A stretch of 64,000 nucleotides of DNA from assembly GCA_034506255.1 (NCBI GenBank), contig JAPDPX010000005.1, positions 372,001 through 436,000 of the forward strand, given 5' to 3'. The notes beneath the pieces were generated by a model. The model was not told the origin of the DNA. It saw only the letters and a list, made by a program, of their open reading frames with translations, and did not search any database. The translations under genes and the position numbers were made by a program. Source of the DNA: a candidate division KSB1 bacterium (GTDB lineage Bacteria; Zhuqueibacterota; Zhuqueibacteria; Zhuqueibacterales; Zhuqueibacteraceae). Below are positions 1 through 64,000 of this stretch, piece after piece (within the stretch, counting starts at the first letter, position 1; each line of letters begins with the position of its first letter).

Positions 1-418
1 GATAGTAGGGCCGCGGTCCCCACCAGGAATAATAGTCCCGATACCAGGGATCCCAATAGCCGACCCAACGGGTGCCACACCAGTTCCAATAGTCGTAGAA
101 TGCACCCCAGCCAATCGAAAAATAGAAACGGTTGCGCGGATGATAGGGATAATAATACCAGGAATAGTACCATGGATCCCACGGATCCCAGGGATCATAG
201 TCATAAATGTAGATGTTGGTGACGCCGGGCCGGTCGCGCTCGTCGTCTGAATTTTTGGAATAAGCAGCCTCTTCCTTCTGTCCGGCCTCGTTTTCGTCTA
301 TGACGGCCACATCAGGCTCATCATCTTGATCTGGACGCGCGAGCTGCGTGTAACAACCGCTGATGACAAAGCTCATCACCGTCAGACCAATGGCTAAAAG
401 ACAGGCTTTCGGTTTCAT
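1..418 (-). CDS. Tyr/Trp-rich lipoprotein, 3' end outside window
   Basis: The gene starts with ATG at 418, about 8 bases after a strong AAGGAGG ribosome binding site, and runs off the left edge, so only about 139 residues are visible. A short hydrophobic signal ends in the lipobox FVISGC, so the mature protein should be lipid-anchored at Cys22. An acidic linker of about 45 residues follows. From about residue 62 the chain is dominated by Tyr, Trp, Asp and Pro (YDYDPWDPWDPWYYSWYYY and similar stretches). Repeats of this kind occur in poorly characterised surface lipoproteins of the FCB group. No enzymatic domain is visible and no function is proposed. Confidence 0.8.
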   Translation of the reverse strand, partial: MKPKACLLAIGLTVMSFVISGCYTQLARPDQDDEPDVAVIDENEAGQKEEAAYSKNSDDERDRPGVTNIYIYDYDPWDPWDPWYYSWYYYPYHPRNRFYFSIGWGAFYDYWNWCGTRWVGYWDPWYRDYYSWWGPRPYY

Positions 419-887
419 GGAGTTTTCCTCCTTAAATCAAGCCTTGACTTTACTGCAAGAACTTTGGGGATTTTCATCGAAATTTATGTGATGCCGAAGG
501 GCACCACTGTCGGGCACTTCGTTATCAAGCACGAATGCGTTTCATTCGCGTCGTGCACATTAACCGACAGGCGCCCAAGCGGTTCAATCCTACATCAGCA
601 AAACCACAAACTACGCAGAGGTTTAATCCCCTGAATCCACTTCCTGTTCCCCTGTTTTTCTAGGGCAAGCGTCGTGCCATACTGGGTTTGCGGATGAAGC
701 AACATGCCCCCAATGATTTTTAAATTTTTCCAGTGACTTGCAGCAGCATCCCGGCGCTGGCTTTTTGAGCGTCTGCCACTGTCATGTTGCAAGTCTACGC
801 AATTGTAAAGACGATATACACAACCTCGAAGCTGGATGCGTCATCTTCTCACACAATCCCCTGTGCGCCGTTTCAACGGTCGCGGGA
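419..887. other. Intergenic region without a supported gene
   Basis: About 470 bases lie between the lipoprotein start and the 3' end of the TonB-like gene. The right-hand 420-480 part holds the ribosome binding site and presumably the promoter of the lipoprotein gene. The only open frame (about 65 codons near 595-792) has no ribosome binding site and no recognisable protein-like composition. I see no RNA gene here. Confidence 0.5.
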
Positions 888-1550
888 TCATTGGCGATAG
901 TCAAAGTTGTAGGACAGAGTGAACCAGGATTTCAACGGGCCGTTTCTGCCGCGTGCAGGCAAGAAGCGCGTCGCTTGGGCGGCTTTTTTGGCGGCTTCAG
1001 CGCACAGTTCACTGCCGGTGGTGTTCTCCAGGATCGTAACGCTCAACACCCTGCCGCGTTCGCTGATTTCCACGCTCAGCTTGACCTCGCCACGCACCCC
1101 CTTCTTGCGTTCCGCTTCGGGAAACTGGGGAAAAACTGAAGCCAGAGGCCGCGCCGGAGAAAGCAAGCCGCCACCAACCTCCTCCAACGCGCCGATTTCG
1201 CCGGCTTCCACTCCGCCGGCAACAGAGTCGGAGACTTCACCCGCTTGGAGTTGTGCCGGCTCAGGCAGTACAGTTTGGGGGGCGGGCTGATCCTGGCTGG
1301 GCAGCACCACAGCCGGTTTGGGTGGCGGTGGCAGACGGCTACCCTGCCTGGTGGCCGGCACATGCTCCACCGTGATTACGGGAATCTTGACTTCCACATG
1401 CTGCTGCGCCAACGGCAAATACCAAAATTGACTGGCGTAGCCTGCCAGCCCGGCGAGCGCAATCACTGCCAGTAACGCCCACTCAATCCGACGTGAATAG
1501 CCGAGCTTGAAAGTCTCAAAAGCTGGAAGGTTTTCGTTGGAACTTTTCAT
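888..1550 (-). CDS. TonB-like energy transducer
   Basis: A protein of 220 residues with classical TonB architecture: a short cytoplasmic N-terminus, one membrane segment at about residues 24-45, a Pro-rich periplasmic linker (PPPPKPAVV and following) and a TonB C-terminal domain from about residue 135, recognisable by GEVKLSVEISERGRV and the final Phe/Tyr-rich strand. The family couples the proton motive force to outer-membrane receptors. The ATG at 1550 was chosen because GGGGGAGG lies about 10 bases upstream; a longer frame starting at 1622 has no such signal. The gene stands alone, with no ExbBD next to it. Unusual for TonB, the C-terminal domain contains a Cys (SELCAEA). Confidence 0.85.
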   Translation of the reverse strand: MKSSNENLPAFETFKLGYSRRIEWALLAVIALAGLAGYASQFWYLPLAQQHVEVKIPVITVEHVPATRQGSRLPPPPKPAVVLPSQDQPAPQTVLPEPAQLQAGEVSDSVAGGVEAGEIGALEEVGGGLLSPARPLASVFPQFPEAERKKGVRGEVKLSVEISERGRVLSVTILENTTGSELCAEAAKKAAQATRFLPARGRNGPLKSWFTLSYNFDYRQ

Positions 1551-1654
1551 GGATACGCCTGCCTCCCCCGCAAGCCGGTGGTTGCAGCAGTGGCGCTCCT
1601 GCGCGCCACACCGGTGAATCAACCAGCGTGCGGTTCATGCCCGAGGGCAACGCC

Positions 1655-1682
1655 AATATAGTATTCCACCCGCCGAATACAA
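1655..1682 (-). promoter_or_regulatory. Promoter for the TonB-like gene
   Basis: On the minus strand TTGTAT (1682-1677) and TATATT (1660-1655) are separated by 16 bases, about 105 bases before the TonB-like start codon. The -10 sequence TATATT recurs at other promoters in this window. Confidence 0.45.
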
Positions 1683-1770
1683 CGCTTTTCTTGCGACCGA
1701 GAGCGAGATCATTTTACACATATCAACTGCCAAGTTGTCTCATTGCCGTACGCACACCAAAATTATCTGC

Positions 1771-2708
1771 TCACCGTGCTGTCATGACCCTTGCAATTCC
1801 CGCTGGCGTGGCCTTTTCCGCCGCCATGCCACTCCCCGCTTGCGACAGCATCGCACACGATACACCCGGGCGGGCACCGCCGTGATCGTTCTGCCCACTC
1901 ACCTCAACGGCGATGCGCGATTTCTCAACGGCACCGTCAAAGAAACACAGCGGCAACACCACCGTGATCCTCGCCTTCTCCACACTGCCAGGCGTGCGGG
2001 TGGGTTAGTCGGGAAGTCCAATCGCGCAGACGGTTCGTTTGCCAGTGCCGTCAAGCCGGCCAGTACACGCTCGTTTGAGGCACGAACCGGCAGCGCGGCC
2101 TCACCGCAGACACTGAGTTCCCCGTCAGACGAGGCCGCACAAAATCTTCCGGGCGTCACGAACCGTTGTATGCCGGCAGAGAGGCCACCTGTCTGCGCGA
2201 GAAAAACTTGATCTGCACAGCCGGTACATTCAGGCTGTCCAGCAACCATGGTTCCCTTTCAATGCTCAAATCGGGATATTGTCCCACCCGCCGGTCGGGA
2301 TAATTTTCCATGCCCACATGGGCACCCATCGGGATGAAAATTTGGCGCACAAACATCTTGTCTGCATGCAGACTGAAAGGCTGGGCGGCAGCACTTTCGT
2401 TGTAAATCTCCACGCTGCCGCGGCCCGCCAAGGCCACAGCAATCAGCAAGAGACAGTCTTCAAGCTTCTTGACTCAGGAGGTTCAGACCTTGAAAGGCAC
2501 TCCGAATCAGGAGCCGGCCTTGCCATATGCAAAGCCAACTGCTTGCCGGTGTTGAACAGAAGTCCGCACGCTCGCCGACAGAAAGTTCGACTTGGTCGTC
2601 TGCATTTGACGATTGTGCAGGTACTGGCAAGGCACATAATGTGAACAACTCGAAACTTATCACCGCTGCGCGAAAACCCCTCGCCATGCAGGAAAGGCTG
2701 ATTTCCAC
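1771..2708 (-). pseudogene. Decayed gene for an exported protein (several frameshifts)
   Basis: Protein-like reading moves through all three minus-strand frames. It opens with GTG at 2708 or ATG at 2687 and a convincing secretion signal (hydrophobic core, then LPVPAQSS). It passes into a second frame (GLLFNTGKQLALHM) and then a third (about 2450-2156, containing SVEIYNESAAAQPFSLHADK). It continues leftwards in further short frames down to about 1771. Each piece has codon use like the real genes nearby, but none is complete. I read this as one exported protein broken by at least two or three frameshifts. The family is not recognised. The alternative is several unrelated chance frames, so confidence is modest. 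Confidence 0.35.
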
Positions 2709-2748
2709 AAAAAGTGATCATCCATATACCAAAAAATTATTTTTTTTC

Positions 2749-2777
2749 TTGAAAAGTGTATATAATGGCACTATATT
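2749..2777 (+). promoter_or_regulatory. Promoter for the small gene at 2831
   Basis: TTGAAA (2749-2754) and TATATT (2772-2777) have exact 17-base spacing inside a very AT-rich stretch. A second -10-like TATAAT lies at 2761-2766 but has no matching -35. The start codon of the next gene is 54 bases downstream. Confidence 0.55.
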
Positions 2778-2830
2778 TTGCCAATATTTGGTGGCTTGAT
2801 AGACACCATAACTTTTCAAAGGAGGTCGAG

Positions 2831-3115
2831 ATGAAGAAAGCGCTTGAGCTTCCTCGCGGAGAACAGGTGCCTGTTGATGTGGATCTGCGCTACTGGCGTG
2901 GCCGGCTGGAGCCGTTTCAATTTCAGTTTATGAGTGACTTGTACCGCATCAGTCGCATCACCAGAAGGCAGGTGCGCACCATGGCCGACGGCGAATTCCG
3001 GCAATATTGGGTTCGCGTTGAGAGCCTGCCCGGCACCTTTCAGCTCACCGAGGATCTCAAGACCGCGTTGTGGCGGCTGAGCCGCACCTTGAAAACCCAG
3101 AGTCGCTGTTTTTGA
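2831..3115 (+). CDS. Small conserved-looking protein of unknown function
   Basis: A 94-residue protein with no signal peptide, no membrane segment and no recognised domain. It is rich in Arg and Trp, basic, and probably cytoplasmic. The start at 2831 is fixed by a perfect AAAGGAGG ribosome binding site a few bases upstream, and a good promoter precedes it, so it is very likely expressed. It stands alone between the decayed gene and the RNB ribonuclease, with an internal promoter candidate directly after its stop. I do not recognise the family. The charged composition would suit a nucleic-acid- or membrane-surface-binding role, but that is speculation. Confidence 0.7.
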   Translation: MKKALELPRGEQVPVDVDLRYWRGRLEPFQFQFMSDLYRISRITRRQVRTMADGEFRQYWVRVESLPGTFQLTEDLKTALWRLSRTLKTQSRCF

Positions 3116-3118
3116 TTT

Positions 3119-3147
3119 TTGGATTGGCAAAGAGTTTTGTGTATATT
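3119..3147 (+). promoter_or_regulatory. Promoter candidate for the RNB ribonuclease
   Basis: TTGGAT (3119-3124), 17 bases, TATATT (3142-3147). This would give a leader of about 285 bases before the ATG at 3440. Nothing else was identified in the 3116-3439 gap. Confidence 0.4.
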
Positions 3148-3439
3148 GGCCGTGGCTCAAGATGGCAATTTCAGAGAGGCGGGCAAAGCCATGGTCCCGG
3201 CCGCTACCCCCAAGGTGGCGGACAGACCCATTTACCCATGCTTTGGGTGCAAGTGATGCTCCGGCACATTTCACCGCTGCTCCACTCTGCTTTTGCTGCC
3301 TTGAGCCTTTGCCACCACGAGGCGATGTGGGAAATCGAAAGCGCCTGCGAGGCGCTGTTTTTCCCCGCTGAGGTGATGGTGCCATTTGCACCTGATTCCG
3401 CGCGGCCGGCCACGGAGGCGCGACCAAACTCGAGCCATC

Positions 3440-5107
3440 ATGACAACCAACCTCGCTGCCCAGCCTGATTCCAGGAGTGCTCCGAACCCTCTCACCCCGC
3501 CCCCCAATCCCAGGGAGGAGCAACGCCAAAAGCTGTTCCAGGTCTTGTTCGATCTGTTTCGGGACACGCTGAAAAAGTCCTGGCGCCGGTCGGAACTGCA
3601 ACAACACCCGCTGGGAAAGCGGCTGTTGCGCCTGGCGCGTGCCACCTATGAACAGCGCAGCCACTATCCGCTCACATGGCGCCAGCAATTCGTGCGGCAG
3701 GCGCGCACGCTCCATTCCCTCACCGGCTATCGTGACATTCGCATGCTGTTGTTCGACTGGCTCAAGCGCATGGAAGAGTTGCCAGCCGACGCGGATTTAT
3801 TCGTTTCCTCCGAGCCGGCGCTCCGCCGCCATTTGCACCGCCTGGCCGGGATAACCGCAGCAGCACCGGCGTTGCCGGCCGTGAGTGCACCTTCTGACGA
3901 CGCTCCGGCAGTGGTGCTGACCGTTGACAATCCCGAGACGCATGATCGCGACGACGCACTCAGTTACCGCCGCACCCCCGAAGGCGAGGAGATCGGCGTG
4001 CATGTTCCGGATCTTACTGCCTTCGTTCCCGCCGGCAGCACATGGGATGCGTGGGCGGCGGAGCTGGGGGCTTCCGCCTACCTGCCGCACCGCACCATCA
4101 ACATGCTGCCGGAGGCGGTCAACCAAGCCGCCGGCCTGCAGGCCGATCACACCCGCGCGGTGCTGTCGTTTTACTTCACCCGCACGGCAGGTGGCGCGTT
4201 CCGTGTCAACCGCATCATGCGGGAAAGTCTGGCCGTCAACCGCAATGCCGATTACGAAGAGATTGAAATGTGGCTGGAGGTGGGTGCCCCCGGGCCGTGG
4301 AACAGTGCGTTGCAGGCCTGGCTGGCCGGCGCACAACAACTCGAAGCGGCACGGGTGGCGGCCGGCGGTCGCATCTTCGCGCGCGAACAAATCGATGTGC
4401 TGCTCGACGCTTCCGGCCGGGTGGAGCTGCGGCGATACGCGCAAAACAGCGCGGCCCGCAAAATGATTGCAGAATGGATGATCGCCGCCAATGCCGCCGC
4501 GGCTGACTTCTGTACCGAGCATGACCTGCCCTGTCTCTACCGCACGCAGGAGCGCACCAGCCCCGCCGAGGAGGAAGCCGGGATGGAGAGCGAACCGCGC
4601 TTTGCCCGGCCGCAACTGAGCGTGCAACGCGCCCCGCATCATGATCTCGGTCTGCCGGCCTACACCCAAATCACTTCACCGCTGCGGCGTTATGTGGATT
4701 TGCTGATGCAGCGCCAGCTCATTGCCTTCCTGCAAACCGGCACACCGTGCTACTCCACGGTCACTTTGCGCGGGCTGGCACAAATGCAGGATTCCTTGAA
4801 CCAACGTTTGCAGCGCTTGCAGGCGCGCGCAGAATTCTACTACAAATGCGTCTATCTCGCGCAACATCTCGGCACGCCCTGGAAGGCGGAAATCCACCAC
4901 AGCCCGGCGCCCTCACGCTCGCTGGTGTTGCGCCTGCCGGAAATCGGACTGCGCCTGTTTTTGCCGCAATCGTCCATCAAGGGCTTGGGCATGCGACAAA
5001 TCCCCCCTTATGGGGCGGCTATGCCGGTGCTGGCAACGTGTTTGGAGATGGATCCCGATCGTGCGGTGATGGTGTTTCAAGTGCGGAAAACTGTGCCGGA
5101 ACGGTGA
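3440..5107 (+). CDS. RNB-domain 3'-5' exoribonuclease (RNase II/R family)
   Basis: A 555-residue protein with an RNB catalytic domain. The acidic metal-binding motif DNPETHDRDDAL is at about residues 160-172 (compare D-x-x-D-x-DD in the family). The C-terminal RNB signature YTQITSPLRRYVDLLMQRQ is at about residue 406. The family degrades RNA processively from the 3' end. The protein is much shorter than RNase R: about 130 N-terminal helical residues replace clear cold-shock domains, and the C-terminal 90 residues are only a weak match to an S1 fold. This resembles the compact RNB proteins of cyanobacteria and plastids. ATG 3440 was preferred over an upstream in-frame codon because family similarity starts later. 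Ribosome binding is weak at either start. Confidence 0.85.
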   Translation: MTTNLAAQPDSRSAPNPLTPPPNPREEQRQKLFQVLFDLFRDTLKKSWRRSELQQHPLGKRLLRLARATYEQRSHYPLTWRQQFVRQARTLHSLTGYRDIRMLLFDWLKRMEELPADADLFVSSEPALRRHLHRLAGITAAAPALPAVSAPSDDAPAVVLTVDNPETHDRDDALSYRRTPEGEEIGVHVPDLTAFVPAGSTWDAWAAELGASAYLPHRTINMLPEAVNQAAGLQADHTRAVLSFYFTRTAGGAFRVNRIMRESLAVNRNADYEEIEMWLEVGAPGPWNSALQAWLAGAQQLEAARVAAGGRIFAREQIDVLLDASGRVELRRYAQNSAARKMIAEWMIAANAAAADFCTEHDLPCLYRTQERTSPAEEEAGMESEPRFARPQLSVQRAPHHDLGLPAYTQITSPLRRYVDLLMQRQLIAFLQTGTPCYSTVTLRGLAQMQDSLNQRLQRLQARAEFYYKCVYLAQHLGTPWKAEIHHSPAPSRSLVLRLPEIGLRLFLPQSSIKGLGMRQIPPYGAAMPVLATCLEMDPDRAVMVFQVRKTVPER

Positions 5108-5344
5108 GGCGGGGAATGGACCGGCGGGAGGAAATCCGGCAATTTCATGGAACGCTGCCGGCTGACTCTGCCTGCGGCTGCTGTTGCTGGTGCGCGGCAG
5201 TTGCAGCGTTTTGACGGAAAAGCGGGGTCGAACTCCGCGCCCTCAGTCTCCCCACAAAAAACGACGCTGCGGTGTGCGCCCAAAAAAACTGGCCGCCGGC
5301 GCTGCCACTCCGCCGTGGGATCGGCACAGCGGAGTCAGGCCGCC

Positions 5345-6067
5345 CTACTTTGAATTTTCCCTCCAATCCACCACTTCCACGTTCTCTGGAATTTTGAACG
5401 TGAACAACTGATCGGCAAGCGTGGGGTTGATCACGACGTTGTGCAGCTTGTAAACCGTCAGGTTTTCGTTGAGATCGACTTGCTCGATCTTTACCGCAAT
5501 CCAGTTTTTCTTGTCCACCCAAACCGTCACGCTTTTGGCGAAGGATTCTTCCTCCAGGCGCGGTGTGAGGCGCACGACGTGGCAGTCGCCCTGCTCCCAG
5601 CGTTCATCGCGCAGGTATTCCGCCTTGAAATCATTGGTGTACTTGATGAGCAGGTCGCGCGGCAGCGGATTCTCCGGCGACTTGGTCATGTGGTCGATGA
5701 AAACCTGCTGCTTGTCGACCGCATGAGTCCACACGGTTTTGCCGTCGGTGACGATGGTTTGCAAGTCGGTCTCCACGCGGTAGCGGTCGCCTTTTTTGAG
5801 ATAAAGCTTGCCGGTGAGCGTTTGGGTTTCGCCGGCGAGTGCCCAGGTGTATTCCCTTTGAAAATCGGCAGCCAGGGCTTCGAGCTTTTCATAGGTGGCG
5901 CGCACCCGGCTGATGATTCTGTCGGCGTTGTTGTTCTGGCGCGGGGCAAACCCCGTAACGCCTGCGAGCGCCACGAGCAGAAACAGAGCAGGCCGCGGGA
6001 GAACAGCCCGGGAAACCATTGCGAAACGGCGGGGGCCACGCGCGGCGCACCAAGTGAAAAAGTTCAT
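5345..6067 (-). CDS. lolA: Outer-membrane lipoprotein carrier protein LolA-like
   Basis: A 240-residue protein with an N-terminal signal (hydrophobic core LFLLVALAGVTGF near residues 28-40), then the LolA/LolB fold of alternating strands (TLTGKLYLKKGDRYRVET, TVWTHAVDKQQVFID). LolA carries lipoproteins across the periplasm from LolCDE to the outer membrane, which fits the many lipoproteins here. The N-terminus before the signal is long (about 20 residues), so the true start may be the internal ATG at residue 17. It begins only 3 bases after the ftsK stop, so it is very probably co-transcribed and translationally coupled. That pairing is common in the FCB group. Confidence 0.85.
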   Translation of the reverse strand: MNFFTWCAARGPRRFAMVSRAVLPRPALFLLVALAGVTGFAPRQNNNADRIISRVRATYEKLEALAADFQREYTWALAGETQTLTGKLYLKKGDRYRVETDLQTIVTDGKTVWTHAVDKQQVFIDHMTKSPENPLPRDLLIKYTNDFKAEYLRDERWEQGDCHVVRLTPRLEEESFAKSVTVWVDKKNWIAVKIEQVDLNENLTVYKLHNVVINPTLADQLFTFKIPENVEVVDWRENSK

Positions 6068-6070
6068 CTC

Positions 6071-8485
6071 CTATTCCAATCCCATTTCTTCGAGATACGA
6101 TTCATCCACGAGCACTTCGCGGGCTTTGCTGCCGTCAAAGGCGCCCACGATGCCCGCGGCTTCCAATTCATCGATCAGACGCGCGGCGCGCGAATAGCCG
6201 ATTTTCAGACGGCGCTGCAGCAGTGAAATCGAGCCCTGCTGGTGGCGTACCACCAGCTTGAGGGCCTCGTGAAACAGCTCATCGCGCCGGCCGTCGGCCG
6301 CCGGGCCGTAGCCGTCATCCACTTCGCTGTTCTCCTGGCGCACCGGCAGCAGGGTCTTATCGAAAGCCGGCTGATTGCGGATATGCTCGATGGTGCGCTC
6401 GATGTCTTCGGAGGAAACATAGGCGCCGTGAATGCGGACCGCTTCCGGACTGCCCGGCGGCAGAAACAGCATGTCGCCGCTGCCGAGCAGTTTTTCCGCG
6501 CCGTTCATGTCAAGAATCGTGCGCGAGTCGATCTTGGAGGCCACCTGAAAGGCGATGCGCGCCGGGAAGTTGGCCTTGATCACGCCGGTGATGACATCCA
6601 CCGAGGGCCGCTGCGTCGCCACGATCAGATGAATGCCAACCGCGCGCGAGAGCTGGGTCAGGCGCGCAATCGGCTCCTCCACTTCCTTGGCGGCAGTGAG
6701 CATGAGATCCGCCAGCTCATCGATCACCAGCACGATGTAGGGCAGCGGCTTCAACTCCTTTTCGTCCGCCGCGGTGCCGGGTTCCCCGGGCGCAGCGAGC
6801 CTGCCCTCCCGCAGGCGCTGATTGTACTCCGCGATGTTGCGGGTGCCCACGCGCGCCAGCAGCGTGTAGCGGTTTTCCATTTCCCATTCCAGGCTGCGCA
6901 GTATGGCGAGTGCATTCTGCGGGGTGGTCACCACCTCTTCATTCAGATCATCGCGATAGTTCAAATGGTGCCGCCGCAGCATGCGATAACTGGAAAGCTC
7001 CAGCCGCTTGGGATCGACCAGCACGAACTGCACGTCGCGCGGATGCGCCTTGTAGAGAATGCTGGCGATGATGGCGTTCAAACACACGCTTTTCCCCGAG
7101 CCGGTGGCGCCGGCGATGAGCAAATGCGGCATTCTTTCCAGCGAGGTGACATACACCTGGCCGGAGATGGTCTTGCCGAGTGCGATGGTCAGGGGCGACG
7201 GTGATTGCCGGAAGGCATCGGAATCGAGCAGGCTGCGCAAATCCACCATTTGCGGCTCGGAATTGGGCAGCTCGATGCCGACCGCGGCTTTGCCGGGTAT
7301 GGGTGCGACGATGCGGATGCGCTTGGCGCGCATGGCGAGCGCCAGATCATCGGCGAGCGCAGTGATGCGCGAGACTTTGATGCCGGGCGCCGGCTCATAT
7401 TCGTAGCGCGTGATCACCGGGCCGGGGTTGATCTCCACCACCTTGCCCTCGACGTCGAATTCCAACAGCCGCTCCTCCAACACCCGGGCGAGACTGAGCA
7501 GCTCGTCGCGGCTCTGCACCTTTTGCTTTTCTGGCGGCGGTACACTGAGCAATTCCAGCGGCGGGAAAACATAGTTGCCTGCCGGCCTGGGTTTGTCGCT
7601 TGCCACGGCGGGGGCCGCTTCCGCCGGTGCCTCCGCTTTCGCAGGACGACCCGCATCAAAGGCAATTTTTTCGTTGTTGCTGTCGGCGGGCGGTGAGCTC
7701 GTGCCCGGCAAGACACTGCCGCTGCCCTGTCCCTCCGCAACTCGCAAGCGCGCGAGTTTCTTCCAGCGTGGCTCCTCCGGCTCCGTCACGGTCTCCACGG
7801 TTTCCGGCTCTGGTTCGGCTGCCACCTCCGGCTCCGCGACGCGCCAGGAGGCTTTGGTTGCAGCCGGCTGGGGAACCGCCGGCCGCCAATCGCGCATTGC
7901 TATCCAACCGCCCGCGAACAACTCACGCACGCGGGTGAGACCCGCCCGGGTCTGGCGCAGGACATCATGCAGGCTCTTCTGAGTCGCGACCATCAGCGTC
8001 ACCGCGCCGACGGTCAGCAACACGATCACGCTGCCGATGGCGCCCAGGAGACGATGCAGGAGATGCGCAAAGAAAGCACCAATCAAGCCGGAATGGGAAT
8101 AATTGACTGTCGGGGTGCCCTCCTGCATGACATGCGGCAGGCCCAGCCAGGTGGCGAAATAAAACGCAGCCAGCAGCATCAGGTAAGTGGCATGCCCCAT
8201 CTTGTCTCGCTGATGGCCGCGAAAATAAAGCCAGCCCCAGGCGATCAACATGATGGGGATCAGTATGGCGGAATAACCGAACAGGATTTTGATCAGCACA
8301 TACGAAATGTACACCCCCGCCACGCCCATGGCGTTGTGAATCCGGATGAACTGGATGCCCTGTGGCTCCTCCGCGGGATCGTATGAGATCAAACTCGCCA
8401 GCACCAGCATGCCGAGCATCAGCAGCAGAATTCCGAGAATCTCTTCTTTTTGCTGCTGTGAAAGTTTTACGGATTTTCCCGCCAT
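6071..8485 (-). CDS. ftsK: DNA translocase FtsK/SpoIIIE
   Basis: An 804-residue protein. Four membrane segments lie in the first 170 residues, followed by a Pro/Glu/Ala-rich linker (about 215-310), the alpha and beta motor domains and a C-terminal winged-helix gamma domain (about 735-804) that reads DNA polarity sequences. Walker A GATGSGKS lies near residue 456 and Walker B YIVLVIDELAD near 580. The protein pumps chromosome ends through the closing septum and aids dimer resolution. The linker is short for FtsK, giving a SpoIIIE-sized protein. It lies upstream of lolA with a 3-base gap. The 281 bases before it (8486-8766) hold no gene. Confidence 0.95.
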   Translation of the reverse strand: MAGKSVKLSQQQKEEILGILLLMLGMLVLASLISYDPAEEPQGIQFIRIHNAMGVAGVYISYVLIKILFGYSAILIPIMLIAWGWLYFRGHQRDKMGHATYLMLLAAFYFATWLGLPHVMQEGTPTVNYSHSGLIGAFFAHLLHRLLGAIGSVIVLLTVGAVTLMVATQKSLHDVLRQTRAGLTRVRELFAGGWIAMRDWRPAVPQPAATKASWRVAEPEVAAEPEPETVETVTEPEEPRWKKLARLRVAEGQGSGSVLPGTSSPPADSNNEKIAFDAGRPAKAEAPAEAAPAVASDKPRPAGNYVFPPLELLSVPPPEKQKVQSRDELLSLARVLEERLLEFDVEGKVVEINPGPVITRYEYEPAPGIKVSRITALADDLALAMRAKRIRIVAPIPGKAAVGIELPNSEPQMVDLRSLLDSDAFRQSPSPLTIALGKTISGQVYVTSLERMPHLLIAGATGSGKSVCLNAIIASILYKAHPRDVQFVLVDPKRLELSSYRMLRRHHLNYRDDLNEEVVTTPQNALAILRSLEWEMENRYTLLARVGTRNIAEYNQRLREGRLAAPGEPGTAADEKELKPLPYIVLVIDELADLMLTAAKEVEEPIARLTQLSRAVGIHLIVATQRPSVDVITGVIKANFPARIAFQVASKIDSRTILDMNGAEKLLGSGDMLFLPPGSPEAVRIHGAYVSSEDIERTIEHIRNQPAFDKTLLPVRQENSEVDDGYGPAADGRRDELFHEALKLVVRHQQGSISLLQRRLKIGYSRAARLIDELEAAGIVGAFDGSKAREVLVDESYLEEMGLE

Positions 8486-8766
8486 TTAATCTTCACCACC
8501 TTACGCAGTCAATGATCCGTCTGCACATGTTCCCGCCCCGGCCGGGCCGCGGCGGGCTCGTCTTCCTGCTTCGCACCAACCCCGCGGATTGCCAAACCAC
8601 CTCAGACCGGCACAGGGACGTTTTGGTGCATGCGTGCGCAGGCGCACACAGCCAAACCCGGATCTGTTGCAACGATCTTGCAATCTCGGCTGAGCCGGGC
8701 TTGCAAAACGCCGTGGCTTTCAGACAACGTCCAGGCAGTGGTTGCATTGCCATGAGAACCGCCGGT

Positions 8767-9876
8767 TCAATAATCACGACGGTAAAACGGTGTCGCCACG
8801 ACGCGCGCCGCCACCTGACGGCCGCGCACGTCGACGGTCAATTCCGTCCCCACCGCGCTGTGTTCTGCCGCGACATACCCCATGGCGATGGCCTTTTGCA
8901 GGCTGGGTGAAAAGGTGCCACTGGTGACATGCCCGATGGTGACCCCGTCTTTGAGAATGGCATGGCCGTGCCGCGCCAGGTTTCGGCCCGACAACTCCAA
9001 TCCCACCAGTTTGCGGCGCAAGCCTTGCGCCTTGACGCTGGCAAGCGCTGCCCGGCCGATGAAATCACCCTTGTCGAGCTTGGTGATCCAGCCCAGGCCG
9101 GCTTCCAGGGGATTGGTGGTGTGGTCGATGTCATTGCCATACAGGCAGTACTTCATTTCCAGCCGCAGGGTGTCGCGCGCGCCCAGCCCGATCGGCTCGA
9201 TGCCGAATTCCCGCCCGGCTTCGAAAAGCGCATCCCACAGTTTGACGGCCTGCCGTGCGTCGCAGGCCAGCTCGAAGCCATCCTCGCCGGTGTAACCGGT
9301 GCGGGCGATCAAGGCCGGCACGCCGGCAATTTCACCCGACGCCAGCCAGTAGGATTTGATCGCATGCAAAGGCGCGGTGGTGAGTTTTTGCAGCGTGGCC
9401 CGGGCATGCCGGCCCTGCACGGCCAGCAGGGCGGTCTGCTCGCTGACATCGACCATGCCGGCTTCGGGCCTGGCCTCCTGCTGCAGCCACTCCCAATCTT
9501 TGCGGAGATTGGCAGCATTGACAACGGCAAGATAGCGGTCGGGCAGGCGATAGACGATGAGATCATCCACGATGCCGCCATCGGGATAGCACATGGCGGA
9601 ATATTGCGCCTGACCGGGGGCCAACCGCGCCACGTCATTGATGGTCATGCGCTGCAGCAAGGCGGGCGCGCCCGGGCCGCGAAATTCGAACTCCCCCATG
9701 TGTGACACATCGAACACGCCGACGGCACGGCGCACTGTGAGATGCTCTTCGATGATACCGCGATATTGCACCGGCATCAGATAACCGCCAAATTCGACCA
9801 TCTTCGCACCCAGGCCGACATGCACCTCGTGCAGGGGCGTTTTTTTCGCAGTGAAGACGGAGCGGGTGTTTGCCAT
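8767..9876 (-). CDS. gcvT: Aminomethyltransferase (glycine cleavage T protein)
   Basis: A 369-residue protein that matches the T protein end to end: GAKMVEFGGYLMPVQY near the N-terminus, VFDVSHMGEFEFRGPGA for folate-domain positioning, RTGYTGEDGFEL in the middle and the C-terminal GFVGHVTSG-like strand (IGHVTSGTFSPSL). It transfers the methylene group from the lipoyl-bound aminomethyl of the H protein to tetrahydrofolate, releasing ammonia. The H and P proteins are not in this window. The lipoate/octanoate transferase at 15314-16150 could serve the H protein. No glycine riboswitch is visible in the 57 bases upstream. The start has a weak AAAGAG site. Confidence 0.95.
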   Translation of the reverse strand: MANTRSVFTAKKTPLHEVHVGLGAKMVEFGGYLMPVQYRGIIEEHLTVRRAVGVFDVSHMGEFEFRGPGAPALLQRMTINDVARLAPGQAQYSAMCYPDGGIVDDLIVYRLPDRYLAVVNAANLRKDWEWLQQEARPEAGMVDVSEQTALLAVQGRHARATLQKLTTAPLHAIKSYWLASGEIAGVPALIARTGYTGEDGFELACDARQAVKLWDALFEAGREFGIEPIGLGARDTLRLEMKYCLYGNDIDHTTNPLEAGLGWITKLDKGDFIGRAALASVKAQGLRRKLVGLELSGRNLARHGHAILKDGVTIGHVTSGTFSPSLQKAIAMGYVAAEHSAVGTELTVDVRGRQVAARVVATPFYRRDY

Positions 9877-9933
9877 GGCGAACTCTTTTCAGTCATCTCA
9901 CTTCCCGGCGGAAGTGAGGGAAGTGGGCGGGTC

Positions 9934-11097
9934 TCACAGGGCTTCGATGACCCGTTTCATGCGGCGCAGGCCTTCCCGAATGTTTTCCACCGAGTTGGCA
10001 TAACTCAAACGCAGATAGCCCTCGCCATATTGTCCGAATGCCGTGCCGGAGAGCACCGCCACGCCGGCTTCATTGAGCAGCAGTTCGGCCAATGGCTTGC
10101 TGGCCAGCGGCACGCGCGAGACATTGGGAAAACAGTAAAACGCGCCCCGCGGGTTGATGCAGGTCACGCCTTTGATGTCGTTCAGCCCGGCCACCATCAA
10201 ATCGCGGCGCCGGCGAAACTCGGCGACAAAGGCGCGGATTTCCTCGCGCGGGCCCTGCAGCGCGGCAACTCCGGCATCCTGGGTGAAGGTCGCGGTGCAA
10301 CTGTTGCTGTTGATCATCAACAGCTCAATCTGGCGCGCCAGCGGCTCGGGCATGACGCCATAGCCCAGACGCCAGCCGGTCATCGCATAGGTTTTGGAAA
10401 AGCCGTCCAGCAAAATCGTGCGCTCCAGCATGCCGGGCTCGGAGAGAATGCTGGCATGCTCGCCCTCGTAGAGAATGTCCTTGTAGATTTCATCGCTCAA
10501 GACCCACAAATCCCTTCGACGCGCCAGCTCCGCCACCGCCCGCACATCCTCGCGCGTCATCACACCGCCGGTGGGGTTTTGCGGCGAGTTGATGACGAGC
10601 AATCGGGTGCGTGGCGTGAGCAGCGCTTCGAGATCGGCGATTTCGAAACGGAAGCCCTTGTGCTCCTGCAACGGCAACGGCACGGCGCGCGCACCGGAAA
10701 ACTGAATCACCGATTCATAAATGGGAAAACCGGGATTGGGATAGATGACTTCGTCTTCGGGGTCGATGAGGGCAAGCAGGGCAAAGAACATGATGGGCTT
10801 GGCGCCGGGTGTGACCACCACATTTTCCGGGGCGACGGCCACGCCGCGCGTGCGCGCCACCTCCTCGGCAATCGCCTGGCGCAGCTCGCGAATGCCGGCC
10901 GCCGGCGAATAATGCGTGCGGCCGCGGCGCAGGGCGTTGACCGCCTGCTCGACAATGAAGGCGGGGGTGTCAAAATCCGGCTCTCCGATTTCGAGATGGA
11001 TGATCTGCTGGCCTTGCGCTTCAAGTTGCCGGGCGCGCGCCAGCACCTCGAAGGCCGTCTCCGTCCCCAGACGACTCATCCGTTTCGCGAATCTCAT
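9934..11097 (-). CDS. PLP-dependent aminotransferase, class I (aspartate-type)
   Basis: A 387-residue fold-type I aminotransferase. The N-terminal IIHLEIGEPDFDTP, the NSPQNPTGGV motif (Asn binding the cofactor ring), the SDEIYKDI motif and the Schiff-base lysine in DGFSKTYAMTGWRLGY (about residue 232) are all present. It transfers amino groups between an amino acid and 2-oxoglutarate. The sequence resembles aspartate or aromatic aminotransferases of subgroup I-gamma, but the exact substrate cannot be read from motifs. Two starts are possible, ATG 11097 or ATG 11079, and neither has a strong ribosome binding site. An earlier in-frame codon at 11142 adds unrelated residues. It lies between rseP and gcvT on the same strand. 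Confidence 0.9.
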   Translation of the reverse strand: MRFAKRMSRLGTETAFEVLARARQLEAQGQQIIHLEIGEPDFDTPAFIVEQAVNALRRGRTHYSPAAGIRELRQAIAEEVARTRGVAVAPENVVVTPGAKPIMFFALLALIDPEDEVIYPNPGFPIYESVIQFSGARAVPLPLQEHKGFRFEIADLEALLTPRTRLLVINSPQNPTGGVMTREDVRAVAELARRRDLWVLSDEIYKDILYEGEHASILSEPGMLERTILLDGFSKTYAMTGWRLGYGVMPEPLARQIELLMINSNSCTATFTQDAGVAALQGPREEIRAFVAEFRRRRDLMVAGLNDIKGVTCINPRGAFYCFPNVSRVPLASKPLAELLLNEAGVAVLSGTAFGQYGEGYLRLSYANSVENIREGLRRMKRVIEAL

Positions 11098-11189
11098 GCG
11101 GCTTTCTCGGGCGTCAAGAGTGAGAGGCTTGCCGACAGCCACAAGCGGTGGCGGGCGGCGACACCGCGCTCCCGGCGGCGCCGGCCGGC

Positions 11190-12239
11190 CTACCAGACCT
11201 TTTGCAGCAGCCGTTGAATATCGTTGAACGTGATGAACACTGTCAACAACAGCAACAACGCAATCACGACCTGATGCGTCACCAGCCGCGTCTTCACCGA
11301 CACCGGCCGCCGCATCACCGCCTCCAGGCCGAGGAAGACCAGATGCCCGCCATCCAACACCGGGATCGGCAGCAGGTTGATGATCGCCAAATTGACACTG
11401 ATGAGCGCCAGCAGCTCGATCAAACTCTCCCAGCCCTGACGGGCGGCCTCACCGGCGATCACCGCGATGCCGATCGGGCCGGTCAACTCCCGCTTGAGTG
11501 AGCCTTCACCACTGACCAAGCGCGTCAGCATGCGCCCCATGTGGCTGGTCACCTGCCATGACAAGTTCACGCCCGTGGGCCAGGCCTCCCAAAAACCGAA
11601 TTTGCGCCGGGTCTCCTGCGGACTGATGCCGATCAGCCCGATGTTGGCTTCCGGATCCAGGCGTGGCGTCACTTCGGCGTGCAGGCGTTCGCCCTGGCGT
11701 TCCCAGGTGATCGCCAAGGCCCTGTCGGGGCTGGCGTGGATGATTCCGGTGAGCTCCTTCCAGGTGGTGATCTTCTGCCCGCCCACCTCCAAAATGCGGT
11801 CGCCGGGCTGCAGGCCGATGCCCTGCGCCGGCGAATCGGCAAGCACTTCTCGCACCACCGGCACCAACTCGGGCAGACCGGCGAAATAGGCCAGGCCGGC
11901 GAACAGCACGATGGCGAGCACGATATTCATCAACGGGCCGGCGGCAATCACGATGGCACGCTGCCAGATCGGTTTCGACATGAATTCGTCGGGCTTGCCT
12001 TCGATTTTGGTGTCGAGCGACTCATCCACCATGCCGGCCATTTTGACATAGCCACCCAGCGGCAGCGCACCGATGCAATACTCGGTTTCGCCGATCCGTT
12101 TTTTCCAGAGGTGAGGCGGCAGGCCGATGGAAAAGCGCTCCGCGCGAATGCCGGCCCAGCGCGCGGCCAGAAAATGGCCCAGCTCGTGGATCAGCACGAG
12201 GATGCCGATGACAAATACAAAGGCCAATAACGTCGTCAT
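11190..12239 (-). CDS. rseP: RIP zinc metalloprotease RseP (site-2 protease)
   Basis: A 349-residue integral membrane protease. The zinc motif HELGH lies at residues 18-22 in the first membrane segment. A single PDZ domain sits at about residues 120-195 (GIGLQPGDRILEVGGQ), and the third-segment motif NLLPIPVLDGGHL near residue 295 supplies the Asp ligand. It cuts membrane-bound anti-sigma factors and leftover signal peptides. E. coli RseP has two PDZ domains; this shorter form with one is usual outside Proteobacteria. AAGGGAAATC precedes ATG 12239. As in many genomes it lies next to dxr, the gene upstream on the same strand. Confidence 0.93.
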   Translation of the reverse strand: MTTLLAFVFVIGILVLIHELGHFLAARWAGIRAERFSIGLPPHLWKKRIGETEYCIGALPLGGYVKMAGMVDESLDTKIEGKPDEFMSKPIWQRAIVIAAGPLMNIVLAIVLFAGLAYFAGLPELVPVVREVLADSPAQGIGLQPGDRILEVGGQKITTWKELTGIIHASPDRALAITWERQGERLHAEVTPRLDPEANIGLIGISPQETRRKFGFWEAWPTGVNLSWQVTSHMGRMLTRLVSGEGSLKRELTGPIGIAVIAGEAARQGWESLIELLALISVNLAIINLLPIPVLDGGHLVFLGLEAVMRRPVSVKTRLVTHQVVIALLLLLTVFITFNDIQRLLQKVW

Positions 12240-12449
12240 GATTTCCCTTCACTCATGCTTGATGCCTCTGCCGCGAAGCGCAACCGGCTCCACCGGCAGC
12301 ATTAATTGAACTGCTCCTGCCTCCCCTCCCGCTCGCCGCCGTCCTGCTGTGGCACATGCCGCGCTCGTGCTCACACTCTAGCGAATCATCGTACCAAAAT
12401 CAACACCTTTGTGCAACCGCCGCGGCAGGGCCCGCGCCCTCAGCCCACT

Positions 12450-13613
12450 TCACGACCGCCGTGGCAGCGCGGCGCGTACGAATTCCCGCGCCCAGCGATC
12501 GGCTGCCAGCACGCCCGCCAGGCTGAATTCCTGACCGTTGCTGTGCCGGGCGAGCGCCTCGGCAATCATGTGCGGAATTTGATCGAAGCGCAAACGGGTT
12601 TCCAGAAAAGCCTGCACCGCCTCTTCGTTGGCCGCATTCAGCACGGCGGGGGCGGTGCCCCCGGCAGCCAGCGCCTCGGTGGCCAGACGCAGACAGGCAA
12701 ACTTGTCGAAGTCGGGTGCATGAAAAGTGAGTGTGTGCCAGCGACTGAAATCAAGACGGGGGAGATCATTGGGCAGACGGTCCGGATAGGTGAGCGCATA
12801 TTGAATCGGCAGGCGCATATCCGGCACGCTGAGCTGGGCTTTGATCGAACCGTCCACGAATTCCACCATGGAATGAATGATGGACTGCGGATGAATCACC
12901 ACCTCGATCTGCCTCAGCTCCAGGCCAAACAGCCAATAGGCCTCGATGACCTCCAGGCCTTTGTTCATCATGGTGGCCGAGTCGATGGTGATCTTCGGTC
13001 CCATGCTCCAGTTGGGGTGAGTGAGCGCTTCCGCGACCGTAATGCTGGCAAAATCCGCGGCCGCACGCTCGCGAAACGGCCCGCCCGAGGCCGTAATGAT
13101 GAGCCGGCGCACGCGCTCCCGCGGTTCGCCGGCCAGGCACTGCCACAACGCGCTGTGCTCGCTGTCGATCGGAATGAGAGGTGTGCCATGCCGGCGGGCG
13201 CAGGCCATCACCAATTCCCCGCCGGTCACCAGCGTCTCTTTGTTGGCCAGCGCCACGGTGGTGCGCTGCTCCAATGCCCGCACGGTCGCCGGCAGACCGG
13301 CGGAACCGACCACGGCATTGACCATGACAGAGACGTCATCGCGCGCCGCCAGCTCCACCAGGGCCTCGCCACCACACAGCAACTCCGCGCCCAGGCGCTT
13401 GAATTCCGCACGCAATGCCTGTTGCCGGCCCGGCGGCGGCTCCACCAGCGCCACAGCCACCGGGTGAAACTGCCGGGTCTGCTCCAGCAGCAGCTCGTAA
13501 TTGCGATGGCTGGCGAGATAGACAACTTCGAATTGCTGCGGCAGACTCGCCACCACCTTCAGGCAGTTGACGCCGATTGAGCCGGTGGCGCCCAAAATGC
13601 CAATGCGCTTCAT
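12450..13613 (-). CDS. dxr: 1-deoxy-D-xylulose 5-phosphate reductoisomerase
   Basis: A 387-residue protein starting MKRIGILGATGSIG, with the NADPH-binding glycine motif at residues 8-14. The metal and substrate regions SEHSALWQCL, ITASGGPF and NHPNWSMGPKITIDSATMMNK-like stretches are intact, as is the family tail GSIKAQLSVPDMRLPI. It converts DXP to methylerythritol 4-phosphate, the first committed step of the non-mevalonate isoprenoid route. ATG 13613 was chosen because homology starts there; an in-frame codon at 13658 would add 15 unrelated residues. The 210 bases to rseP hold no other gene. Confidence 0.95.
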   Translation of the reverse strand: MKRIGILGATGSIGVNCLKVVASLPQQFEVVYLASHRNYELLLEQTRQFHPVAVALVEPPPGRQQALRAEFKRLGAELLCGGEALVELAARDDVSVMVNAVVGSAGLPATVRALEQRTTVALANKETLVTGGELVMACARRHGTPLIPIDSEHSALWQCLAGEPRERVRRLIITASGGPFRERAAADFASITVAEALTHPNWSMGPKITIDSATMMNKGLEVIEAYWLFGLELRQIEVVIHPQSIIHSMVEFVDGSIKAQLSVPDMRLPIQYALTYPDRLPNDLPRLDFSRWHTLTFHAPDFDKFACLRLATEALAAGGTAPAVLNAANEEAVQAFLETRLRFDQIPHMIAEALARHSNGQEFSLAGVLAADRWAREFVRAALPRRS

Positions 13614-13866
13614 GGATGATAACGGACAACAAAACTGCGATGAGGTTGCAACCACCATCTGCCGGCCAACCGGCGGGCCGGCGCGCGGTGGATCGTTTCA
13701 GCTCCGTCGGAGACGGCTTGTGTGATCTCGATCATCAAACAAACCCGCCCCGACAGGGCCGCACTTTCCAGCAGGCTGACGGAGGTGAAGTCTGCGGACA
13801 TTTGATGCCACGGCCCGGCCGTCGCGGGAACGTCTGCATCACTTTTTACCAAGAAAACTGCAAGAG

Positions 13867-13887
13867 TGCCACGGCCAAGCCGTGGCA
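13867..13887. repeat. Perfect 9-bp hairpin
   Basis: TGCCACGGC (13867-13875), a CAA loop and GCCGTGGCA (13879-13887). There is no T-run on the plus side. On the minus side T-rich sequence follows about 10 bases later, so a weak terminator or a REP-like unit are both possible. Confidence 0.5.
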
Positions 13888-14245
13888 AATCACGCAGGGA
13901 TTTGAATCGTTACTGTTTTTCTTTGCGAAACGCCCAAGCGTGGAGTCACCAAGCCGCAAAAGGGAAACCTTGCGGGGCTCCTGGCGGCCTGGCCTCCTGG
14001 TAACTTTGCGTTTGTTTATCACAAGAAAACTTCTGCAGTAGACTCTTCAGGGGGCGGTGCCCAAAGGCACGGCTGCGAAACCATCATGAGGGCTGCCGCG
14101 CACCGCACGGCAGATTACGCGAAAAAACGATCATACCCGCAACGATTTTCGCGACACAGATTTTCGCCGATGAACGCAGAAACAAAACATCAGCGGGAGT
14201 CGGCGGTTATCTGCGTCCCCAGGTTACCACGCAAACGCCTGCAGG

Positions 14246-14266
14246 CGGACAGGAAGTCTGCGCTGC
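14246..14266 (+). repeat. Dispersed intergenic repeat, diverged copy
   Basis: A 21-base segment matching 16 of 21 positions of the copy at 14428-14448. Both lie in the same gene-free region and share the core GTCTGCGC. Confidence 0.35.
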
Positions 14267-14337
14267 GTTGTCATCGTGCGGGATGAGCTGGCGCGCATGC
14301 CCGTTATTCCCCCACCTTCCAACCGCGAAGTTTTTTT

Positions 14338-14402
14338 GAACCGCCAAGCCGCCAAATACGCAACGCAATACCAGCCTGGCGCTCTTCGCGGCTTCGCGGT
14401 TC
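14338..14402. repeat. Imperfect inverted repeat (18-nt arms)
   Basis: GAACCGCCAAGCCGCCAA (14338-14355) pairs with TTCGCGGCTTCGCGGTTC (14385-14402) apart from two positions. The arms could form a long stem with a loop of about 29 bases. Each arm is itself a tandem of an ACCGCnAAG-like unit, a pattern common in mobile intergenic palindromes. Confidence 0.45.
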
Positions 14403-14427
14403 CATTTAGCACGAAAATCCGTGCAGA

Positions 14428-14448
14428 CAGACAAGAGGTCTGCGCGAC
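14428..14448 (+). repeat. Dispersed intergenic repeat
   Basis: CAGACAAGAGGTCTGCGCGAC. A copy matching at 19 of 21 positions lies 40 kb away at 54225-54245, also between genes, and a weaker copy is at 14246-14266. Confidence 0.45.
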
Positions 14449-14537
14449 ATTGCCATCCCGAGGGGTGGAAATTTCCTGCAACGGCCCGCGGCCATGGCAG
14501 GCGCGTTCTCTCAAAACTGCGCGAGCACGGACGGCTG

Positions 14538-15338
14538 CTATCTAAAACTCAAGGCGGCGCCCAGGCCAATGCTGGTGTACTTGCCGAAATTCCCGTCCAC
14601 GTTGATCTTGAAAAACGGGATCGGCTCCACGGTGAGGCCTACCGTGGCCTGCGGATAGTTGACGTTGTAATCCTTGTTGATGTCGGGCGGCAGGCCGGGA
14701 ATGTGCAACGACAGGCTGGTGCGGTCAATGCCGCCGCCGCCATAAAGGGTGAAGAATGGCAGACTCTTGCTGATGTAAGCCTTGGCGCTGAGCGTCGACA
14801 CCGTGCCGAAGTTGAAGGCATCCGGCACCAGGATGGTTTGATAGCCGGCAATGAGCACGATGCCGGGAGTGGCGAGATTGTCCTTCAGCAGGCCATACTT
14901 CAAGCCGCCACCCAGCAGCGTGACATTGCCACCAGGATCGCCCTTGATCGGCAGCGTGAAGAAGCGGCCGAATACCTCGAAGTTGGCGGGCAGACCAATA
15001 TTGCCATGCAGGAAGGCAAAGGGCACATAGTCCGCGCCTTCCAGGGGATCCTGCACCGTCGGGATGATGTCCTTGAATTCATCGGGAATCGGGGTGAACA
15101 CACCGCTCAAACGCAGATCAATGCCGCCCGGGCGGTGCACTTCGGCGGAGTTGACGAAGCCGCCGCCCACCAGCGAGCTGAACAGATTGAGCAGGGATTC
15201 GACCTGTTTGTCGATATCGCTTTGCGCCAAAAACCGGCCATCGCTGGTTTGCACGTCCCAGTCATACTTCTGCGCGTGCGCTTCGGACGACAGCCATACC
15301 AGCAGCAGCATCGTCAGGACAACGCCAAGCTTTCGCAT
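14538..15338 (-). CDS. Putative outer-membrane beta-barrel protein (DUF6588-like)
   Basis: A 266-residue protein with a clear signal peptide (LTMLLLVWLSSEAHAQ, cleavage after about residue 22) and GGAGGAAAAATC just before ATG 15338. The mature part alternates amphipathic strands rich in Gly, Leu and aromatic residues and ends in Phe-Arg (GAALSFR), typical of small outer-membrane barrels. The layout resembles the DUF6588 family of Bacteroidota-type genomes, but that match is from memory of composition. Function is unknown. Its start overlaps the end of the lipM-like gene by 25 bases, so the two are probably co-transcribed. Confidence 0.75.
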   Translation of the reverse strand: MRKLGVVLTMLLLVWLSSEAHAQKYDWDVQTSDGRFLAQSDIDKQVESLLNLFSSLVGGGFVNSAEVHRPGGIDLRLSGVFTPIPDEFKDIIPTVQDPLEGADYVPFAFLHGNIGLPANFEVFGRFFTLPIKGDPGGNVTLLGGGLKYGLLKDNLATPGIVLIAGYQTILVPDAFNFGTVSTLSAKAYISKSLPFFTLYGGGGIDRTSLSLHIPGLPPDINKDYNVNYPQATVGLTVEPIPFFKINVDGNFGKYTSIGLGAALSFR

Positions 15339-16150
15339 GATTTTTCCTCCAGGGATTTGATGGTAAGAATGCTGTACCGTTCGCGCCAGGCTTCTGCCAA
15401 CGCCTGCTCTTCCGGCTGCACTGCGCCTTCTGCCAATTCAATATCCAGGGCTTCTGCAAAACCGCGCCGCACCGCCTGCGCGGCTTCTGCGAAGGTGATC
15501 ACCCGGCCGGCGGCGGCCGCCAGTGTGATGGTATGTTCGAGCAACCGTTGGCGTTCCGCCGCCACCGTGGCCGTCTCGCCTTTGAGAAAAGCGGGCAACT
15601 GCTCGTGCCCATCCTGCAGGATGAGCGAGCCGTGTTGCAACACCCCCTCGCGAAAACGGCGTTGCGCACTGCCCACGATTTTCCGGCCGGCAACAATGAC
15701 TTCATTGCGTGCCGCACTGGCAAAACAGGACATGCGCAGCGGCCGGCCATCCTGGTGCAGCCGCTCGCCCGGCGCAAATCTGGCGGCCACCCCGAGCACG
15801 GCCAAACCCGCCACCAGTGCTTCGCTGATCCTGCGGTACAAATCCAGCGGCAGGATGTCATACCACGGATGTCCCGCGGGGATCACCACGCTGTAGGTCA
15901 ATTCCTCGGCATGCAGAATGGCCCGGCCGGCGGTGGGCCGGCGCGCCACTTCATAACCCGCGGCCCGGCACCTGGCGAGATCGACCTCGTCCGCCGCTTG
16001 ATGATAGCCGAGCGAAATGCAATAAGGTCGCCAGCGGAAAAAGCGCAGGCTCGGCACGTGCGTCCAACCGCCGCGCGCCATCGCCGCATCGAGCGCCATG
16101 TGATAAGCGCCGTCAGCAAAGCCGGTATCAAGCAATCGCCAGGGCCTCAT
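15314..16150 (-). CDS. LipM-like octanoyl/lipoate transferase
   Basis: A 278-residue protein of the biotin/lipoate ligase fold. RRPTAGRAILH (residues 70-80) is the family substrate loop, which usually reads RRxTGGR, so one Gly is replaced by Ala here. The catalytic Cys142 in MSCFAS and Lys157 in GRKIVGSAQRR match LipM-type octanoyltransferases, which move octanoyl from acyl carrier protein to the H protein for lipoate synthesis. Lipoate-protein ligase LplA lacks the Cys, so LipM is favoured. GAGGAGAG lies upstream of ATG 16150. The gene follows lpxA closely (24 bases) in the envelope cluster. It may supply the lipoyl group needed by the gcvT system. Confidence 0.8.
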   Translation of the reverse strand: MRPWRLLDTGFADGAYHMALDAAMARGGWTHVPSLRFFRWRPYCISLGYHQAADEVDLARCRAAGYEVARRPTAGRAILHAEELTYSVVIPAGHPWYDILPLDLYRRISEALVAGLAVLGVAARFAPGERLHQDGRPLRMSCFASAARNEVIVAGRKIVGSAQRRFREGVLQHGSLILQDGHEQLPAFLKGETATVAAERQRLLEHTITLAAAAGRVITFAEAAQAVRRGFAEALDIELAEGAVQPEEQALAEAWRERYSILTIKSLEEKSCESLALS

Positions 16151-16174
16151 CAGGGCTGCAGCTCTCCTCGGGCG

Positions 16175-17008
16175 TCAATCGGAATCAGAATCATTGGCCG
16201 CGGCCGCGCGCGCCCCCCGGGCATGCCTGTGCCCGCCGCCAATGATCCCGCGCTCGCTCTTTTCCACGAACTCGATCACGGCTTTCACCTCCGGCGTCAG
16301 CTCGCCGGCGGCGCGCAGCCGCGCGAGTGCCTGGCTGACATTCAGGCCGGATTTGAACAAAATTTTGTAGGCGCGCTTGAGCGCCAGCAGTTGTTCTTCG
16401 GTGAAGCCGCGGCGCCGCAAACCCACGGCATTCAATCCGGCGTAGATCAGCGGCTCATTCACCGCCAGAATGTAAGGCGGCACGTCTTTGGACACTCGAT
16501 AGCCGCCGCCGATGAAACTGTGCTGGCCGATGCGCACAAACTGGTGCACCGGCACCATGCCGCCGATGCCCGCCCAGTCCTCCAGCACCACATGGCCGGC
16601 GAGATTGACGGCATTGGCGAGAATGCAGTGATTGCCGATGATGCAGTCGTGCGCGACGTGGGCATACGACATGATCAGACAGTCACTGCCCACGCGCGTT
16701 TCGCGGTGATCTTTGGTGCCGCGATTGATGGTGGCGAACTCGCGAATGGTGGTGCGGTCGCCGATGTGCACCGTGGTCTCCTCGCCGCCAAATTTCAAAT
16801 CCTGCGGCACGGAACCGATCACCGCGCCGGTGAACACCCGGCAGTTCCGGCCCAGTCGTGTGCCCGACGCCAGATGCACATGCGGCTTGATTTCACAACC
16901 CGGCCCGATCTGAACATTGGCCTCCACAATCGCATACGCTCCGATGGTCACATCGGAGGCAATCTCTGCGGCCGGATCAACGATCGCCGTCGGATGAATA
17001 TTCGCCAC
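16175..17008 (-). CDS. lpxA: UDP-N-acetylglucosamine O-acyltransferase
   Basis: A 277-residue left-handed beta-helix protein with hexapeptide repeats through residue 190 and a helical C-terminus. The catalytic His region AHVAHDCIIGNHCILAN and the family motif GGMVPVHQFVRIG are present. It adds a 3-hydroxyacyl chain from acyl carrier protein to UDP-GlcNAc, the first step of lipid A synthesis. The start is GTG at 17008 with GGGAG upstream. It begins 13 bases after the lpxC-fabZ stop, so the two are one transcript. The C-terminal tail after residue 260 is Ala/Arg/His-rich and unusual. The substrate chain length cannot be read from the sequence. Confidence 0.95.
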   Translation of the reverse strand: MANIHPTAIVDPAAEIASDVTIGAYAIVEANVQIGPGCEIKPHVHLASGTRLGRNCRVFTGAVIGSVPQDLKFGGEETTVHIGDRTTIREFATINRGTKDHRETRVGSDCLIMSYAHVAHDCIIGNHCILANAVNLAGHVVLEDWAGIGGMVPVHQFVRIGQHSFIGGGYRVSKDVPPYILAVNEPLIYAGLNAVGLRRRGFTEEQLLALKRAYKILFKSGLNVSQALARLRAAGELTPEVKAVIEFVEKSERGIIGGGHRHARGARAAAANDSDSD

Positions 17009-17021
17009 AGGATACTCCCGC

Positions 17022-18425
17022 TCAGTTGCGATTCACCACCGCCGCCGACAACTCCGCCTCACACACCAGCTCGTTGGCGACATACGCTTTGCCCGCCATC
17101 TTGCAGAGCGATTGCCGCAGCTTGAGCAGTTCCAGCTCGAAGATGATCTGATCACCCGGCCGCACCGGCTTGCGGAACTTCACCTTGTCCAGCCCGGTGA
17201 AGTACACCAGCTTGTCCTCCGGGTTGCTTTGCGTGTTGAGCAGCAAAATGCCGCCCACCTGCGCCATGGCCTCGAGAATCAGCACGCCCGGCATGATGGG
17301 ATGGCCGGGAAAGTGGCCCTGGAAGAACGGCTCGTTCAAGGTGACGTTCTTCAATCCCACCACCCGTTCGCGCGGGACGAGATCGATGATGCGATCCACC
17401 AGCACGAAAGGATAGCGGTGCGGCAGAATCTTCTGAATCGCCTGGGCATCGAAAACGTAATCGCCGGTGAGCTTGCCCTGGTATTTCGAGGTGATTTGAA
17501 TCTTCTCGTATTCCTTGCGGATGCGCTTGACCAACTCGACGTTGGCGGCATGGCCGGAGCGCGCCGCCTGGATGTGGGCTTTCAGCCGCACCCCCAGCAG
17601 TGCCAGATCCCCGAGCAGATCGAGCGCCTTGTGGCGCACCGGCTCGTTCTTGAAGCGGAAATGCTGCTCGCCGTTGAGGATGCCGTTGTTGTCCAGACGG
17701 ATCTCACCGGAGACGCCGAACATTTCCTTCAGCCGGCCGATTTCACCGGGTTCGATCTTGCGGTCGACGATGACAATGGCGTTGTCGAGGTTGCCGCCCT
17801 TGATCAGCCCCCGCTGGTAGAGCGCCTCGACTTCGGAGAGAAAGCAGAAGGTGCGGGCCGGGGCAAACTCGGTTTCGAACTCGTCCTGCAGGGAATACAT
17901 GGCGGTGTATTGCGTGCCGAGTGCGGGGTTCTTGTAGTCGATGAGAAAGGTGATGCGAAATTCATCGGAGGGAAACACCACGATGTCGACACCGCGTTTG
18001 TCATCGGAATAGGCGATGGTCTTTTCGATCACCAGGTAGTCGCGCGGCGAATCCTGCTCCACGATGCCGGCCTGCTTGAGCATGTTGACGAAGGGCAGGG
18101 CGCTGCCGTCGAACACCGGTGGCTCGTTGCTGTCCAGCTCGATGATCAGGTTATCGACCATCATGCCCATCAAGGCGGCCAGCACATGTTCGACGGTGTG
18201 CACCACCACCTCCCCGCGGCCGATGGTGGTGCCGCGCGAAATGTCGATGACGTTGTCGATGTCGGCCTTGATGAGCGGCTGGCCGGGCAGATCGGCACGC
18301 CGAAAAAAGATGCCGGTGTTGGGCGGTGCCGGATGAAACGTCATGGTGGAATTGTTGCCGGTGTGCAAGCCCACACCGGTAATCGAAACAGACTGGGCGA
18401 TCGTTCGCTGTTTTTCCAGCAGCAT
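17022..18425 (-). CDS. lpxC-fabZ: Bifunctional LpxC deacetylase / FabZ dehydratase
   Basis: A 467-residue fusion. Residues 1-310 are LpxC, the zinc deacetylase that commits UDP-acyl-GlcNAc to lipid A, with zinc ligands in VVHTVEHVLAAL and RHKALDLLGDLALLG. Residues about 325-467 are FabZ, the 3-hydroxyacyl-ACP dehydratase, with active-site His and Glu in FFQGHFPGHPIMPGVLILEA. The two compete for the same hydroxyacyl-ACP pool, so fusion fixes their ratio. Such fusions are known in Bacteroidota, Chlorobiota and relatives. GAGGGAGTGTTG directly before ATG 18425 supports this start over the in-frame ATG at 18446. It lies between lpxD and lpxA. Confidence 0.95.
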   Translation of the reverse strand: MLLEKQRTIAQSVSITGVGLHTGNNSTMTFHPAPPNTGIFFRRADLPGQPLIKADIDNVIDISRGTTIGRGEVVVHTVEHVLAALMGMMVDNLIIELDSNEPPVFDGSALPFVNMLKQAGIVEQDSPRDYLVIEKTIAYSDDKRGVDIVVFPSDEFRITFLIDYKNPALGTQYTAMYSLQDEFETEFAPARTFCFLSEVEALYQRGLIKGGNLDNAIVIVDRKIEPGEIGRLKEMFGVSGEIRLDNNGILNGEQHFRFKNEPVRHKALDLLGDLALLGVRLKAHIQAARSGHAANVELVKRIRKEYEKIQITSKYQGKLTGDYVFDAQAIQKILPHRYPFVLVDRIIDLVPRERVVGLKNVTLNEPFFQGHFPGHPIMPGVLILEAMAQVGGILLLNTQSNPEDKLVYFTGLDKVKFRKPVRPGDQIIFELELLKLRQSLCKMAGKAYVANELVCEAELSAAVVNRN

Positions 18426-18531
18426 CAACACTCCCTCACGAAACATTTTCTGAACCGGTCGCGCGCTGCCGCGCCGCCAGTGACCGGCGGCGCAAGGGAC
18501 AGCACCGGCTCGCGCTCTTCTTCCTCACACC

Positions 18532-19599
18532 TCAGTCATCCCTCAGGCCATTCGCGGCCGACGGCAACCGGCCGGTGGCGGCCAGCAGCTTCTCCAGCGT
18601 CCGGACGCGCTTGAGCAACTCCGGCAGCCGGCGTATGGCGGCTTCCTCGCGCCGGGCCTGGGCATGATCGCGGGCGGGATAGCCGGAAACCACCATGCCC
18701 GGCGGGATCGATTTCGTCACGCCCGCCTGCGCTCCGAACGTGGTGCGGTCGCCAATCTCGATGTGGCCCACAAATCCGACCTGGCCGGCAATCGTCACCT
18801 CGCGGCCGATTTTGGTGCTGCCGGAGATGCCGGTCTGCGCCGCAATCACGGTATGCTCACCGATTTCAACATTGTGCGCGACGTGAATCAGGTTGTCGAG
18901 CTTGGCGCCGCGCCGCAGATGCGTCTGGCCGAAGGTGCCGCGATCGATCGTGCAGTTGGCGCCGATTTCGACCTCGTCCTCGATCACCACGGTGCCGAGA
19001 TGCGGAATCTTGTGGTAGCGCCCCTCGTGCCGCAGATAGCCAAAGCCGTCCGAGCCGATCACGCTGCCGAATTGAATGATGACATTGCGGCCGATCACCA
19101 CCTCGTGGCCGAGGCAAACGTGGGGGAACAGCACACTGTTTGTGCCGATGCGCACCTTCGCCCCCACATAGCAATGTGCGCCAATCTGCACGCCATCACC
19201 AATCTCACACCCGGCTTCGACCACGGCATACGGCCCGATGCTGACCTCCCGGCCGACGCGCGCCCGCGGGTGCACCTGCGCGGTGGCCGCGATGCCGTGC
19301 GTCACCTCGGGCCCGGGCAAAACCTTCTGGAGAATCCTGATAAAGGCAAAATAGGGGTTGTCAACGCGGATCAGCGCGCAGCGGCTGCTGGTCGCCGCCA
19401 GATTCCTGGCCAGCAACACCGCGGCCGCCGGCGTGCGCTCGAGCTGATCCAGAAAACGGGGCTGCGCAATGAAAGTCAGATCACCGCCGGCTGCCTGCTC
19501 GATGGGAGCCACGCCGGTGATCACAGTGTCGGGATTGCCCTCCACCTCCCCGCCGACGTGCCGCGCCAGCTCCGCGAGACGTATAGGCTCGATTTTCAC
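18532..19599 (-). CDS. lpxD: UDP-3-O-acylglucosamine N-acyltransferase
   Basis: A 355-residue protein with an N-terminal uridine-binding domain (about 1-100, including DLTFIAQPRFLDQL), a hexapeptide-repeat beta-helix (about 105-320) and a short C-terminal helix. The catalytic His lies in LIHVAHNVEIGEHTVIA. The enzyme adds the second hydroxyacyl chain to the lipid A precursor. The start is GTG 19599, preceded by AGGAG at a good distance. It is followed by lpxC-fabZ and lpxA on the same strand, the usual lipid A order in this superphylum. Confidence 0.95.
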   Translation of the reverse strand: MKIEPIRLAELARHVGGEVEGNPDTVITGVAPIEQAAGGDLTFIAQPRFLDQLERTPAAAVLLARNLAATSSRCALIRVDNPYFAFIRILQKVLPGPEVTHGIAATAQVHPRARVGREVSIGPYAVVEAGCEIGDGVQIGAHCYVGAKVRIGTNSVLFPHVCLGHEVVIGRNVIIQFGSVIGSDGFGYLRHEGRYHKIPHLGTVVIEDEVEIGANCTIDRGTFGQTHLRRGAKLDNLIHVAHNVEIGEHTVIAAQTGISGSTKIGREVTIAGQVGFVGHIEIGDRTTFGAQAGVTKSIPPGMVVSGYPARDHAQARREEAAIRRLPELLKRVRTLEKLLAATGRLPSAANGLRDD

Positions 19600-19709
19600 T
19601 GCTGCTCCTGGCTGGTCATAGGAACACGAAGAGGTGCCAGATCAACCTTTCGGCGGCTCCGAAAGCGCAATCTGAACACCTCCAAAGACGCGCATGGGCA
19701 GCACGAGGG

Positions 19710-20309
19710 TTATTTGTTCGCGCCGGCCGGCTTGGTGGTCGCGACAGTCTTGTTCAGCTCCTCCAGGACACGCGCAGTCAGGTCCACCTGGTTGGGACCG
19801 GCGTAGAGGATGATGTTGGCCGCGTTGTCAAAGACATAGTCGAAGCGGTCCTGCTCGCCGATCTTTTTCACGGCATTGACGATCTTGTCGCTCAGCGGCT
19901 GCATGATCTCGGCCTGCTTTTTCTCGCCCTCGCCGTTCTGCCCCCATTTCTCCTGGGCATACTGCTGGATGCGCAGCTCGAGATTCTGCAGTTCAAGCAG
20001 CTTCTCACGCTTCTTCTCCTCGCTCAACAACAGCGCCTGCGACTCCAGCTCGTCGCGTTTTTGGGCAAACTCGCGGCGCATGTTGTTGAACTCCTCCTCC
20101 CAGCCCTTGTTGATTTCGTCGAACTGCCTGCGCGCATCCTGCGCTTCCTTGAAGCCTTCCAGGATTTTCTGGGTATTGACATGGCCGACTTTCAACTGGG
20201 CAGCGGCCGGGTTGGCGTGCAGCAGGAACAGCAGCATGAGAAAACCGCCAAGCCACAGGTAGGATGCCTTCACTCCTGCCTCCTTGAGCTTTAAGGACTG
20301 ATGATTCAT
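19710..20309 (-). CDS. skp: Skp/OmpH-family periplasmic chaperone
   Basis: A 199-residue protein with a signal peptide ending NPAAAQ (about residue 37). Mature residues begin LKVGHVNTQKILEGF, the conserved Skp strand. A long charged coiled-coil (about residues 60-140, Glu/Lys/Gln-rich) follows and then a C-terminal strand. Skp trimers hold unfolded outer-membrane proteins between Sec and BamA. ATG 20309 gives a normal signal peptide; an earlier in-frame codon would put about 42 unrelated residues in front. It follows bamA after 31 bases and precedes lpxD, as in many diderm genomes. Confidence 0.9.
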   Translation of the reverse strand: MNHQSLKLKEAGVKASYLWLGGFLMLLFLLHANPAAAQLKVGHVNTQKILEGFKEAQDARRQFDEINKGWEEEFNNMRREFAQKRDELESQALLLSEEKKREKLLELQNLELRIQQYAQEKWGQNGEGEKKQAEIMQPLSDKIVNAVKKIGEQDRFDYVFDNAANIILYAGPNQVDLTARVLEELNKTVATTKPAGANK

Positions 20310-20340
20310 GGTGGGTGTGGGTTGTGCAAATTGTTTGAAG

Positions 20341-22692
20341 TTAAAAACTGCGGCCAAAGATGAAATGCGGCTTCCACTGGCCTTTGCGCTTGCCGGTGGT
20401 GCTGTCGATGTGATCGAAACCGTAACCGTAGTCAAAGCCGATCACGCCCAGCAGCGGCATGAACAACCGCGCGCCGAGGCCCACCGAACGGCGCAGATTG
20501 TAGGGATCCATCCGGGCAAAATCCGGCCAGGTGTTGCCCGCTTCCGCGAAGACCAAGCCGAACACCGTGGGGTTGGGCGAAATCGGCACGCGCCACTCGG
20601 CGGTGTACTTCAGCATGGCCTTGCCGCCGATGCGGTACTGGCCGAAATCAGAAGAGGTCAAAGGATCGTCATAGCCACGCAGGGCGATGGAATTGGATGA
20701 CATTCCCGAGCCGCCCATGAAGAAAAACTCGGTGTACGGAATCCGGCTGTCTTTCTTCAGACCATCGAGATAGCCGGCCTGAAAGCTGGTGAACAGCACG
20801 AAGGGGCCGAAAGTCGGAAAGAACCAATCCGCCTGCAGTTGATGTTTGTGATAACTGACGTTGCCCTGCAGGGGGCCGCCCGCGAGATCACTGGTGAGTG
20901 ACACCTGCGAGCCGGCGGTGGGGAACTCCGGCCGGTTCAGGCTGTTGCGAGTGAAAATGTGCGTGATCGAGCTTTGCGTGAAGGGACGATCTTCCAGCCC
21001 GATGGCGCGCAGTTGGGCGGGCGTGTATGCCGCCAAATCCTCCCGGAAGTCGGAATACTCGAACGTTTGCAGACGATAGATCCAGTCGGTGCGGAAAAAA
21101 TCATCCGGCCAGGACAAACGACGGCCCACCCGCAGCGAACCGCCGGTGCTGCGGTAGCCGTAAGCGTCGTAGGTGTAAACCCGCGAGCGCTTGGTGTCGA
21201 ACACGCTGATGCCGGTCAGCGTGGGCGAATCGAAGAGCCAGGGTTCGGTAAACGAAAGCTGAAAGGAGCGGAAACTGCGGCCGAAATTCCAGTCGAAGGA
21301 GAGTCGCTGGCCATTGCCGAGAAAATTGTTCATCGAAACGCCGATGGCACCGATGAGCTTGTCGCGCTCACTCCAGCCTGCACTCATGTTGGCGGTGTCG
21401 GTGGACTTTTCCACGACCTCCAGCGAAATATCGACTTTCTCATCGTCGATCGGATGCACGTCGGGCTTGACATCGGAGAAATAATTGAGCACGAACACTT
21501 CCCGCTGGCTGCGAATCAGCATGTTGCGGCTGAAGATGTCGCCCGGCCGGATGAACAGTTCCCGGCGAATCACCTTTTCCTTGGTCTTGGTGTTGCCGGA
21601 GATGCGAATCTTGTTGACGGTGACGGCCTTGCCCTCCGTGACAAGGAAGTGCAAATCGACGCGGTTGCCCTCCCGCACCTTCTCCACCGGGTTGACAGTG
21701 GCATAAATGTAGCCGGCGTCATAATACAGGCTGCCCAGGCGCTCGGTGACCGCTTCACGAATTTTCTTGGAGCTGTAAACGTCGCCGGGGCCGAAGCCGA
21801 GCATGGCGGCCAGCACGCGGCTGTCGTAGATGGTGTTGCCCTCCCAGGTGATGTCGCCAATGGTGTGCCGCTCGCCCTCATTGAGCCAGAGGTCGATGAA
21901 CATGTCCTTCTTTTGCGGGCTGTAGGAAATCGAATCCCGCACGAACTCGACGTCCCGGAAGCCCTGGGAGCGGTAGAACTCCAGCACCAGCTCGCGGTCC
22001 TCCCGGTATTTTTCCGCATCGAAATCGCCACCGCCGAAGAAGCCGTTCTCCTTGGTCTTCTTCATCTGCTTGCGCAACTTTTTGTTGGAGAAGGCGGAGT
22101 TGCCGTGAAAGGTGATCTTTTCGATTTGTACTTTGTTGCCTTCTTCGATTTTGATGGTGAGATCGACGCGGTCGTCGCCCGCGGGGGTCAGAGCCGGCTC
22201 CACCTTGGCCAGCAGGTAACCCTTGCTGGCATAGAGTTTCTTGATCTTGCGGCGCACGCGCGCGGCTTCGCGCGGGCTCATCACCTGGCCTTTGAAGAAG
22301 GTCAGCTCCTTTTCCAGATCCTTCTTGCTGATTTTGTCGTTGCCGCTCAACTCGATCTTGTTCAGGCGCGGAAACTCACGGACGCGAATAATGAGGTAAA
22401 CACCGTCGCCGACCTGTTTCTCCAGCAGAATGGCAATGTCGTCGAACATGTCCAGTCCGGCAAGCTGGCGAATGGCATCCTGAATGTCATCGCCGGTGAT
22501 TTTCTCGCCAACGGCCAGGCCCGAGCTGAGCCGGACAAAGTTGGCATCGGCGGTTTTGTTGCCTTCGACGGAGAGGCCGAGGATACTGTAGGAGGTCTGC
22601 CGCGGTTGGGCGGGAACGCTGGCGAACCACATCAACAAGAGATAGACAGGCAGTATGCTGGCAGAGAAACGGTGCAATTTTTCCCAACTCAT
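20341..22692 (-). CDS. bamA: Outer-membrane protein assembly factor BamA
   Basis: A 783-residue Omp85 protein: a signal peptide (about residues 1-30), five POTRA domains (about 35-410, e.g. SVEGNKTADANFVR and ISGNTKTKEKVIRRELFIRPGD) and a 16-strand C-terminal barrel. The conserved loop-6 motif appears near the end as RIGGKAMLKYTAEWRVP, and the last residue is Phe. BamA inserts beta-barrel proteins into the outer membrane and is essential. ATG 22692 gives a good signal peptide; its ribosome binding site (CCAGGGTG) is only moderate. A well-spaced promoter lies 40 bases upstream. It is the first gene of the envelope cluster. Confidence 0.95.
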   Translation of the reverse strand: MSWEKLHRFSASILPVYLLLMWFASVPAQPRQTSYSILGLSVEGNKTADANFVRLSSGLAVGEKITGDDIQDAIRQLAGLDMFDDIAILLEKQVGDGVYLIIRVREFPRLNKIELSGNDKISKKDLEKELTFFKGQVMSPREAARVRRKIKKLYASKGYLLAKVEPALTPAGDDRVDLTIKIEEGNKVQIEKITFHGNSAFSNKKLRKQMKKTKENGFFGGGDFDAEKYREDRELVLEFYRSQGFRDVEFVRDSISYSPQKKDMFIDLWLNEGERHTIGDITWEGNTIYDSRVLAAMLGFGPGDVYSSKKIREAVTERLGSLYYDAGYIYATVNPVEKVREGNRVDLHFLVTEGKAVTVNKIRISGNTKTKEKVIRRELFIRPGDIFSRNMLIRSQREVFVLNYFSDVKPDVHPIDDEKVDISLEVVEKSTDTANMSAGWSERDKLIGAIGVSMNNFLGNGQRLSFDWNFGRSFRSFQLSFTEPWLFDSPTLTGISVFDTKRSRVYTYDAYGYRSTGGSLRVGRRLSWPDDFFRTDWIYRLQTFEYSDFREDLAAYTPAQLRAIGLEDRPFTQSSITHIFTRNSLNRPEFPTAGSQVSLTSDLAGGPLQGNVSYHKHQLQADWFFPTFGPFVLFTSFQAGYLDGLKKDSRIPYTEFFFMGGSGMSSNSIALRGYDDPLTSSDFGQYRIGGKAMLKYTAEWRVPISPNPTVFGLVFAEAGNTWPDFARMDPYNLRRSVGLGARLFMPLLGVIGFDYGYGFDHIDSTTGKRKGQWKPHFIFGRSF

Positions 22693-22732
22693 TACGTGAA
22701 CACCCTGGCTTGATTTTGATTTAAAGCGGCGC

Positions 22733-22761
22733 AAGGTAGCAATTTTTTGAAGGAATGTAAA
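22733..22761 (-). promoter_or_regulatory. Promoter for the bamA-lpxA cluster
   Basis: On the minus strand TTTACA (22761-22756), 17 bases and TACCTT (22738-22733), about 40 bases before the bamA start codon. It is the only good promoter found for the cluster. Confidence 0.5.
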
Positions 22762-23571
22762 GCAGATTTTTCATGGTGCTATGCTGATTCGTGCGGGGCA
22801 AGGCATGACGGAGGCATTAAAAGCCGGGAATGTGCCTCACACCCGGCCATCCGCTTCATCTTCATTCCGGCCAACCAGCAAGTTCCTGTCAAAATGGGCA
22901 CAAGGCACACTCTTGCGTGGAAGTTCCGTTTGTGCGGGGGAAAGATGACGGTGCAAGCGGGCGGTTGCCTTGTGAAGTGCTCGCGCGCGACTCGATCGCT
23001 GCAAGCATCTCTGCAATTCCGCACGGAGCCTTTTTCATGCTCTTCCAGCCATTAGACGCCCGCCTGCGCCATTTGGTTCTAGGCCGCGGGAAAATGCCGG
23101 CCGTGACTGCGGGCGGTTGCCGCCTTCCGACAACAGCGCCTCCTGCTTCGCTTGCCGAAAACAACACCGTCACAGACCGGTCTGCCGCTGCGTTGCGGTG
23201 AGCCGCCGGGCGGCAAAGATGTGTGCGGCGGAAAAAACGGTTGACTTTTTGTGATTTGACCCTTATTTTCAAGCCGCTTTTTAAACGTGCTCAGGATTTG
23301 AGACGTGTGGTGAGTTGGGTTTCGGGCTTGTGGCCCGCTGATAAAGTACGTCAGTTGCGCCGGTGATCCCGGGCGCGACGGTCTCCAATCATCATGAAAA
23401 TGATTCGTCCATAAGAGCAGGCGGGACGCCGCGATACATTTTCATCACCAGGAACACCAGACGAAGACGATATCAGTTACAGCCTGTTGTCAACAACTCT
23501 GCTCCCACCACAAGATTGTCTCCAATCTTGACCCGCAATCAATCGTCAATGCACCAGTGTTACTTCTCCCC
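22762..23571. other. Intergenic region upstream of tRNA-Val and thrS
   Basis: About 800 bases between the bamA promoter and tRNA-Val without a convincing gene. TTGACT (23241-23246) and TTATTT (23263-23268) are spaced by 16 bases and could start a transcript of about 300 leader bases before the tRNA. A short CGGGC-TTGTG-GCCCG hairpin lies near 23325-23340. No T-box anticodon bulge or other thrS riboswitch feature was recognised. Confidence 0.4.
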
Positions 23572-23646
<75 letters not shown>

Positions 23647-23683
23647 CTTTTCATTTAAGCTGAACGTGCAACGAGCTCCGGTT

Positions 23684-25615
23684 ATGAACGAACAGATCCA
23701 GGTGCAATTCCCCGACGGCAGCACCCGGCAATACCCCAGGGGCATTCGGCCGCGGGAGATTGTGCAGGAGTTGAGCCGCTCACTTGCGGAGAAGGCGCTG
23801 GTGGCGCGCTTCAACGGCAGGCTGATTGATCTCAACCGGCCATTGCTGGAGGACGGCACGCTGCAGTTCCTCACCTGGGAGGATCCCGAGGGCATGCAAG
23901 TGTACTGGCACTCCAGCTCGCACATCATGGCGCATGCCATCAAAGCCCTCTATCCCGAGGCGCAGTTCGGCGTGGGCCCGCCCATCGAAAACGGCTTCTA
24001 CTATGACGTCGACGTCGCCACCAAGCTGACCGGCGATGACCTGCGCCGCATCGAAGCCAAGATGCAGGAGATCATTGCCGCCGATCAACCCTTTCAGCGG
24101 GAGGAGCTGGACAAGGCCGAGGCCGTGCGACTGTTCCAGCGCCGGCAGGACCAATACAAACTCGAGCTGCTGCGCGACCTGGAAGATGACCGGCCGAGCG
24201 TCTATCACGAAGGCGATTTCGTGGATTTGTGCCGCGGCCCGCATGTGCCGAGCACCGGTGTCATCAAGCATTTCAAACTGCTGAACCTGGCAGGCGCCTA
24301 CTGGCGCGGCAGCGAGAAAAACAAAATGCTGCAGCGCATCTACGGCATCTCCTTCCCCAAAAGGGAGATGCTGCAGCAGCATTTGCAGTTGCTGGAAGAG
24401 GCTAAAAAACGCGATCATCGCCGCCTGGGCCAGGAGTTGGAGATCTTCCACCTCTCTCCCAGCGTCGGCGGCGGCCTGCCGCTCTGGCTGCCGAACGGCA
24501 CGGTGATCCGCGAAACGCTGGAGGCTTTTTTGCGGCAGGAGCAGCGCGCACGCGGCTACCTGCCGGTGATCACGCCGCACCTTGCCAATTTGAGTCTGTA
24601 CCGCACCAGCGGGCACTATCCCTATTACAAGGACAGCCAGTTTCCTCCGCTCAAGCTGGAAGACGAGGAATTTCTGCTGAAGCCGATGAACTGCCCGCAC
24701 CACCACATCATCTACATGAGCCGGCCGCGCAGCTATCGCGAGCTGCCACTGCGGCTGGCGGAATTCGGCACGGTTTACCGCTATGAGCAGTCGGGCGAGT
24801 TGAACGGGCTCACGCGCGTGCGCGGCTTCACCCAGGATGATGCACACATCTATTGCACGCAGGACCAGGTGCGCGAGGAAATCCGTGCCACGGTGGAACT
24901 GACCCAGCTTGTGTTTCAAACCTTCGACATGAAGGTGCGGGTGCGGCTTTCCTTTCGCGATGACAATGTCGAGAAATACGGCGGCGAGGCGCAATTTTGG
25001 GAGCGGGCGCAAAGCGAGATCAAGGAAGTCGCCGAGGCGATGGGCCTGGATTACTTCATTGGCCTGGGCGAGGCTTCATTCTACGGCCCCAAGATCGACT
25101 TCATGATTCGCGATGCCCTGGGCCGCACCTGGCAGCTCGGCACGGTGCAGGTGGACTATGTGATGCCGGAGCGCTTTCAACTCGAATACGTCGGCAGCGA
25201 CAACAAGAAACACCGGCCGGTGGTGATCCATCGCGCGCCATTTGGCTCGATGGAGCGCTTTATCGGCATTCTGATCGAGCATTTTGCCGGTGCTTTCCCC
25301 CTGTGGCTGGCACCGCTGCAAGTGGTGGTGATGCCGATCACCGATGCCCAGCTCGATTATGCCCGTGAGGTGGAGCAACGCCTGCGGGCGTGTGGTTTGC
25401 GCAGCCACCTGGATGACCGCCCGGAAAAAATCAACTACAAGATCCGGGAGGCGGAAACCAAAAAGACGCCCTACATGGTCATTGTCGGCGCCAAGGAGGT
25501 GGCCTCCCGCCAGATTGCCGTGCGCAAACGCAAAGTCGGCGATCTCGGCATCTTCAGCCTCGAAGCATTTGCCCGGCAGTTGCAGGAGGAGATCGCACAC
25601 AAAACCCTGTCCTGA
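23684..25615 (+). CDS. thrS: Threonyl-tRNA synthetase
   Basis: A 643-residue class II synthetase. The order is an N-terminal TGS domain (1-65), an editing domain with HSSSHIMAHA (about 85-95) and DLCRGPHVPSTG, a catalytic core with the zinc Cys in LKPMNCPHHHIIY and motif 2 GTVYRYEQSGELNGLTRVRG, motif 3 near GSMERFIGILIEH and a C-terminal anticodon domain (about 540-643). It charges tRNA-Thr. ATG 23684 places the TGS strand correctly; a GTG 18 bases earlier is possible and ribosome binding is weak for both. It leads the infC-rpmI-rplT-pheST block, an order conserved in many bacteria. Confidence 0.96.
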   Translation: MNEQIQVQFPDGSTRQYPRGIRPREIVQELSRSLAEKALVARFNGRLIDLNRPLLEDGTLQFLTWEDPEGMQVYWHSSSHIMAHAIKALYPEAQFGVGPPIENGFYYDVDVATKLTGDDLRRIEAKMQEIIAADQPFQREELDKAEAVRLFQRRQDQYKLELLRDLEDDRPSVYHEGDFVDLCRGPHVPSTGVIKHFKLLNLAGAYWRGSEKNKMLQRIYGISFPKREMLQQHLQLLEEAKKRDHRRLGQELEIFHLSPSVGGGLPLWLPNGTVIRETLEAFLRQEQRARGYLPVITPHLANLSLYRTSGHYPYYKDSQFPPLKLEDEEFLLKPMNCPHHHIIYMSRPRSYRELPLRLAEFGTVYRYEQSGELNGLTRVRGFTQDDAHIYCTQDQVREEIRATVELTQLVFQTFDMKVRVRLSFRDDNVEKYGGEAQFWERAQSEIKEVAEAMGLDYFIGLGEASFYGPKIDFMIRDALGRTWQLGTVQVDYVMPERFQLEYVGSDNKKHRPVVIHRAPFGSMERFIGILIEHFAGAFPLWLAPLQVVVMPITDAQLDYAREVEQRLRACGLRSHLDDRPEKINYKIREAETKKTPYMVIVGAKEVASRQIAVRKRKVGDLGIFSLEAFARQLQEEIAHKTLS

Positions 25616-25668
25616 TCCGTGATGACGGGCGGATGAGGCCGGCCCCTCTCCCAGAGCGGCCGGCCGGG

Positions 25669-26217
25669 ATGAACTTCACCAACCCCAAAAGGAGCTTAAC
25701 AGTCACGTCACAACAAAAAAAGTTCATTCGGATCAACCATCAGATTCGTGTGCCCAAGGTACGGCTTATCGGAGCTGATGGCACCCAAGTGGGAATCGTT
25801 TCCATTCAGGAGGCGCAAGCCGCCGCCGAAGCAGCCGGTCTCGATCTGGTCGAAATCGCGCCCCAGGCCGATCCCCCTGTTTGCCGGGTCATGGACTTTG
25901 GCAAATACAAGTATGAGCTGGGCAAGAAGGAGAAGGACAGCCGCAAAAAAGCGGCGGTCATTCACGTCAAGGAAGTGCGGTTCCGCCCCAAAATCGAGGA
26001 ACACGATTTCAACTTCAAGTCCAAGCACATGCGGGAATTCCTGGAGAAGGGCGATAAAGTCAAAGCCACGGTCACGTTTCGCGGGCGGGAGATGGTGCAC
26101 CGGGAGTTTGGCGAGGCGGTAATCAACCGCCTGATTGAGTCGCTCGCCGACATCGCCAAGGTGGAGCGGCAGGTGCAAGAAGGCCGCAATCTCGTGATAT
26201 ATTTCGTGAAAAAGTAA
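25669..26217 (+). CDS. infC: Translation initiation factor IF-3
   Basis: IF-3 with its N-terminal domain (RINHQIRVPKVRLIGADG), lysine-rich linker (KKEKDSRKKA) and C-terminal domain (VKEVRFRPKIEEHDFNFK, KVKATVTFRGREM). It blocks premature 50S joining and rejects wrong start codons. The start is uncertain. ATG 25669 has only a weak ribosome binding site. A strong AAGGAG (25689-25694) instead sits just before codons GTC 25702 and ACG 25705, where family similarity begins. Many infC genes use a rare start codon so that IF-3 represses its own synthesis, and this layout would fit. With the ATG the protein is 182 residues; from ACG it would be 170. Confidence 0.9.
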   Translation: MNFTNPKRSLTVTSQQKKFIRINHQIRVPKVRLIGADGTQVGIVSIQEAQAAAEAAGLDLVEIAPQADPPVCRVMDFGKYKYELGKKEKDSRKKAAVIHVKEVRFRPKIEEHDFNFKSKHMREFLEKGDKVKATVTFRGREMVHREFGEAVINRLIESLADIAKVERQVQEGRNLVIYFVKK

Positions 26218-26250
26218 ACACCTGAATTTGGCATGTTCTTTATTACCTGA

Positions 26251-26367
26251 CCTGAGAATAAGTTCTCAGGCTCAAAGCTGAAACCGTCTGGAAGTGGCCG
26301 CCCACCAATCGGGTGATAAGCCCGCCCCAGCCGACTCGAGCTTTGAGCCTGCGACGTCAACCGCAGG
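26251..26367 (+). promoter_or_regulatory. Structured rpmI-rplT leader, probable L20 control region
   Basis: The 206 bases between infC and rpmI fold strongly. CCTGAGAA / TTCTCAGG (26251-26258 with 26263-26270) is a perfect hairpin with TAAG loop. GGCTCAAAGCT (26269-26279) pairs with AGCTTTGAGCC (26339-26349), an 11-bp perfect long-range stem. CCTGCG / CGCAGG (26348-26353 with 26362-26367) follows. The second stem shares two bases with each neighbour, so the stems are partly mutually exclusive. In other bacteria L20 represses this operon by binding such a leader; that this is the same mechanism is inferred. Confidence 0.55.
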
Positions 26368-26423
26368 CGGTGGGGGCAACATGACCCATGCAAAATTCAG
26401 GAAACAAGCAAAGTGAGAGCATC

Positions 26424-26621
26424 ATGCCAAAATTGAAAACCAACCGCTCGACGGCCAAGCGGCTGCGGGTGACGGCCAGCGGCAAACTCAAACGCAACCG
26501 CGCCGGCAAGAGCCACATTCTGACCAAGAAAGATCGCAAGCGCAAGCGGCGTTTGCGTCAGGCCACCCTGGTGCATCCCGCCGACACGCCGCGCATGAAG
26601 CGGTTGCTGGCGCGCGCCTGA
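26424..26621 (+). CDS. rpmI: Ribosomal protein bL35
   Basis: A 65-residue, strongly basic protein matching bL35 across its length (MPKLKTNRSTAKRLRVTASG, then KSHILTKKDRKRKRRLR). It binds 23S rRNA in the large subunit. ATG 26424 gives the canonical MPKLKT start, although the ribosome binding site (GTGAGAG) is poor. That would suit control by the folded leader before it. An upstream in-frame ATG at 26388 would add 12 unrelated residues. Confidence 0.97.
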   Translation: MPKLKTNRSTAKRLRVTASGKLKRNRAGKSHILTKKDRKRKRRLRQATLVHPADTPRMKRLLARA

Positions 26622-26769
26622 GCTGCCGGCCGGCGTGTGCCCCGGCCTCATCTCCTGGCGGGTGCAATCCCCCGGGCCGTTTCATAATCATCATCAACTC
26701 CCGCGATCGCGGAGCGCTGTTTGGGCGCCGCGTGGCGGTTTTGTATTCCCAAGGAAAGGTTGACATTTT

Positions 26770-27117
26770 ATGCCCCGTTCAAAATATGCCGTGCCTTCGC
26801 ATCGCCGTCGCCGCAAGCTCATCAGCAAAACCAAGGGGCGCTGGGGCGGCAAAAAGAACCTGCTGCGCAGCGCACGCGAAACTTATGAGAAGGGTCTCAC
26901 CTACGCCTATCGCGACCGGCGCGCCCGCCGCCGCAACATTCGCCGTTTGTGGATCACCCGCATCAATGCCGCGGCCCGCCTCGCCGGCACCACCTATTCG
27001 ACCTTGATGAGTGGCCTGAAGAAAAAGCAGGTCGGCATCGACCGCAAAATGCTGGCCGATCTCGCGGTCAGGGATCCCCAGGCGTTCGAAAATCTCGTGC
27101 GTCTTGCGCAGAACTAG
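26770..27117 (+). CDS. rplT: Ribosomal protein bL20
   Basis: A 115-residue protein of the bL20 family, with the basic N-terminal extension ([16 protein letters not shown]), [11 protein letters not shown] and the globular RNA-binding C-terminus containing [20 protein letters not shown] and [10 protein letters not shown]. It is an early assembly protein of the 50S subunit and, in other bacteria, the repressor of its own operon. AAGGAAAGG lies about 11 bases before the ATG. The 148 bases after rpmI contain no other gene. Confidence 0.97.
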
Positions 27118-27250
27118 TGCCGGGTTGGGCAACCAGGGCTGAGCCAACCGACATCCGTTTCGTGCCGCACCGCCGTCGCAGGCGCCGCTCCCGCAGCCGG
27201 CAACGCCGCGCTGCGCGGCCGGACCCATTCTCCAAATCCGAGCACTGGTT

Positions 27251-28267
27251 ATGGCAGTATCCGAACAACTTTTCGCCGATCTTGATCAACTGGAAGCCCG
27301 CTTCCGGGTGGCGCTGGAACAGGCCGCCAATGCCGCAGAGCTCGAAGCTGTGCGGGTGAAATATCTGGCGCGCAAAGGTGAAATTACAGAATCCTTCAAA
27401 ATCCTGGCGCAGGCCGATCCGGCCGACCGTCCCCGGCTGGGGCAGCGCCTGAATCAACTGCGTGATGCCAGCGCGGCCGCCTTTGCAGCCAAACAAGCGG
27501 CGCTGAGCAAACCGCAGGCTGACGGGCCGTCGATCGATCTGACACTGCCCGGCATTCAACGCCGGTTGGGGTCGCGCCATCCCGTCCTGCAGGCGCTGGA
27601 CGAAATCAAAAGCATCTTCGTGGGCATGGGCTTCACGGTGGAATCCGGCCCGCTGGCAGAGACCGACTACTACAATTTCGAGGCGCTCAACCTGCCGCCG
27701 GATCATCCCAGCCGCGATCTGCACGATACTTTTTACCTGTCTGATCCGCGCCCGGGCAACGGGGCCACGTACCTGCTGCGCACCCACACCTCGCCGGTGC
27801 AAATCCACGCGCTGGAGCAGAAGCCGCTGCCCATTCGCATCATCGCGCCCGGACGTTGCTTCCGCAAAGACACCCCGGATGCCACCCACTCTCCGGTTTT
27901 TCATCAAGTCGAGGGGCTGTGGGTTGATGAGGGCGTGACCTTCGCGGATCTCAAAGGTGTGCTCTCCGCCTTTGCCCGCAAATTTTTCGGCGCGTCCGTC
28001 AAAACGCGCTTCCGGCCCAGCTATTTCCCTTTCACCGAACCCAGCGCCGAACTGGACGTGTGGTTCGAGGCCCGGCAGGCATGGATCGAGCTGCTGGGCT
28101 GCGGCATGGTCAATCCCATCGTGCTGGAGCGGCTGGGCATCGACACGGAAAAATACACCGGCTTCGCCTTTGGCATGGGCGTCGAACGACCGGCCATGCG
28201 CAAGTATGGCGTCACCGATCTCCGCCTGTTTTATGACAATGATGTGCGCCTGCTGCGGCAGTTTTGA
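27251..28267 (+). CDS. pheS: Phenylalanyl-tRNA synthetase alpha subunit
   Basis: A 338-residue subunit: an N-terminal coiled-coil (about 1-90) and a class II catalytic domain. Visible landmarks are LPGIQRRLGSRHPVLQ, FVGMGFTVESGPLAETDYYNFEALN, LLRTHTSPVQI (motif 2 region), GRCFRKDTPDATHSPVFHQVEG and FAFGMGVERPAMRKYGVTDLR (motif 3). It works as an alpha2beta2 tetramer with PheT to charge tRNA-Phe. ATG 27251 gives the usual N-terminus but has no strong ribosome binding site. Confidence 0.97.
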   Translation: MAVSEQLFADLDQLEARFRVALEQAANAAELEAVRVKYLARKGEITESFKILAQADPADRPRLGQRLNQLRDASAAAFAAKQAALSKPQADGPSIDLTLPGIQRRLGSRHPVLQALDEIKSIFVGMGFTVESGPLAETDYYNFEALNLPPDHPSRDLHDTFYLSDPRPGNGATYLLRTHTSPVQIHALEQKPLPIRIIAPGRCFRKDTPDATHSPVFHQVEGLWVDEGVTFADLKGVLSAFARKFFGASVKTRFRPSYFPFTEPSAELDVWFEARQAWIELLGCGMVNPIVLERLGIDTEKYTGFAFGMGVERPAMRKYGVTDLRLFYDNDVRLLRQF

Positions 28268-28455
28268 AGCAGCCGGCGCGTTGACAACCCCGCCCCGGGC
28301 GCGGGCATGTCAAAAGACTCCACGCCGCCGCCCGTCCCCAGGGTGAAGCGGCAGACTCAACAGCAAGCGTCATTCTGGACGAATCACCCCGGCCACGCCG
28401 CCCTCCCGCCGCAGGCCGCTGCGGCTGATTCCGCGGGAATGACTCTGATTGCCCC

Positions 28456-30840
28456 ATGAAAGTCACTTATACCTGGCTGCGCGAATTTGTTGACACGCCG
28501 TTGACGGCTGCTGAAATTGCCGACCGCCTGCCCATGCTCGGCTTCGAGGTCGAGGACTGGCATTCGCTGGTGCCCGATCTGCAGGACATCGTCGTCGGCA
28601 GGGTGCTCACCTGCGAGCGGATTCCGGCTTCCGATCATCTCAAACGTTGTGAGGTCACCCTCGGAACGCAGACCCTGAGTGTGGTGTGCGGCGCGCCCAA
28701 TGTCGCCGTGGATCAACTGGTGGCGGTTGCCCCGCCGGGCGCCACCCTGCCCTCCGGCCTGACAATCCAGACGCGCAGAGTGATGGGCGTGGAATCGCAG
28801 GGCATGATCTGCAGCGAGCGGGAGCTGGGCTTGTCCGATGAACATGAGGGCATTCTCGTGCTCAACGGCCAGGCGCAACCCGGACAGCGCTTCCGTGATA
28901 CGCTCACCCCCGATTGGGTGTTTGACCTGGCCGTCACCCCCAACCGGCCCGATGCCCTGGGCGTGATCGGCATCGCGCGCGAGATCGGGCTGCTGACCGG
29001 CACACCGCTGCGCCTGCCCCAAATCAAGCTGCGCGAGAGCGGGCCGCCGGTGGAACAATTGATTCGCATTGCCATCAAAGATCAGACGGGCTGCCCGCGT
29101 TATGCCGCGCGCATCCTGCAGAACATCACCATCGGCCCCTCGCCCAAATGGATGCGCCAGCGGCTGCACGCCGTGGGGCTGCGCGCAATTTCCAACGTCG
29201 TTGACGTCACCAACTACGTGATGATGGAAACCGGCCAGCCGCAGCATGCCTTCGATTACGATTTGCTCGAGCAGCGCCGCCTCATCGTGCAGCGTGCACA
29301 GGCCGGCGAAAAATTCCAAACCCTGGACGGCCAGGAGCGCGAGCTGCGCGACAGCGACTTGATGATCTGCGACGGCAAGCGCAGCGTGGCGCTGGCAGGC
29401 GTGATGGGCGGCGCGAATTCCGAGGTCAGCGCCGGCACGCGCAACATCCTGATTGAATGCGCCCATTTCAACCCGCTGGTGGTGCGGCGCACCGCCAGAC
29501 GGCTGGGCCTGTCTTCCGAGGCGGGCCGGCGCTTCGAGCGCGGCACCGATCCCAACGGCATTCCGTTCGCGGTCAATCGCGCGGCGCAACTGATGCAGGA
29601 GACCGCCGGCGGCATCATCGCCAAGGGCATCGCCGAGGTTTATCCTGTGCCGGTCAAGCCCGCCAGGATCACGCTGCGGCCGCGACGGGTGACCCACGTG
29701 CTGGGCGGCATGGTGCCGGCGGTTCGCATGGAGAAAATTTTGACCGGGCTGGCCTGCCGCGTCAACAAGAAATCGCCGGCCGTCTGGCAGGTGACGGTGC
29801 CGACCTTTCGGCCGGATCTGGTGCGCGAAATCGATCTCATTGAAGAAATCGCGCGGGTCTACGGCTTCGACAAATTCCCGGAGAAACTGCACTCGCGGGT
29901 GCATGTCGGTGGCGAGCGCAATCGTGCCGAAGAGGCGGTGGAAAAATTGCGCCGCACCATGACCGGCCTGGGCTTCGATGAGGCCATCACCATTGACCTG
30001 ACCTCGCCACGCCGCGCCACCCCGTTTCTGCCGCCGGCGGGCCGGGTGCTGCCGCTGGTGAATCCGCTCAACGAGGAGCTGGCCGTGTTGCGGCCGGCGG
30101 TGGTGACCACGTTGTTGCATTCGCTTGCCTATAATTTGAACCGCAAGAATCGCGACGTGTGGCTGTATGAAATCGGCGCCGCATTTTGGCGCGAGAGCGG
30201 GCGGGAGATTTGCGAGGAGCAGCGCCTGGCAGCGGTTGCCGTGGGTGCCGCAGAACCCCCAAACTGGCTGGGCAAATCCCGGCCATTTGACTTGCCGGAT
30301 TTGCGCGGGGCGCTGGAGGTGCTGGAACGGACGCTTTATTTGCCCAGGCTCATTTTCCAGCCGCTTGCCGCACATCCCTATCTGGCTGCGGGCTGGGACA
30401 TCCGGGTGGCGGGAAACCACCTCGGCATCGCCGGCCGGTTGAAACCGGAGGTGTTGCAGCTTTACGAGATTGAATGCGCGGTTTTTCATTTCGAGTTGCG
30501 GCTGGCGACGCTGCTGGCGAATGTGGACTGGCAGCGGACGTTTCAAAGCATTCCCAAGTATCCGCCGGTGGAACGCGACCTGGCGATCGTGGTGGCGGCG
30601 GAAATCCCGGCGGAAAAGATTTACGCCGTCATCGAACAGGCCAGCGACCATTTGCTGGAACGGCTGGAGCTGTTCGATCTCTACACCGGCAGGCAGGTGC
30701 CGGCGGGCCGGAAAAGCATGGCGTTTTCCCTCACCTTTCGTGCGGCAGATCACACCCTGCGCGACGAGGAGGTGGAGGAACGGCTGGCGCGCATTTTGGA
30801 TGCGCTGCGCCGCTCCTGCGGGGCGGAGCTGCGCGCCTAA
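28456..30840 (+). CDS. pheT: Phenylalanyl-tRNA synthetase beta subunit
   Basis: A 794-residue beta subunit: N-terminal B1 domain (MKVTYTWLREFVDTPL), tRNA-binding OB domain (about 40-150), B3/B4 editing region (RRLGLSSEAGRRFERGTDPN), B5 (VLGGMVPAVRMEKIL), a catalytic-like core and a C-terminal FDX anticodon domain (FQSIPKYPPVERDLAIVV). The editing domain removes mischarged Tyr from tRNA-Phe. It lies 188 bases after pheS; nothing was recognised in that gap apart from ordinary GC-rich sequence. Confidence 0.97.
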   Translation: MKVTYTWLREFVDTPLTAAEIADRLPMLGFEVEDWHSLVPDLQDIVVGRVLTCERIPASDHLKRCEVTLGTQTLSVVCGAPNVAVDQLVAVAPPGATLPSGLTIQTRRVMGVESQGMICSERELGLSDEHEGILVLNGQAQPGQRFRDTLTPDWVFDLAVTPNRPDALGVIGIAREIGLLTGTPLRLPQIKLRESGPPVEQLIRIAIKDQTGCPRYAARILQNITIGPSPKWMRQRLHAVGLRAISNVVDVTNYVMMETGQPQHAFDYDLLEQRRLIVQRAQAGEKFQTLDGQERELRDSDLMICDGKRSVALAGVMGGANSEVSAGTRNILIECAHFNPLVVRRTARRLGLSSEAGRRFERGTDPNGIPFAVNRAAQLMQETAGGIIAKGIAEVYPVPVKPARITLRPRRVTHVLGGMVPAVRMEKILTGLACRVNKKSPAVWQVTVPTFRPDLVREIDLIEEIARVYGFDKFPEKLHSRVHVGGERNRAEEAVEKLRRTMTGLGFDEAITIDLTSPRRATPFLPPAGRVLPLVNPLNEELAVLRPAVVTTLLHSLAYNLNRKNRDVWLYEIGAAFWRESGREICEEQRLAAVAVGAAEPPNWLGKSRPFDLPDLRGALEVLERTLYLPRLIFQPLAAHPYLAAGWDIRVAGNHLGIAGRLKPEVLQLYEIECAVFHFELRLATLLANVDWQRTFQSIPKYPPVERDLAIVVAAEIPAEKIYAVIEQASDHLLERLELFDLYTGRQVPAGRKSMAFSLTFRAADHTLRDEEVEERLARILDALRRSCGAELRA

Positions 30841-30894
30841 CCGGCGGGGACGCGCCGCGGGCGGTGATCAGCAGATTGCACGAGGACCGAGGAC

Positions 30895-31176
30895 ATGGAC
30901 ATCCAACGTTTCGAGATCCTGGAGGAAAAAATCGCGCAAGCGATCAAGATGATACAGACCCTCAAAGGGGAGAACGAGGAATTGCGCCGCCGGCTGGAGG
31001 CGGCGGAGGTGCGGTTGCGTGAAAAGGAGCAGGAATTGCAGGCGGTGCGCGCGGAGCTGGGCAGCGTGCAGCATCGCGCCGAGCAATCGCGCCAGTATCA
31101 GGAGCGGGAGGAGAAAATCCGCAGCAAGGTTGAGGAGATGTTGGCCAAGCTGGAGGAACTGCAATTGCAGTTCTGA
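30895..31176 (+). CDS. ZapB-like coiled-coil cell division protein
   Basis: A 93-residue protein that is almost entirely one charged coiled-coil (heptads of Leu/Ile/Val with Glu, Arg and Gln, from about residue 8 to 90). The size and the position right before zapA match ZapB or its analogues, which cross-link ZapA and FtsZ filaments at mid-cell. No sequence signature separates ZapB from other short coiled-coils, so the assignment rests on context. ATG 30895 is preceded by GAGGAC. The gap to zapA is 53 bases. Confidence 0.65.
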   Translation: MDIQRFEILEEKIAQAIKMIQTLKGENEELRRRLEAAEVRLREKEQELQAVRAELGSVQHRAEQSRQYQEREEKIRSKVEEMLAKLEELQLQF

Positions 31177-31229
31177 CCTCCTGGCGTCGCGTGTGGCATT
31201 CTCATGGCAGACACTTTTCTCGATATCCT

Positions 31230-31517
31230 ATGCCTGAAGGCACCGTTCTGAAAGTCAACATTTACGGCACCGAGTATCCCATCCGGGGCGAGGTCGATGT
31301 GGAATACATCCGCCGCGTGGCGGAGTATGTCGATCGCAAGATGCGGGAAGTCGACCAGAGCACGGCGGCGAAATCCTCGCTGAAGGTGGCGATCCTGGCG
31401 GCGCTCAACATCGCGGACGAGCTGTTCCGCGAACGCGACGAGAAAGCAGGTCTGTTGAAGAGTTTCGAGGCCAAGGCCGAACAGTTGTCGAAGCTTTTGC
31501 ATGAGAATTTGAAATAG
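31230..31517 (+). CDS. zapA: Cell division protein ZapA
   Basis: A 95-residue ZapA-family protein. It has a globular N-terminal domain starting VLKVNIYGTEYPIRGEVD and YIRRVAEYVDRKMREV, the conserved KVAILAALNIADELF segment and a C-terminal coiled-coil. ZapA bundles FtsZ filaments. ATG 31230 was chosen because it matches the family start; an upstream in-frame codon adds 13 odd residues. As in several phyla it is followed by a structured RNA candidate and then rny. Confidence 0.88.
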   Translation: MPEGTVLKVNIYGTEYPIRGEVDVEYIRRVAEYVDRKMREVDQSTAAKSSLKVAILAALNIADELFRERDEKAGLLKSFEAKAEQLSKLLHENLK

Positions 31518-31518
31518 A

Positions 31519-31642
31519 CCGGCAGCCGGCTGCCCAACTGTGATTGCCCCGGTGACAAGGTCTTCAAACGACGCGACGCGCTGCGCCAGCGGCGGCGGCG
31601 TATTTCTTTGAAGGACTTGGCAGCGGGGCTTTTTGTTTTCAC
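31519..31642 (+). ncRNA. Rod-like structured RNA, 6S RNA candidate
   Basis: Between zapA and rny the sequence folds into one long interrupted rod. GCCCCG (31546-31551) pairs with CGGGGC (31624-31629), CAAG (31556-31559) with CTTG (31616-31619) and TTCAAA (31563-31568) with TTTGAA (31607-31612). The tip is CGCTG-CGC-CAGCG (31579-31591). TTTTTGTTTT follows the outer stem. A second palindrome, GGCAGCCGGCTGCC, lies at 31521-31534. 6S RNA is often found directly downstream of zapA and is a rod with internal bubbles, so this is a good candidate. At under 125 bases it is short for 6S. A plain terminator for zapA is the alternative. Confidence 0.4.
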
Positions 31643-31712
31643 CTGTGAACTTGTGCACAAGCATGCGACTGACGATTTCGTGCCCGGGAAATCGGGAGGC
31701 AGTGGAGGAAGA

Positions 31713-33281
31713 ATGACGATCAGTGAGATCGGGCTCATCGTGGCGGCGTTCAGCGCCGGCATGCTGACCGGCTGGTTGCTGCGGCAAAAGATCGGCCGTG
31801 CGCGCCGGGCGCACGCCGAAGCCACCGCCCGCCAAATCATCGCGGAAGCCACCCAGGAGGCGGAAAACCTCAAACAGGCCAAGCTGCTGGAAGTGCGCGA
31901 TGAGCTCTTTCAAAAACGGCAGGAGCTCGAACAGGAGATCAAAAATCGGCGGCACCAACTTCAAAAACAGGAGAGCCAACTCGCTGCGCGGGAGACCAGC
32001 CTCGACCGCAAAGTCGACCTGCTGAATCAAAAGAAACAGGAGCTCGCCAAGCTCGAGGAAAACCTGCTCAGCCGCGAAGCCAGCCTGAAACTGCAAGCCC
32101 AGGAACTCGACCGCTTGCTTGCCGAGGAAAACAAGAAACTCGAACAAATTTCCGGGCTGACCAACGAAGAAGCCAAACGCATTCAGCTCAACAACTTTCT
32201 CGAACTGGCCAAGCAGGAGGCGGCGCAGACGGTCAAAGAAATCAAGGATCATGCCCGCATGGTGGCCAGCCGCGAGGCCAGAGACATTCTGGTGCAGGCG
32301 ATTCAACGCACCAACATCAGTCATGTGGTGGAATCCACCGTCTCGGTGGTGCGCCTGCCCAACGATGACATGAAAGGCCGCATCATCGGCCGCGAGGGCC
32401 GCAACATCCGCTCGTTCGAGGCCGCCACCGGCATCGAAGTGCTGATCGACGACACCCCCAACGTGGTGATGCTCTCCGGCTTCGATCCGGTGCGCCGGGA
32501 AATCGCCAAACTCTCGCTGGAAAAACTGATCACGGACGGCCGCATTCATCCCGGCCGCATCGAGGAAGTGGTTGAAAAAACCCGCAGCGAGGTCGAGGAA
32601 CTCATTCGCGAGGCCGGCGAGCAGGCCATGCTGGAGGTGGGCCTGCACGGCCTGCACGTCGAGCTGATCCGGTTGCTGGGCAAACTGAAATATCGCAGCA
32701 GCGAGGGACAAAACCTGCTGCAGCACAGCATCGAGACTGCACTCATCGCCGGAGTGATCGCCGCGGAAGTCGGCCTGGAGTCCCAGGTGGTCAAACGGGG
32801 CGCGCTGCTGCACGAAATCGGCGCGGCAGTCGAGCGGGAAACCGACACCAGCGCCGCGGAAATGGGCGCCGCTCTGGCGCGACGCTACGGCGAAAACGAA
32901 GCGGTGGAAAACGCCATTCTGTTCGCCAACAACCCCAATCGCAACGGCCAGATGCTGACGGCGGCCTCCCTCATCGTGGCCACCGCCAATGAAATCTCGC
33001 TCTCCCGGCCGGGCGCACAGAAGGAAACGCTGGCGCAATACTTTCAGCGCATGTCGGCGCTGGAAAATATCGCCAACTCCTTCCCCGGCGTCCTCCGCAC
33101 CTACGCGCTGCAGGCCGGCCGCGAAATTCGTGTGATCGTCGAGCACACCAAGGTGGACGATGCCCGCGCCGAACAGATGGCGGTGGACATTGCGCGCAAA
33201 ATTCAGCAAAACGTCCACTACCCCGGCCAGATTCGCGTCACCATCGTGCGGGAATACCGGGCGGTGGATTACGCCAAATGA
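31713..33281 (+). CDS. rny: RNase Y homologue with degenerate HD active site
   Basis: A 522-residue protein with RNase Y architecture: an N-terminal membrane segment (IGLIVAAFSAGMLTGWLL), a long coiled-coil (about 25-195), a KH domain (KGRIIGREGRNIRSFEAATG) and an HD domain. The HD site is altered. The HD pair is HE (residues 367-368, LLHEIGAA). The next His (SHVEIG in B. subtilis) is Ala in SAAEMG. The His-His pair is Ala-Asn (FANNP), and the final metal Asp is Asn (TANEIS). Only the first His (QHSIE) and the His of HE remain. RNA binding and membrane anchoring look intact, but endonuclease activity is doubtful. AGTGGAGGAAGA fixes ATG 31713. ymdB follows, as in B. subtilis. Confidence 0.88.
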   Translation: MTISEIGLIVAAFSAGMLTGWLLRQKIGRARRAHAEATARQIIAEATQEAENLKQAKLLEVRDELFQKRQELEQEIKNRRHQLQKQESQLAARETSLDRKVDLLNQKKQELAKLEENLLSREASLKLQAQELDRLLAEENKKLEQISGLTNEEAKRIQLNNFLELAKQEAAQTVKEIKDHARMVASREARDILVQAIQRTNISHVVESTVSVVRLPNDDMKGRIIGREGRNIRSFEAATGIEVLIDDTPNVVMLSGFDPVRREIAKLSLEKLITDGRIHPGRIEEVVEKTRSEVEELIREAGEQAMLEVGLHGLHVELIRLLGKLKYRSSEGQNLLQHSIETALIAGVIAAEVGLESQVVKRGALLHEIGAAVERETDTSAAEMGAALARRYGENEAVENAILFANNPNRNGQMLTAASLIVATANEISLSRPGAQKETLAQYFQRMSALENIANSFPGVLRTYALQAGREIRVIVEHTKVDDARAEQMAVDIARKIQQNVHYPGQIRVTIVREYRAVDYAK

Positions 33282-33643
33282 GTTTCGGTTCCCTGTCCGC
33301 CGGCATGATGGAGGCAGCATGCGGCGCAGACGGAAGGCGTTCGTGGAAAAAGCCCCGCGGTGTGCGCCTCGCTCCCTGGAATCCCTGTCGCTGTCACCCG
33401 GGCCGCCAGGCAACCGCCCGTGAAAAGCACGGCCCCCTCGCGCGGGGTTTGATTTTCGCCTGAGCAAACATGCCTTTCCGGGCACGCTGCCGGCGGTGCA
33501 GCGTTTATCCAACCCGTGGACCGGACCCTGCCGATTGTGCGCCACACCGATCGACAGCGCGCCTGAATTTCTTCTTGTAAATTTGCTTTTTTAGCCTATA
33601 TTTCGGCTGTCGCAACAATCTCCAAGCAAACGCCCGCAGGATA
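33282..33643. other. Intergenic region between rny and ymdB
   Basis: About 360 bases without a supported gene. The right end holds the ymdB promoter (33575-33602). The left part is ordinary GC-rich sequence. Confidence 0.5.
33575..33602 (+). promoter_or_regulatory. Promoter for ymdB
   Basis: TTGTAA (33575-33580), 16 bases, TATATT (33597-33602), 42 bases before the ATG. The -10 is identical to those of several other promoters in the window. Confidence 0.55.
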
Positions 33644-34450
33644 ATGAAAGAAAACGAAGCGTGGACGCTCCTTTTTATTGCCGATATCATCGGCCAGCCC
33701 GGCCTGGAGATTGTCGCGCGTCTCTTGCCCGGCTTGAAACAGCAGCATCAGCCGGATTTGGTCATTGCCAACGGTGAGAACGCCGCCGAAGGCAAAGGCA
33801 TCACCGCCGCGCTCGCCAGACAATATCTCGAGCTCGGCATCGATGTCATTACCGGCGGCAACCATACCTGGGAAAATCCGGAAGTCTTCAAAATCTGGCA
33901 AAAGGACGAGGGCCTGAGCAGCCGGGTGTTGCGGCCGGCAAACTATCCGCCGCCCAATCCCGGTCGGGGCTACACCCTGGTCGACCTGGAAGAGGGCGTC
34001 AAAGCCGCGGTCATCAATTTGCAGGGGCGGACTTATCTGTATTCGATCGACTGCCCCTTTCGCACCGCGGATGAAATCCTGCGCCGCATCGACCGCCAGG
34101 CGAGCGTTGTAATCGTCGATTTTCATGCCGAGGCCACTGCCGAAAAAATGGCCCTGGCCTGGCATCTGGACGGCCGCGTCAGTGCCGTCATCGGCACGCA
34201 CACCCACGTGCCAACCGCAGATGAGCAGATTCTGCCCGGTGGCACCGCCTACCTTACCGACCTGGGCATGACCGGCCCGTTTGACTCGGTGATCGGCATG
34301 AAAAAAGAGACCGCCATCAAACGGTTCATGCGGGGCGTGCCCATGCGTTTCGAAGTGGCCAGTGGCAACGTCCGGCTGTGCGGCGCGCTCATCCGCATCA
34401 GCAAGACGACAATGAAAGCGGTCAGCATCGAACGGTTGTTTCTGCAATAG
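33644..34450 (+). CDS. YmdB-family metallophosphoesterase (TIGR00282 type)
   Basis: A 268-residue calcineurin-like phosphoesterase matching the YmdB family throughout: LFIADIIGQPGLE (first metal Asp), IANGENAAEGKGIT, VITGGNHTWEN, VVIVDFHAEATAEKMA and GTHTHVPTADEQILPGGTAYLTDLGMTGP with the C-terminal His ligands. B. subtilis YmdB cleaves 2',3'-cyclic nucleotides and affects biofilm genes. All expected metal ligands are visible, in contrast to the rny homologue upstream. It has its own promoter. Confidence 0.92.
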   Translation: MKENEAWTLLFIADIIGQPGLEIVARLLPGLKQQHQPDLVIANGENAAEGKGITAALARQYLELGIDVITGGNHTWENPEVFKIWQKDEGLSSRVLRPANYPPPNPGRGYTLVDLEEGVKAAVINLQGRTYLYSIDCPFRTADEILRRIDRQASVVIVDFHAEATAEKMALAWHLDGRVSAVIGTHTHVPTADEQILPGGTAYLTDLGMTGPFDSVIGMKKETAIKRFMRGVPMRFEVASGNVRLCGALIRISKTTMKAVSIERLFLQ

Positions 34451-34491
34451 CCTGCGACCGGAAACGGCGCGCATGCCGAATGGGAATGACC

Positions 34492-35382
34492 ATGTCCGCA
34501 GTTTTGATCGACGGCAAGCGCATAGCTGAACAAATCAAGGCTGAGTTGAGTGAGAGGATTCAGGCGCTCAAGCAGAAACACGTGACCCCCGGGCTGGCGG
34601 CGGTGCTGGTGGGCGATGATCCCGCCTCCGCGGTTTATGTCGGGGCGAAGGCGAAGATGTGTGAAAGCCTGGGGCTTTTCTCCAGGGTTTATCATCTGGA
34701 ACCCGCCACTTCGCAAGCCGCGCTGCTGGAGTTGCTGGCGCAGCTCAATCATGACGCCACCGTGCACGGCATATTGGTGCAGTTGCCCCTGCCGCCGCAA
34801 ATTGACCCGCAACGCGTGCTCGCCGCCATCGCCCCGGAAAAGGACGTGGACGGCTTCACCCCGGTCAATCGCGGCAAGCTGCAGAGTGGCGAGGAGACTT
34901 TCATTCCCTGCACGCCGGCCGGGGTGCTGGAGCTGCTGCAGCGCAGCGGATTTCCCGTGGCGGGAAAACATGTGGTGATTCTCGGGCGCAGTGGCATCGT
35001 CGGCATGCCGCTGGCGGTGTTGCTGGCACAGAAACGGCCGCACGCCAATGCCACGGTGACCATCTGCCATTCAGCCACCCGCAATGTGCCGCACTTCACC
35101 CGCCAGGCAGAAATTTTGGTTGCGGCCATCGGCAAAGCCCAATTTGTGACGGCGGATATGGTGCAGGAGGGCGTGGTGGTGATCGATGTCGGCACCAATC
35201 GCGTTGCAGATCCGGCGACAAGCAGGGGCTATCGCCTGGTTGGCGATGTTGATTTTGCCGCCGTCCGGGAAAAAGCGGCGGCCATCACGCCGGTGCCCGG
35301 CGGAGTCGGCCCCATGACCATCATGATGTTGATGCACAACACGGTGCTGGCTGCCGAGCGCTTGACCGCCGGCAGCGTCTAA
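34492..35382 (+). CDS. folD: Methylenetetrahydrofolate dehydrogenase/cyclohydrolase
   Basis: A 296-residue bifunctional FolD, with the catalytic Tyr and Lys region in AVYVGAKAKMCESLG, the VHGILVQLPLPPQID motif, EKDVDGFTPVNRG, the Rossmann NADP loop VILGRSGIVGMPLA and the terminal TPVPGGVGPMTIMML. It interconverts methylene-, methenyl- and formyl-tetrahydrofolate and so would use the methylene-folate made by GcvT. Three in-frame ATGs (34480, 34486, 34492) lie together; 34492 gives the family-typical N-terminus and has GGGA upstream. tRNA-Arg follows after 30 bases. Confidence 0.95.
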   Translation: MSAVLIDGKRIAEQIKAELSERIQALKQKHVTPGLAAVLVGDDPASAVYVGAKAKMCESLGLFSRVYHLEPATSQAALLELLAQLNHDATVHGILVQLPLPPQIDPQRVLAAIAPEKDVDGFTPVNRGKLQSGEETFIPCTPAGVLELLQRSGFPVAGKHVVILGRSGIVGMPLAVLLAQKRPHANATVTICHSATRNVPHFTRQAEILVAAIGKAQFVTADMVQEGVVVIDVGTNRVADPATSRGYRLVGDVDFAAVREKAAAITPVPGGVGPMTIMMLMHNTVLAAERLTAGSV

Positions 35383-35412
35383 AAACGCCAAAGTGGCGCT
35401 GCGCCACCCCAT

Positions 35413-35489
<77 letters not shown>

Positions 35490-35625
35490 TCACGAGGGAT
35501 TCGAAAGACTGCGCACCGGACACTGGGCCGCGCGGTTTTTCGAAGCCCTAATTTTTTGTGGGGGCGGTTGCTCCGCCTTCCCGTTGCGAATTGATCATGG
35601 CCTTTCCTTCCCAGCTTTGCTGCCC

Positions 35626-36975
35626 ATGAGTTCACAGGCTGCCCAAAAATTCATCTCAGCCACACTCGCGCTCTCCGATATTCGCCACCTCGACGCCGAA
35701 ATCCACGAGCTGATCACGTTCAAAAAAGACCCCGCCCAAATCGCGGAATACTTGAGCCGGCGCTTCGGTCACAGCAGCCAGTTGCAGATCAAAATTGTCG
35801 ACAACAAGGCCGAGCTGCGCTGGCTGCTGCCGGCGATGAACCCCGAAGCCGAAAGCCTGCATCGCGAAGCCATGGCCTTCGCCAAGCAGCGTGACTTTGC
35901 CAAGGCCATTGCTCGCTGGACACAGGCGCTGGCGAAAAACCCCTGGGATCCCGATTACTACTTCAATCTCGGCATTGCCTGCTTCGCCAACAAAAATTAC
36001 AAGGAGGCGGTTGAAAATTTCCGCCAGGCGGTCACGCTCTGCCCGATCTATCATCGCGCGCATTTGATTCTGGGCACGATTCTGCTGAAGATGCGCAAGT
36101 TTGCCGAAGCCGAGGGCCATCTCAAAGAGAGCATCTTCTTCGATCCGCGCAATGCGCTCGCCCATCTCAACCTCGGTGCGGTCTACAGCATTCTCAAAAA
36201 ATACAAAGAAGGCATCGCCAGCTTTCAGCGCGCCATCGAACTCTCGCCCAACGAGATCCGCGCCTACTTCGGCCTGGCCAAGATCTATGCCATCCTCGGC
36301 GATACTGAAAACGCCAATCTCAATTACCGCAAAGTCATCGAGCTCGATCCCAAGCATGCGCTGGCGGCACACGCCAAGCGCAGCATCATCTCCGCAGCGC
36401 CCACGGTGGAAACTGCCGATCTCGAAAGTCTGTACGCCGAGGGTTACAAGGCTTTTTTGTATTCGGATTTCAAAGGCGCCGCACGCATGTACCAGAAGTA
36501 TTTGGAGAAAAAGCCCGATGATGACCAGGTGTGGGCGGCTTTGGGGGTGGCGCTGCAGCGTGCCGGTGCGCCGGATCGTGCGGTCAAGGCTTTTGCCCAG
36601 GCGAGCAAACTCAATCCTGCAAAAGGGCTTTATTTCAAGCAACTGGCCATCGCCTGCGACCTCATCGACCGGCCGGCGGAGGCGGTGAAGGCTTTCGAAC
36701 AGGCGAGCGAACTGGGCAAGGGGGATTCGGTGATGCTGGCGGTGTGGGGTAAAAATCTCATCAAACTGAACCGGCTGACGGAGTCCATTCCGCAACTCGA
36801 GCGTGGTGTAAAATTGAACCGTTCCAACCTGCTGGCGCACTACTATCTCGCCATGGCGCTCATCAAGATGAACGAAGTCGAGCGTGCCATCTCCCATCTG
36901 GAAACGATTCTGGGCGCCAAGGTCAACACGCCCTTGAAGGAGCAGGCGCAGGAACTGCTGCGCAAGGTAGCCTGA
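35626..36975 (+). CDS. Tetratricopeptide repeat protein
   Basis: A 449-residue soluble protein without signal peptide. Residues 1-75 form a non-repeat N-terminal domain, followed by about ten TPR units in two groups (about 80-270 and 275-445), e.g. DYYFNLGIACFANKNYKEAVENF and ALAHLNLGAVYSILKKYKEG. TPR arrays are protein-docking scaffolds and the partner is unknown. ATG 35626 was preferred over a TTG 42 bases upstream because the latter has no support; ribosome binding is weak at both. A perfect hairpin lies right after the stop. Confidence 0.8.
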   Translation: MSSQAAQKFISATLALSDIRHLDAEIHELITFKKDPAQIAEYLSRRFGHSSQLQIKIVDNKAELRWLLPAMNPEAESLHREAMAFAKQRDFAKAIARWTQALAKNPWDPDYYFNLGIACFANKNYKEAVENFRQAVTLCPIYHRAHLILGTILLKMRKFAEAEGHLKESIFFDPRNALAHLNLGAVYSILKKYKEGIASFQRAIELSPNEIRAYFGLAKIYAILGDTENANLNYRKVIELDPKHALAAHAKRSIISAAPTVETADLESLYAEGYKAFLYSDFKGAARMYQKYLEKKPDDDQVWAALGVALQRAGAPDRAVKAFAQASKLNPAKGLYFKQLAIACDLIDRPAEAVKAFEQASELGKGDSVMLAVWGKNLIKLNRLTESIPQLERGVKLNRSNLLAHYYLAMALIKMNEVERAISHLETILGAKVNTPLKEQAQELLRKVA

Positions 36976-36978
36976 AAG

Positions 36979-37009
36979 CACAAGAGACGGCTGGTGGCCG
37001 TCTCTTGTG
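36979..37009. terminator. Strong hairpin between convergent genes
   Basis: CACAAGAGACGGC (36979-36991), loop TGGTG and GCCGTCTCTTGTG (36997-37009): a perfect 13-bp stem starting 3 bases after the TPR gene stop and ending 28 bases before the stop of the convergent gene. No T-run follows on either side, so a bidirectional hairpin terminator or mRNA 3' protector is likely. Confidence 0.6.
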
Positions 37010-37037
37010 TCTACCACGCATCGTCCATTCTGCGAGA

Positions 37038-37613
37038 CTACTCTTCCCTGGTTTGCCGGTTGCTTTGTTCGATCTTGGCCTGCACGCTCTTCAGACGCTT
37101 GTCGAAACTCTTCTGCTCGGTCAACAGCTGTTCCTTCATCTCCAACAATTCCAGCATCCGTTCCAGCGCTTCAATTTTCTTGGCTAAAAAGCTGTTCGCC
37201 GCGATGTTGGCTTGCATGGCTTTCAGATCGGGCGCGGCCGGATTCCGATCCACCAGAGTCGCGCCGGGATTTTTGGTGCCTTCGATCGACTGCAGCAGTG
37301 CCGTGGAGAGATCGACCGGTTGCGCCGGCGCTCCAGGTTTTGGGGAGGCCGTGGCAGGCGGCGTGGCCGCCGGCGTCGCCTCATCAAGCTGCAATTCAAA
37401 CTCCTTGTCCAGTTCCTGTAATCTGGCCAGCAGGGAGGCCTTGGCTTCCGCCAGTGTCGTTTCCCTGGCTTCCAATGCCGTTGCCGGCGGCTTGGCATTG
37501 GCACGCGCCACTGCTTGTGCCCGCGCCGCACTCACGCCGCACACCAACATCAAACCGGCCAGCGCCCATCCCTGAAACACCCGCACGCTCCCTTTGATGG
37601 ATTGAATCTTCAT
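37038..37613 (-). CDS. Exported coiled-coil protein of unknown function
   Basis: A 191-residue protein with a signal peptide (GWALAGLMLVCGVSAARAQ, cut near residue 33), a charged helix, a Pro/Ala-rich linker (TPAATPPATASPKPG) and a C-terminal coiled-coil (about residues 130-185). AAGGAAGAAGGC precedes ATG 37613. No domain is recognised. It is probably a periplasmic spacer or scaffold, but nothing in the sequence names a partner. Confidence 0.7.
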   Translation of the reverse strand: MKIQSIKGSVRVFQGWALAGLMLVCGVSAARAQAVARANAKPPATALEARETTLAEAKASLLARLQELDKEFELQLDEATPAATPPATASPKPGAPAQPVDLSTALLQSIEGTKNPGATLVDRNPAAPDLKAMQANIAANSFLAKKIEALERMLELLEMKEQLLTEQKSFDKRLKSVQAKIEQSNRQTREE

Positions 37614-38031
37614 GATGCCTTCTTCCTTAAGTTGATGTTGTGCAGCTCCTGCTGAGGAGTCGCTTGAATTTCGTTCCCGCCCAGTCTTTAGCAAAAATGC
37701 GGCCAACTTCCCCACCCAGCCGCCCGGGTGTGAAATTCCGTGGGCAGGTAAAAAGCCGATGCCGGCGGGCGGCTCTTCGTCAAGCAACACCGGATTTTAT
37801 CAACAGGTTAGATCATGCCGCGCCAGTTTGTGCCCCAGGCCCGCCCCTGCCACAAGCCCAGTGCGGCGCGCGCGAGGCCCGTACGCACACTTTCATCTTC
37901 TTCTCACAAACACAAGATCGTATCTGAGCCGCCGCTGACTTACAGCTTTGGAACTTGTAAAAGTTGTAAAAAAATGATTTGCAATTTGGGCCGCGCGAAT
38001 GTATTATATCAAAAAATCTTGATATGCTGAT
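37614..38031. other. Divergent intergenic region
   Basis: About 420 bases between two divergent genes. The right end carries the promoter and operator of the ArsR-methyltransferase gene (37979-38025). The promoter of the leftward gene was not identified. No other gene is supported. Confidence 0.5.
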
Positions 38032-38033
38032 AT
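37979..38033 (+). promoter_or_regulatory. Promoter with overlapping palindromic operator (SahR-like)
   Basis: TTGCAA (37979-37984), 17 bases, TATTAT (38002-38007). Directly on it lies a perfect inverted repeat, ATATCAA (38006-38012), 6 bases, TTGATAT (38019-38025), with a further TGATAT half-site (38028-38033) running into the start codon. A repressor bound here would block the -10 and the transcription start. The natural binder is the ArsR-type protein encoded next. Confidence 0.6.
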
Positions 38034-38976
38034 GAATTCGGATCTGTTGCAAGTGTTCAAGGCCTTGGCGGATGAAACCCGTCTGCGCCTGCTCGCGGTT
38101 TTGGCGCAGGGCGATTTCAACGTCAACGAGCTGATCGAAATTCTGCGCATGGGGCAGTCGCGCATTTCGCGACATCTCAAAATCCTGGCGGAATGCGGGC
38201 TGGTCGTCAGCCGGCGTGAGGGGCATTGGACATTCTACTCACTCACGCCACCCAACGGCAGGGTGGAGCTGGGCGAAGCAGCAAGCCTGGCGCTGAAGGC
38301 TGCGGCCCGGCTTCGCTCGCGCGAAACGGATTTGCAACAGATCGAATCGATCGTGCAGCGCCGCCGGCAGGCGAGCCAAAGGTATTTCGACCGTGTCGGT
38401 CCGGAATGGGAGCGCCTGCAGCGGGAGGTACTGGACAGTAGTTACTACCGCGAGCATGTGTTGCGGCATTTACCCCAGGGGCGCGAGAGCGCAGCTGATC
38501 TGGGCGCCGGTGCCGGGCTGCTGCTGCCGGCGCTGTTGCAACGCTTTCAGCGGGTGATCGCGATCGATTCCTCCCGCACCATGCTGCGTGTGGCTGCCGA
38601 TTACGTGGCGCAGGAGATGCCCGCCGCGCTGGCGCGCTGCGATTTTCGCCTGGGTGAAATCGAGCATCTGCCGCTGCCGGATGCGGCGGTGGAGGCGGCG
38701 GTGGCCTGCATGGTGCTGCATCATGTTTCGCAGCCGGCCGGTGCCCTGGCAGAAATTTTTCGCATACTCAAACCCGGCGGCACGCTGGTCATCGCCGATT
38801 TGCTGCAGCATGAGGTCGTGGAAATGCGGGAGAAGTACGCCGATCTCTGGCTCGGCTTCAAACGCGCCGACCTGAACAAATGGCTGATCGCGGCCGGCTT
38901 TGCGCCGCCCCAATCGGAGATTCTTGCCAAAAACGAAACGATGAAGGTTCTCATCTTCCAAGCAACCAAACCTTAG
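38032..38976 (+). CDS. ArsR-type regulator fused to a SAM methyltransferase (SahR-like)
   Basis: A 314-residue fusion. Residues 1-95 are an ArsR winged helix ([20 protein letters not shown], then [19 protein letters not shown]). Residues about 135-310 are a class I methyltransferase with SAM motif [16 protein letters not shown] and [22 protein letters not shown]. In several phyla such a fusion sits beside ahcY and senses S-adenosylhomocysteine. The gene is 8 bases upstream of ahcY and its promoter carries a palindrome, so it likely represses both genes when homocysteine cycling is sufficient. The methyltransferase fold may serve as ligand sensor rather than enzyme. The mRNA leader is only about 18 bases, with no clear ribosome binding site. 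Confidence 0.85.
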
Positions 38977-38984
38977 AGGACGAC

Positions 38985-40352
38985 ATGTACGAAACCGAAG
39001 TCATCACCTCACAAGCCGTCACCAACGGTGCCAACGGCAGGAACGCAACGACGCTGCCCCATCGCCCGCCCTACAAAGTCGCCGACATTTCCCTGGCGGC
39101 GTGGGGCCGCCGCGAGATCGAACTGGCGGAGAAGGAAATGCCCGGCCTGATGGCGCTGCGCGAAGAGTATCGCAGCCAGCAGCCGTTGAAGGGCGCACGC
39201 ATTGCCGGCTCGCTGCACATGACCATCGAGACCGCGGTGCTGATCGAAACCCTGGTGGCGCTCGGTGCGAAGGTGCGCTGGGCCTCCTGCAACATTTTCT
39301 CCACCCAGGATCATGCCGCGGCTGCCATCGCCGCCGCCGGCATCCCGGTGTTCGCGTGGAAGGGCGAAACCGAAGAGGAATACTGGTGGTGCACCGAGCA
39401 GACGCTGTATTTCGACAATGGCGAAGGCCCGAACATGATCGTCGATGACGGCGGTGATCTGACCTACTTCGTGCACAACAAAATGCCGCAGTTTCTGCCC
39501 GGCATCAAAGGCATCACCGAGGAGACCACCACCGGCGTGCACGCCCTCTACAAAATGTTGAAGGAGGGCCGCCTCAAAGTCCCGGCGATCAACGTCAACG
39601 ACTCGGTGACCAAGAGCAAGTTCGACAATCTCTACGGCTGCCGCGAATCGCTGGCCGACGGCATCAAACGGGCCACCGACGTCATGCTGGCCGGCAAGGT
39701 GGCGGTGGTGGCCGGTTACGGCGACGTCGGCAAGGGCTCGGCCCAATCGCTGCGCGGTTTCGGCTGCCGCGTGGTGATCAGCGAAATTGACCCCATCTGC
39801 GCACTGCAGGCGGCGATGGAGGGTTATCAGGTGGCGACCATCGATGATTTCGTCGAGACCGCGGATATCTTTGTCACGGCCACCGGCTGCAAAGACGTCA
39901 TCACGCTCGAGCATCTTCAAAGGATGAAAGACGGCGCCATCGTCTGCAACATCGGCCATTTCGACATCGAAATTCAGGTCGCCCGCCTCAATGCCTTTCC
40001 CGGCATCCGCAAAATCGAGATCAAGCCCCAGGTGGACAAGTACATCTTTCCGGACGGCCATTCGATTCTGTTGCTTGCCGAAGGCCGGCTGGTCAATCTG
40101 GGCTGTGCCAGCGGCCATCCGTCGTTCGTGATGTCCAACTCTTTCACCAACCAGGTGCTGGCGCAGATCGAGCTGTTCAACAATCACTACGAGGTCGGCG
40201 TTTACATGCTGCCCAAGAAGCTCGACGAAAAGGTCGCCCGGCTGCATTTGGACAAGCTCGGCGCCAAACTCACCAAACTCACCCCGGAACAGGCCGCGTA
40301 TTTGGATGTCCCGGTCGACGGCCCGTTCAAACCCGCGCATTACCGCTATTGA
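38985..40352 (+). CDS. ahcY: Adenosylhomocysteinase
   Basis: A 455-residue NAD-dependent hydrolase. Visible landmarks are the substrate region [32 protein letters not shown], the [19 protein letters not shown] segment with catalytic Lys and Asp, NAD-binding [10 protein letters not shown] and the C-terminal PFKPAHYRY. It splits S-adenosylhomocysteine into adenosine and homocysteine, relieving inhibition of methyltransferases. ATG 38985 has AGAGGA just upstream. It is co-transcribed with the regulator before it and followed by a textbook terminator. Confidence 0.97.
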
Positions 40353-40370
40353 GCCGGAAGCTGCAAACAG

Positions 40371-40402
40371 AAAAGGCGCAGGCAAATGCCTGCGCCTTTT
40401 TT
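40371..40402. terminator. Bidirectional intrinsic terminator
   Basis: AAAAGGCGCAGGC (40371-40383), loop AAAT, GCCTGCGCCTTTT (40388-40400) and then TT. The A-run on the other arm makes it work for both ahcY (plus) and the patatin gene (minus), whose stop is at 40424. Confidence 0.9.
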
Positions 40403-40423
40403 ATTGCGGTCGAATCATGCCGC

Positions 40424-43150
40424 TCAAAAAGCGTGGCCAAACTGGAAGTACACCCGCTTCTGCCTGCCCTCGAAAAGCCCGACGGCCACGCCCGCCGGAC
40501 CCAGCGGTGTGGCGACAGTCAAGGCCATGCCAATGCCGTTGCGGATCTTGCGATAGGAAGTGTCCTTGCGATCCACCCATACGCCGCCCCAATCATAACG
40601 CAAACTCAGGTAGGTATCCAGCAGGGGCCGCTTGCGCAGTTGGTAGCGATATTCCATGCTGCCGAGGAGCAAATGCCGGCCGACGAATTCCTGGTCGCGC
40701 AGGCCGTAAAGGTCATGCGGCCCGCCGAGTTTGAATTGCTCGCTGAATGGCGTGGTTTCCTCCGCCGCGCCCAGGACAAAACGGTAGCGCAAGGTGTGCG
40801 GGCCGGCGGAGTCGAACGATTCCAACTGCGCCTGAAATTTGGAGAATGTGACCAGTCCGCCGTCAAACGGGCGAAAGTATTCATACGCCAAATGCAGGTA
40901 GCGGCCGGTGCGGGTGAAAGGGAACTGATCACGGGTATCGAGAATTGAACGCAGCGTCAGGCTGTTCAAGCGCGCCGTGCCCACCGGGTAGCCGCTGCCC
41001 GACAGGCTGCGCAACCGCACCTCCTCCGAGCGCAACTCCAGGGCGATGCCGCCCAACCGGCTCACCTGCTGCCCCAGAGAGGCACGCACGCCCCACCGGC
41101 GCTCGTCATAGGCACCCCGGGGGTCGGGGTGGCCCGGCAAATAGGTGAGATTCTCGCGCAACTCATGATAGACACTGGTGGCCAGGTTGAGATAAGTGTG
41201 CGCGAAACGATCCGCATACCAGGACAGCCGCGCCACCTGATCGCGCTCACCCAGGTTGCCGTGCCACAACAGCCGCGTGCCGGTGCCAAAAAGGTTCTCG
41301 TTTCCCACTTCGGCAAACACGCGGGTGCCGCGTTCACTTTCCGAGAAGATGCCCAAACGCAGCAGGGTGTAGGGTTTTTCCTCGACTTTGAATTTGACCA
41401 GCGCGCTGCCGTCGGGCAGCCGCACCAGGCTCAGTCCCACTTTTTCGAACAGGCCGGTGTTGTGAAGATTGACCACGCTTTGCTGCGCGGCTTTGGAGTT
41501 GAAAATCTCGCCGCGCTCGAGCGTGAATTCGCGCTGCGCCACGAAAGCCCTGGTGTGCACCAAACCCTCGCACACGATGTCGGCAATCCGGCCTTCCTCC
41601 ACCGTAATGACCAGCGCCCCGTTGCTGGAATCAAACTCCACGCTGCGGATTTCCGCCAGCGCGTAGCCCTCCTGTCGGTATTTTTCCAACAGATTGGTCA
41701 AATCCCGCCGGCCGCGCAGATGATTCAGACGTTCGCCCAGGCGCGATTGCAGGCAGGCAAAGAGCTCGAGATCGGAATAAACCGTGTTGCCTTCGAAGCG
41801 CAGGCTGCGGAGAACGGGATTGCTTTCGGCTTCGAAATAGAGCGTATCGTTCCGCAGTACCGCGCTGACGCGGCGGTAGTCGCCGCTGGCATAGAGCTGA
41901 TCGACTTGTTGCTGAATCGCCTCGGCACTGAGCCGGCCTCCGCCATTGCCCATCCCGGCCAGCGGCAGGGCCTCCACCGGCACGCCACGCACGGCGAAGT
42001 GGCGGACCGCATAAGGTGCCGCCGCGCCGTTGGCAGCGCTCGCCTGCACCTGACCGCAAAGCCGGCGGATGCGATCCATCTGCGCCAGGGTTTTTTGATA
42101 GCCCAGCTCGATCAGCGAATCCAGCCGGGAGAAATCGAGCGAGGGCCGCGGCTCCTCGCGCAGAGAGATCAACACGTCGGCGCGGGCCGCCTGCTCACGA
42201 TTCCGTTCCTGCTGCATGATGGTGGTGACTTGATCGGCAAATTCCCAGGGCATGCTGAGATGCTCCTGGCTGCGCAAATTGGAGGTGGCATCCACCGCGA
42301 TGACGACCTCCATGCCCATGCGCCGCACCACGTCCACTGGAATGTTGTTGAGCAGGCCGCCATCGACGAGCAGGTGATTCTGGCGTGGCACCGGAGAGAG
42401 TAAAAACGGAATGGCGGCGGAGGCGCGCATGGCCTCGGCCAAATCCCCGCGGTCGATCAGCACCTCCCTGCCGCTGTTGACATCGGTGGCGACAGCGCGG
42501 AAGGGAATGCGCAAATTGTCAAAGCTGGAGCTGGCCCAGTAGTTGGCCTTGAGGGTGAGTTCGGTGAGCACAGATTGCAGTTTCTGGCCGGCGGTGAGCG
42601 CCCGCGGCCATGCCGGCTTCCACCCGCGCAGTCGCACTTGCAGATAGGTGCGATCATGCTCCTGCTTTTGGCTGAGCAGCAGATCGCGGCGCTGTGGCTC
42701 GTCGCGCAAAAGCGTTTCCCAGTCAAGCTGGTGCACAATCTCGCGCAGTTGGCGGGCGGAATAACCTGCGGCATACAAGCCGCCGATGATGCTGCCCATA
42801 CTGGTGCCGACGATCAGATCGATGCCAACTTCGTGCTCCTCCAGGGCCTGCAGCACACCGATTTGCGCCAGGCAGCGGCTGCCGCCGCCGCTCAGCGCCA
42901 GCCCCACGCGCGGATGTGCCAGCTCGTGAAATGCCACGAAAGCATGCGGCGGCCGCACCAATTTGCCCAGGCGCGGTGTAAAAACCAGCGCACCGCCCGG
43001 GCGCAGCCGGCTGGAGTCCGCCGCAGGCAGACGGGCAGCTCTGCCGAAACCGACAGTGATAGCTACGAAAGCAGCAACGAAGAAAACGAAGGCAAAGGGA
43101 TGTGAGGCGGCGACAGACTGACGAGAGGACCAAATCACGCGAGCGGGCAC
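40424..43150 (-). CDS. Patatin-like phospholipase with POTRA and Omp85-type barrel
   Basis: A 908-residue outer-membrane protein: a signal region (about 15-40), a patatin domain (about 82-290) with oxyanion loop ALSGGGSRC, nucleophile Ser117 in GTSMGS and the catalytic Asp in LLVDGGLLNN, then POTRA-like repeats (about 400-560) and a C-terminal 16-strand-type barrel ending in Phe. This is the order of type Vd autotransporters such as PlpD of Pseudomonas, although related proteins in FCB bacteria keep the lipase attached. It would hydrolyse phospholipids in the periplasm or outside. The start is GTG 43150 with poor ribosome binding. A tRNA terminator ends only 28 bases upstream. Confidence 0.88.
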   Translation of the reverse strand: MPARVIWSSRQSVAASHPFAFVFFVAAFVAITVGFGRAARLPAADSSRLRPGGALVFTPRLGKLVRPPHAFVAFHELAHPRVGLALSGGGSRCLAQIGVLQALEEHEVGIDLIVGTSMGSIIGGLYAAGYSARQLREIVHQLDWETLLRDEPQRRDLLLSQKQEHDRTYLQVRLRGWKPAWPRALTAGQKLQSVLTELTLKANYWASSSFDNLRIPFRAVATDVNSGREVLIDRGDLAEAMRASAAIPFLLSPVPRQNHLLVDGGLLNNIPVDVVRRMGMEVVIAVDATSNLRSQEHLSMPWEFADQVTTIMQQERNREQAARADVLISLREEPRPSLDFSRLDSLIELGYQKTLAQMDRIRRLCGQVQASAANGAAAPYAVRHFAVRGVPVEALPLAGMGNGGGRLSAEAIQQQVDQLYASGDYRRVSAVLRNDTLYFEAESNPVLRSLRFEGNTVYSDLELFACLQSRLGERLNHLRGRRDLTNLLEKYRQEGYALAEIRSVEFDSSNGALVITVEEGRIADIVCEGLVHTRAFVAQREFTLERGEIFNSKAAQQSVVNLHNTGLFEKVGLSLVRLPDGSALVKFKVEEKPYTLLRLGIFSESERGTRVFAEVGNENLFGTGTRLLWHGNLGERDQVARLSWYADRFAHTYLNLATSVYHELRENLTYLPGHPDPRGAYDERRWGVRASLGQQVSRLGGIALELRSEEVRLRSLSGSGYPVGTARLNSLTLRSILDTRDQFPFTRTGRYLHLAYEYFRPFDGGLVTFSKFQAQLESFDSAGPHTLRYRFVLGAAEETTPFSEQFKLGGPHDLYGLRDQEFVGRHLLLGSMEYRYQLRKRPLLDTYLSLRYDWGGVWVDRKDTSYRKIRNGIGMALTVATPLGPAGVAVGLFEGRQKRVYFQFGHAF

Positions 43151-43177
43151 TCCAAAACTCAGAACGGCAGGTTAAAA

Positions 43178-43213
43178 AAAAAGGGTCACAGCGCACTTGC
43201 CATAACCCTTTTT
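43178..43213 (-). terminator. Intrinsic terminator after the tRNA-Asp gene
   Basis: On the minus strand AAAAAGGGT and ACCCTTTTT enclose a partly paired 18-base loop and are followed by more T residues. It ends the DUF3098-like/tRNA-Val/tRNA-Asp transcript. Confidence 0.7.
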
Positions 43214-43223
43214 GTTCCGCGAG

Positions 43224-43298
43224 CGGGGCCGACGGGACTTGAACCCGCGATCTTCGGCTTGACAGGCCGACGTGTTAACCAGGCTACACCACGACCCC
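43224..43298 (-). tRNA. tRNA-Asp (anticodon GTC)
   Basis: Acceptor GGGGTCG / CGGCCCC, anticodon stem around loop CTGTCAA (anticodon GTC), T arm with GGTTCAAGTCCC and discriminator G as expected for Asp. CCA is not encoded. Confidence 0.95.
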
Positions 43299-43366
43299 GA
43301 ACTTTTCCTCCTGCACGGCAGCACAACATTTTTGCTGCAACCGGCCAACTCGACACCACACGGGCT

Positions 43367-43443
43367 TGGTGGGCGATAGTGGACTTGAACCACTGGCCTC
43401 CTGCTTGTAAGGCAGGCGCTCTGACCATCTGAGCTAATCGCCC
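43367..43443 (-). tRNA. tRNA-Val (anticodon TAC)
   Basis: Acceptor GGGCGAT / ATCGCCC, anticodon stem CCTGC / GCAGG around loop CTTACAA (anticodon TAC), T arm with GGTTCAAGTCC and discriminator A. CCA is encoded at the 3' end (43369-43367). It lies 68 bases before tRNA-Asp on the same strand. Confidence 0.95.
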
Positions 43444-43495
43444 GGCGGGCCGGAAGGACCCCGCAGACCGGCGACCCTGCCGCAACAGGCTGCGC

Positions 43496-43786
43496 CTAGC
43501 GCCCGTCTCCTTTCGTGTGGTCAGGGAGTGCGCTGCTTCTGCTCTGATAAAGAATCGCCACAGGGATCACCACGCAGTAGCCAATCACCAGCAGTATCGG
43601 CGCGACTGTCAGGGTCCAAAAGCCATCCACCGGTGGTTGCGCCAGGGCGACATATCCCGCAATGATCAGCAAAATTCCCAGCCCGAACAGAAGGTAATTG
43701 GTGCGTGTGAAGGGCAGTTTCACCACGATTTTGGCTGCGGACTTGCGTGTCGCCCGGCGGAGCTCTTTGATCTTCACTTCCTTCAT
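43496..43786 (-). CDS. Small two-helix membrane protein (DUF3098-like)
   Basis: A 96-residue protein: a basic N-terminus, one membrane segment near residues 32-48 (YLLFGLGILLIIAGYVAL), a short loop with QPPVDGFWTLTVAP and a second segment near 60-82. The layout and the loop resemble DUF3098, a family of unknown function typical of Bacteroidota relatives that often lies in a conserved housekeeping position. AAGGATCGTC precedes ATG 43786, and a near-consensus promoter lies 30 bases upstream. It shares that transcript with tRNA-Val and tRNA-Asp. Confidence 0.75.
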   Translation of the reverse strand: MKEVKIKELRRATRKSAAKIVVKLPFTRTNYLLFGLGILLIIAGYVALAQPPVDGFWTLTVAPILLVIGYCVVIPVAILYQSRSSALPDHTKGDGR

Positions 43787-43815
43787 GACGATCCTTGTTG
43801 AATTTTGCGCCGCGC

Positions 43816-43844
43816 AATATAAGAAAGGGGCAACACTTTGTCAA
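43816..43844 (-). promoter_or_regulatory. Promoter of the DUF3098-like/tRNA unit
   Basis: On the minus strand TTGACA (43844-43839), 17 bases and TATATT (43821-43816). This is the best match to a vegetative promoter in the window and lies 30 bases before the ATG, as expected for a unit carrying tRNA genes. Confidence 0.75.
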
Positions 43845-44499
43845 TCAAAATAAAAAATCATGCCGGCGGCCCTCCCAACGACTCGGGCAGCAGATACGGT
43901 CGGCAAATTTTCCGGCGCAGCTCGGGAGATTTTTTTTGCGCTGCGCCAACACACGATCATCACGCCTGCCGAAGTCCGGCGATCAAAACCGAAATCGCTC
44001 GAAGTCAAGTTGTGAAATGGGGTTGTCAAACGACTGGTGCAAGACTGAGCAAACTCTGTCCCGAGAATCAAGCAGCGCCAACAGGCAAATTCCTACCATG
44101 CAACGAGGCAGGATCAGCTATTGATTGCAATAAATGGCCGGGAGACAACGCCAGAGGCAAACAATTCGAGAAATCACCCGATCCGGATTTCAAAGTGGCG
44201 GGGAAAAAGGGCAATGATCCACGGGCGGGAAACACCGCGCAATATTTCAAAAAGTTGGCCCGCTCACAGAAAAACAGATTCCACAGGCAAGAAAGGCAGG
44301 ATGGGATAAAAATCCTTGGGAATTTGGGGATGTTCTTTGTCTCGTGATTTTCACTCTGCGTGGCAACGTTTCTTGTGGTCGAGAGATTTTCCCAATACCC
44401 CGGGCAATAAAGTGGAAATCGCGGTTACTTTCGGCCTGGGCCGTACGCTTAATCAAGCTCGAACATTGCCATCAAACAGACCATCCTGACAGCGGGCGG
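43845..44499. other. AT-richer intergenic region, no supported gene
   Basis: About 650 bases between the tRNA-unit promoter and the interrupted gene. GC content is visibly lower than in the surrounding genes. Open frames exist on both strands, but none has a start signal or protein-like sequence. It looks like accessory DNA next to the insertion sequence. Confidence 0.45.
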
Positions 44500-44904
44500 T
44501 CAATTCCCATAACTGATGTAGACGCTCAAATTCTTAAACGCACCCAGCCGATGGGCACTCGTGTAGCGAGGGGAACCAATGGTGTATCCGACAACACTCC
44601 CTGTTGCCAAGGCCGATCTCCGGGTCTGTTGCCCTTTGAAGCCGTGGACTCGCTGGGAATTGAAGTACTCTTCAACAAGGAAGCCGCGGTACTCGTGCAA
44701 CCAATCCGATGTCTCCCGCCAAAAGACGTCAACAACTCCGCCATTACCAACCCTGCGGTAAAAATTGGGGTTCGCCGCAGCACTGGTATTGGTTCGGAGT
44801 TTCATCCAGCCATCGTCAAAGCTCCCGCTCAGGTCGCCCGCCGGAATGTATCCATACCCCTCTTCGACAACCTGCCCTTGAGACACGATATAGTAGTTAA
44901 GAGC

Positions 44905-45504
44905 CTATCCGAAAACCGCGAGGGTACGGCGAACGGCAATGATCGCACACGCCAGAGGGAGAAAGGCTTCATCATTGGCCGTCTTCTTTTCCCAACGAAT
45001 GAGCAGCCGGCGATTTCCATTCATCCACCTGTGTGTGCGTTCCACCACCCAGTGCCGCGCGCGATAACCCGGAATGTTCTTTTCCTGTGCGTGCTCTTCA
45101 CCGCGGCGCCGCAGGTGTACGGTGTAACCGTATGCCGCGACGATTTTCGCCACTTCCGGATAATCACAGCCTTTGTCAAGACACAGGTTTTGTTGCTTGC
45201 GTGTGGTCGGTTGGGGGCGTGCCATCACGAGATTGTCCAACACTGCTTTGGTTTCTTTGAAATCATTACGATTGGCTCCGCTCACCACCAGTGCCAGCGG
45301 AATGCCCCGGCCATCGGTCAGAAGATGCCGTTTGGTACCTCGCCTGGCGCGATCGGTGGGATTGGGGCCAGTGTTTTCGCCCCCCAGAGGGGCTTTCGTG
45401 ATGGCACCATCCATAACTTGCCACTCCCACATCAGAGGGAGGACATGGTCATAAGTATGCACGCCCAGACGCCAAAGATCCAAAAACAGGCCCACCGCAC
45501 TCAT
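44905..45504 (-). CDS. IS5-family transposase, second frame (DDE catalytic part)
   Basis: A 199-residue frame carrying the DDE triad: first Asp in VMDGAITKAP, second Asp in LCLDKGCDY and the Glu in VVERTHRWMNGNRR (the Y-2-R-3-E-6-R type of IS4/IS5 transposases). It has no N-terminal DNA-binding part; that is in the first frame. Its ATG overlaps the stop of the first frame (ATGA), and a -1 slip on CCCAAAA would fuse the two as VHDRFPKMSAVGLF, matching the usual unbroken family sequence. The stop codon lies inside the left inverted repeat. Confidence 0.88.
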   Translation of the reverse strand: MSAVGLFLDLWRLGVHTYDHVLPLMWEWQVMDGAITKAPLGGENTGPNPTDRARRGTKRHLLTDGRGIPLALVVSGANRNDFKETKAVLDNLVMARPQPTTRKQQNLCLDKGCDYPEVAKIVAAYGYTVHLRRRGEEHAQEKNIPGYRARHWVVERTHRWMNGNRRLLIRWEKKTANDEAFLPLACAIIAVRRTLAVFG

Positions 45505-45746
45505 TTTGGGAAACGATCATGAACGGTGCTGGGCGCACCGAGCGAGCGCGGCAAGGCCTTCCACTGGATACCGGTCACCAAGATATAGTGGATGGCAAAG
45601 AAGGCTTGTTTGTCCGGCATCGGTGGTCTGCCACCTTTTGGTTTGTCTGGCCAAGGTGGCAGCAACATTTCAACGAGCTGCCAGAGTTCTTCGCTGGGTA
45701 AGAACTCGGGATTCACGTCGAATTCATTAGCATGAGTGGTATTCAT
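45501..45746 (-). CDS. IS5-family transposase, first frame (DNA-binding part)
   Basis: An 81-residue frame with the DUF4096-type N-terminal part of IS5-family transposases: LPSEELWQLVEMLLPP, KPKGGRPPMPDKQAFFAIHY and TGIQWKALPRSLGAPSTVHDRF. Codons TTC CCA AAA before its TGA stop contain the heptamer C-CCA-AAA (45510-45504 on the minus strand), a classic -1 frameshift site. Made alone, this short product often acts as a transposition inhibitor in related elements. Confidence 0.85.
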   Translation of the reverse strand: MNTTHANEFDVNPEFLPSEELWQLVEMLLPPWPDKPKGGRPPMPDKQAFFAIHYILVTGIQWKALPRSLGAPSTVHDRFPK

Positions 45747-46009
45747 GCCAATGAAAGCTGGAAAAATAAATATAAAAAGCTGGTATGTATTTTTGCCGCA
45801 CTTTTAGTTGTTGATATTACGAACTTTCTGGTCTTCGGATAGACTCTTAGTTGCCGAAATCGTTTCTTCAATCATCCCCGAGCCATTTCGTATCTTGTTT
45901 CATTTAGTTGCCCTGGGCATCTCGGTGATGCTCGGCTATTGCGGGTGCAAACTGGTTCAGTAAAACCGAGGTGAGTGATCAGGTTGGAGCATTTCCCGGA
46001 CGACACTGT

Positions 46010-46381
46010 TTATCGGGCATTTGCCAAAACAGTTTTGACGCGCTCCAACAAGTCGCGCATGCTTGCCGGCTTAACGAGAAAAGCCGCGGTGCCGGATGAA
46101 CGCTGCGCAATCTCTTCGGGGTTGAGAGGCGCGGTGGTTAGAAAGATGGCAGGTATATCTTTGGCAACGTTTTGCGAACGAAGCAATTGAAAAACTTCCC
46201 CTCCGCTCTGATCCGGCAGCTTTTCTTCGAGAATGATCAAATCCGCCCGGTTGTGCAACATTGCAAGCGCTTGCCGCCCGTCTCTCGCGGTGACAACCTC
46301 ATACCCCTCGGCTTCCAGGTTGAACTTGAGGAGATCGAGAACGTCTTGATCTTCTTCAACGAGCAGAATGCGTTTTTTCAT
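46010..46381 (-). CDS. Stand-alone receiver protein lacking the phospho-Asp
   Basis: A 123-residue response-regulator receiver domain without output domain. The acidic pair (EED, residues 9-11), the switch Thr (LTTAP, 82-83) and the Lys (FLVKPAS, 104) are present, but the phosphorylated Asp is replaced by Glu52 in LIILEEKLP (codon GAA). Such a change often mimics a permanently active state, so the protein may signal without a kinase. ATG 46381 gives the usual MKKRILLVEED start; an earlier frame start at 46453 overlaps the efflux gene. It lies 37 bases after the ACR3-like gene and probably closes that operon. Confidence 0.85.
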   Translation of the reverse strand: MKKRILLVEEDQDVLDLLKFNLEAEGYEVVTARDGRQALAMLHNRADLIILEEKLPDQSGGEVFQLLRSQNVAKDIPAIFLTTAPLNPEEIAQRSSGTAAFLVKPASMRDLLERVKTVLANAR

Positions 46382-46418
46382 TGCCGCGCAGCGACTCCTC
46401 ATGAATTTTGACATTCCC

Positions 46419-47525
46419 TCACGCTGCTTGCCGCTCTGTTGTAGGAACAGCAAGCTTTACTGGCGCGGGCACAAGCGTTTCGCCGAACAGTTTTTGCTGG
46501 GTGGCACGCGCAAACCATACCAACACCAGCATCACCGGCACTTCGATGAGCGGGCCGACCACCGTTGCCAGCGCCACCGTCGGATTGAACGCGGTGATGG
46601 CAATGGCGATGGCAATTTCAAAATCGCGGCCGGTGGAGTTGAACGCGACCGCGGTAGCATCCTTGTAATTGAATCCCAGTTTCCATCCCACCAGATAAAC
46701 GACAACGAAGATGCTCCAGAAGAACAGCATCATCGGCACCGCCAGCTTGAGGATGATGCCAGGCTCCGCGACGATCAAATCGCCCTTGAGCGCGAACATG
46801 ACGATGAGCGTGAACAGCAAGCCGATGATGGAAAGGCTGTCGAGATAGGTTTTCTCTTTTTTGAAGCCTTCTTCGCCATATTTTTTCACGCCCCAGCGCC
46901 GCGTGAAAAATCCCGCCACCAGCGGAATGCCGAGATAGAGCACAACGCTTTCGGCCACCAGCCAGACGTCAAAACTCACTTCACCCAACAGCCACTTGGC
47001 GTAAACGGGAATGAGAATCATTTGCAGAATCGAATTCAGCGCGACCAGCACAATCGCCATCGCGGTGTTGCCGAAGGAGAGAAAGGTGAAAATAATCACC
47101 ATGGCGATGCAGGGCGCGAGGCCGTAGAGCACCAGGCCGGTGTGAAAATCACTGCCGGGCGTCAAAAAGAAATTGGCCAGCAGCAGCATCCAGAATGGCG
47201 CGATGGCAAAGTTGAAAAACAGCACCACCAACAATTGCTTGGGAGATTTTAGTGAGTGCCCGAGGTCTTCAAACTTGATGTTGGTCATGGCCGGATACAT
47301 CATCAGGAACAAGCCGATGACGACACCGAGCGCCAGTGTATTCGCCAGCGAAAAGGTGTACGTGCCATGAAAGATCGAAACGATGGCGTCGATGGGCGGC
47401 GTCAGCTCGAAGTTGGAGATGCCGTAAATTTTGCCGATGCCAATGCCGATCACCATGCTGATGATGACGAAGAAGGGAAGAGATTTGAAATCCTGCAGCT
47501 TTTCCAGGATGCGGGCCAATTTCAT
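46419..47525 (-). CDS. ACR3-like arsenite efflux permease
   Basis: A 368-residue membrane protein with about ten hydrophobic segments, of the BASS/ACR3 superfamily. Family landmarks are LFLMMYPAMTNIKFEDL, GLAPCIAMVIIFTFLSFGN with the conserved Cys of ACR3 and AVAFNSTGRDFEIAIAIAI near the C-terminus. ACR3 exports arsenite using the proton gradient. The Arg normally before the Cys (GLARCIAMV) is Pro here, so specificity may differ. CGAAAGGAGTC precedes ATG 47525. Gene context (ArsR, ArsP-like permease) supports a metalloid role. Confidence 0.9.
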   Translation of the reverse strand: MKLARILEKLQDFKSLPFFVIISMVIGIGIGKIYGISNFELTPPIDAIVSIFHGTYTFSLANTLALGVVIGLFLMMYPAMTNIKFEDLGHSLKSPKQLLVVLFFNFAIAPFWMLLLANFFLTPGSDFHTGLVLYGLAPCIAMVIIFTFLSFGNTAMAIVLVALNSILQMILIPVYAKWLLGEVSFDVWLVAESVVLYLGIPLVAGFFTRRWGVKKYGEEGFKKEKTYLDSLSIIGLLFTLIVMFALKGDLIVAEPGIILKLAVPMMLFFWSIFVVVYLVGWKLGFNYKDATAVAFNSTGRDFEIAIAIAITAFNPTVALATVVGPLIEVPVMLVLVWFARATQQKLFGETLVPAPVKLAVPTTERQAA

Positions 47526-47597
47526 TTTGACTCCTTTCGAGATGAATGGTGACGTCGAGCTTTCGCGCGACGGACTTCGGAATCGGTTCGCGCATTG

Positions 47598-48299
47598 TCA
47601 AACGGTGTTTGCAATCAAATAAATGCCGCCGGCCAGCACCAGCGCCCCGCAGATGCGCTTGACGATGACCAGGCCGCGGGAGTTGTCCGTCCAGTTGAGA
47701 TAGCGTTGCACCCAATTGCCAAAGGAGCCGGCGCCCACGATCACGGCGACGTGACCGAGGCCAAACGCCAGCAACAGGGAATTGGCCTGGATGATGCTGG
47801 TTTGCGAGAGATGAAACACCGTGCCCAACACCGGTGCCATGCAGGCGAACGTGCACGGCCCAAGTCCGACGCCGAAGAGCAGGCCCAACGCCATGGCGCC
47901 GGCAATGCCTTTGAGTCGCGTTTGCAGTTTCGGTCCGGCCTCCCACGAGAAGCGCAGCACGTCCATCAAGTACAGGCCAATGACCAGAAAAACGCCGGCC
48001 ACCAACAAATTGCCGATCGTGCCGACGTCGCCCAGCAATCGACCCAATGCCGCGGTGACGACGCCGATGAGCGCGATGGTGATCAGCACGCCCAGCGCAA
48101 AAATCGCTGAGAGATTGAACGAGCGTTTGGTGCTGACTTGTCCCTTCGTGTTGATGTAGCCGATGATGAGCGGGATGCTGGAGAGATGGCACGGACTGAG
48201 CAGGATGCTGAACACACCCCACGCCAGCGCCGCCAGCAGCGCAATGCCGAAACTGCCTGCCAATGCCTGGCTCAAGGCGGCAAAAATTTCCGCAATCAT
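47598..48299 (-). CDS. CcdA/DsbD-like thiol electron carrier
   Basis: A 233-residue protein with six membrane segments, of the CcdA/DsbD-beta type. The two conserved Cys lie in LLSPCHLSSIP (segment 1) and GLGPCTFACMAP (segment 4), where they pass electrons from cytoplasmic thioredoxin to the periplasm. A third Cys follows in TFACM. GAGGCG precedes ATG 48299. It starts 7 bases after the stop of the thioredoxin lipoprotein, so the pair probably forms one electron relay. Cytochrome c maturation genes are absent, which argues against a Ccm role. Confidence 0.88.
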   Translation of the reverse strand: MIAEIFAALSQALAGSFGIALLAALAWGVFSILLSPCHLSSIPLIIGYINTKGQVSTKRSFNLSAIFALGVLITIALIGVVTAALGRLLGDVGTIGNLLVAGVFLVIGLYLMDVLRFSWEAGPKLQTRLKGIAGAMALGLLFGVGLGPCTFACMAPVLGTVFHLSQTSIIQANSLLLAFGLGHVAVIVGAGSFGNWVQRYLNWTDNSRGLVIVKRICGALVLAGGIYLIANTV

Positions 48300-48306
48300 A
48301 AGCGCC

Positions 48307-48903
48307 TCACATTCCTGGCAAAACTTTCAGGCCTTGCGCCTGCAGAAACCGATCGATTTCCACTTCCGCGAAGAAGCCTTCGTGGCGCAGAATTTCGCTG
48401 CCGTGCTGATCCACAAACACCTGCGTCGGAATCACGCGAATTTTGAAGTCGCGGGCATAGTGCTGCTGCGCCGGCGTCCAGACGTCGTAGAAGATCACCT
48501 GCATTTGCTCGCCATACTTTCTTTCGATGGATCGCATCACTGGCTGCATGGCCTTGCAGGGAATGCAATTGACCGAGCCCAATTCGATAAACGTGATTTT
48601 GGGCGCGAAAACTTTTTGGTCGGCAGTAGCCTCGGGCCGGGGTGCCGGCGCCGTTTGGTTATTTCGAACAAGATCTGCCTTGGGCTGAGTGCCGGCCGCA
48701 GCATTCGCGGACGTCACTGAGGTTGGCCGGCTGCCTCCGACTTGACCACCATCAATTCGAGTCCTAGTCGTGTCTTTCGGTTGAGAATCCAGGCTCGGCT
48801 GATTGCTCGGAACTTGAACGTCGTTGGATTGGTCAGCCGCTATTCCGTCGCCGCGGCCTGTCTGCGCCTGCTGGTTGTCGCCTCCGCACGCAAAAAATAC
48901 CAA
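48307..48903 (-). CDS. Thioredoxin-fold lipoprotein with a frame problem at its 5' end
   Basis: About 198 residues in the clear frame: lipobox FFACGG, a long Gln/Pro/Ala-rich linker (to about residue 95) and a thioredoxin domain with active site NCIPCKAMQP and the cis-Pro loop VIPTQVFVD. It would be reduced by the CcdA-like protein next to it. The signal core (TILIIGLVFFAC) continues upstream in frame but has no start codon. A good ribosome binding site (GGGAGG) and ATG 48947 exist in the neighbouring frame, and one extra base between them and the signal core would restore a perfect lipoprotein signal. Frameshift mutation, sequence error or an unusual start (TTG 48903) are the options. Confidence 0.75.
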   Translation of the reverse strand: MVFFACGGDNQQAQTGRGDGIAADQSNDVQVPSNQPSLDSQPKDTTRTRIDGGQVGGSRPTSVTSANAAAGTQPKADLVRNNQTAPAPRPEATADQKVFAPKITFIELGSVNCIPCKAMQPVMRSIERKYGEQMQVIFYDVWTPAQQHYARDFKIRVIPTQVFVDQHGSEILRHEGFFAEVEIDRFLQAQGLKVLPGM

Positions 48904-48948
48904 ACCAATTATCAGGATCGTCAGAGGGAGAGCATTTTGTCTTGCATG

Positions 48949-49185
48949 TCACACCTCCCGCAGCCATTGCAGAATTTGCGTATCGCCGGGAATGGCGCCC
49001 GCGCTTTTGAGCTGCTCGTCGATGACCAGGCCGGGCGTCATCATCACGCCATAGCTCATGATTTGCGACAAGTCCGTGACCTTTTGAATCTCACAAGGAA
49101 TTTCATGTTGCAAAGCCACGTTTTTGACTCTCGCTTCCAGGGTGTTGCATTTCGGGCAGCCGACGCCCAGGATTTTCACGATCAT
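48949..49185 (-). CDS. Mini-thioredoxin (redox-active disulfide protein, TM0996 type)
   Basis: A 78-residue protein with the CxxC motif GVGCPKCNTLE at residues 7-17 and the cis-Pro in MMTPGLVIDE, the hallmarks of the short thioredoxin_3 family. The family occurs with permeases and metalloid genes. It has no signal peptide and should act in the cytoplasm. AGAGGAGAAAC precedes ATG 49185. It probably passes electrons towards the CcdA-like carrier or reduces a bound metalloid, a role inferred from context. Confidence 0.88.
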   Translation of the reverse strand: MIVKILGVGCPKCNTLEARVKNVALQHEIPCEIQKVTDLSQIMSYGVMMTPGLVIDEQLKSAGAIPGDTQILQWLREV

Positions 49186-49220
49186 GAGTTTCTCCTCTCT
49201 TTAAAAGCGCCAGCACGTCG

Positions 49221-49541
49221 TCATAAGATTTCCAGCAACTCGGCGCGCTCAACAAACTGTTTCTTGATCATCTCGCCAACCAAATCCAAAACTTTGAAGA
49301 CGCGCGGATCGGTGACTTCATACATCATGCGCACCCCTTCTTTGCGCGCCACCACCAGCCCGGCTTCCGCGAGCGCCAGCAGATGCCGCGAGAGGTTCGA
49401 CTGTTCCAACCCGAGTTTGGGGCCGATCTCGCAGTTGCAGATCTCGCGGTCACAACGCAGCGCTTCGAGAATGCGCAGGCGATTGGGATGCGCCAGCGCC
49501 TTGAGGACGGCGGCTTTGAAATCATAAGCGGTTTTGGACAT
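49221..49541 (-). CDS. ArsR-family metalloid repressor
   Basis: A 106-residue winged-helix protein. The recognition helix region GPKLGLEQSNLSRHLLALAE and the wing are clear. ICNCEI just before it provides a Cys pair in the position where ArsR binds arsenite (usually CVCDL). Binding of As(III) or Sb(III) would release it from DNA. AGGTGAGG precedes ATG 49541. It is the third gene of the operon starting at 50996, so it is likely autoregulatory. The probable operator is at the TTCATGA repeats (51027-51048). Confidence 0.88.
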   Translation of the reverse strand: MSKTAYDFKAAVLKALAHPNRLRILEALRCDREICNCEIGPKLGLEQSNLSRHLLALAEAGLVVARKEGVRMMYEVTDPRVFKVLDLVGEMIKKQFVERAELLEIL

Positions 49542-49558
49542 GGCCTCACCTCGTGTCA

Positions 49559-50740
49559 TCATGTTAAGCTGCCCCACAGCAGTCCGGCGACGATGGACAG
49601 CGCGACAACCGTGAGCATGTAAGTCATCGCCTGCTTCGCACCCATGAGCTTGAACAGCACCATCATGCTCGGAATGCTCAATGCGTTGCCGGTGAGAAAC
49701 AGCGTCATCGCCGGACCGCGGCCCATGCCGAGCTGCATGAGCTTCTGAATGATCGGCACTTCGGTCAACGTGGCGAAATACATCAGCGCGCCGGAGATGG
49801 AGGCGATGGCGTTCGCGGCGAGCGAGTTGCCGCCGACCGTCGCCGTCACCCAGCGTTGCGGCAGAATCTCGCCGATGGCGCCGGCGAGAAAGATGCCGAC
49901 GAAGAGATACGGCATGATCTTCTTGGAAAGATCCCAGGTCTCGGCAATCCAGCGGCGGTTGTCTTCGGATGAAAACTTGTGGAACACCAGCGCCAGCAAG
50001 CCCAGCAGCGCCATTCCACCGATCGCATATTTTAAGCTTGGCGCGATGCCGAGGCCAAAGACGACCAGAATGGCCAGTTGCAGCACAAAGAACGCGATGA
50101 TTGAGGCAGTGGAATACGTTGCTTCCTCAACGCCGCTCGTTACGAAGCCCTTGCTGTTTTTGTGGTCGTGATCGCGGAAAAGCAACATCATGACGATGCC
50201 GGCGAGAATGGCAATCGTCATCGCGAAGAGCAGGCGCCCCATCGCAAAGTCGAAGCCGAGCACCGAGGAAGTGAGAATGATGGCCGTGACATTGACCGCC
50301 GGACCGGAGAACAGAAACGCCGCCGCCGGGCCGATGCCGGCGCCGCGTTTGTAGATGCCGGCGAACAACGGCAGAATCGTGCACGAGCACACCGCCAGCA
50401 AACCGCCGGAAATCGCGGCCACCGGATAAGCGATATATTTTTTCGCCATCGGCCCGAGCAATTGCAGAATGGAATCCTTTTTGACGTAGACCGCGATGCC
50501 GCCAGCGATGAAGAAGGCCGGCACCAAACAGGTGAGCACGTGCCGGCGCGCATACTCTTGCAGCAACGCCAGGCCGCCGGCCAGTACGCGGGTCGCGTCT
50601 GTCGAGGCGATGGGCAGGGAATAAAAGGCCAGAAACGCGGCGGTGAGCCAGAAGAATTTTTTCCACTCCTCCCGCCTTTCCGGTTCAGCCAGCAGCCAAT
50701 TTTGCCAGCGCCGGCGCAGGGCATGTAGATAAGTCGCCAT
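49559..50740 (-). CDS. ArsP/YraQ-type permease
   Basis: A 393-residue membrane protein of the DUF318/SO_0444 permease family with about ten segments. The first half carries AVCSCTILPLFAGIYKRGAG and FLFSGPAVNVTAI, the second SISGALMYFATLTEVPII and LTGNALSIPSMMVLF, forming the inverted repeat typical of the family. ArsP members export trivalent organoarsenicals; others handle Cu or unknown substrates. The conserved CSC is present. ATG 50740 lies 4 bases after the stop of the upstream mini-thioredoxin. The pairing of this permease with a thioredoxin_3 protein is common. Confidence 0.88.
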   Translation of the reverse strand: MATYLHALRRRWQNWLLAEPERREEWKKFFWLTAAFLAFYSLPIASTDATRVLAGGLALLQEYARRHVLTCLVPAFFIAGGIAVYVKKDSILQLLGPMAKKYIAYPVAAISGGLLAVCSCTILPLFAGIYKRGAGIGPAAAFLFSGPAVNVTAIILTSSVLGFDFAMGRLLFAMTIAILAGIVMMLLFRDHDHKNSKGFVTSGVEEATYSTASIIAFFVLQLAILVVFGLGIAPSLKYAIGGMALLGLLALVFHKFSSEDNRRWIAETWDLSKKIMPYLFVGIFLAGAIGEILPQRWVTATVGGNSLAANAIASISGALMYFATLTEVPIIQKLMQLGMGRGPAMTLFLTGNALSIPSMMVLFKLMGAKQAMTYMLTVVALSIVAGLLWGSLT

Positions 50741-50744
50741 CGCT

Positions 50745-50996
50745 TCAACTCCCGGCGGCGATGAACTGCCCCAGCATAATTTTAATCTCCTCGACGGAAT
50801 TGACCCGTCCCTGACTCATCAGCTTGCCATCAATCGCCAGCCCGGGTGTGCGGAGGACACCGGCTGTCATGATGGCGGCGATGTCCGTGACTTTCTCGAA
50901 TTCTGCCTTCACGCCCAGCTCTTCCGCCGCACGGCGGGCGCGCTGCTCGAGCGTTTTGCAATTCAGGCAGCCAGGGCCGAATATTTGAATCTTCAT
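50745..50996 (-). CDS. Mini-thioredoxin, first gene of the arsenic/redox operon
   Basis: An 83-residue thioredoxin_3-family protein with GPGCLNCKTLE (CxxC at residues 10-13) and cis-Pro LRTPGLAIDG. It is a paralogue of the protein at 48949-49185; the two share length, the CxxC position and the D-x-x-x-I-M helix. GAGGTGA precedes ATG 50996. It leads eight same-strand genes with short gaps. Confidence 0.88.
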   Translation of the reverse strand: MKIQIFGPGCLNCKTLEQRARRAAEELGVKAEFEKVTDIAAIMTAGVLRTPGLAIDGKLMSQGRVNSVEEIKIMLGQFIAAGS

Positions 50997-51026
50997 GTTA
51001 CATTCACCTCGCGATGCCTTTCTGTT

Positions 51027-51048
51027 TTCATGAGCAACTATTCATGAA
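51027..51048. promoter_or_regulatory. Paired TTCATGA sites, probable ArsR operator
   Basis: TTCATGA occurs at 51027-51033 and 51041-51047; the second is part of the palindrome TTCATGAA. The start-to-start distance is 14 bases. They lie 31-52 bases before the first start codon of the arsenic/redox operon. A promoter could not be matched with confidence. Confidence 0.35.
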
Positions 51049-51205
51049 TTGGTTGAAAAGAAAAAGCAGCATGTGCCCATTAGGGATGGGCTCAAGTTGC
51101 GTGCCCAAAGAGGCGATGAACAAACAGGGCGCGGGCGGATTATTTTTCCAAAGCTTGCAGGGTGCGGGTATGGGGTGGCAGAAACGGCAGCTTTTCACTT
51201 GTGAG

Positions 51206-51225
51206 AAAATTTCCGGGGAAATTTT
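51206..51225. terminator. Palindromic hairpin downstream of the PstS-like gene
   Basis: AAAATTTCC-GG-GGAAATTTT is a perfect 9-bp arm palindrome. It lies 67 bases after the PstS-like stop on the minus strand and ends in T residues, so it could terminate that operon. The 51049-51291 gap holds nothing else. Confidence 0.35.
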
Positions 51226-51291
51226 TCAGCATTGCGAAACGCTGTGAAAGGAGGCAGGGATGCAATTGGAAGGTTGCGCCCCGCATAGTCC

Positions 51292-52140
51292 TCACGGCAC
51301 TTCGAACAACGGCACGTAATCCATCTCCTGCACCAGTCGCTGCCCCTCTTTGCTCAACACCCAATCGATGAAGAGCTTGGCGGTGCCTTGCGGTTTTTGG
51401 ACGGTGTACAGGTAAAGATAGCGCGTGATCGGATAGAGATCCCGGCGGACTGCTTCAATGGTCGGTGTGATGCCGTTGATGCTGCAATGCACGAGCTGCC
51501 GGCCGTGGGCAATGCCACCATAACCGATCGCCGTGGAATCCTCCGCGACAGCCGCGACGATGGCCGCGGTGGTGGGCAGGCTGATCACGTGGTGGCCATA
51601 GGCTTGTCCTTCCAGGACATGCTCTTGGAAATAGAGATAGGTGCCGGAATTGGGCGAACGGCTGAGAGCGGTGATTGGCACATCGCGCCCGCCCACCTCC
51701 CGCCAGGATTTTATTCTGCCCAGGTAGATGTCGCGCACCTGTGCCAGGCTGAGGTTGCGCACGGGGTTGGCGGGATTGAGATAGATGCTCAAACCATCTT
51801 TGGCCACCAGCGAAGCCACGCCGATCGTGTGCTGTCGTGCTGCGAGCTGGCGGGCTTCGATGGCGCGCAGCGGCCGGGAGGCCGCGCTGATGTCTGCCTC
51901 GCCCTTGATCAGGGCTGCAATGCCGGCTGCGGAACCACCGCCTTCGACATATATCGCGAGACCGGGATGACGCAACATGAATTCCTCCGCCCAGCGCTGC
52001 ACCAGCATGATCATGGTGTCCGAACCTTTGATGCGGAGGCTGGTGGTGCCCGGTGCCAGTCCGCGGGGAGCAGCACAAGCCTGCAGGCAGCAACACAGCA
52101 GCAGGAGTCTTCCCGGAATGTTCCTCATGGTTGTTGTCAC
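51292..52140 (-). CDS. PstS-like phosphate-binding lipoprotein
   Basis: A 282-residue lipoprotein (lipobox LQACAAP) of the PstS-type solute-binding family: LRIKGSDTMIMLVQRWAEEF, YVEGGGSAAGIAALIKGEADI, the phosphate-loop region SRSPNSGTYLYF and SKEGQRLVQEMDYVPL. It should bind phosphate or a related oxyanion. No pstCAB transporter or phoU is nearby, so it may act in sensing or with a distant transporter. The start is GTG 52140, with GGAG 9 bases upstream; it overlaps nothing but abuts the peptidase stop (TGA then GTG). ATG 52128 is an alternative. Confidence 0.85.
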   Translation of the reverse strand: MTTTMRNIPGRLLLLCCCLQACAAPRGLAPGTTSLRIKGSDTMIMLVQRWAEEFMLRHPGLAIYVEGGGSAAGIAALIKGEADISAASRPLRAIEARQLAARQHTIGVASLVAKDGLSIYLNPANPVRNLSLAQVRDIYLGRIKSWREVGGRDVPITALSRSPNSGTYLYFQEHVLEGQAYGHHVISLPTTAAIVAAVAEDSTAIGYGGIAHGRQLVHCSINGITPTIEAVRRDLYPITRYLYLYTVQKPQGTAKLFIDWVLSKEGQRLVQEMDYVPLFEVP

Positions 52141-53811
52141 TCAACGTTTCTCCGCGAGCGACTGCAGCCGGGCGTTGCGGTAGGGCGTGCCTTTCTTCCA
52201 CTCCGGTGCGGTTTGCAAATTGGCGAGCAGATGGCAGAAGGCAAAGAGAATGCGCGTGTGCTGTTCCATGGCCGCGCGATTGATCGCCTGCCGAAGATCA
52301 TCACAAGGCGAATGGTAGATGTGCCGGCCCCAATCGATCATGCGCTGCAGGCCGGCAGCCGGCGGGGTGTTGTGATATTGCATGCCCTCCATGATCAAGA
52401 GCGCGGGAATGCCGCCGCGCGCAAAGGCCACCTGGTCAGAACAGCCGAAGGCGGCAATATCCGCGAAAGGGGAGGGAATCGGCGAGACTTTGAGATGCAG
52501 GGCTCCGGCAAGCTGGTGCAACAATTCGCCGAGCGTGGAAAGCTCGGCCCCCACGCCCACAATGTCCGCGAAGGTATCGAACATCGCCAGACCGTCGACG
52601 TTGAGATTGGCAATCGTGCGGTAAAGCGGCTTCACCGGGTGATCGACGTAATAGGTCGAGCCGAGCAGGCCCTTTTCCTCGCCGGTCACCAGCACGAAAA
52701 GCAGCGACCGCCGCGGTTTCTCCTTCAAACCGGCGAAGGCCCGTGCGATTTCCAGCACCGCCGCCACGCCGGCCGCGTTGTCGAACACGCCGTTGTAAAT
52801 GGAATCGCCGGCCACCGCCGGCCCCATGCCCAGGTGATCATAATGCGCGGAGACCAGCACGTATGTGTCGCGCAATTCGGGATCGCTGCCAGGCAGCAGG
52901 GCGATAACATTGGCCGCGAGAAAATCACGCTGTTGAAAACTGCCGCGAAAGGAGGCGGTCACCGGCAGAGTGAAGCTGTGCACCGCATTGACACGCTCCC
53001 TCGCCAGGACTTCTGCCAGGGAGAAGGCTGCACCATCGAACAGCCGGCCGGCCACTGCGGGGTTCATCACCACGCTGAGGTTGCCGGCGGCCGAATAGAA
53101 CAGGCGGACATCTTCGAAGGCGAATTGATCCAGCCAATATTGCCAGTCACGGCCGGCGGGATGGCGCGGCGAGGGAATCATGATGCTGCCCACGGCACCG
53201 CGGCTGAGCGCGACTTTTTGCTTGACCTCAGGCAGGGCGTGCACGGTCTCCTGCTCGCCCTCGAAATAGGTAAAATCATTGGCGTAGGGCTCGCCGGAGA
53301 GGAACACCACGATCTTGCCCACCACATTCAGGGCCTGGTAATCGTTGTAGTCATATTCCGGGGCAATGATGCCATAACCGACGAACACCAGCGGCACGGG
53401 TTTGGGGATGAACGTCTGCGCGCCGGTGTTGTAGAGCAGGTAATCCGCGCCCAATACCAAATCCACCGGCCCGTTTTTGGTCATGAGTTGCAATTTCGAG
53501 TCGGGCAGCGGCTTGCTGGCGTGCATGGGGATCTGCTGGAAGTAGGTATTGTCGTCACCTGCCGGCAGCAGTCCAAAACTGCGGAACTGCTGCGCCAGAT
53601 AAGCCGCGGCTTTCTCACCCCCGCGCGTGCCGGTGCCACGGCCTTCGAGCGAGTCGCTCCCGAGCACGGCGAGATGGTGATACAGGCGCTCGCCGGTGAT
53701 GGTGGCGGATACTGCCACGGCCTCCTGGAGTGTGGCGGGTTGTGCGGCGGCCGGCAGCAGGCCGGACAGCCAGTTCATTCCCAAAAACAACAACGGCATG
53801 GTTCGTCGCAT
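52141..53811 (-). CDS. Exported M28-family zinc aminopeptidase
   Basis: A 556-residue protein with signal peptide (MPLLFLGMNWLSGLLPAAAQ), a PA-type insert (about 100-280) and an M28 catalytic domain. The zinc and catalytic residues are visible in SAHYDHLG, VFDNAAGVA, VTGEEKGLLGS, ANLNVDGL and IYHSPCDD. Family members release N-terminal amino acids from peptides outside the cytoplasm. AAAGGC precedes ATG 53811, 4 bases after the stop of the small gene upstream. It forms a three-gene unit with that gene and the PstS-like lipoprotein. Confidence 0.92.
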   Translation of the reverse strand: MRRTMPLLFLGMNWLSGLLPAAAQPATLQEAVAVSATITGERLYHHLAVLGSDSLEGRGTGTRGGEKAAAYLAQQFRSFGLLPAGDDNTYFQQIPMHASKPLPDSKLQLMTKNGPVDLVLGADYLLYNTGAQTFIPKPVPLVFVGYGIIAPEYDYNDYQALNVVGKIVVFLSGEPYANDFTYFEGEQETVHALPEVKQKVALSRGAVGSIMIPSPRHPAGRDWQYWLDQFAFEDVRLFYSAAGNLSVVMNPAVAGRLFDGAAFSLAEVLARERVNAVHSFTLPVTASFRGSFQQRDFLAANVIALLPGSDPELRDTYVLVSAHYDHLGMGPAVAGDSIYNGVFDNAAGVAAVLEIARAFAGLKEKPRRSLLFVLVTGEEKGLLGSTYYVDHPVKPLYRTIANLNVDGLAMFDTFADIVGVGAELSTLGELLHQLAGALHLKVSPIPSPFADIAAFGCSDQVAFARGGIPALLIMEGMQYHNTPPAAGLQRMIDWGRHIYHSPCDDLRQAINRAAMEQHTRILFAFCHLLANLQTAPEWKKGTPYRNARLQSLAEKR

Positions 53812-53815
53812 GCAG

Positions 53816-54166
53816 TCATTTGCCTTTCAGACAGCGTGCCAGCACTGCTGGCACTTCTTCCGTGGCGCAAAAAATTGCTTTGGGGAACCTGGCTTTGGCC
53901 ACTTTCACTTTGTCGGGTTGGCCGCCGGCAAAAATGATGGGAATATGCTGCCGCTTTTTGGCTTCCCAAAACCACTCCGCAACCGCCCGGCCGTGCGAAG
54001 GCAGGCGATCGAGCGAGATGACGAGAGCCTCGGGCAGCGCTTCGCCAAAGGTGACCGACTTTTCCTGGCTCCAATGCACGCTTAATTGGTAACCGGCCGC
54101 CAGCAATGGCGCCACGCGCTCGCGTGCCTCGGCTTCATGCCAGTGCAGATAAAATATCTTTGCCAT
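53816..54166 (-). CDS. Small receiver-like protein
   Basis: A 116-residue protein with the alternating strand-helix pattern of a response-regulator receiver. An Asp sits at the end of strand 3 (LVISLD, residue 53), but the N-terminal acidic pair is missing, the switch Thr is Ala-Gly (IIFAGG) and the conserved Lys context (KAIFC) is unusual. It is probably a pseudo-receiver or a related flavodoxin-like domain. CTGGAGCC precedes ATG 54166; a longer frame to 54328 overlaps a dispersed repeat and is less likely. Confidence 0.65.
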   Translation of the reverse strand: MAKIFYLHWHEAEARERVAPLLAAGYQLSVHWSQEKSVTFGEALPEALVISLDRLPSHGRAVAEWFWEAKKRQHIPIIFAGGQPDKVKVAKARFPKAIFCATEEVPAVLARCLKGK

Positions 54167-54658
54167 ACCGGCTCCAGGTGAGTTTGCCTGCAATTCCTCA
54201 GGAACGTGTGGAGTAGCCCGGCTGCAGAGAAGAGGCCTGCGCGACGGCGCCACAGGTAACTGAGACATTACATTTGCCTGTGGAAAAGCATCCAGATTGA
54301 TGGCACAATCTAAGCAGTGGGCGGGCAAGAAAGCAATGTCTTCTTTGCCCTGCTGCGAATCGTCGCCCCGGGCGCCGGCTAGAAATTTTCAGAAAAGACG
54401 AGCTGCTTCCCGGCGGCTGCCTGTGGCACTCTGCCACAATTTTGCGAAGATGTGTAGGACAGACACTCATCGGGCCGTTTGGCTTCAAAGGCGCCTGCCA
54501 AATACAGCGCTCCCAGCTCTGCATACAATCTCATAAACGACAACAGCTTGGGCGGAAGTGTTTGCTGCCGGGCTGCTTGGCACGCCGGTTGAATCTGTCG
54601 ATGCGAACGATTTTGCCCAATCATCCTGACTGTTTCTTTTCTCGAGGGAGGTCAAGAT
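54167..54658. other. Divergent intergenic region with a dispersed repeat copy
   Basis: About 490 bases between divergent genes. A repeat shared with 14428-14448 lies at 54225-54245. No gene or clear promoter was found in the remainder. Confidence 0.45.
54225..54245 (+). repeat. Dispersed intergenic repeat
   Basis: CAGAGAAGAGGCCTGCGCGAC matches the copy at 14428-14448 at 19 of 21 positions, in the same orientation. Confidence 0.45.
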
Positions 54659-56260
54659 ATGATGGAGACAGCTACCCCACGTAACCTGGCCAAACAGCTT
54701 CTCTTCCTCCTGCTGATGGTTTTGGGCTTGCTCATCATCCTCGGGCTGCTTCTTGCGCCACAAGCCGGCGCAGCGGAACACCGGGCGCAGCCTGACACCA
54801 CGGTCTTTGCGGTGGGCGACACCAGCACCTGTGATGAACACCTGGTGCAACAGGCCATGCGCGACTATCTGCCGGGCCGAGAAGCGGAAGCGATACGGCG
54901 TTTCGGTGATTTCGAACTTGCGGCAACCGACAGTCTCACCGGCGATGTGGTGGTGGCCGGCGGAGACGTGGTGATTGCCGGCAAATTGCAGGGGACGTTG
55001 TTGGTGGTCTGTGGCAACATCACTCTGACTTCAACTGCCCAGGTCACCGGCGACGTCGTGGCCGTGGCAGGCCGGGTGAAGCGCTTTGCGGGCAGCCGCA
55101 TCGACGGCGATCAGATCGAAGCTTCACCACCGGCGCAGCGCGAGAGCAAGCGCGAAAGGTTGCGCGAATGGAACCGTCGCCACCGCCGCTTCACCACCTC
55201 CGTTGACATGGAATTGCGCTACACGCGCGTCGATGGCCTTTATCTCGGCGGTTTGCTGCCGCGCAAGTATTACGGCGCGGCCAACGTCGGCATGTTCGGC
55301 TCCGCCGGCTATGGCTTCAAGGCCAGACGCTGGCAATATCAGGCCGGCCTCGAGTTGTATTATGGCCGTGACTTTCGCTCCATTCTGGGCGGCGAGGTTC
55401 ATGATCGCACCGACAGTGAAGATGAGTGGATCATTCCCGCTGAGGAGAACACCCTCGCCGCCCTGCTGATCAAAGAGGATTTTCGCGATTACTATCGCCG
55501 CCGCGGCTTCAACCTGTACGCCCGCCAGCATTTCGGCGAAGATATCAAACTCACTGCCGGCTATCGCCGCGATGATTTGCTCCCTCTGGAGAATCGCGCG
55601 GTGTGGTCATTGTTCGGCGGCGACAAGCGATTCCGTCCGAATCCCGCCATCGTCCCGGGCAGGCTGGTAAGTTATTTCTCCGAGTTCAACTGGGATGGCC
55701 GGGATCATCAGCGCGCGCCGCGGCGTGGCTGGTTCGTGCAGTTGATGACAGAATTCAGCCGCCCCAGCCTCGACAGTGACTATGATTTTGACCGGGTGAT
55801 CCTCGACCTCCGGAGCTACCTCCCGACCGCTTACGGCAGAAATCTCGATCTGCGGCTGCGCGCCGGCTCCAGTCGCGGTGAGTTGCCGGCGCAGTTTCTT
55901 TTTGACCTCGGCGGACTTTCCAGCCTGCCGGGCTATCGTTTCAAGGAGTTCACCGGCAACCGCATGCTGCTGGCGAATCTCGAATACCGCATGAATGCCG
56001 GCCGCAGCCGGCTGCATGACCTGCCGATCGTGAGCGAATTGAACTTGATTCTGTTCGTCGATTCCGGCATGACCTGGTTTGCGGGGAGCGGCTCCTCTCT
56101 TGCCGATGCCTTTGATGACCTCACCTGGAACCGGCTCAAAACCGATGTGGGCGTGGCCATCACCGACAACGACGGCCGGGTGCGCTTGCATTTCGCCAAG
56201 CGCACGGACCGTGGTTATGATGATCTGGTCGTCACATTTCGATTGAATCGCAACTTCTGA
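54659..56260 (+). CDS. Bactofilin-like domain joined to an outer-membrane barrel
   Basis: A 533-residue protein: a signal peptide (LFLLLMVLGLLIILGLLLAP), an N-terminal segment, then a beta-helix-like repeat (about residues 95-145, GDVVVAGGDVVIAGKLQG, NITLTSTAQVTGDVVAV) resembling bactofilin-type polymer domains. The last 360 residues look like an outer-membrane barrel with the Omp85/surface-antigen motif LFDLGGLSSLPGYRFKEFTG and a terminal Phe. The combination suggests a barrel with a periplasmic beta-helix plug or anchor. GGGAGG precedes ATG 54659. It stands alone; function is unknown. The barrel assignment is the firmer of the two. Confidence 0.8.
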   Translation: MMETATPRNLAKQLLFLLLMVLGLLIILGLLLAPQAGAAEHRAQPDTTVFAVGDTSTCDEHLVQQAMRDYLPGREAEAIRRFGDFELAATDSLTGDVVVAGGDVVIAGKLQGTLLVVCGNITLTSTAQVTGDVVAVAGRVKRFAGSRIDGDQIEASPPAQRESKRERLREWNRRHRRFTTSVDMELRYTRVDGLYLGGLLPRKYYGAANVGMFGSAGYGFKARRWQYQAGLELYYGRDFRSILGGEVHDRTDSEDEWIIPAEENTLAALLIKEDFRDYYRRRGFNLYARQHFGEDIKLTAGYRRDDLLPLENRAVWSLFGGDKRFRPNPAIVPGRLVSYFSEFNWDGRDHQRAPRRGWFVQLMTEFSRPSLDSDYDFDRVILDLRSYLPTAYGRNLDLRLRAGSSRGELPAQFLFDLGGLSSLPGYRFKEFTGNRMLLANLEYRMNAGRSRLHDLPIVSELNLILFVDSGMTWFAGSGSSLADAFDDLTWNRLKTDVGVAITDNDGRVRLHFAKRTDRGYDDLVVTFRLNRNF

Positions 56261-56428
56261 AGCCGGCGTGCCTGCAGCCGGCGGCAGCAACGGGGATCCG
56301 GAAACTTTTCTCCCGCGCGTTTTGCGCTCCCGCCCCAAAATATGCAGTGGTATGCGGGGGAGTCTTTTCTCCCCTCCTGCTCGTATTCCGGGACAACGCC
56401 GCCGATTATTTGCGGATGAGGCGCTGCC

Positions 56429-57883
56429 TCAGGGTGTGCCGGGCGCCGGGCAAGAGTCTTTTGTTGCGGCCGCAGGCCGGCGCGACGTTTCTCGTTCCCA
56501 CCAGTTTTCCAGCAGAATGCCCACGGCTGCGCCTGCCATCAGGGCGATCACCGCCGGCAGGCCCGCATGGCCCCCCATCACCAAATGCCGCAGGAGTTGC
56601 AGCCCCAGCCCCAGCGCCGCACCGAGCAGGACGCCGTTCACGAGGCGGCGCGCAAGAGAAATTTTCCAACGCTCACGCGCCTGCCGTGACAGCCAAAAGG
56701 CAATGGGAAAAGAAGTCAGGAGGAGTTTGATGAACAGGCGCAGCGGTTGTGCGTCAGGCCGGAAGAGATGGTGCGGATGAACCGAGGCCACCAGCTCTGT
56801 CAGCAGCCCGGTCGTCGTGCCATTGTGCGTGAGGGCCGGCTCGCTGTAATCCGGCCGGCCAAGCACGATAAGAAAGAAGATAACGTACCACCATCGCAGG
56901 CGGTGGACGGCCGCAGTGGTGTGCGGCGGTGCCGTGCGAAAGATCCGGCTGCCGAGCAGCATGCCCAGGACAAAGGCCAGATCCGGCAGAAGGTCGGGAG
57001 GATTGGTTTTCGCCAGCAGGGCAAAACTGTTGAGCAGCAACAGCAAACCGGCCGTGATGAGAGCTATCGCCCACTTGCTTCGGGGATTTGCCGGCCAGTA
57101 CCAACACACGCACCAGTGCAGCATGCCGCCCAGCACGATTCCAAAAAGGAGATTCTCGGCCCCCGCCAGCGGCCAGTACTCGCGCAGGTCGAGCGTGCGC
57201 CAGGTTTCCTGCAGGCGGGCGAGGTGCCGCACGGAATGCAGCCAATGCAGCCCGTTGTTCCAAACGTTGTCGAGACGCGGCGTAAAGTTGAACGGTGCGA
57301 GACGCCAGAGCATGAAACTCAGGCCCAGTGCGAGACCCGCCAGCACACCAGGCCGGCGCCGGAGATAACGCCAGGCGGATTGCAGCGAGGCGGCGAATGG
57401 CGCATAAAAACGCAGCGCCAGCGCCGCGCCCAAAGCCGCACCGTACGTGTTATTCATGACATCGTTCACCGAGGTGAAGCGGTCGCTGAGCAAGAGCTGC
57501 GTGCTTTCGATCGTGAAGCTCACCAGCGCACAGGCCAGAACGGTGGCCGCCAGGCGCGGCCGGCGGGTCGAAGCCATGCGCCAGCCGTGCCAACAGAAGC
57601 CGAGCGGCAGAAACAGAAGCAGATTGCCGAGCGTGTCCGTGCCGGACATGCGCCGGCCCTGGGCATTGTGAAAGGGCACCAATTCGGCGCGTGCCCAGCG
57701 CCGGGCCACGCCCGGCCGCGAGACATCAAGGTGAAAGGGAACCGCGGTGAGATAGCACACCATCAGCGCGACCACTGCCAAAAGCCGGCGCGCGCTTCGG
57801 GGGGAAATCTGCCGGGTTGCGCGTTGGGATTGCCCCTTGACAATTGTGTGAAATTTTCCGTTCGTATGCGCCCTAGTCTTCAA
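56429..57883 (-). CDS. VanZ-family multi-pass membrane protein
   Basis: About 484 residues with some ten membrane segments. The N-terminal half is a VanZ domain (ELVPFHNAQG, DTLGNLLLFLPLGFCWHGW, ESTQLLLSDRFTSVNDVMNNTYGAALG). The C-terminal half has further hydrophobic segments of unknown kind. VanZ proteins confer low-level teicoplanin resistance in enterococci; elsewhere the role is unclear. No ATG lies before the first membrane segment. TTG 57883 is a guess that avoids overlap with the divergent crotonase gene. The 168 bases to the convergent barrel gene contain nothing recognised. Confidence 0.8.
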   Translation of the reverse strand: MKTRAHTNGKFHTIVKGQSQRATRQISPRSARRLLAVVALMVCYLTAVPFHLDVSRPGVARRWARAELVPFHNAQGRRMSGTDTLGNLLLFLPLGFCWHGWRMASTRRPRLAATVLACALVSFTIESTQLLLSDRFTSVNDVMNNTYGAALGAALALRFYAPFAASLQSAWRYLRRRPGVLAGLALGLSFMLWRLAPFNFTPRLDNVWNNGLHWLHSVRHLARLQETWRTLDLREYWPLAGAENLLFGIVLGGMLHWCVCWYWPANPRSKWAIALITAGLLLLLNSFALLAKTNPPDLLPDLAFVLGMLLGSRIFRTAPPHTTAAVHRLRWWYVIFFLIVLGRPDYSEPALTHNGTTTGLLTELVASVHPHHLFRPDAQPLRLFIKLLLTSFPIAFWLSRQARERWKISLARRLVNGVLLGAALGLGLQLLRHLVMGGHAGLPAVIALMAGAAVGILLENWWERETSRRPAAATKDSCPAPGTP

Positions 57884-57925
57884 TGAAAGCGGCCCTGCCG
57901 GTGACAACAATAAATGGAGTCGAAC

Positions 57926-58693
57926 ATGGATGCCTATACTTTGGAGCAACGCGATGGCATTGGAATCCTACGGCTGCAGGCCGGCGGTGCCAACGCGTTG
58001 AATGAGCGTGTGCTGCAGGCGTTGAAAACCGGCCTGCGCCAGGCCGAGAAGCTCAAACTCAACGGCCTGGTGCTCACCGGCTACGAACGTTTTTTCTGTG
58101 CCGGGCTGGATTTGATTGCCACCTATGAGCTGAACCGCAAACAGATGAGCCGGTTTTTGGAGGATTTCGACGTGGCCTTCAAGCATCTGTTCAGCTTTCC
58201 GCGGCCGGTGGTGGCCGCCATCAACGGCTCGGCCACGGCGGGCGGTTGCATCCTGGCGCTGGCCTGCGATTATCGCGTGATGGCGGCGGATGCCGGCGTC
58301 ATCGGGCTGAACGAAATCCGGCTGGGGCTGCCGCTGCCGGCGGTGGCGCTGGAAATTGCGCGCTTCAGTTTGCCGCCGGAGAGGGCGACGTATGTGCTGT
58401 ACAGCGGCAAACTGTTTTCCCCTCCGGAAGCCGTGTCGGCCGGCTTGCTGCATGAAGTGGCGCCAGCGGAGAATCTGCTCGCCACCGCGATCGCGCGATT
58501 GCATGAGTTTGCGGATCATCCCGGCGAAGCATGCGCGCCGGTCAAGACGGCCTTGCGCAGCACGGCCCTGGCTCAAATGACCAAAAATGCCGGCTCGATG
58601 CGCGAAGCCTTTTTGGATGCCTGGTTCAGTCATGCCGCACGCAACGCGATTGACACGGTGCGCCGGCAGTTGCTTGACAAGAAGCGCAATTGA
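57926..58693 (+). CDS. Enoyl-CoA hydratase/isomerase family protein
   Basis: A 255-residue crotonase-fold protein: RFFCAGLDLIATYELN (oxyanion region), INGSATAGGCILALACDYRVMA and LNEIRLGLPLPAVALEIARF. The Glu pair of true hydratases is not clearly conserved (the position after GGC is Ile/Leu-rich), so isomerase or another acyl-CoA reaction is as likely. ATG 57926 is preceded by GGAG at 6 bases; ATG 57914 is an in-frame alternative. TTGACA at 57837-57842 may be part of its promoter. A bidirectional terminator follows. Confidence 0.88.
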   Translation: MDAYTLEQRDGIGILRLQAGGANALNERVLQALKTGLRQAEKLKLNGLVLTGYERFFCAGLDLIATYELNRKQMSRFLEDFDVAFKHLFSFPRPVVAAINGSATAGGCILALACDYRVMAADAGVIGLNEIRLGLPLPAVALEIARFSLPPERATYVLYSGKLFSPPEAVSAGLLHEVAPAENLLATAIARLHEFADHPGEACAPVKTALRSTALAQMTKNAGSMREAFLDAWFSHAARNAIDTVRRQLLDKKRN

Positions 58694-58710
58694 GGCGCAC
58701 GGCATACAAC

Positions 58711-58754
58711 ACAAAACCCCATCCCCGCAGTGCCGGTGATGGGGTTTTGTTTTT
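58711..58754. terminator. Bidirectional intrinsic terminator
   Basis: ACAAAACCCCATC (58711-58723) pairs with GATGGGGTTTTGT (58738-58750), followed by TTTT. The A-run on the other arm serves the convergent TPR gene ending at 58792. Confidence 0.9.
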
Positions 58755-58791
58755 GCTGGTGACGGGCCTGCCGCCGGATGACGTCCCGGCC

Positions 58792-60081
58792 TCAGTCGTT
58801 TTTCTCGAGTGCCTCTGCCTTGTCAAAGGCCTCTTTGGCCTTGTCGGTGGTGCCCGAGCGGGTGTAGGCGATGCCCAGGTTGGTCCACACTGCGGGTTGA
58901 TTGCCGCCTTCGAGTTGAGTGGCGCGTTCGAGATAGGGCACCGCGCTCAGGGAGTTGTTCTTCTCCACCGTTTTCAGCGAGTCAATCACCGCCTGGTTGG
59001 GTTTCTTCCTCTTGCTGGCGGCCTCGTCCTGCAGCTCCCGCGCGCGTTTGTCCGCTTCCTCCGCGATTTTCAGATAGGCCACGCCGAGATAGAAATTGGC
59101 ACCGAAATCATCATTCTGCAGTTCGACCAGCCGGCGAAATTGTTCGACGGCGTGGGAGTAATCATTGCGAGTCAGGAAGAGCTGGCCATAATTGTAAAGC
59201 AGGTCCTTGTTGTCGGGATCAGCGGCAAGCGCCTGATCATACATTTTGAAGGCTTCCTCCGCCCTGCCCATGATGTTGTAGGTGTCGGCCAGGCGCGCCA
59301 GGATTTTGGGGTTGCCCGGATGCTTCTGCAGGGCCTGCTCGAAGAGAGTGGCACTGCGCGCATGGTCATCGTGGGAGTTGAAATAATCGGCCAGCACCAG
59401 CGTGTGAATCAGCGAGTCCGGTTGGAGCCCGATGACGGTTTCCAGTGTGGTGACGACGCGGTGGCGCAGATCGGGCAGCGCCTCTTTGCTGCAGCAGCAC
59501 AGCCTGGCGGGCTGGCCGGTGGCGCTGTCGAGGCACTTGAAAATTTGCGTATCCCAGGTGTAGCCGGGGGCGCTGCAATCGCTGCAGGGATCTTCCCTCC
59601 GAATGTCCTGCTCGACCAGTTGATAGGCGACGGAGAGATTGCGGTGGGCATCGACGTAGGCGGGATCGAGCTGGGTCGCGAGCAAGAAGCGCTCCGCTGC
59701 TGTGCTGTAGTCCTGCTGTTTGTAAGCTTCGACCCCTTCATTGTAGCTCTTGGCGGAGAAATGGCGGATCATGTCCTCCATTTGTTTCTTTTCTTTTTTC
59801 ATCTTGTTCTTGGTGTCGAGCTTTTTGCCCTCCTCGAATTCCCGCGCCATGTCCAGCAGGCGGCCTTTCTCCGCATAGACCTGGCCGAGGAGAAAGTGTG
59901 TCTGGGGATCCGTCGCATTCTTCGCCAGCGCCTTCTGCAACCATTCAATCGCCTTGTCCCACTCCTTCTGTTGAATGTAAAGCTTGGCCGAGGTCTTTTC
60001 CATACTTTGGGCGAAAATCATGCCCGGTATGATCAACACCAAAGCACCCCATTTCATCAAACCACACCCGTTTTTTTTCAT
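58792..60081 (-). CDS. Exported TPR protein with a Cys-rich insert
   Basis: A 429-residue protein with signal peptide (ALVLIIPGMIFAQS), then TPR units at about 30-155 and 205-425. Between them lies an insert with six Cys (166, 169, 183 and CCC 195-197), which could bind a metal or form disulfides. A Lys/Glu helix at about 85-105 breaks the first TPR block. GAAGGAG precedes ATG 60081, and a good promoter is 80 bases upstream. It may be an envelope scaffold; partners are unknown. Confidence 0.82.
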   Translation of the reverse strand: MKKNGCGLMKWGALVLIIPGMIFAQSMEKTSAKLYIQQKEWDKAIEWLQKALAKNATDPQTHFLLGQVYAEKGRLLDMAREFEEGKKLDTKNKMKKEKKQMEDMIRHFSAKSYNEGVEAYKQQDYSTAAERFLLATQLDPAYVDAHRNLSVAYQLVEQDIRREDPCSDCSAPGYTWDTQIFKCLDSATGQPARLCCCSKEALPDLRHRVVTTLETVIGLQPDSLIHTLVLADYFNSHDDHARSATLFEQALQKHPGNPKILARLADTYNIMGRAEEAFKMYDQALAADPDNKDLLYNYGQLFLTRNDYSHAVEQFRRLVELQNDDFGANFYLGVAYLKIAEEADKRARELQDEAASKRKKPNQAVIDSLKTVEKNNSLSAVPYLERATQLEGGNQPAVWTNLGIAYTRSGTTDKAKEAFDKAEALEKND

Positions 60082-60620
60082 CCCACTCGCTCCTTCGGAA
60101 AATGGAAAATGATAATGCCCTGCATGTGTTGGTGGTGCGCAACATCGTTGCATGACGCGAAAAATATAGGCGACAATCCCTAGACATGCAAGCGGATTTT
60201 CCCGGCCGCGGGCCTGCCTGCGGCACGCAGGCTGTGGCTGACTCATGTACGGCGGCGGGCTTTTACCCTGTCCCGCCGCGAACAGCTTGCGGCGGGATTG
60301 CTCGAGCCGGGCGCCCTCTATCCCGCAGGGAGAAAACCACGCGCACAGCAGCCCCGAGGACTGCCCAAGTCGAATAAAACCCATGCATCCTTAATGATGC
60401 AACGCGCGGGTGGCGGAATGTTGTGGAGCTGCCGCGGATGAGTTGATTCTGTTCTCCCCGCCGCGCGGGCATGCTGCTTGCGAAAGGCGGGAGTGAACGC
60501 AGCGAAGTGTGATCCTTGCGAAAGTTTTCTGCTGCGAAACAGCGTGACCGGTCATTTTACACCGCGCGTGCAAGCATCAAAAACTCGATCTCTCACCAAT
60601 TGGAATTCTCAGGAGAACGT
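60082..60620. other. Divergent intergenic region
   Basis: About 540 bases between two divergent genes. The TPR gene promoter is at 60163-60191. The promoter of the lipoprotein gene was not identified. Other short open frames lack start signals. Confidence 0.5.
60163..60191 (-). promoter_or_regulatory. Promoter for the TPR gene
   Basis: On the minus strand TTGCAT (60191-60186), 17 bases and TATATT (60168-60163), 82 bases before the ATG. It has the same -10 as several others in the window. Confidence 0.55.
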
Positions 60621-61499
60621 ATGGAAGCGAAGAAATTTTTGCGCCTGTTGTTCCCGGCGGTCGCGGCCCTGACATTGGCCGCCTGCTCGAATGAAGATCC
60701 CCTGTCATCCTCTGCCAGCCTGAGTGCCACCGAAGATGCGGCCGAATCGATTGCCAGCGCCCTGGGCGCGGACAATGGCGGTGCCACGGATCAGGTGAGT
60801 GATGTCATCGAACTGGCCGGCAGCAGCGGCCTGCAAAAGCCCGCCGAGGTTCTGCTCGGCAAATACAGCGTGCCGGGCGCGGTCGCCAGCGTCGATACGA
60901 GTTATGATCCGCTCACCGGCACGTGGACGCTGCATCTCGAACGCGAGCGCGGCAATCCCAACGGTGTGCCATATGCCGCCATCAGCCGCACCTACACCTA
61001 TCAATTTCTCAACCCAAACGGCCAGCCGCAAAAGTATTGGAAGACCGGCGCCGACACGGCCCGTACCATCATCTTCAAAATCATCGAAGGCACGGGCACG
61101 CACCGCACCCGCCGGCTCTCGCAACAACTCACCGGCCTGACGGGCGAGTTTACCGCCACGGGTGTGAACACGCGGCTGGTGACGATCAACGGCACCTATT
61201 TCCGCTCGGCGGTTGACACGATTACGACGCGCAATGCGGTGCGCACGCTCGATCATGCCCTCCGCCTGACCTTCACCAATGTGCAGGGCCCGCGCGGCAG
61301 CCGCCTGGATCTCTCGCGCAAGATCAGCGGCACCGTGAGCGGCACCTATACCGCCAGGGTGACGTTCCAGCGCGGGGCGGGCTACCGCGAAACCACCATC
61401 AATCGCACGTTCACTGTCGTGCTCGGCAATGGCAGGGCCGACATCACGATCGGCGGGCAACGCTTCGCCGGTAATTTGACCAGCGGGGAATTGCAATGA
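60621..61499 (+). CDS. Lipoprotein of unknown function
   Basis: A 292-residue lipoprotein: signal and lipobox LTLAACSN (Cys near residue 22), a Ser/Ala/Asp-rich linker to about residue 60 and a beta-rich domain of Thr/Arg-heavy strands (GTWTLHLERERG, SGTVSGTYTARVTFQR). AGGAGAACGT precedes ATG 60621. No family is recognised; the composition suggests a surface-exposed beta-sandwich. Confidence 0.75.
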   Translation: MEAKKFLRLLFPAVAALTLAACSNEDPLSSSASLSATEDAAESIASALGADNGGATDQVSDVIELAGSSGLQKPAEVLLGKYSVPGAVASVDTSYDPLTGTWTLHLERERGNPNGVPYAAISRTYTYQFLNPNGQPQKYWKTGADTARTIIFKIIEGTGTHRTRRLSQQLTGLTGEFTATGVNTRLVTINGTYFRSAVDTITTRNAVRTLDHALRLTFTNVQGPRGSRLDLSRKISGTVSGTYTARVTFQRGAGYRETTINRTFTVVLGNGRADITIGGQRFAGNLTSGELQ

Positions 61500-61657
61500 C
61501 TTTCAAGGCGGCGGTCCGGGCGAACACGCGGTTAGTGGGTTTCATGTCCGGGCCGCCGCTTTTATACCACCAAGGTCGTACGCCGGCCGCCGGCCTGCAG
61601 TGCATTTTCATCATCATAGTGGGTGTTTACGCCTTTATGCCACTTCCACTTATACTT

Positions 61658-61692
61658 ACTCCTACTCCTACTCTTACTCCTACTCTTACTCC
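61658..61692. repeat. Hexanucleotide tandem repeat
   Basis: About six units of ACTCCT or ACTCTT in a row. The stop codon of the PHP-type gene (TAA on the minus strand, 61688-61686) lies inside the repeat, so slippage here could change the end of that protein. Confidence 0.6.
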
Positions 61693-64000
61693 CCGCGAGT
61701 GATCCAAATCGGACTGGACCACGCCATTTCACCATCCTGCTGCACCACCCGCACATAGTACCAATGCGTGCCGATGGCCGCCTGCTCATCTTTGAATTCA
61801 AAACGCACCATATCCCCCACGCCAAAGTCACCGCCGTGCCGGTGAATCACCTGATTATCGCGCAGAAGATAGACGTAGCGAATTTTCGCGGTGCCGACGA
61901 CACGCACAGCGAGGCGGGGCGGCCTTCCGGTTTCATATTCGCTGCCCTGGGCGTGGCCGTCGGCACTGAAATGCAGCAGAATACGCACACCGCTGGTGGC
62001 ATAGACCCGCCGCGCCTGCAGGGCTTCGAGCAGAGATTGCCGCGTCAACCCGCCCTTGATCCACACGCCGGCCAGACCGTGCAGCCAGGGATCGCGCTTG
62101 CGGCCGATGCCGTGATGCCAGATCAGGCCGTGACCATCGGAGGCGCCCAGCACGCCGAAACGCAGGCCGCGCGCGAGACCGTCCTGCATGAACATGCCGG
62201 GAATGCCGCCGCGATGGGTGATGGGTTCATTGCCGGAATATTCGAAGGCGCCGTGCACCGACACGATCTCCACGAGCGCCTGCACCTGCGGGTCGTGCTG
62301 CGGCCAGTCGATGCCGGTCCAGCCGATGTGATGCGGCACCGCCAGCGCGCCGGCTTCACGCAATTGCGCAAACAGCCTGGTGGTGAGATTGGCACTGGAG
62401 TCTGCCAGGCTGAGGATGGGCTGCGCCTCGTCGCGGAAGTAAACGTTTTTGTGGCCGGGTCCGTTGGGCCAGCGAGCGGCAGTCCATTCATAGGCATGCA
62501 GCGTCACGAAATCCGGTGGCGTGTGGAAACCAGCGGTGATGCGGGCCATGTATTCCCATTCCGAGGGCAGAATGCGGTTGCGCACGAACCATTCATGATC
62601 AGTGAGTGCGGCGAAATCCCATTTGTAGAAATCGCGGCTGCGGGTGTAGCAGTCATCCACCGTGCCCATGCCATCGGAGAGGTTGGAGTGTTGATGCAAA
62701 TCGCCGAACACCAACCTTTCGTCTGCCGGGGCATCGAGAAATGCGCGTGCTTCGCCGCTCATTTGCCACTTCCCGGCGGCAGCGGCGGCGACAGGCGAGG
62801 CAAGCACCGCCCGCTCCGGCGCGGGTTGCAACTTCGGCCGGGTTGCGGCTTCGGCAAGCGCGGGAAAGGCGCACAGCTCGATTAATGCCAGATCACGGCG
62901 CACCGTCCAAATGGTGCCGTCTTGCGCTTCGGCCGCGCGCACGAATTCCCCGCGGCCGCCCCAACCGGGCAGCGCAAAGTTGGTGCGGCGGCTCCAGCGA
63001 TCACCGAGAAAAATTTGTGCACTGAACTCCTGACTGGGACGGCCGAACAGCCACAAAGCGCCGCGCCGGTTCGCCAGCAACTCGGGGGATTCCCAGCTTT
63101 GCAGCGTGCCGGTGGCGGTGAGATCGCGATCAGGCATGGCAGCCGCCGGGGCGCGCAGCGTCTTGCCGTCCCATTGCCGCAGCACCAGCCAGCGCGGAAG
63201 ATCGGGTTGGCCGGCGTCATCGGCGTTGCTGTGCCAGGCGAGCCACAGACGATTGCCGGCATCCACACTCACCGCCGGGCATTGCTCCAGCGTGGCGGAA
63301 TGGGTGAGATTCCAAACCTGTGAGGCGCGATCCAATCTTCTCAGAAAAATGTCGTAGTTGTAGTTGCCGAGATAGCCATCCCACGCGCACCAAATCTCGT
63401 TGTTGCGGCCTGCCGCCAGTGCCGGCCGCATTTGCCGGTGCGGCGCAACGAACACCGGTTGTGGCGGTGACCACCGGCCGTTTTCACGCACACTGAACAT
63501 CACTTGTGCGGTATCATGCCGCATGCGTTCCCAGGCCAGCCACAAACGGCCGACAGGATCACAAACCATGTCATGCTGCCAGTTGGCGGAAGGTCCACCC
63601 GCAACGATTTCCTGCGGGCCGGCCCGGCCGTTGACGATGGGCGTCACGATGAGTGCGAGACCACCGGCCGCGGCGCGCGCCCAACTGACCCACAACGTGC
63701 CATCGGGGCCGGCTGCCAGACGCGGTTTGCAGGCGAGAGGGGCGCGATCCAGCACAAGGGAGTCGGCCCAGGCGCCGTGGCGATAGCTTCTCACCATGAT
63801 TTGCTCCTCCTGATCCTGCATTTGTTGCCAGGCGATCCACAACGTGCCGGTGGCATCACAGACAAGATCGGGATACTCGGCGAGCGCATTGGTGGTAACC
63901 GGCACCCGCCGCGCCGGTTCCGGCCGGCGCAAAGGTCTTTCGAGAAAGTAGGTCGCAGTGAGCAACAGCAACGGGAAGAGGAAAAAGCGCGTGGGTGGCA
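61686..64000 (-). CDS. Exported PHP/DUF3604-type protein with sensor repeats, 5' end outside window
   Basis: At least 771 residues, open to the right window edge. A membrane or signal segment (FFLFPLLLLTATYFL) is followed by about five propeller-like repeats with Trp-Ala-Trp cores (LWIAWQQ, LWVSWAR, LWLAWER, IWCAWDG, LWLAWHS). The second half is a PHP-like metallohydrolase with GDLHQHSNLSDG, ALTDHEWF, VPHHIGWTGIDW and LGASDGHG, the His/Asp set of the DUF3604 family. A C-terminal beta domain follows. The substrate is unknown; exported members are thought to act on phosphate or sugar esters, which is not shown here. Confidence 0.85.
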   Translation of the reverse strand, partial: PPTRFFLFPLLLLTATYFLERPLRRPEPARRVPVTTNALAEYPDLVCDATGTLWIAWQQMQDQEEQIMVRSYRHGAWADSLVLDRAPLACKPRLAAGPDGTLWVSWARAAAGGLALIVTPIVNGRAGPQEIVAGGPSANWQHDMVCDPVGRLWLAWERMRHDTAQVMFSVRENGRWSPPQPVFVAPHRQMRPALAAGRNNEIWCAWDGYLGNYNYDIFLRRLDRASQVWNLTHSATLEQCPAVSVDAGNRLWLAWHSNADDAGQPDLPRWLVLRQWDGKTLRAPAAAMPDRDLTATGTLQSWESPELLANRRGALWLFGRPSQEFSAQIFLGDRWSRRTNFALPGWGGRGEFVRAAEAQDGTIWTVRRDLALIELCAFPALAEAATRPKLQPAPERAVLASPVAAAAAGKWQMSGEARAFLDAPADERLVFGDLHQHSNLSDGMGTVDDCYTRSRDFYKWDFAALTDHEWFVRNRILPSEWEYMARITAGFHTPPDFVTLHAYEWTAARWPNGPGHKNVYFRDEAQPILSLADSSANLTTRLFAQLREAGALAVPHHIGWTGIDWPQHDPQVQALVEIVSVHGAFEYSGNEPITHRGGIPGMFMQDGLARGLRFGVLGASDGHGLIWHHGIGRKRDPWLHGLAGVWIKGGLTRQSLLEALQARRVYATSGVRILLHFSADGHAQGSEYETGRPPRLAVRVVGTAKIRYVYLLRDNQVIHRHGGDFGVGDMVRFEFKDEQAAIGTHWYYVRVVQQDGEMAWSSPIWITRGE

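Follow-up and report, generated by a model that had tools for sequence, protein, structure and literature searches.

RNase Y starts mRNA decay in many bacteria. The enzyme dimerises, and its anchor, coiled-coil, KH and C-terminal regions place it, bind RNA and make dimers, with the C-terminal region a proposed dimer contact in B. subtilis (PMC9775385). HD phosphodiesterases use the motif H...HD...H...HH...D. An inactive example is the HD-GYP protein Bd1817, in which the HD fold is kept, the ligands are changed, with Asn replacing the last Asp, and the GYP motif is degraded (PMC8177086). In RNase Y of H. pylori, a single H374A change is inactivating (PMC11821409). Among RNA-decay enzymes of Firmicutes, RNase J2 is a paralogue of RNase J1 that has lost its second-metal ligands; it forms heteromers with J1, is proposed to regulate J1 and keeps weak activity (PMC5383250). 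Our literature search for RNase Y paralogues or pseudo-enzymes, with most subscription journals outside its coverage, found no such pair described. Here we analyse a conserved RNase Y homologue from candidate division KSB1 that has lost most of its HD metal ligands and is encoded in the same genome as an intact RNase Y.

An RNase Y homologue with a dismantled active site

The window, the whole stretch of 64,000 nucleotides analysed here, contains the gene and its conserved neighbours as follows:

30895–31517, + strand: zapB-like and zapA genes, conserved neighbours upstream of the ancestral rny locus (profile matches, locus comparison)
31713–33281, + strand: degenerate RNase Y homologue of 522 amino acids at the ancestral rny locus (open reading frame, TIGR03319, Pfam, neighbours)
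31713–32312, + strand: N-terminal membrane helix and long coiled-coil (Pfam RNase_Y_N, residues 8–200; long helices in the predicted model)
32325–32588, + strand: KH RNA-binding region, residues 205–292 (GREG loop intact; near-invariant positions kept)
33003–33278, + strand: C-terminal region, residues 431–522, conserved (alignment; dN/dS 0.05)
33644–34450, + strand: ymdB-like phosphoesterase, conserved neighbour downstream of rny (TIGR00282, Pfam, locus comparison)

The protein matches the ribonuclease Y model TIGR03319 over its full length (621.6 bits against a cut-off of 454.35) and carries the Pfam domains RNase_Y_N, KH_1 and HD. It resembles RNase Y (rny, also ymdA or cvfA) in architecture, overall sequence, the GXXG loop of the KH domain (GREG) and its place beside ymdB at the conserved rny locus of the lineage, where gene order is as in single-copy relatives. 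It differs from RNase Y at the active site, where the HD motif reads H-HE-A-AN-N. By sequence the window protein belongs to the RNase Y family, but its active site argues against classing it as an RNase Y enzyme. HDOD domains are inactive HD-domain proteins, and the window protein has a weak HDOD match (E 1e-4, just below cut-off). On the opposite strand, a frame of 815 amino acids lies antisense to rny (window 31098–33545, − strand); the gene is GC-rich and this frame looks like a shadow of the coding strand. An Rfam search around the gene returned nothing real.

We compared the gene across about 220 genomes in all. Within KSB1, two RNase Y copies occur in families f1 and f2 (of the same order as the window genome), f7 (of the same class) and, in other parts of the phylum, f13 and f14. 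The active-site positions of the window protein are:

32724–32726, + strand: first ligand His, H338, kept (alignment)
32811–32816, + strand: HD pair, now H367-E368 (E368 fixed in 13 of 13 f1/f2 orthologues)
32823–32825, + strand: Lys of IGKA, now A371 (alignment)
32853–32855, + strand: ligand His of the GTH motif, now A381 (alignment)
32925–32930, + strand: His-His pair, now A405-N406 (alignment)
32988–32993, + strand: last ligand Asp and its neighbour (AADA), now N426-E427 (both fixed in 13 of 13 f1/f2 orthologues; ANE recurs in Latescibacterota)
33018–33023, + strand: Arg-Arg of GARRE, now Q436-K437 (alignment)

To place these changes we used a reference set of 166 RNase Y proteins with all seven HD ligands, in which 61 positions are at least 97% invariant. 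The window protein has lost 10 of the 61, and the losses are concentrated on the metal ligands: five of seven ligands are gone (D368E, H381A, H405A, H406N and D426N), compared with 5 of the 54 other invariant positions (Fisher p = 0.0008). Non-ligand losses include K371A in IGKA and the Arg pair 436–437 in GARRE, which lie in the ligand motifs or adjoin them, and none of the 15 invariant positions of the KH region has changed. Comparison of species within the genus gives a dN/dS of about 0.06 for the whole gene and 0.04 for the HD region. Ligand enrichment, an intact KH region and low dN/dS together establish that the ligand loss is real, targeted and above chance. Each sequence feature that a sequence-only reading of this DNA had picked out is present, the frame and its coordinates included; the protein carries LLQHS, LLHEIGAA (HE at 367–368), DTSAAEMG, FANN and TANEIS, and the comparison bears out its description of a dismantled HD site beside an intact KH domain.

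The fold predicted for the window protein retains the HD helices (mean pLDDT 82). A sequence search of the PDB found no matching solved structure, and a fold search with the model gave weak domain-level matches only, to the HD protein 2pq7 (TM 0.54 on the target), the HD domain of PgpH and several KH proteins.

A second, intact rny in the same genome

A second rny, 43% identical to the window copy, lies on another contig of the window genome (G000:C9:56725-58257) with complete catalytic motifs LEHS, LLHDIGKA, GTH, SHH and AAD, so that an active-looking paralogue accompanies the degenerate protein much as RNase J1 accompanies J2. RNase E/G and a PSP1 protein of the RicT type are encoded as well, and an RNase J model that matches 13 of 14 control genomes found no RNase J in this one. 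Because a second intact rny is present, the lineage has by sequence not lost its decay nuclease, which leaves without support the suggestion of the sequence-only reading that the usual enzyme had disappeared. That reading had also named a complete second rny, together with absence of this copy from relatives, as grounds for abandoning its view; the second copy exists, but the window copy is conserved in degenerate form in sampled relatives of its own family and order and in families f7, f13 and f14.

In the KSB1 families sampled, loss of active-site residues goes with presence of the second copy. In the two-copy families, 0 of 24 copies at the ancestral locus are intact, all 24 having lost ligands, and 24 of 24 second copies are intact; single-copy relatives have an intact rny at the ancestral locus in 36 of 36 cases. 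These counts come from related genomes, many of them drafts, and as tabulated overstate independence. Wherever neighbours were checked, the degenerate copy occupies the locus rplT-pheS-pheT-zapB-zapA-rny-ymdB-folD, the site of the working enzyme in single-copy relatives, and ccmE/ccmF adjoin the second copy in f1, f2 and f7. One genome (G003) seems to be without the second copy. A gap in the assembly explains this best, since a contig of 3254 bases stops just before ccmE/rny2.

Erosion takes a different form in each group of families. Degenerate copies of f1 and f2 have the HE pair and Asn for the last Asp; those of f7 retain the HD pair, have lost GTH and HH and have Asn for the last Asp in half; and those of f13 and f14 have lost GTH and HH and retain the last Asp in three of four. 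In genus g2 of f1 (L008-L010) the His-His pair is still present as AHH, displaced by a one-residue insertion, possibly an intermediate toward the state of the window protein.

Loss of catalytic residues where a second copy is present could also mark a duplicate that is decaying on its way out. The degenerate gene is nevertheless under strong purifying selection, with a dN/dS much like that of the intact second copy and as low in the HD region as given above, in agreement with the sequence-only reading, which had set random decay aside. Its frame is intact in all sampled genomes, it is retained across several families, the KH invariants of the window protein are perfectly conserved, and the degenerate copy is the one at the ancestral locus and not the newcomer. 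Selection and conservation contradict a decaying duplicate, to which we give hardly any credence. The dN/dS values show that the degenerate copy is needed and are silent on its purpose.

Independent erosion in Latescibacterota

The same search turned up a locus in Latescibacterota (L045) with the same kind of ligand loss. Two RNase Y copies are present in 43 of 56 Latescibacterota genomes (for example L222/L251 in G107 and L234/L267 in G117). Of 36 copies at the pheT-zapA-rny-ymdB locus, 1 is fully intact. Erosion there is graded: nearly every copy has lost the GTH His, a third have lost the second pair His, and a quarter have Asn in place of the last Asp, sometimes with the letters ANE of the window protein. 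This gradient suggests an order of loss, with the GTH His going first and then the second pair His or the last Asp. Many of these copies have lost the GTH His alone, and copies eroded only in part, especially those of Latescibacterota, may retain activity.

Second copies in Latescibacterota are intact in 21 of 24, the remaining three lacking one His of the HH pair only. Among single-copy genomes (n = 11), seven encode a fully intact protein, in three the first pair His is the sole loss and one (L272 in G112) has a degenerate copy; no intact second RNase Y was found in that genome, which reflects either a gap in the assembly or a genuine loss. Several RNase Y proteins (L229-L231 in G080-G082, L254, L263 and L264, three single-copy genomes included) are intact apart from the first His of the HH pair, which suggests that this residue may be dispensable. 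Two further features were observed among second copies. Intact ones (L249-L271, L202) carry a C-terminal extension that, where measured, runs 41–90 residues past the IREY region and is mostly absent from other copies, and in the genome of L209 a frame change and a stop interrupt the second copy (G089:C1:100033-101530), either a sequencing error or a broken gene.

In trees calculated without the motif columns, each degenerate group clustered with intact proteins from its own phylum. The KSB1 and Latescibacterota erosions do not share an origin (common origin rejected, p = 6e-5), and a single origin inside KSB1 (f1, f2, f7, f13 and f14) is compatible with the tree test (p = 0.54); the firm number of independent erosions is two. 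For the second copy of KSB1, a recent duplication that would make the two copies sisters was rejected (AU p = 0.003). Duplication within the class is compatible with the test (p = 0.25), and an old paralogue and transfer are both possible. In an unrooted tree with long branches, a branch with support 97 sets apart the second copies of both phyla together with one from a Calditrichota genome, which hints that they may form one old RNase Y subfamily.

In other phyla, all ligands are intact in 77 proteins, and 37 of 38 genomes have one full-length copy. The exception is a Calditrichota genome (G143; L048 and L274) that carries two copies, both with intact active sites; a second copy alone thus does not appear to force erosion.

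Most of the genomes are drafts, and the second copy could in principle come from another organism through misassembly or misbinning. Such an artefact is highly improbable: both copies recur in many genomes with family groupings largely congruent between trees, they lie together on one contig of about 5–6.5 Mb in four Latescibacterota assemblies (G107, G108, G117 and G118), and in the window genome, whose assembly is rated 100% complete, the contigs that carry them measure 547 and 312 kb.

Possible functions of the degenerate copy

We consider three readings of the eroded site. In one, the HD pocket no longer cuts RNA and has been retooled to bind a small ligand or metal, acting as a sensor that controls RNA binding or a partner enzyme. 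E368, N426, E427 and K437, in or near the old site, are fixed in 13 of 13 f1/f2 orthologues, with other residues there in single-copy relatives; Latescibacterota acquired the ANE pair a second time; the predicted structure retains the HD fold; and the HD region is about as constrained as the rest of the gene. Orthologues in f7, f13 and f14, however, differ at most of these positions, so no single new site is common to the whole clade. We regard a retooled pocket as unlikely.

Less likely still is that the protein remains a nuclease with a changed or one-metal site, perhaps of other specificity. The ligands H338 and H367 remain, metal binding by E368 and N426 is possible in principle, many Latescibacterota copies lack only the GTH His and some of those are possibly active, and RNase J2 is a weak but real nuclease without second-metal ligands (PMC5383250). 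The window protein, by contrast, has lost both acidic ligands together with the IGKA Lys and the Arg pair, and Asn for the last Asp accompanies inactivity in the HD-GYP protein (PMC8177086). Since five ligands and further site residues are gone, RNase Y-type cleavage by the window protein appears very unlikely, and we infer that it would lack nuclease activity. Weak metal binding is possible, as the two remaining His residues are joined by Glu and Asn, which can bind metal.

We consider it probable that the window protein is instead a retained pseudo-nuclease, a membrane-anchored, coiled-coil, KH-type RNA-binding protein that lacks RNase Y-type cutting and acts alongside the active RNase Y. 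The RNA-binding scaffold envisaged in the sequence-only reading is plausible; by sequence, the anchor, coil, KH and C-terminal regions are intact and the metal site is destroyed. In this scheme, the ancestral RNase Y would have lost its metal-dependent HD site, presumably once a second RNase Y was present. The eroded copy may then hold or select RNA at the membrane in RNA decay, and may pair with the active RNase Y, most likely by forming a hetero-oligomer via the coiled-coil, such that one subunit type would cut and the other bind or regulate; these last steps are less certain. The length ahead of the KH domain is equal in both copies (221–228 amino acids) and their predicted helices are nearly the same, making a mixed coiled-coil feasible. 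From architecture and co-occurrence, dead and active copies possibly form a hetero-oligomer.

RNase J1 and J2 provide an analogy, in which an active paralogue forms heteromers with a weakened one. RNase J2 differs in belonging to the metallo-beta-lactamase family and in keeping weak activity; unlike it, the window protein is the ancestral-locus copy, which has lost its site with both acidic ligands gone. Inactive HD-domain proteins such as Bd1817 share with the window protein a kept HD fold, changed ligands and the change of the last Asp to Asn, but the HD domain of the window protein sits in a KH and coiled-coil RNA-decay protein.

Implications

A conserved and repeated active/dead RNase Y pair, with the dead gene at the ancestral locus, appears undescribed, although its elements are familiar. 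More tentatively, with the odds somewhat against it, the pair may constitute a two-subunit RNase Y, in which an active and a dead RNA-binding subunit share a mixed membrane-bound oligomer. On this view the ancestral gene would have eroded into the dead subunit after a second RNase Y became available, and would have done so separately in two or more phyla. The NCBI family model would call a probable non-enzyme 'ribonuclease Y' across several clades, a name that is misleading. A naturally dead and strongly conserved RNase Y would separate the roles of membrane anchor, coil and KH domain from cutting, and the fact that an active/dead pair evolved more than once suggests that the two copies divide the work.
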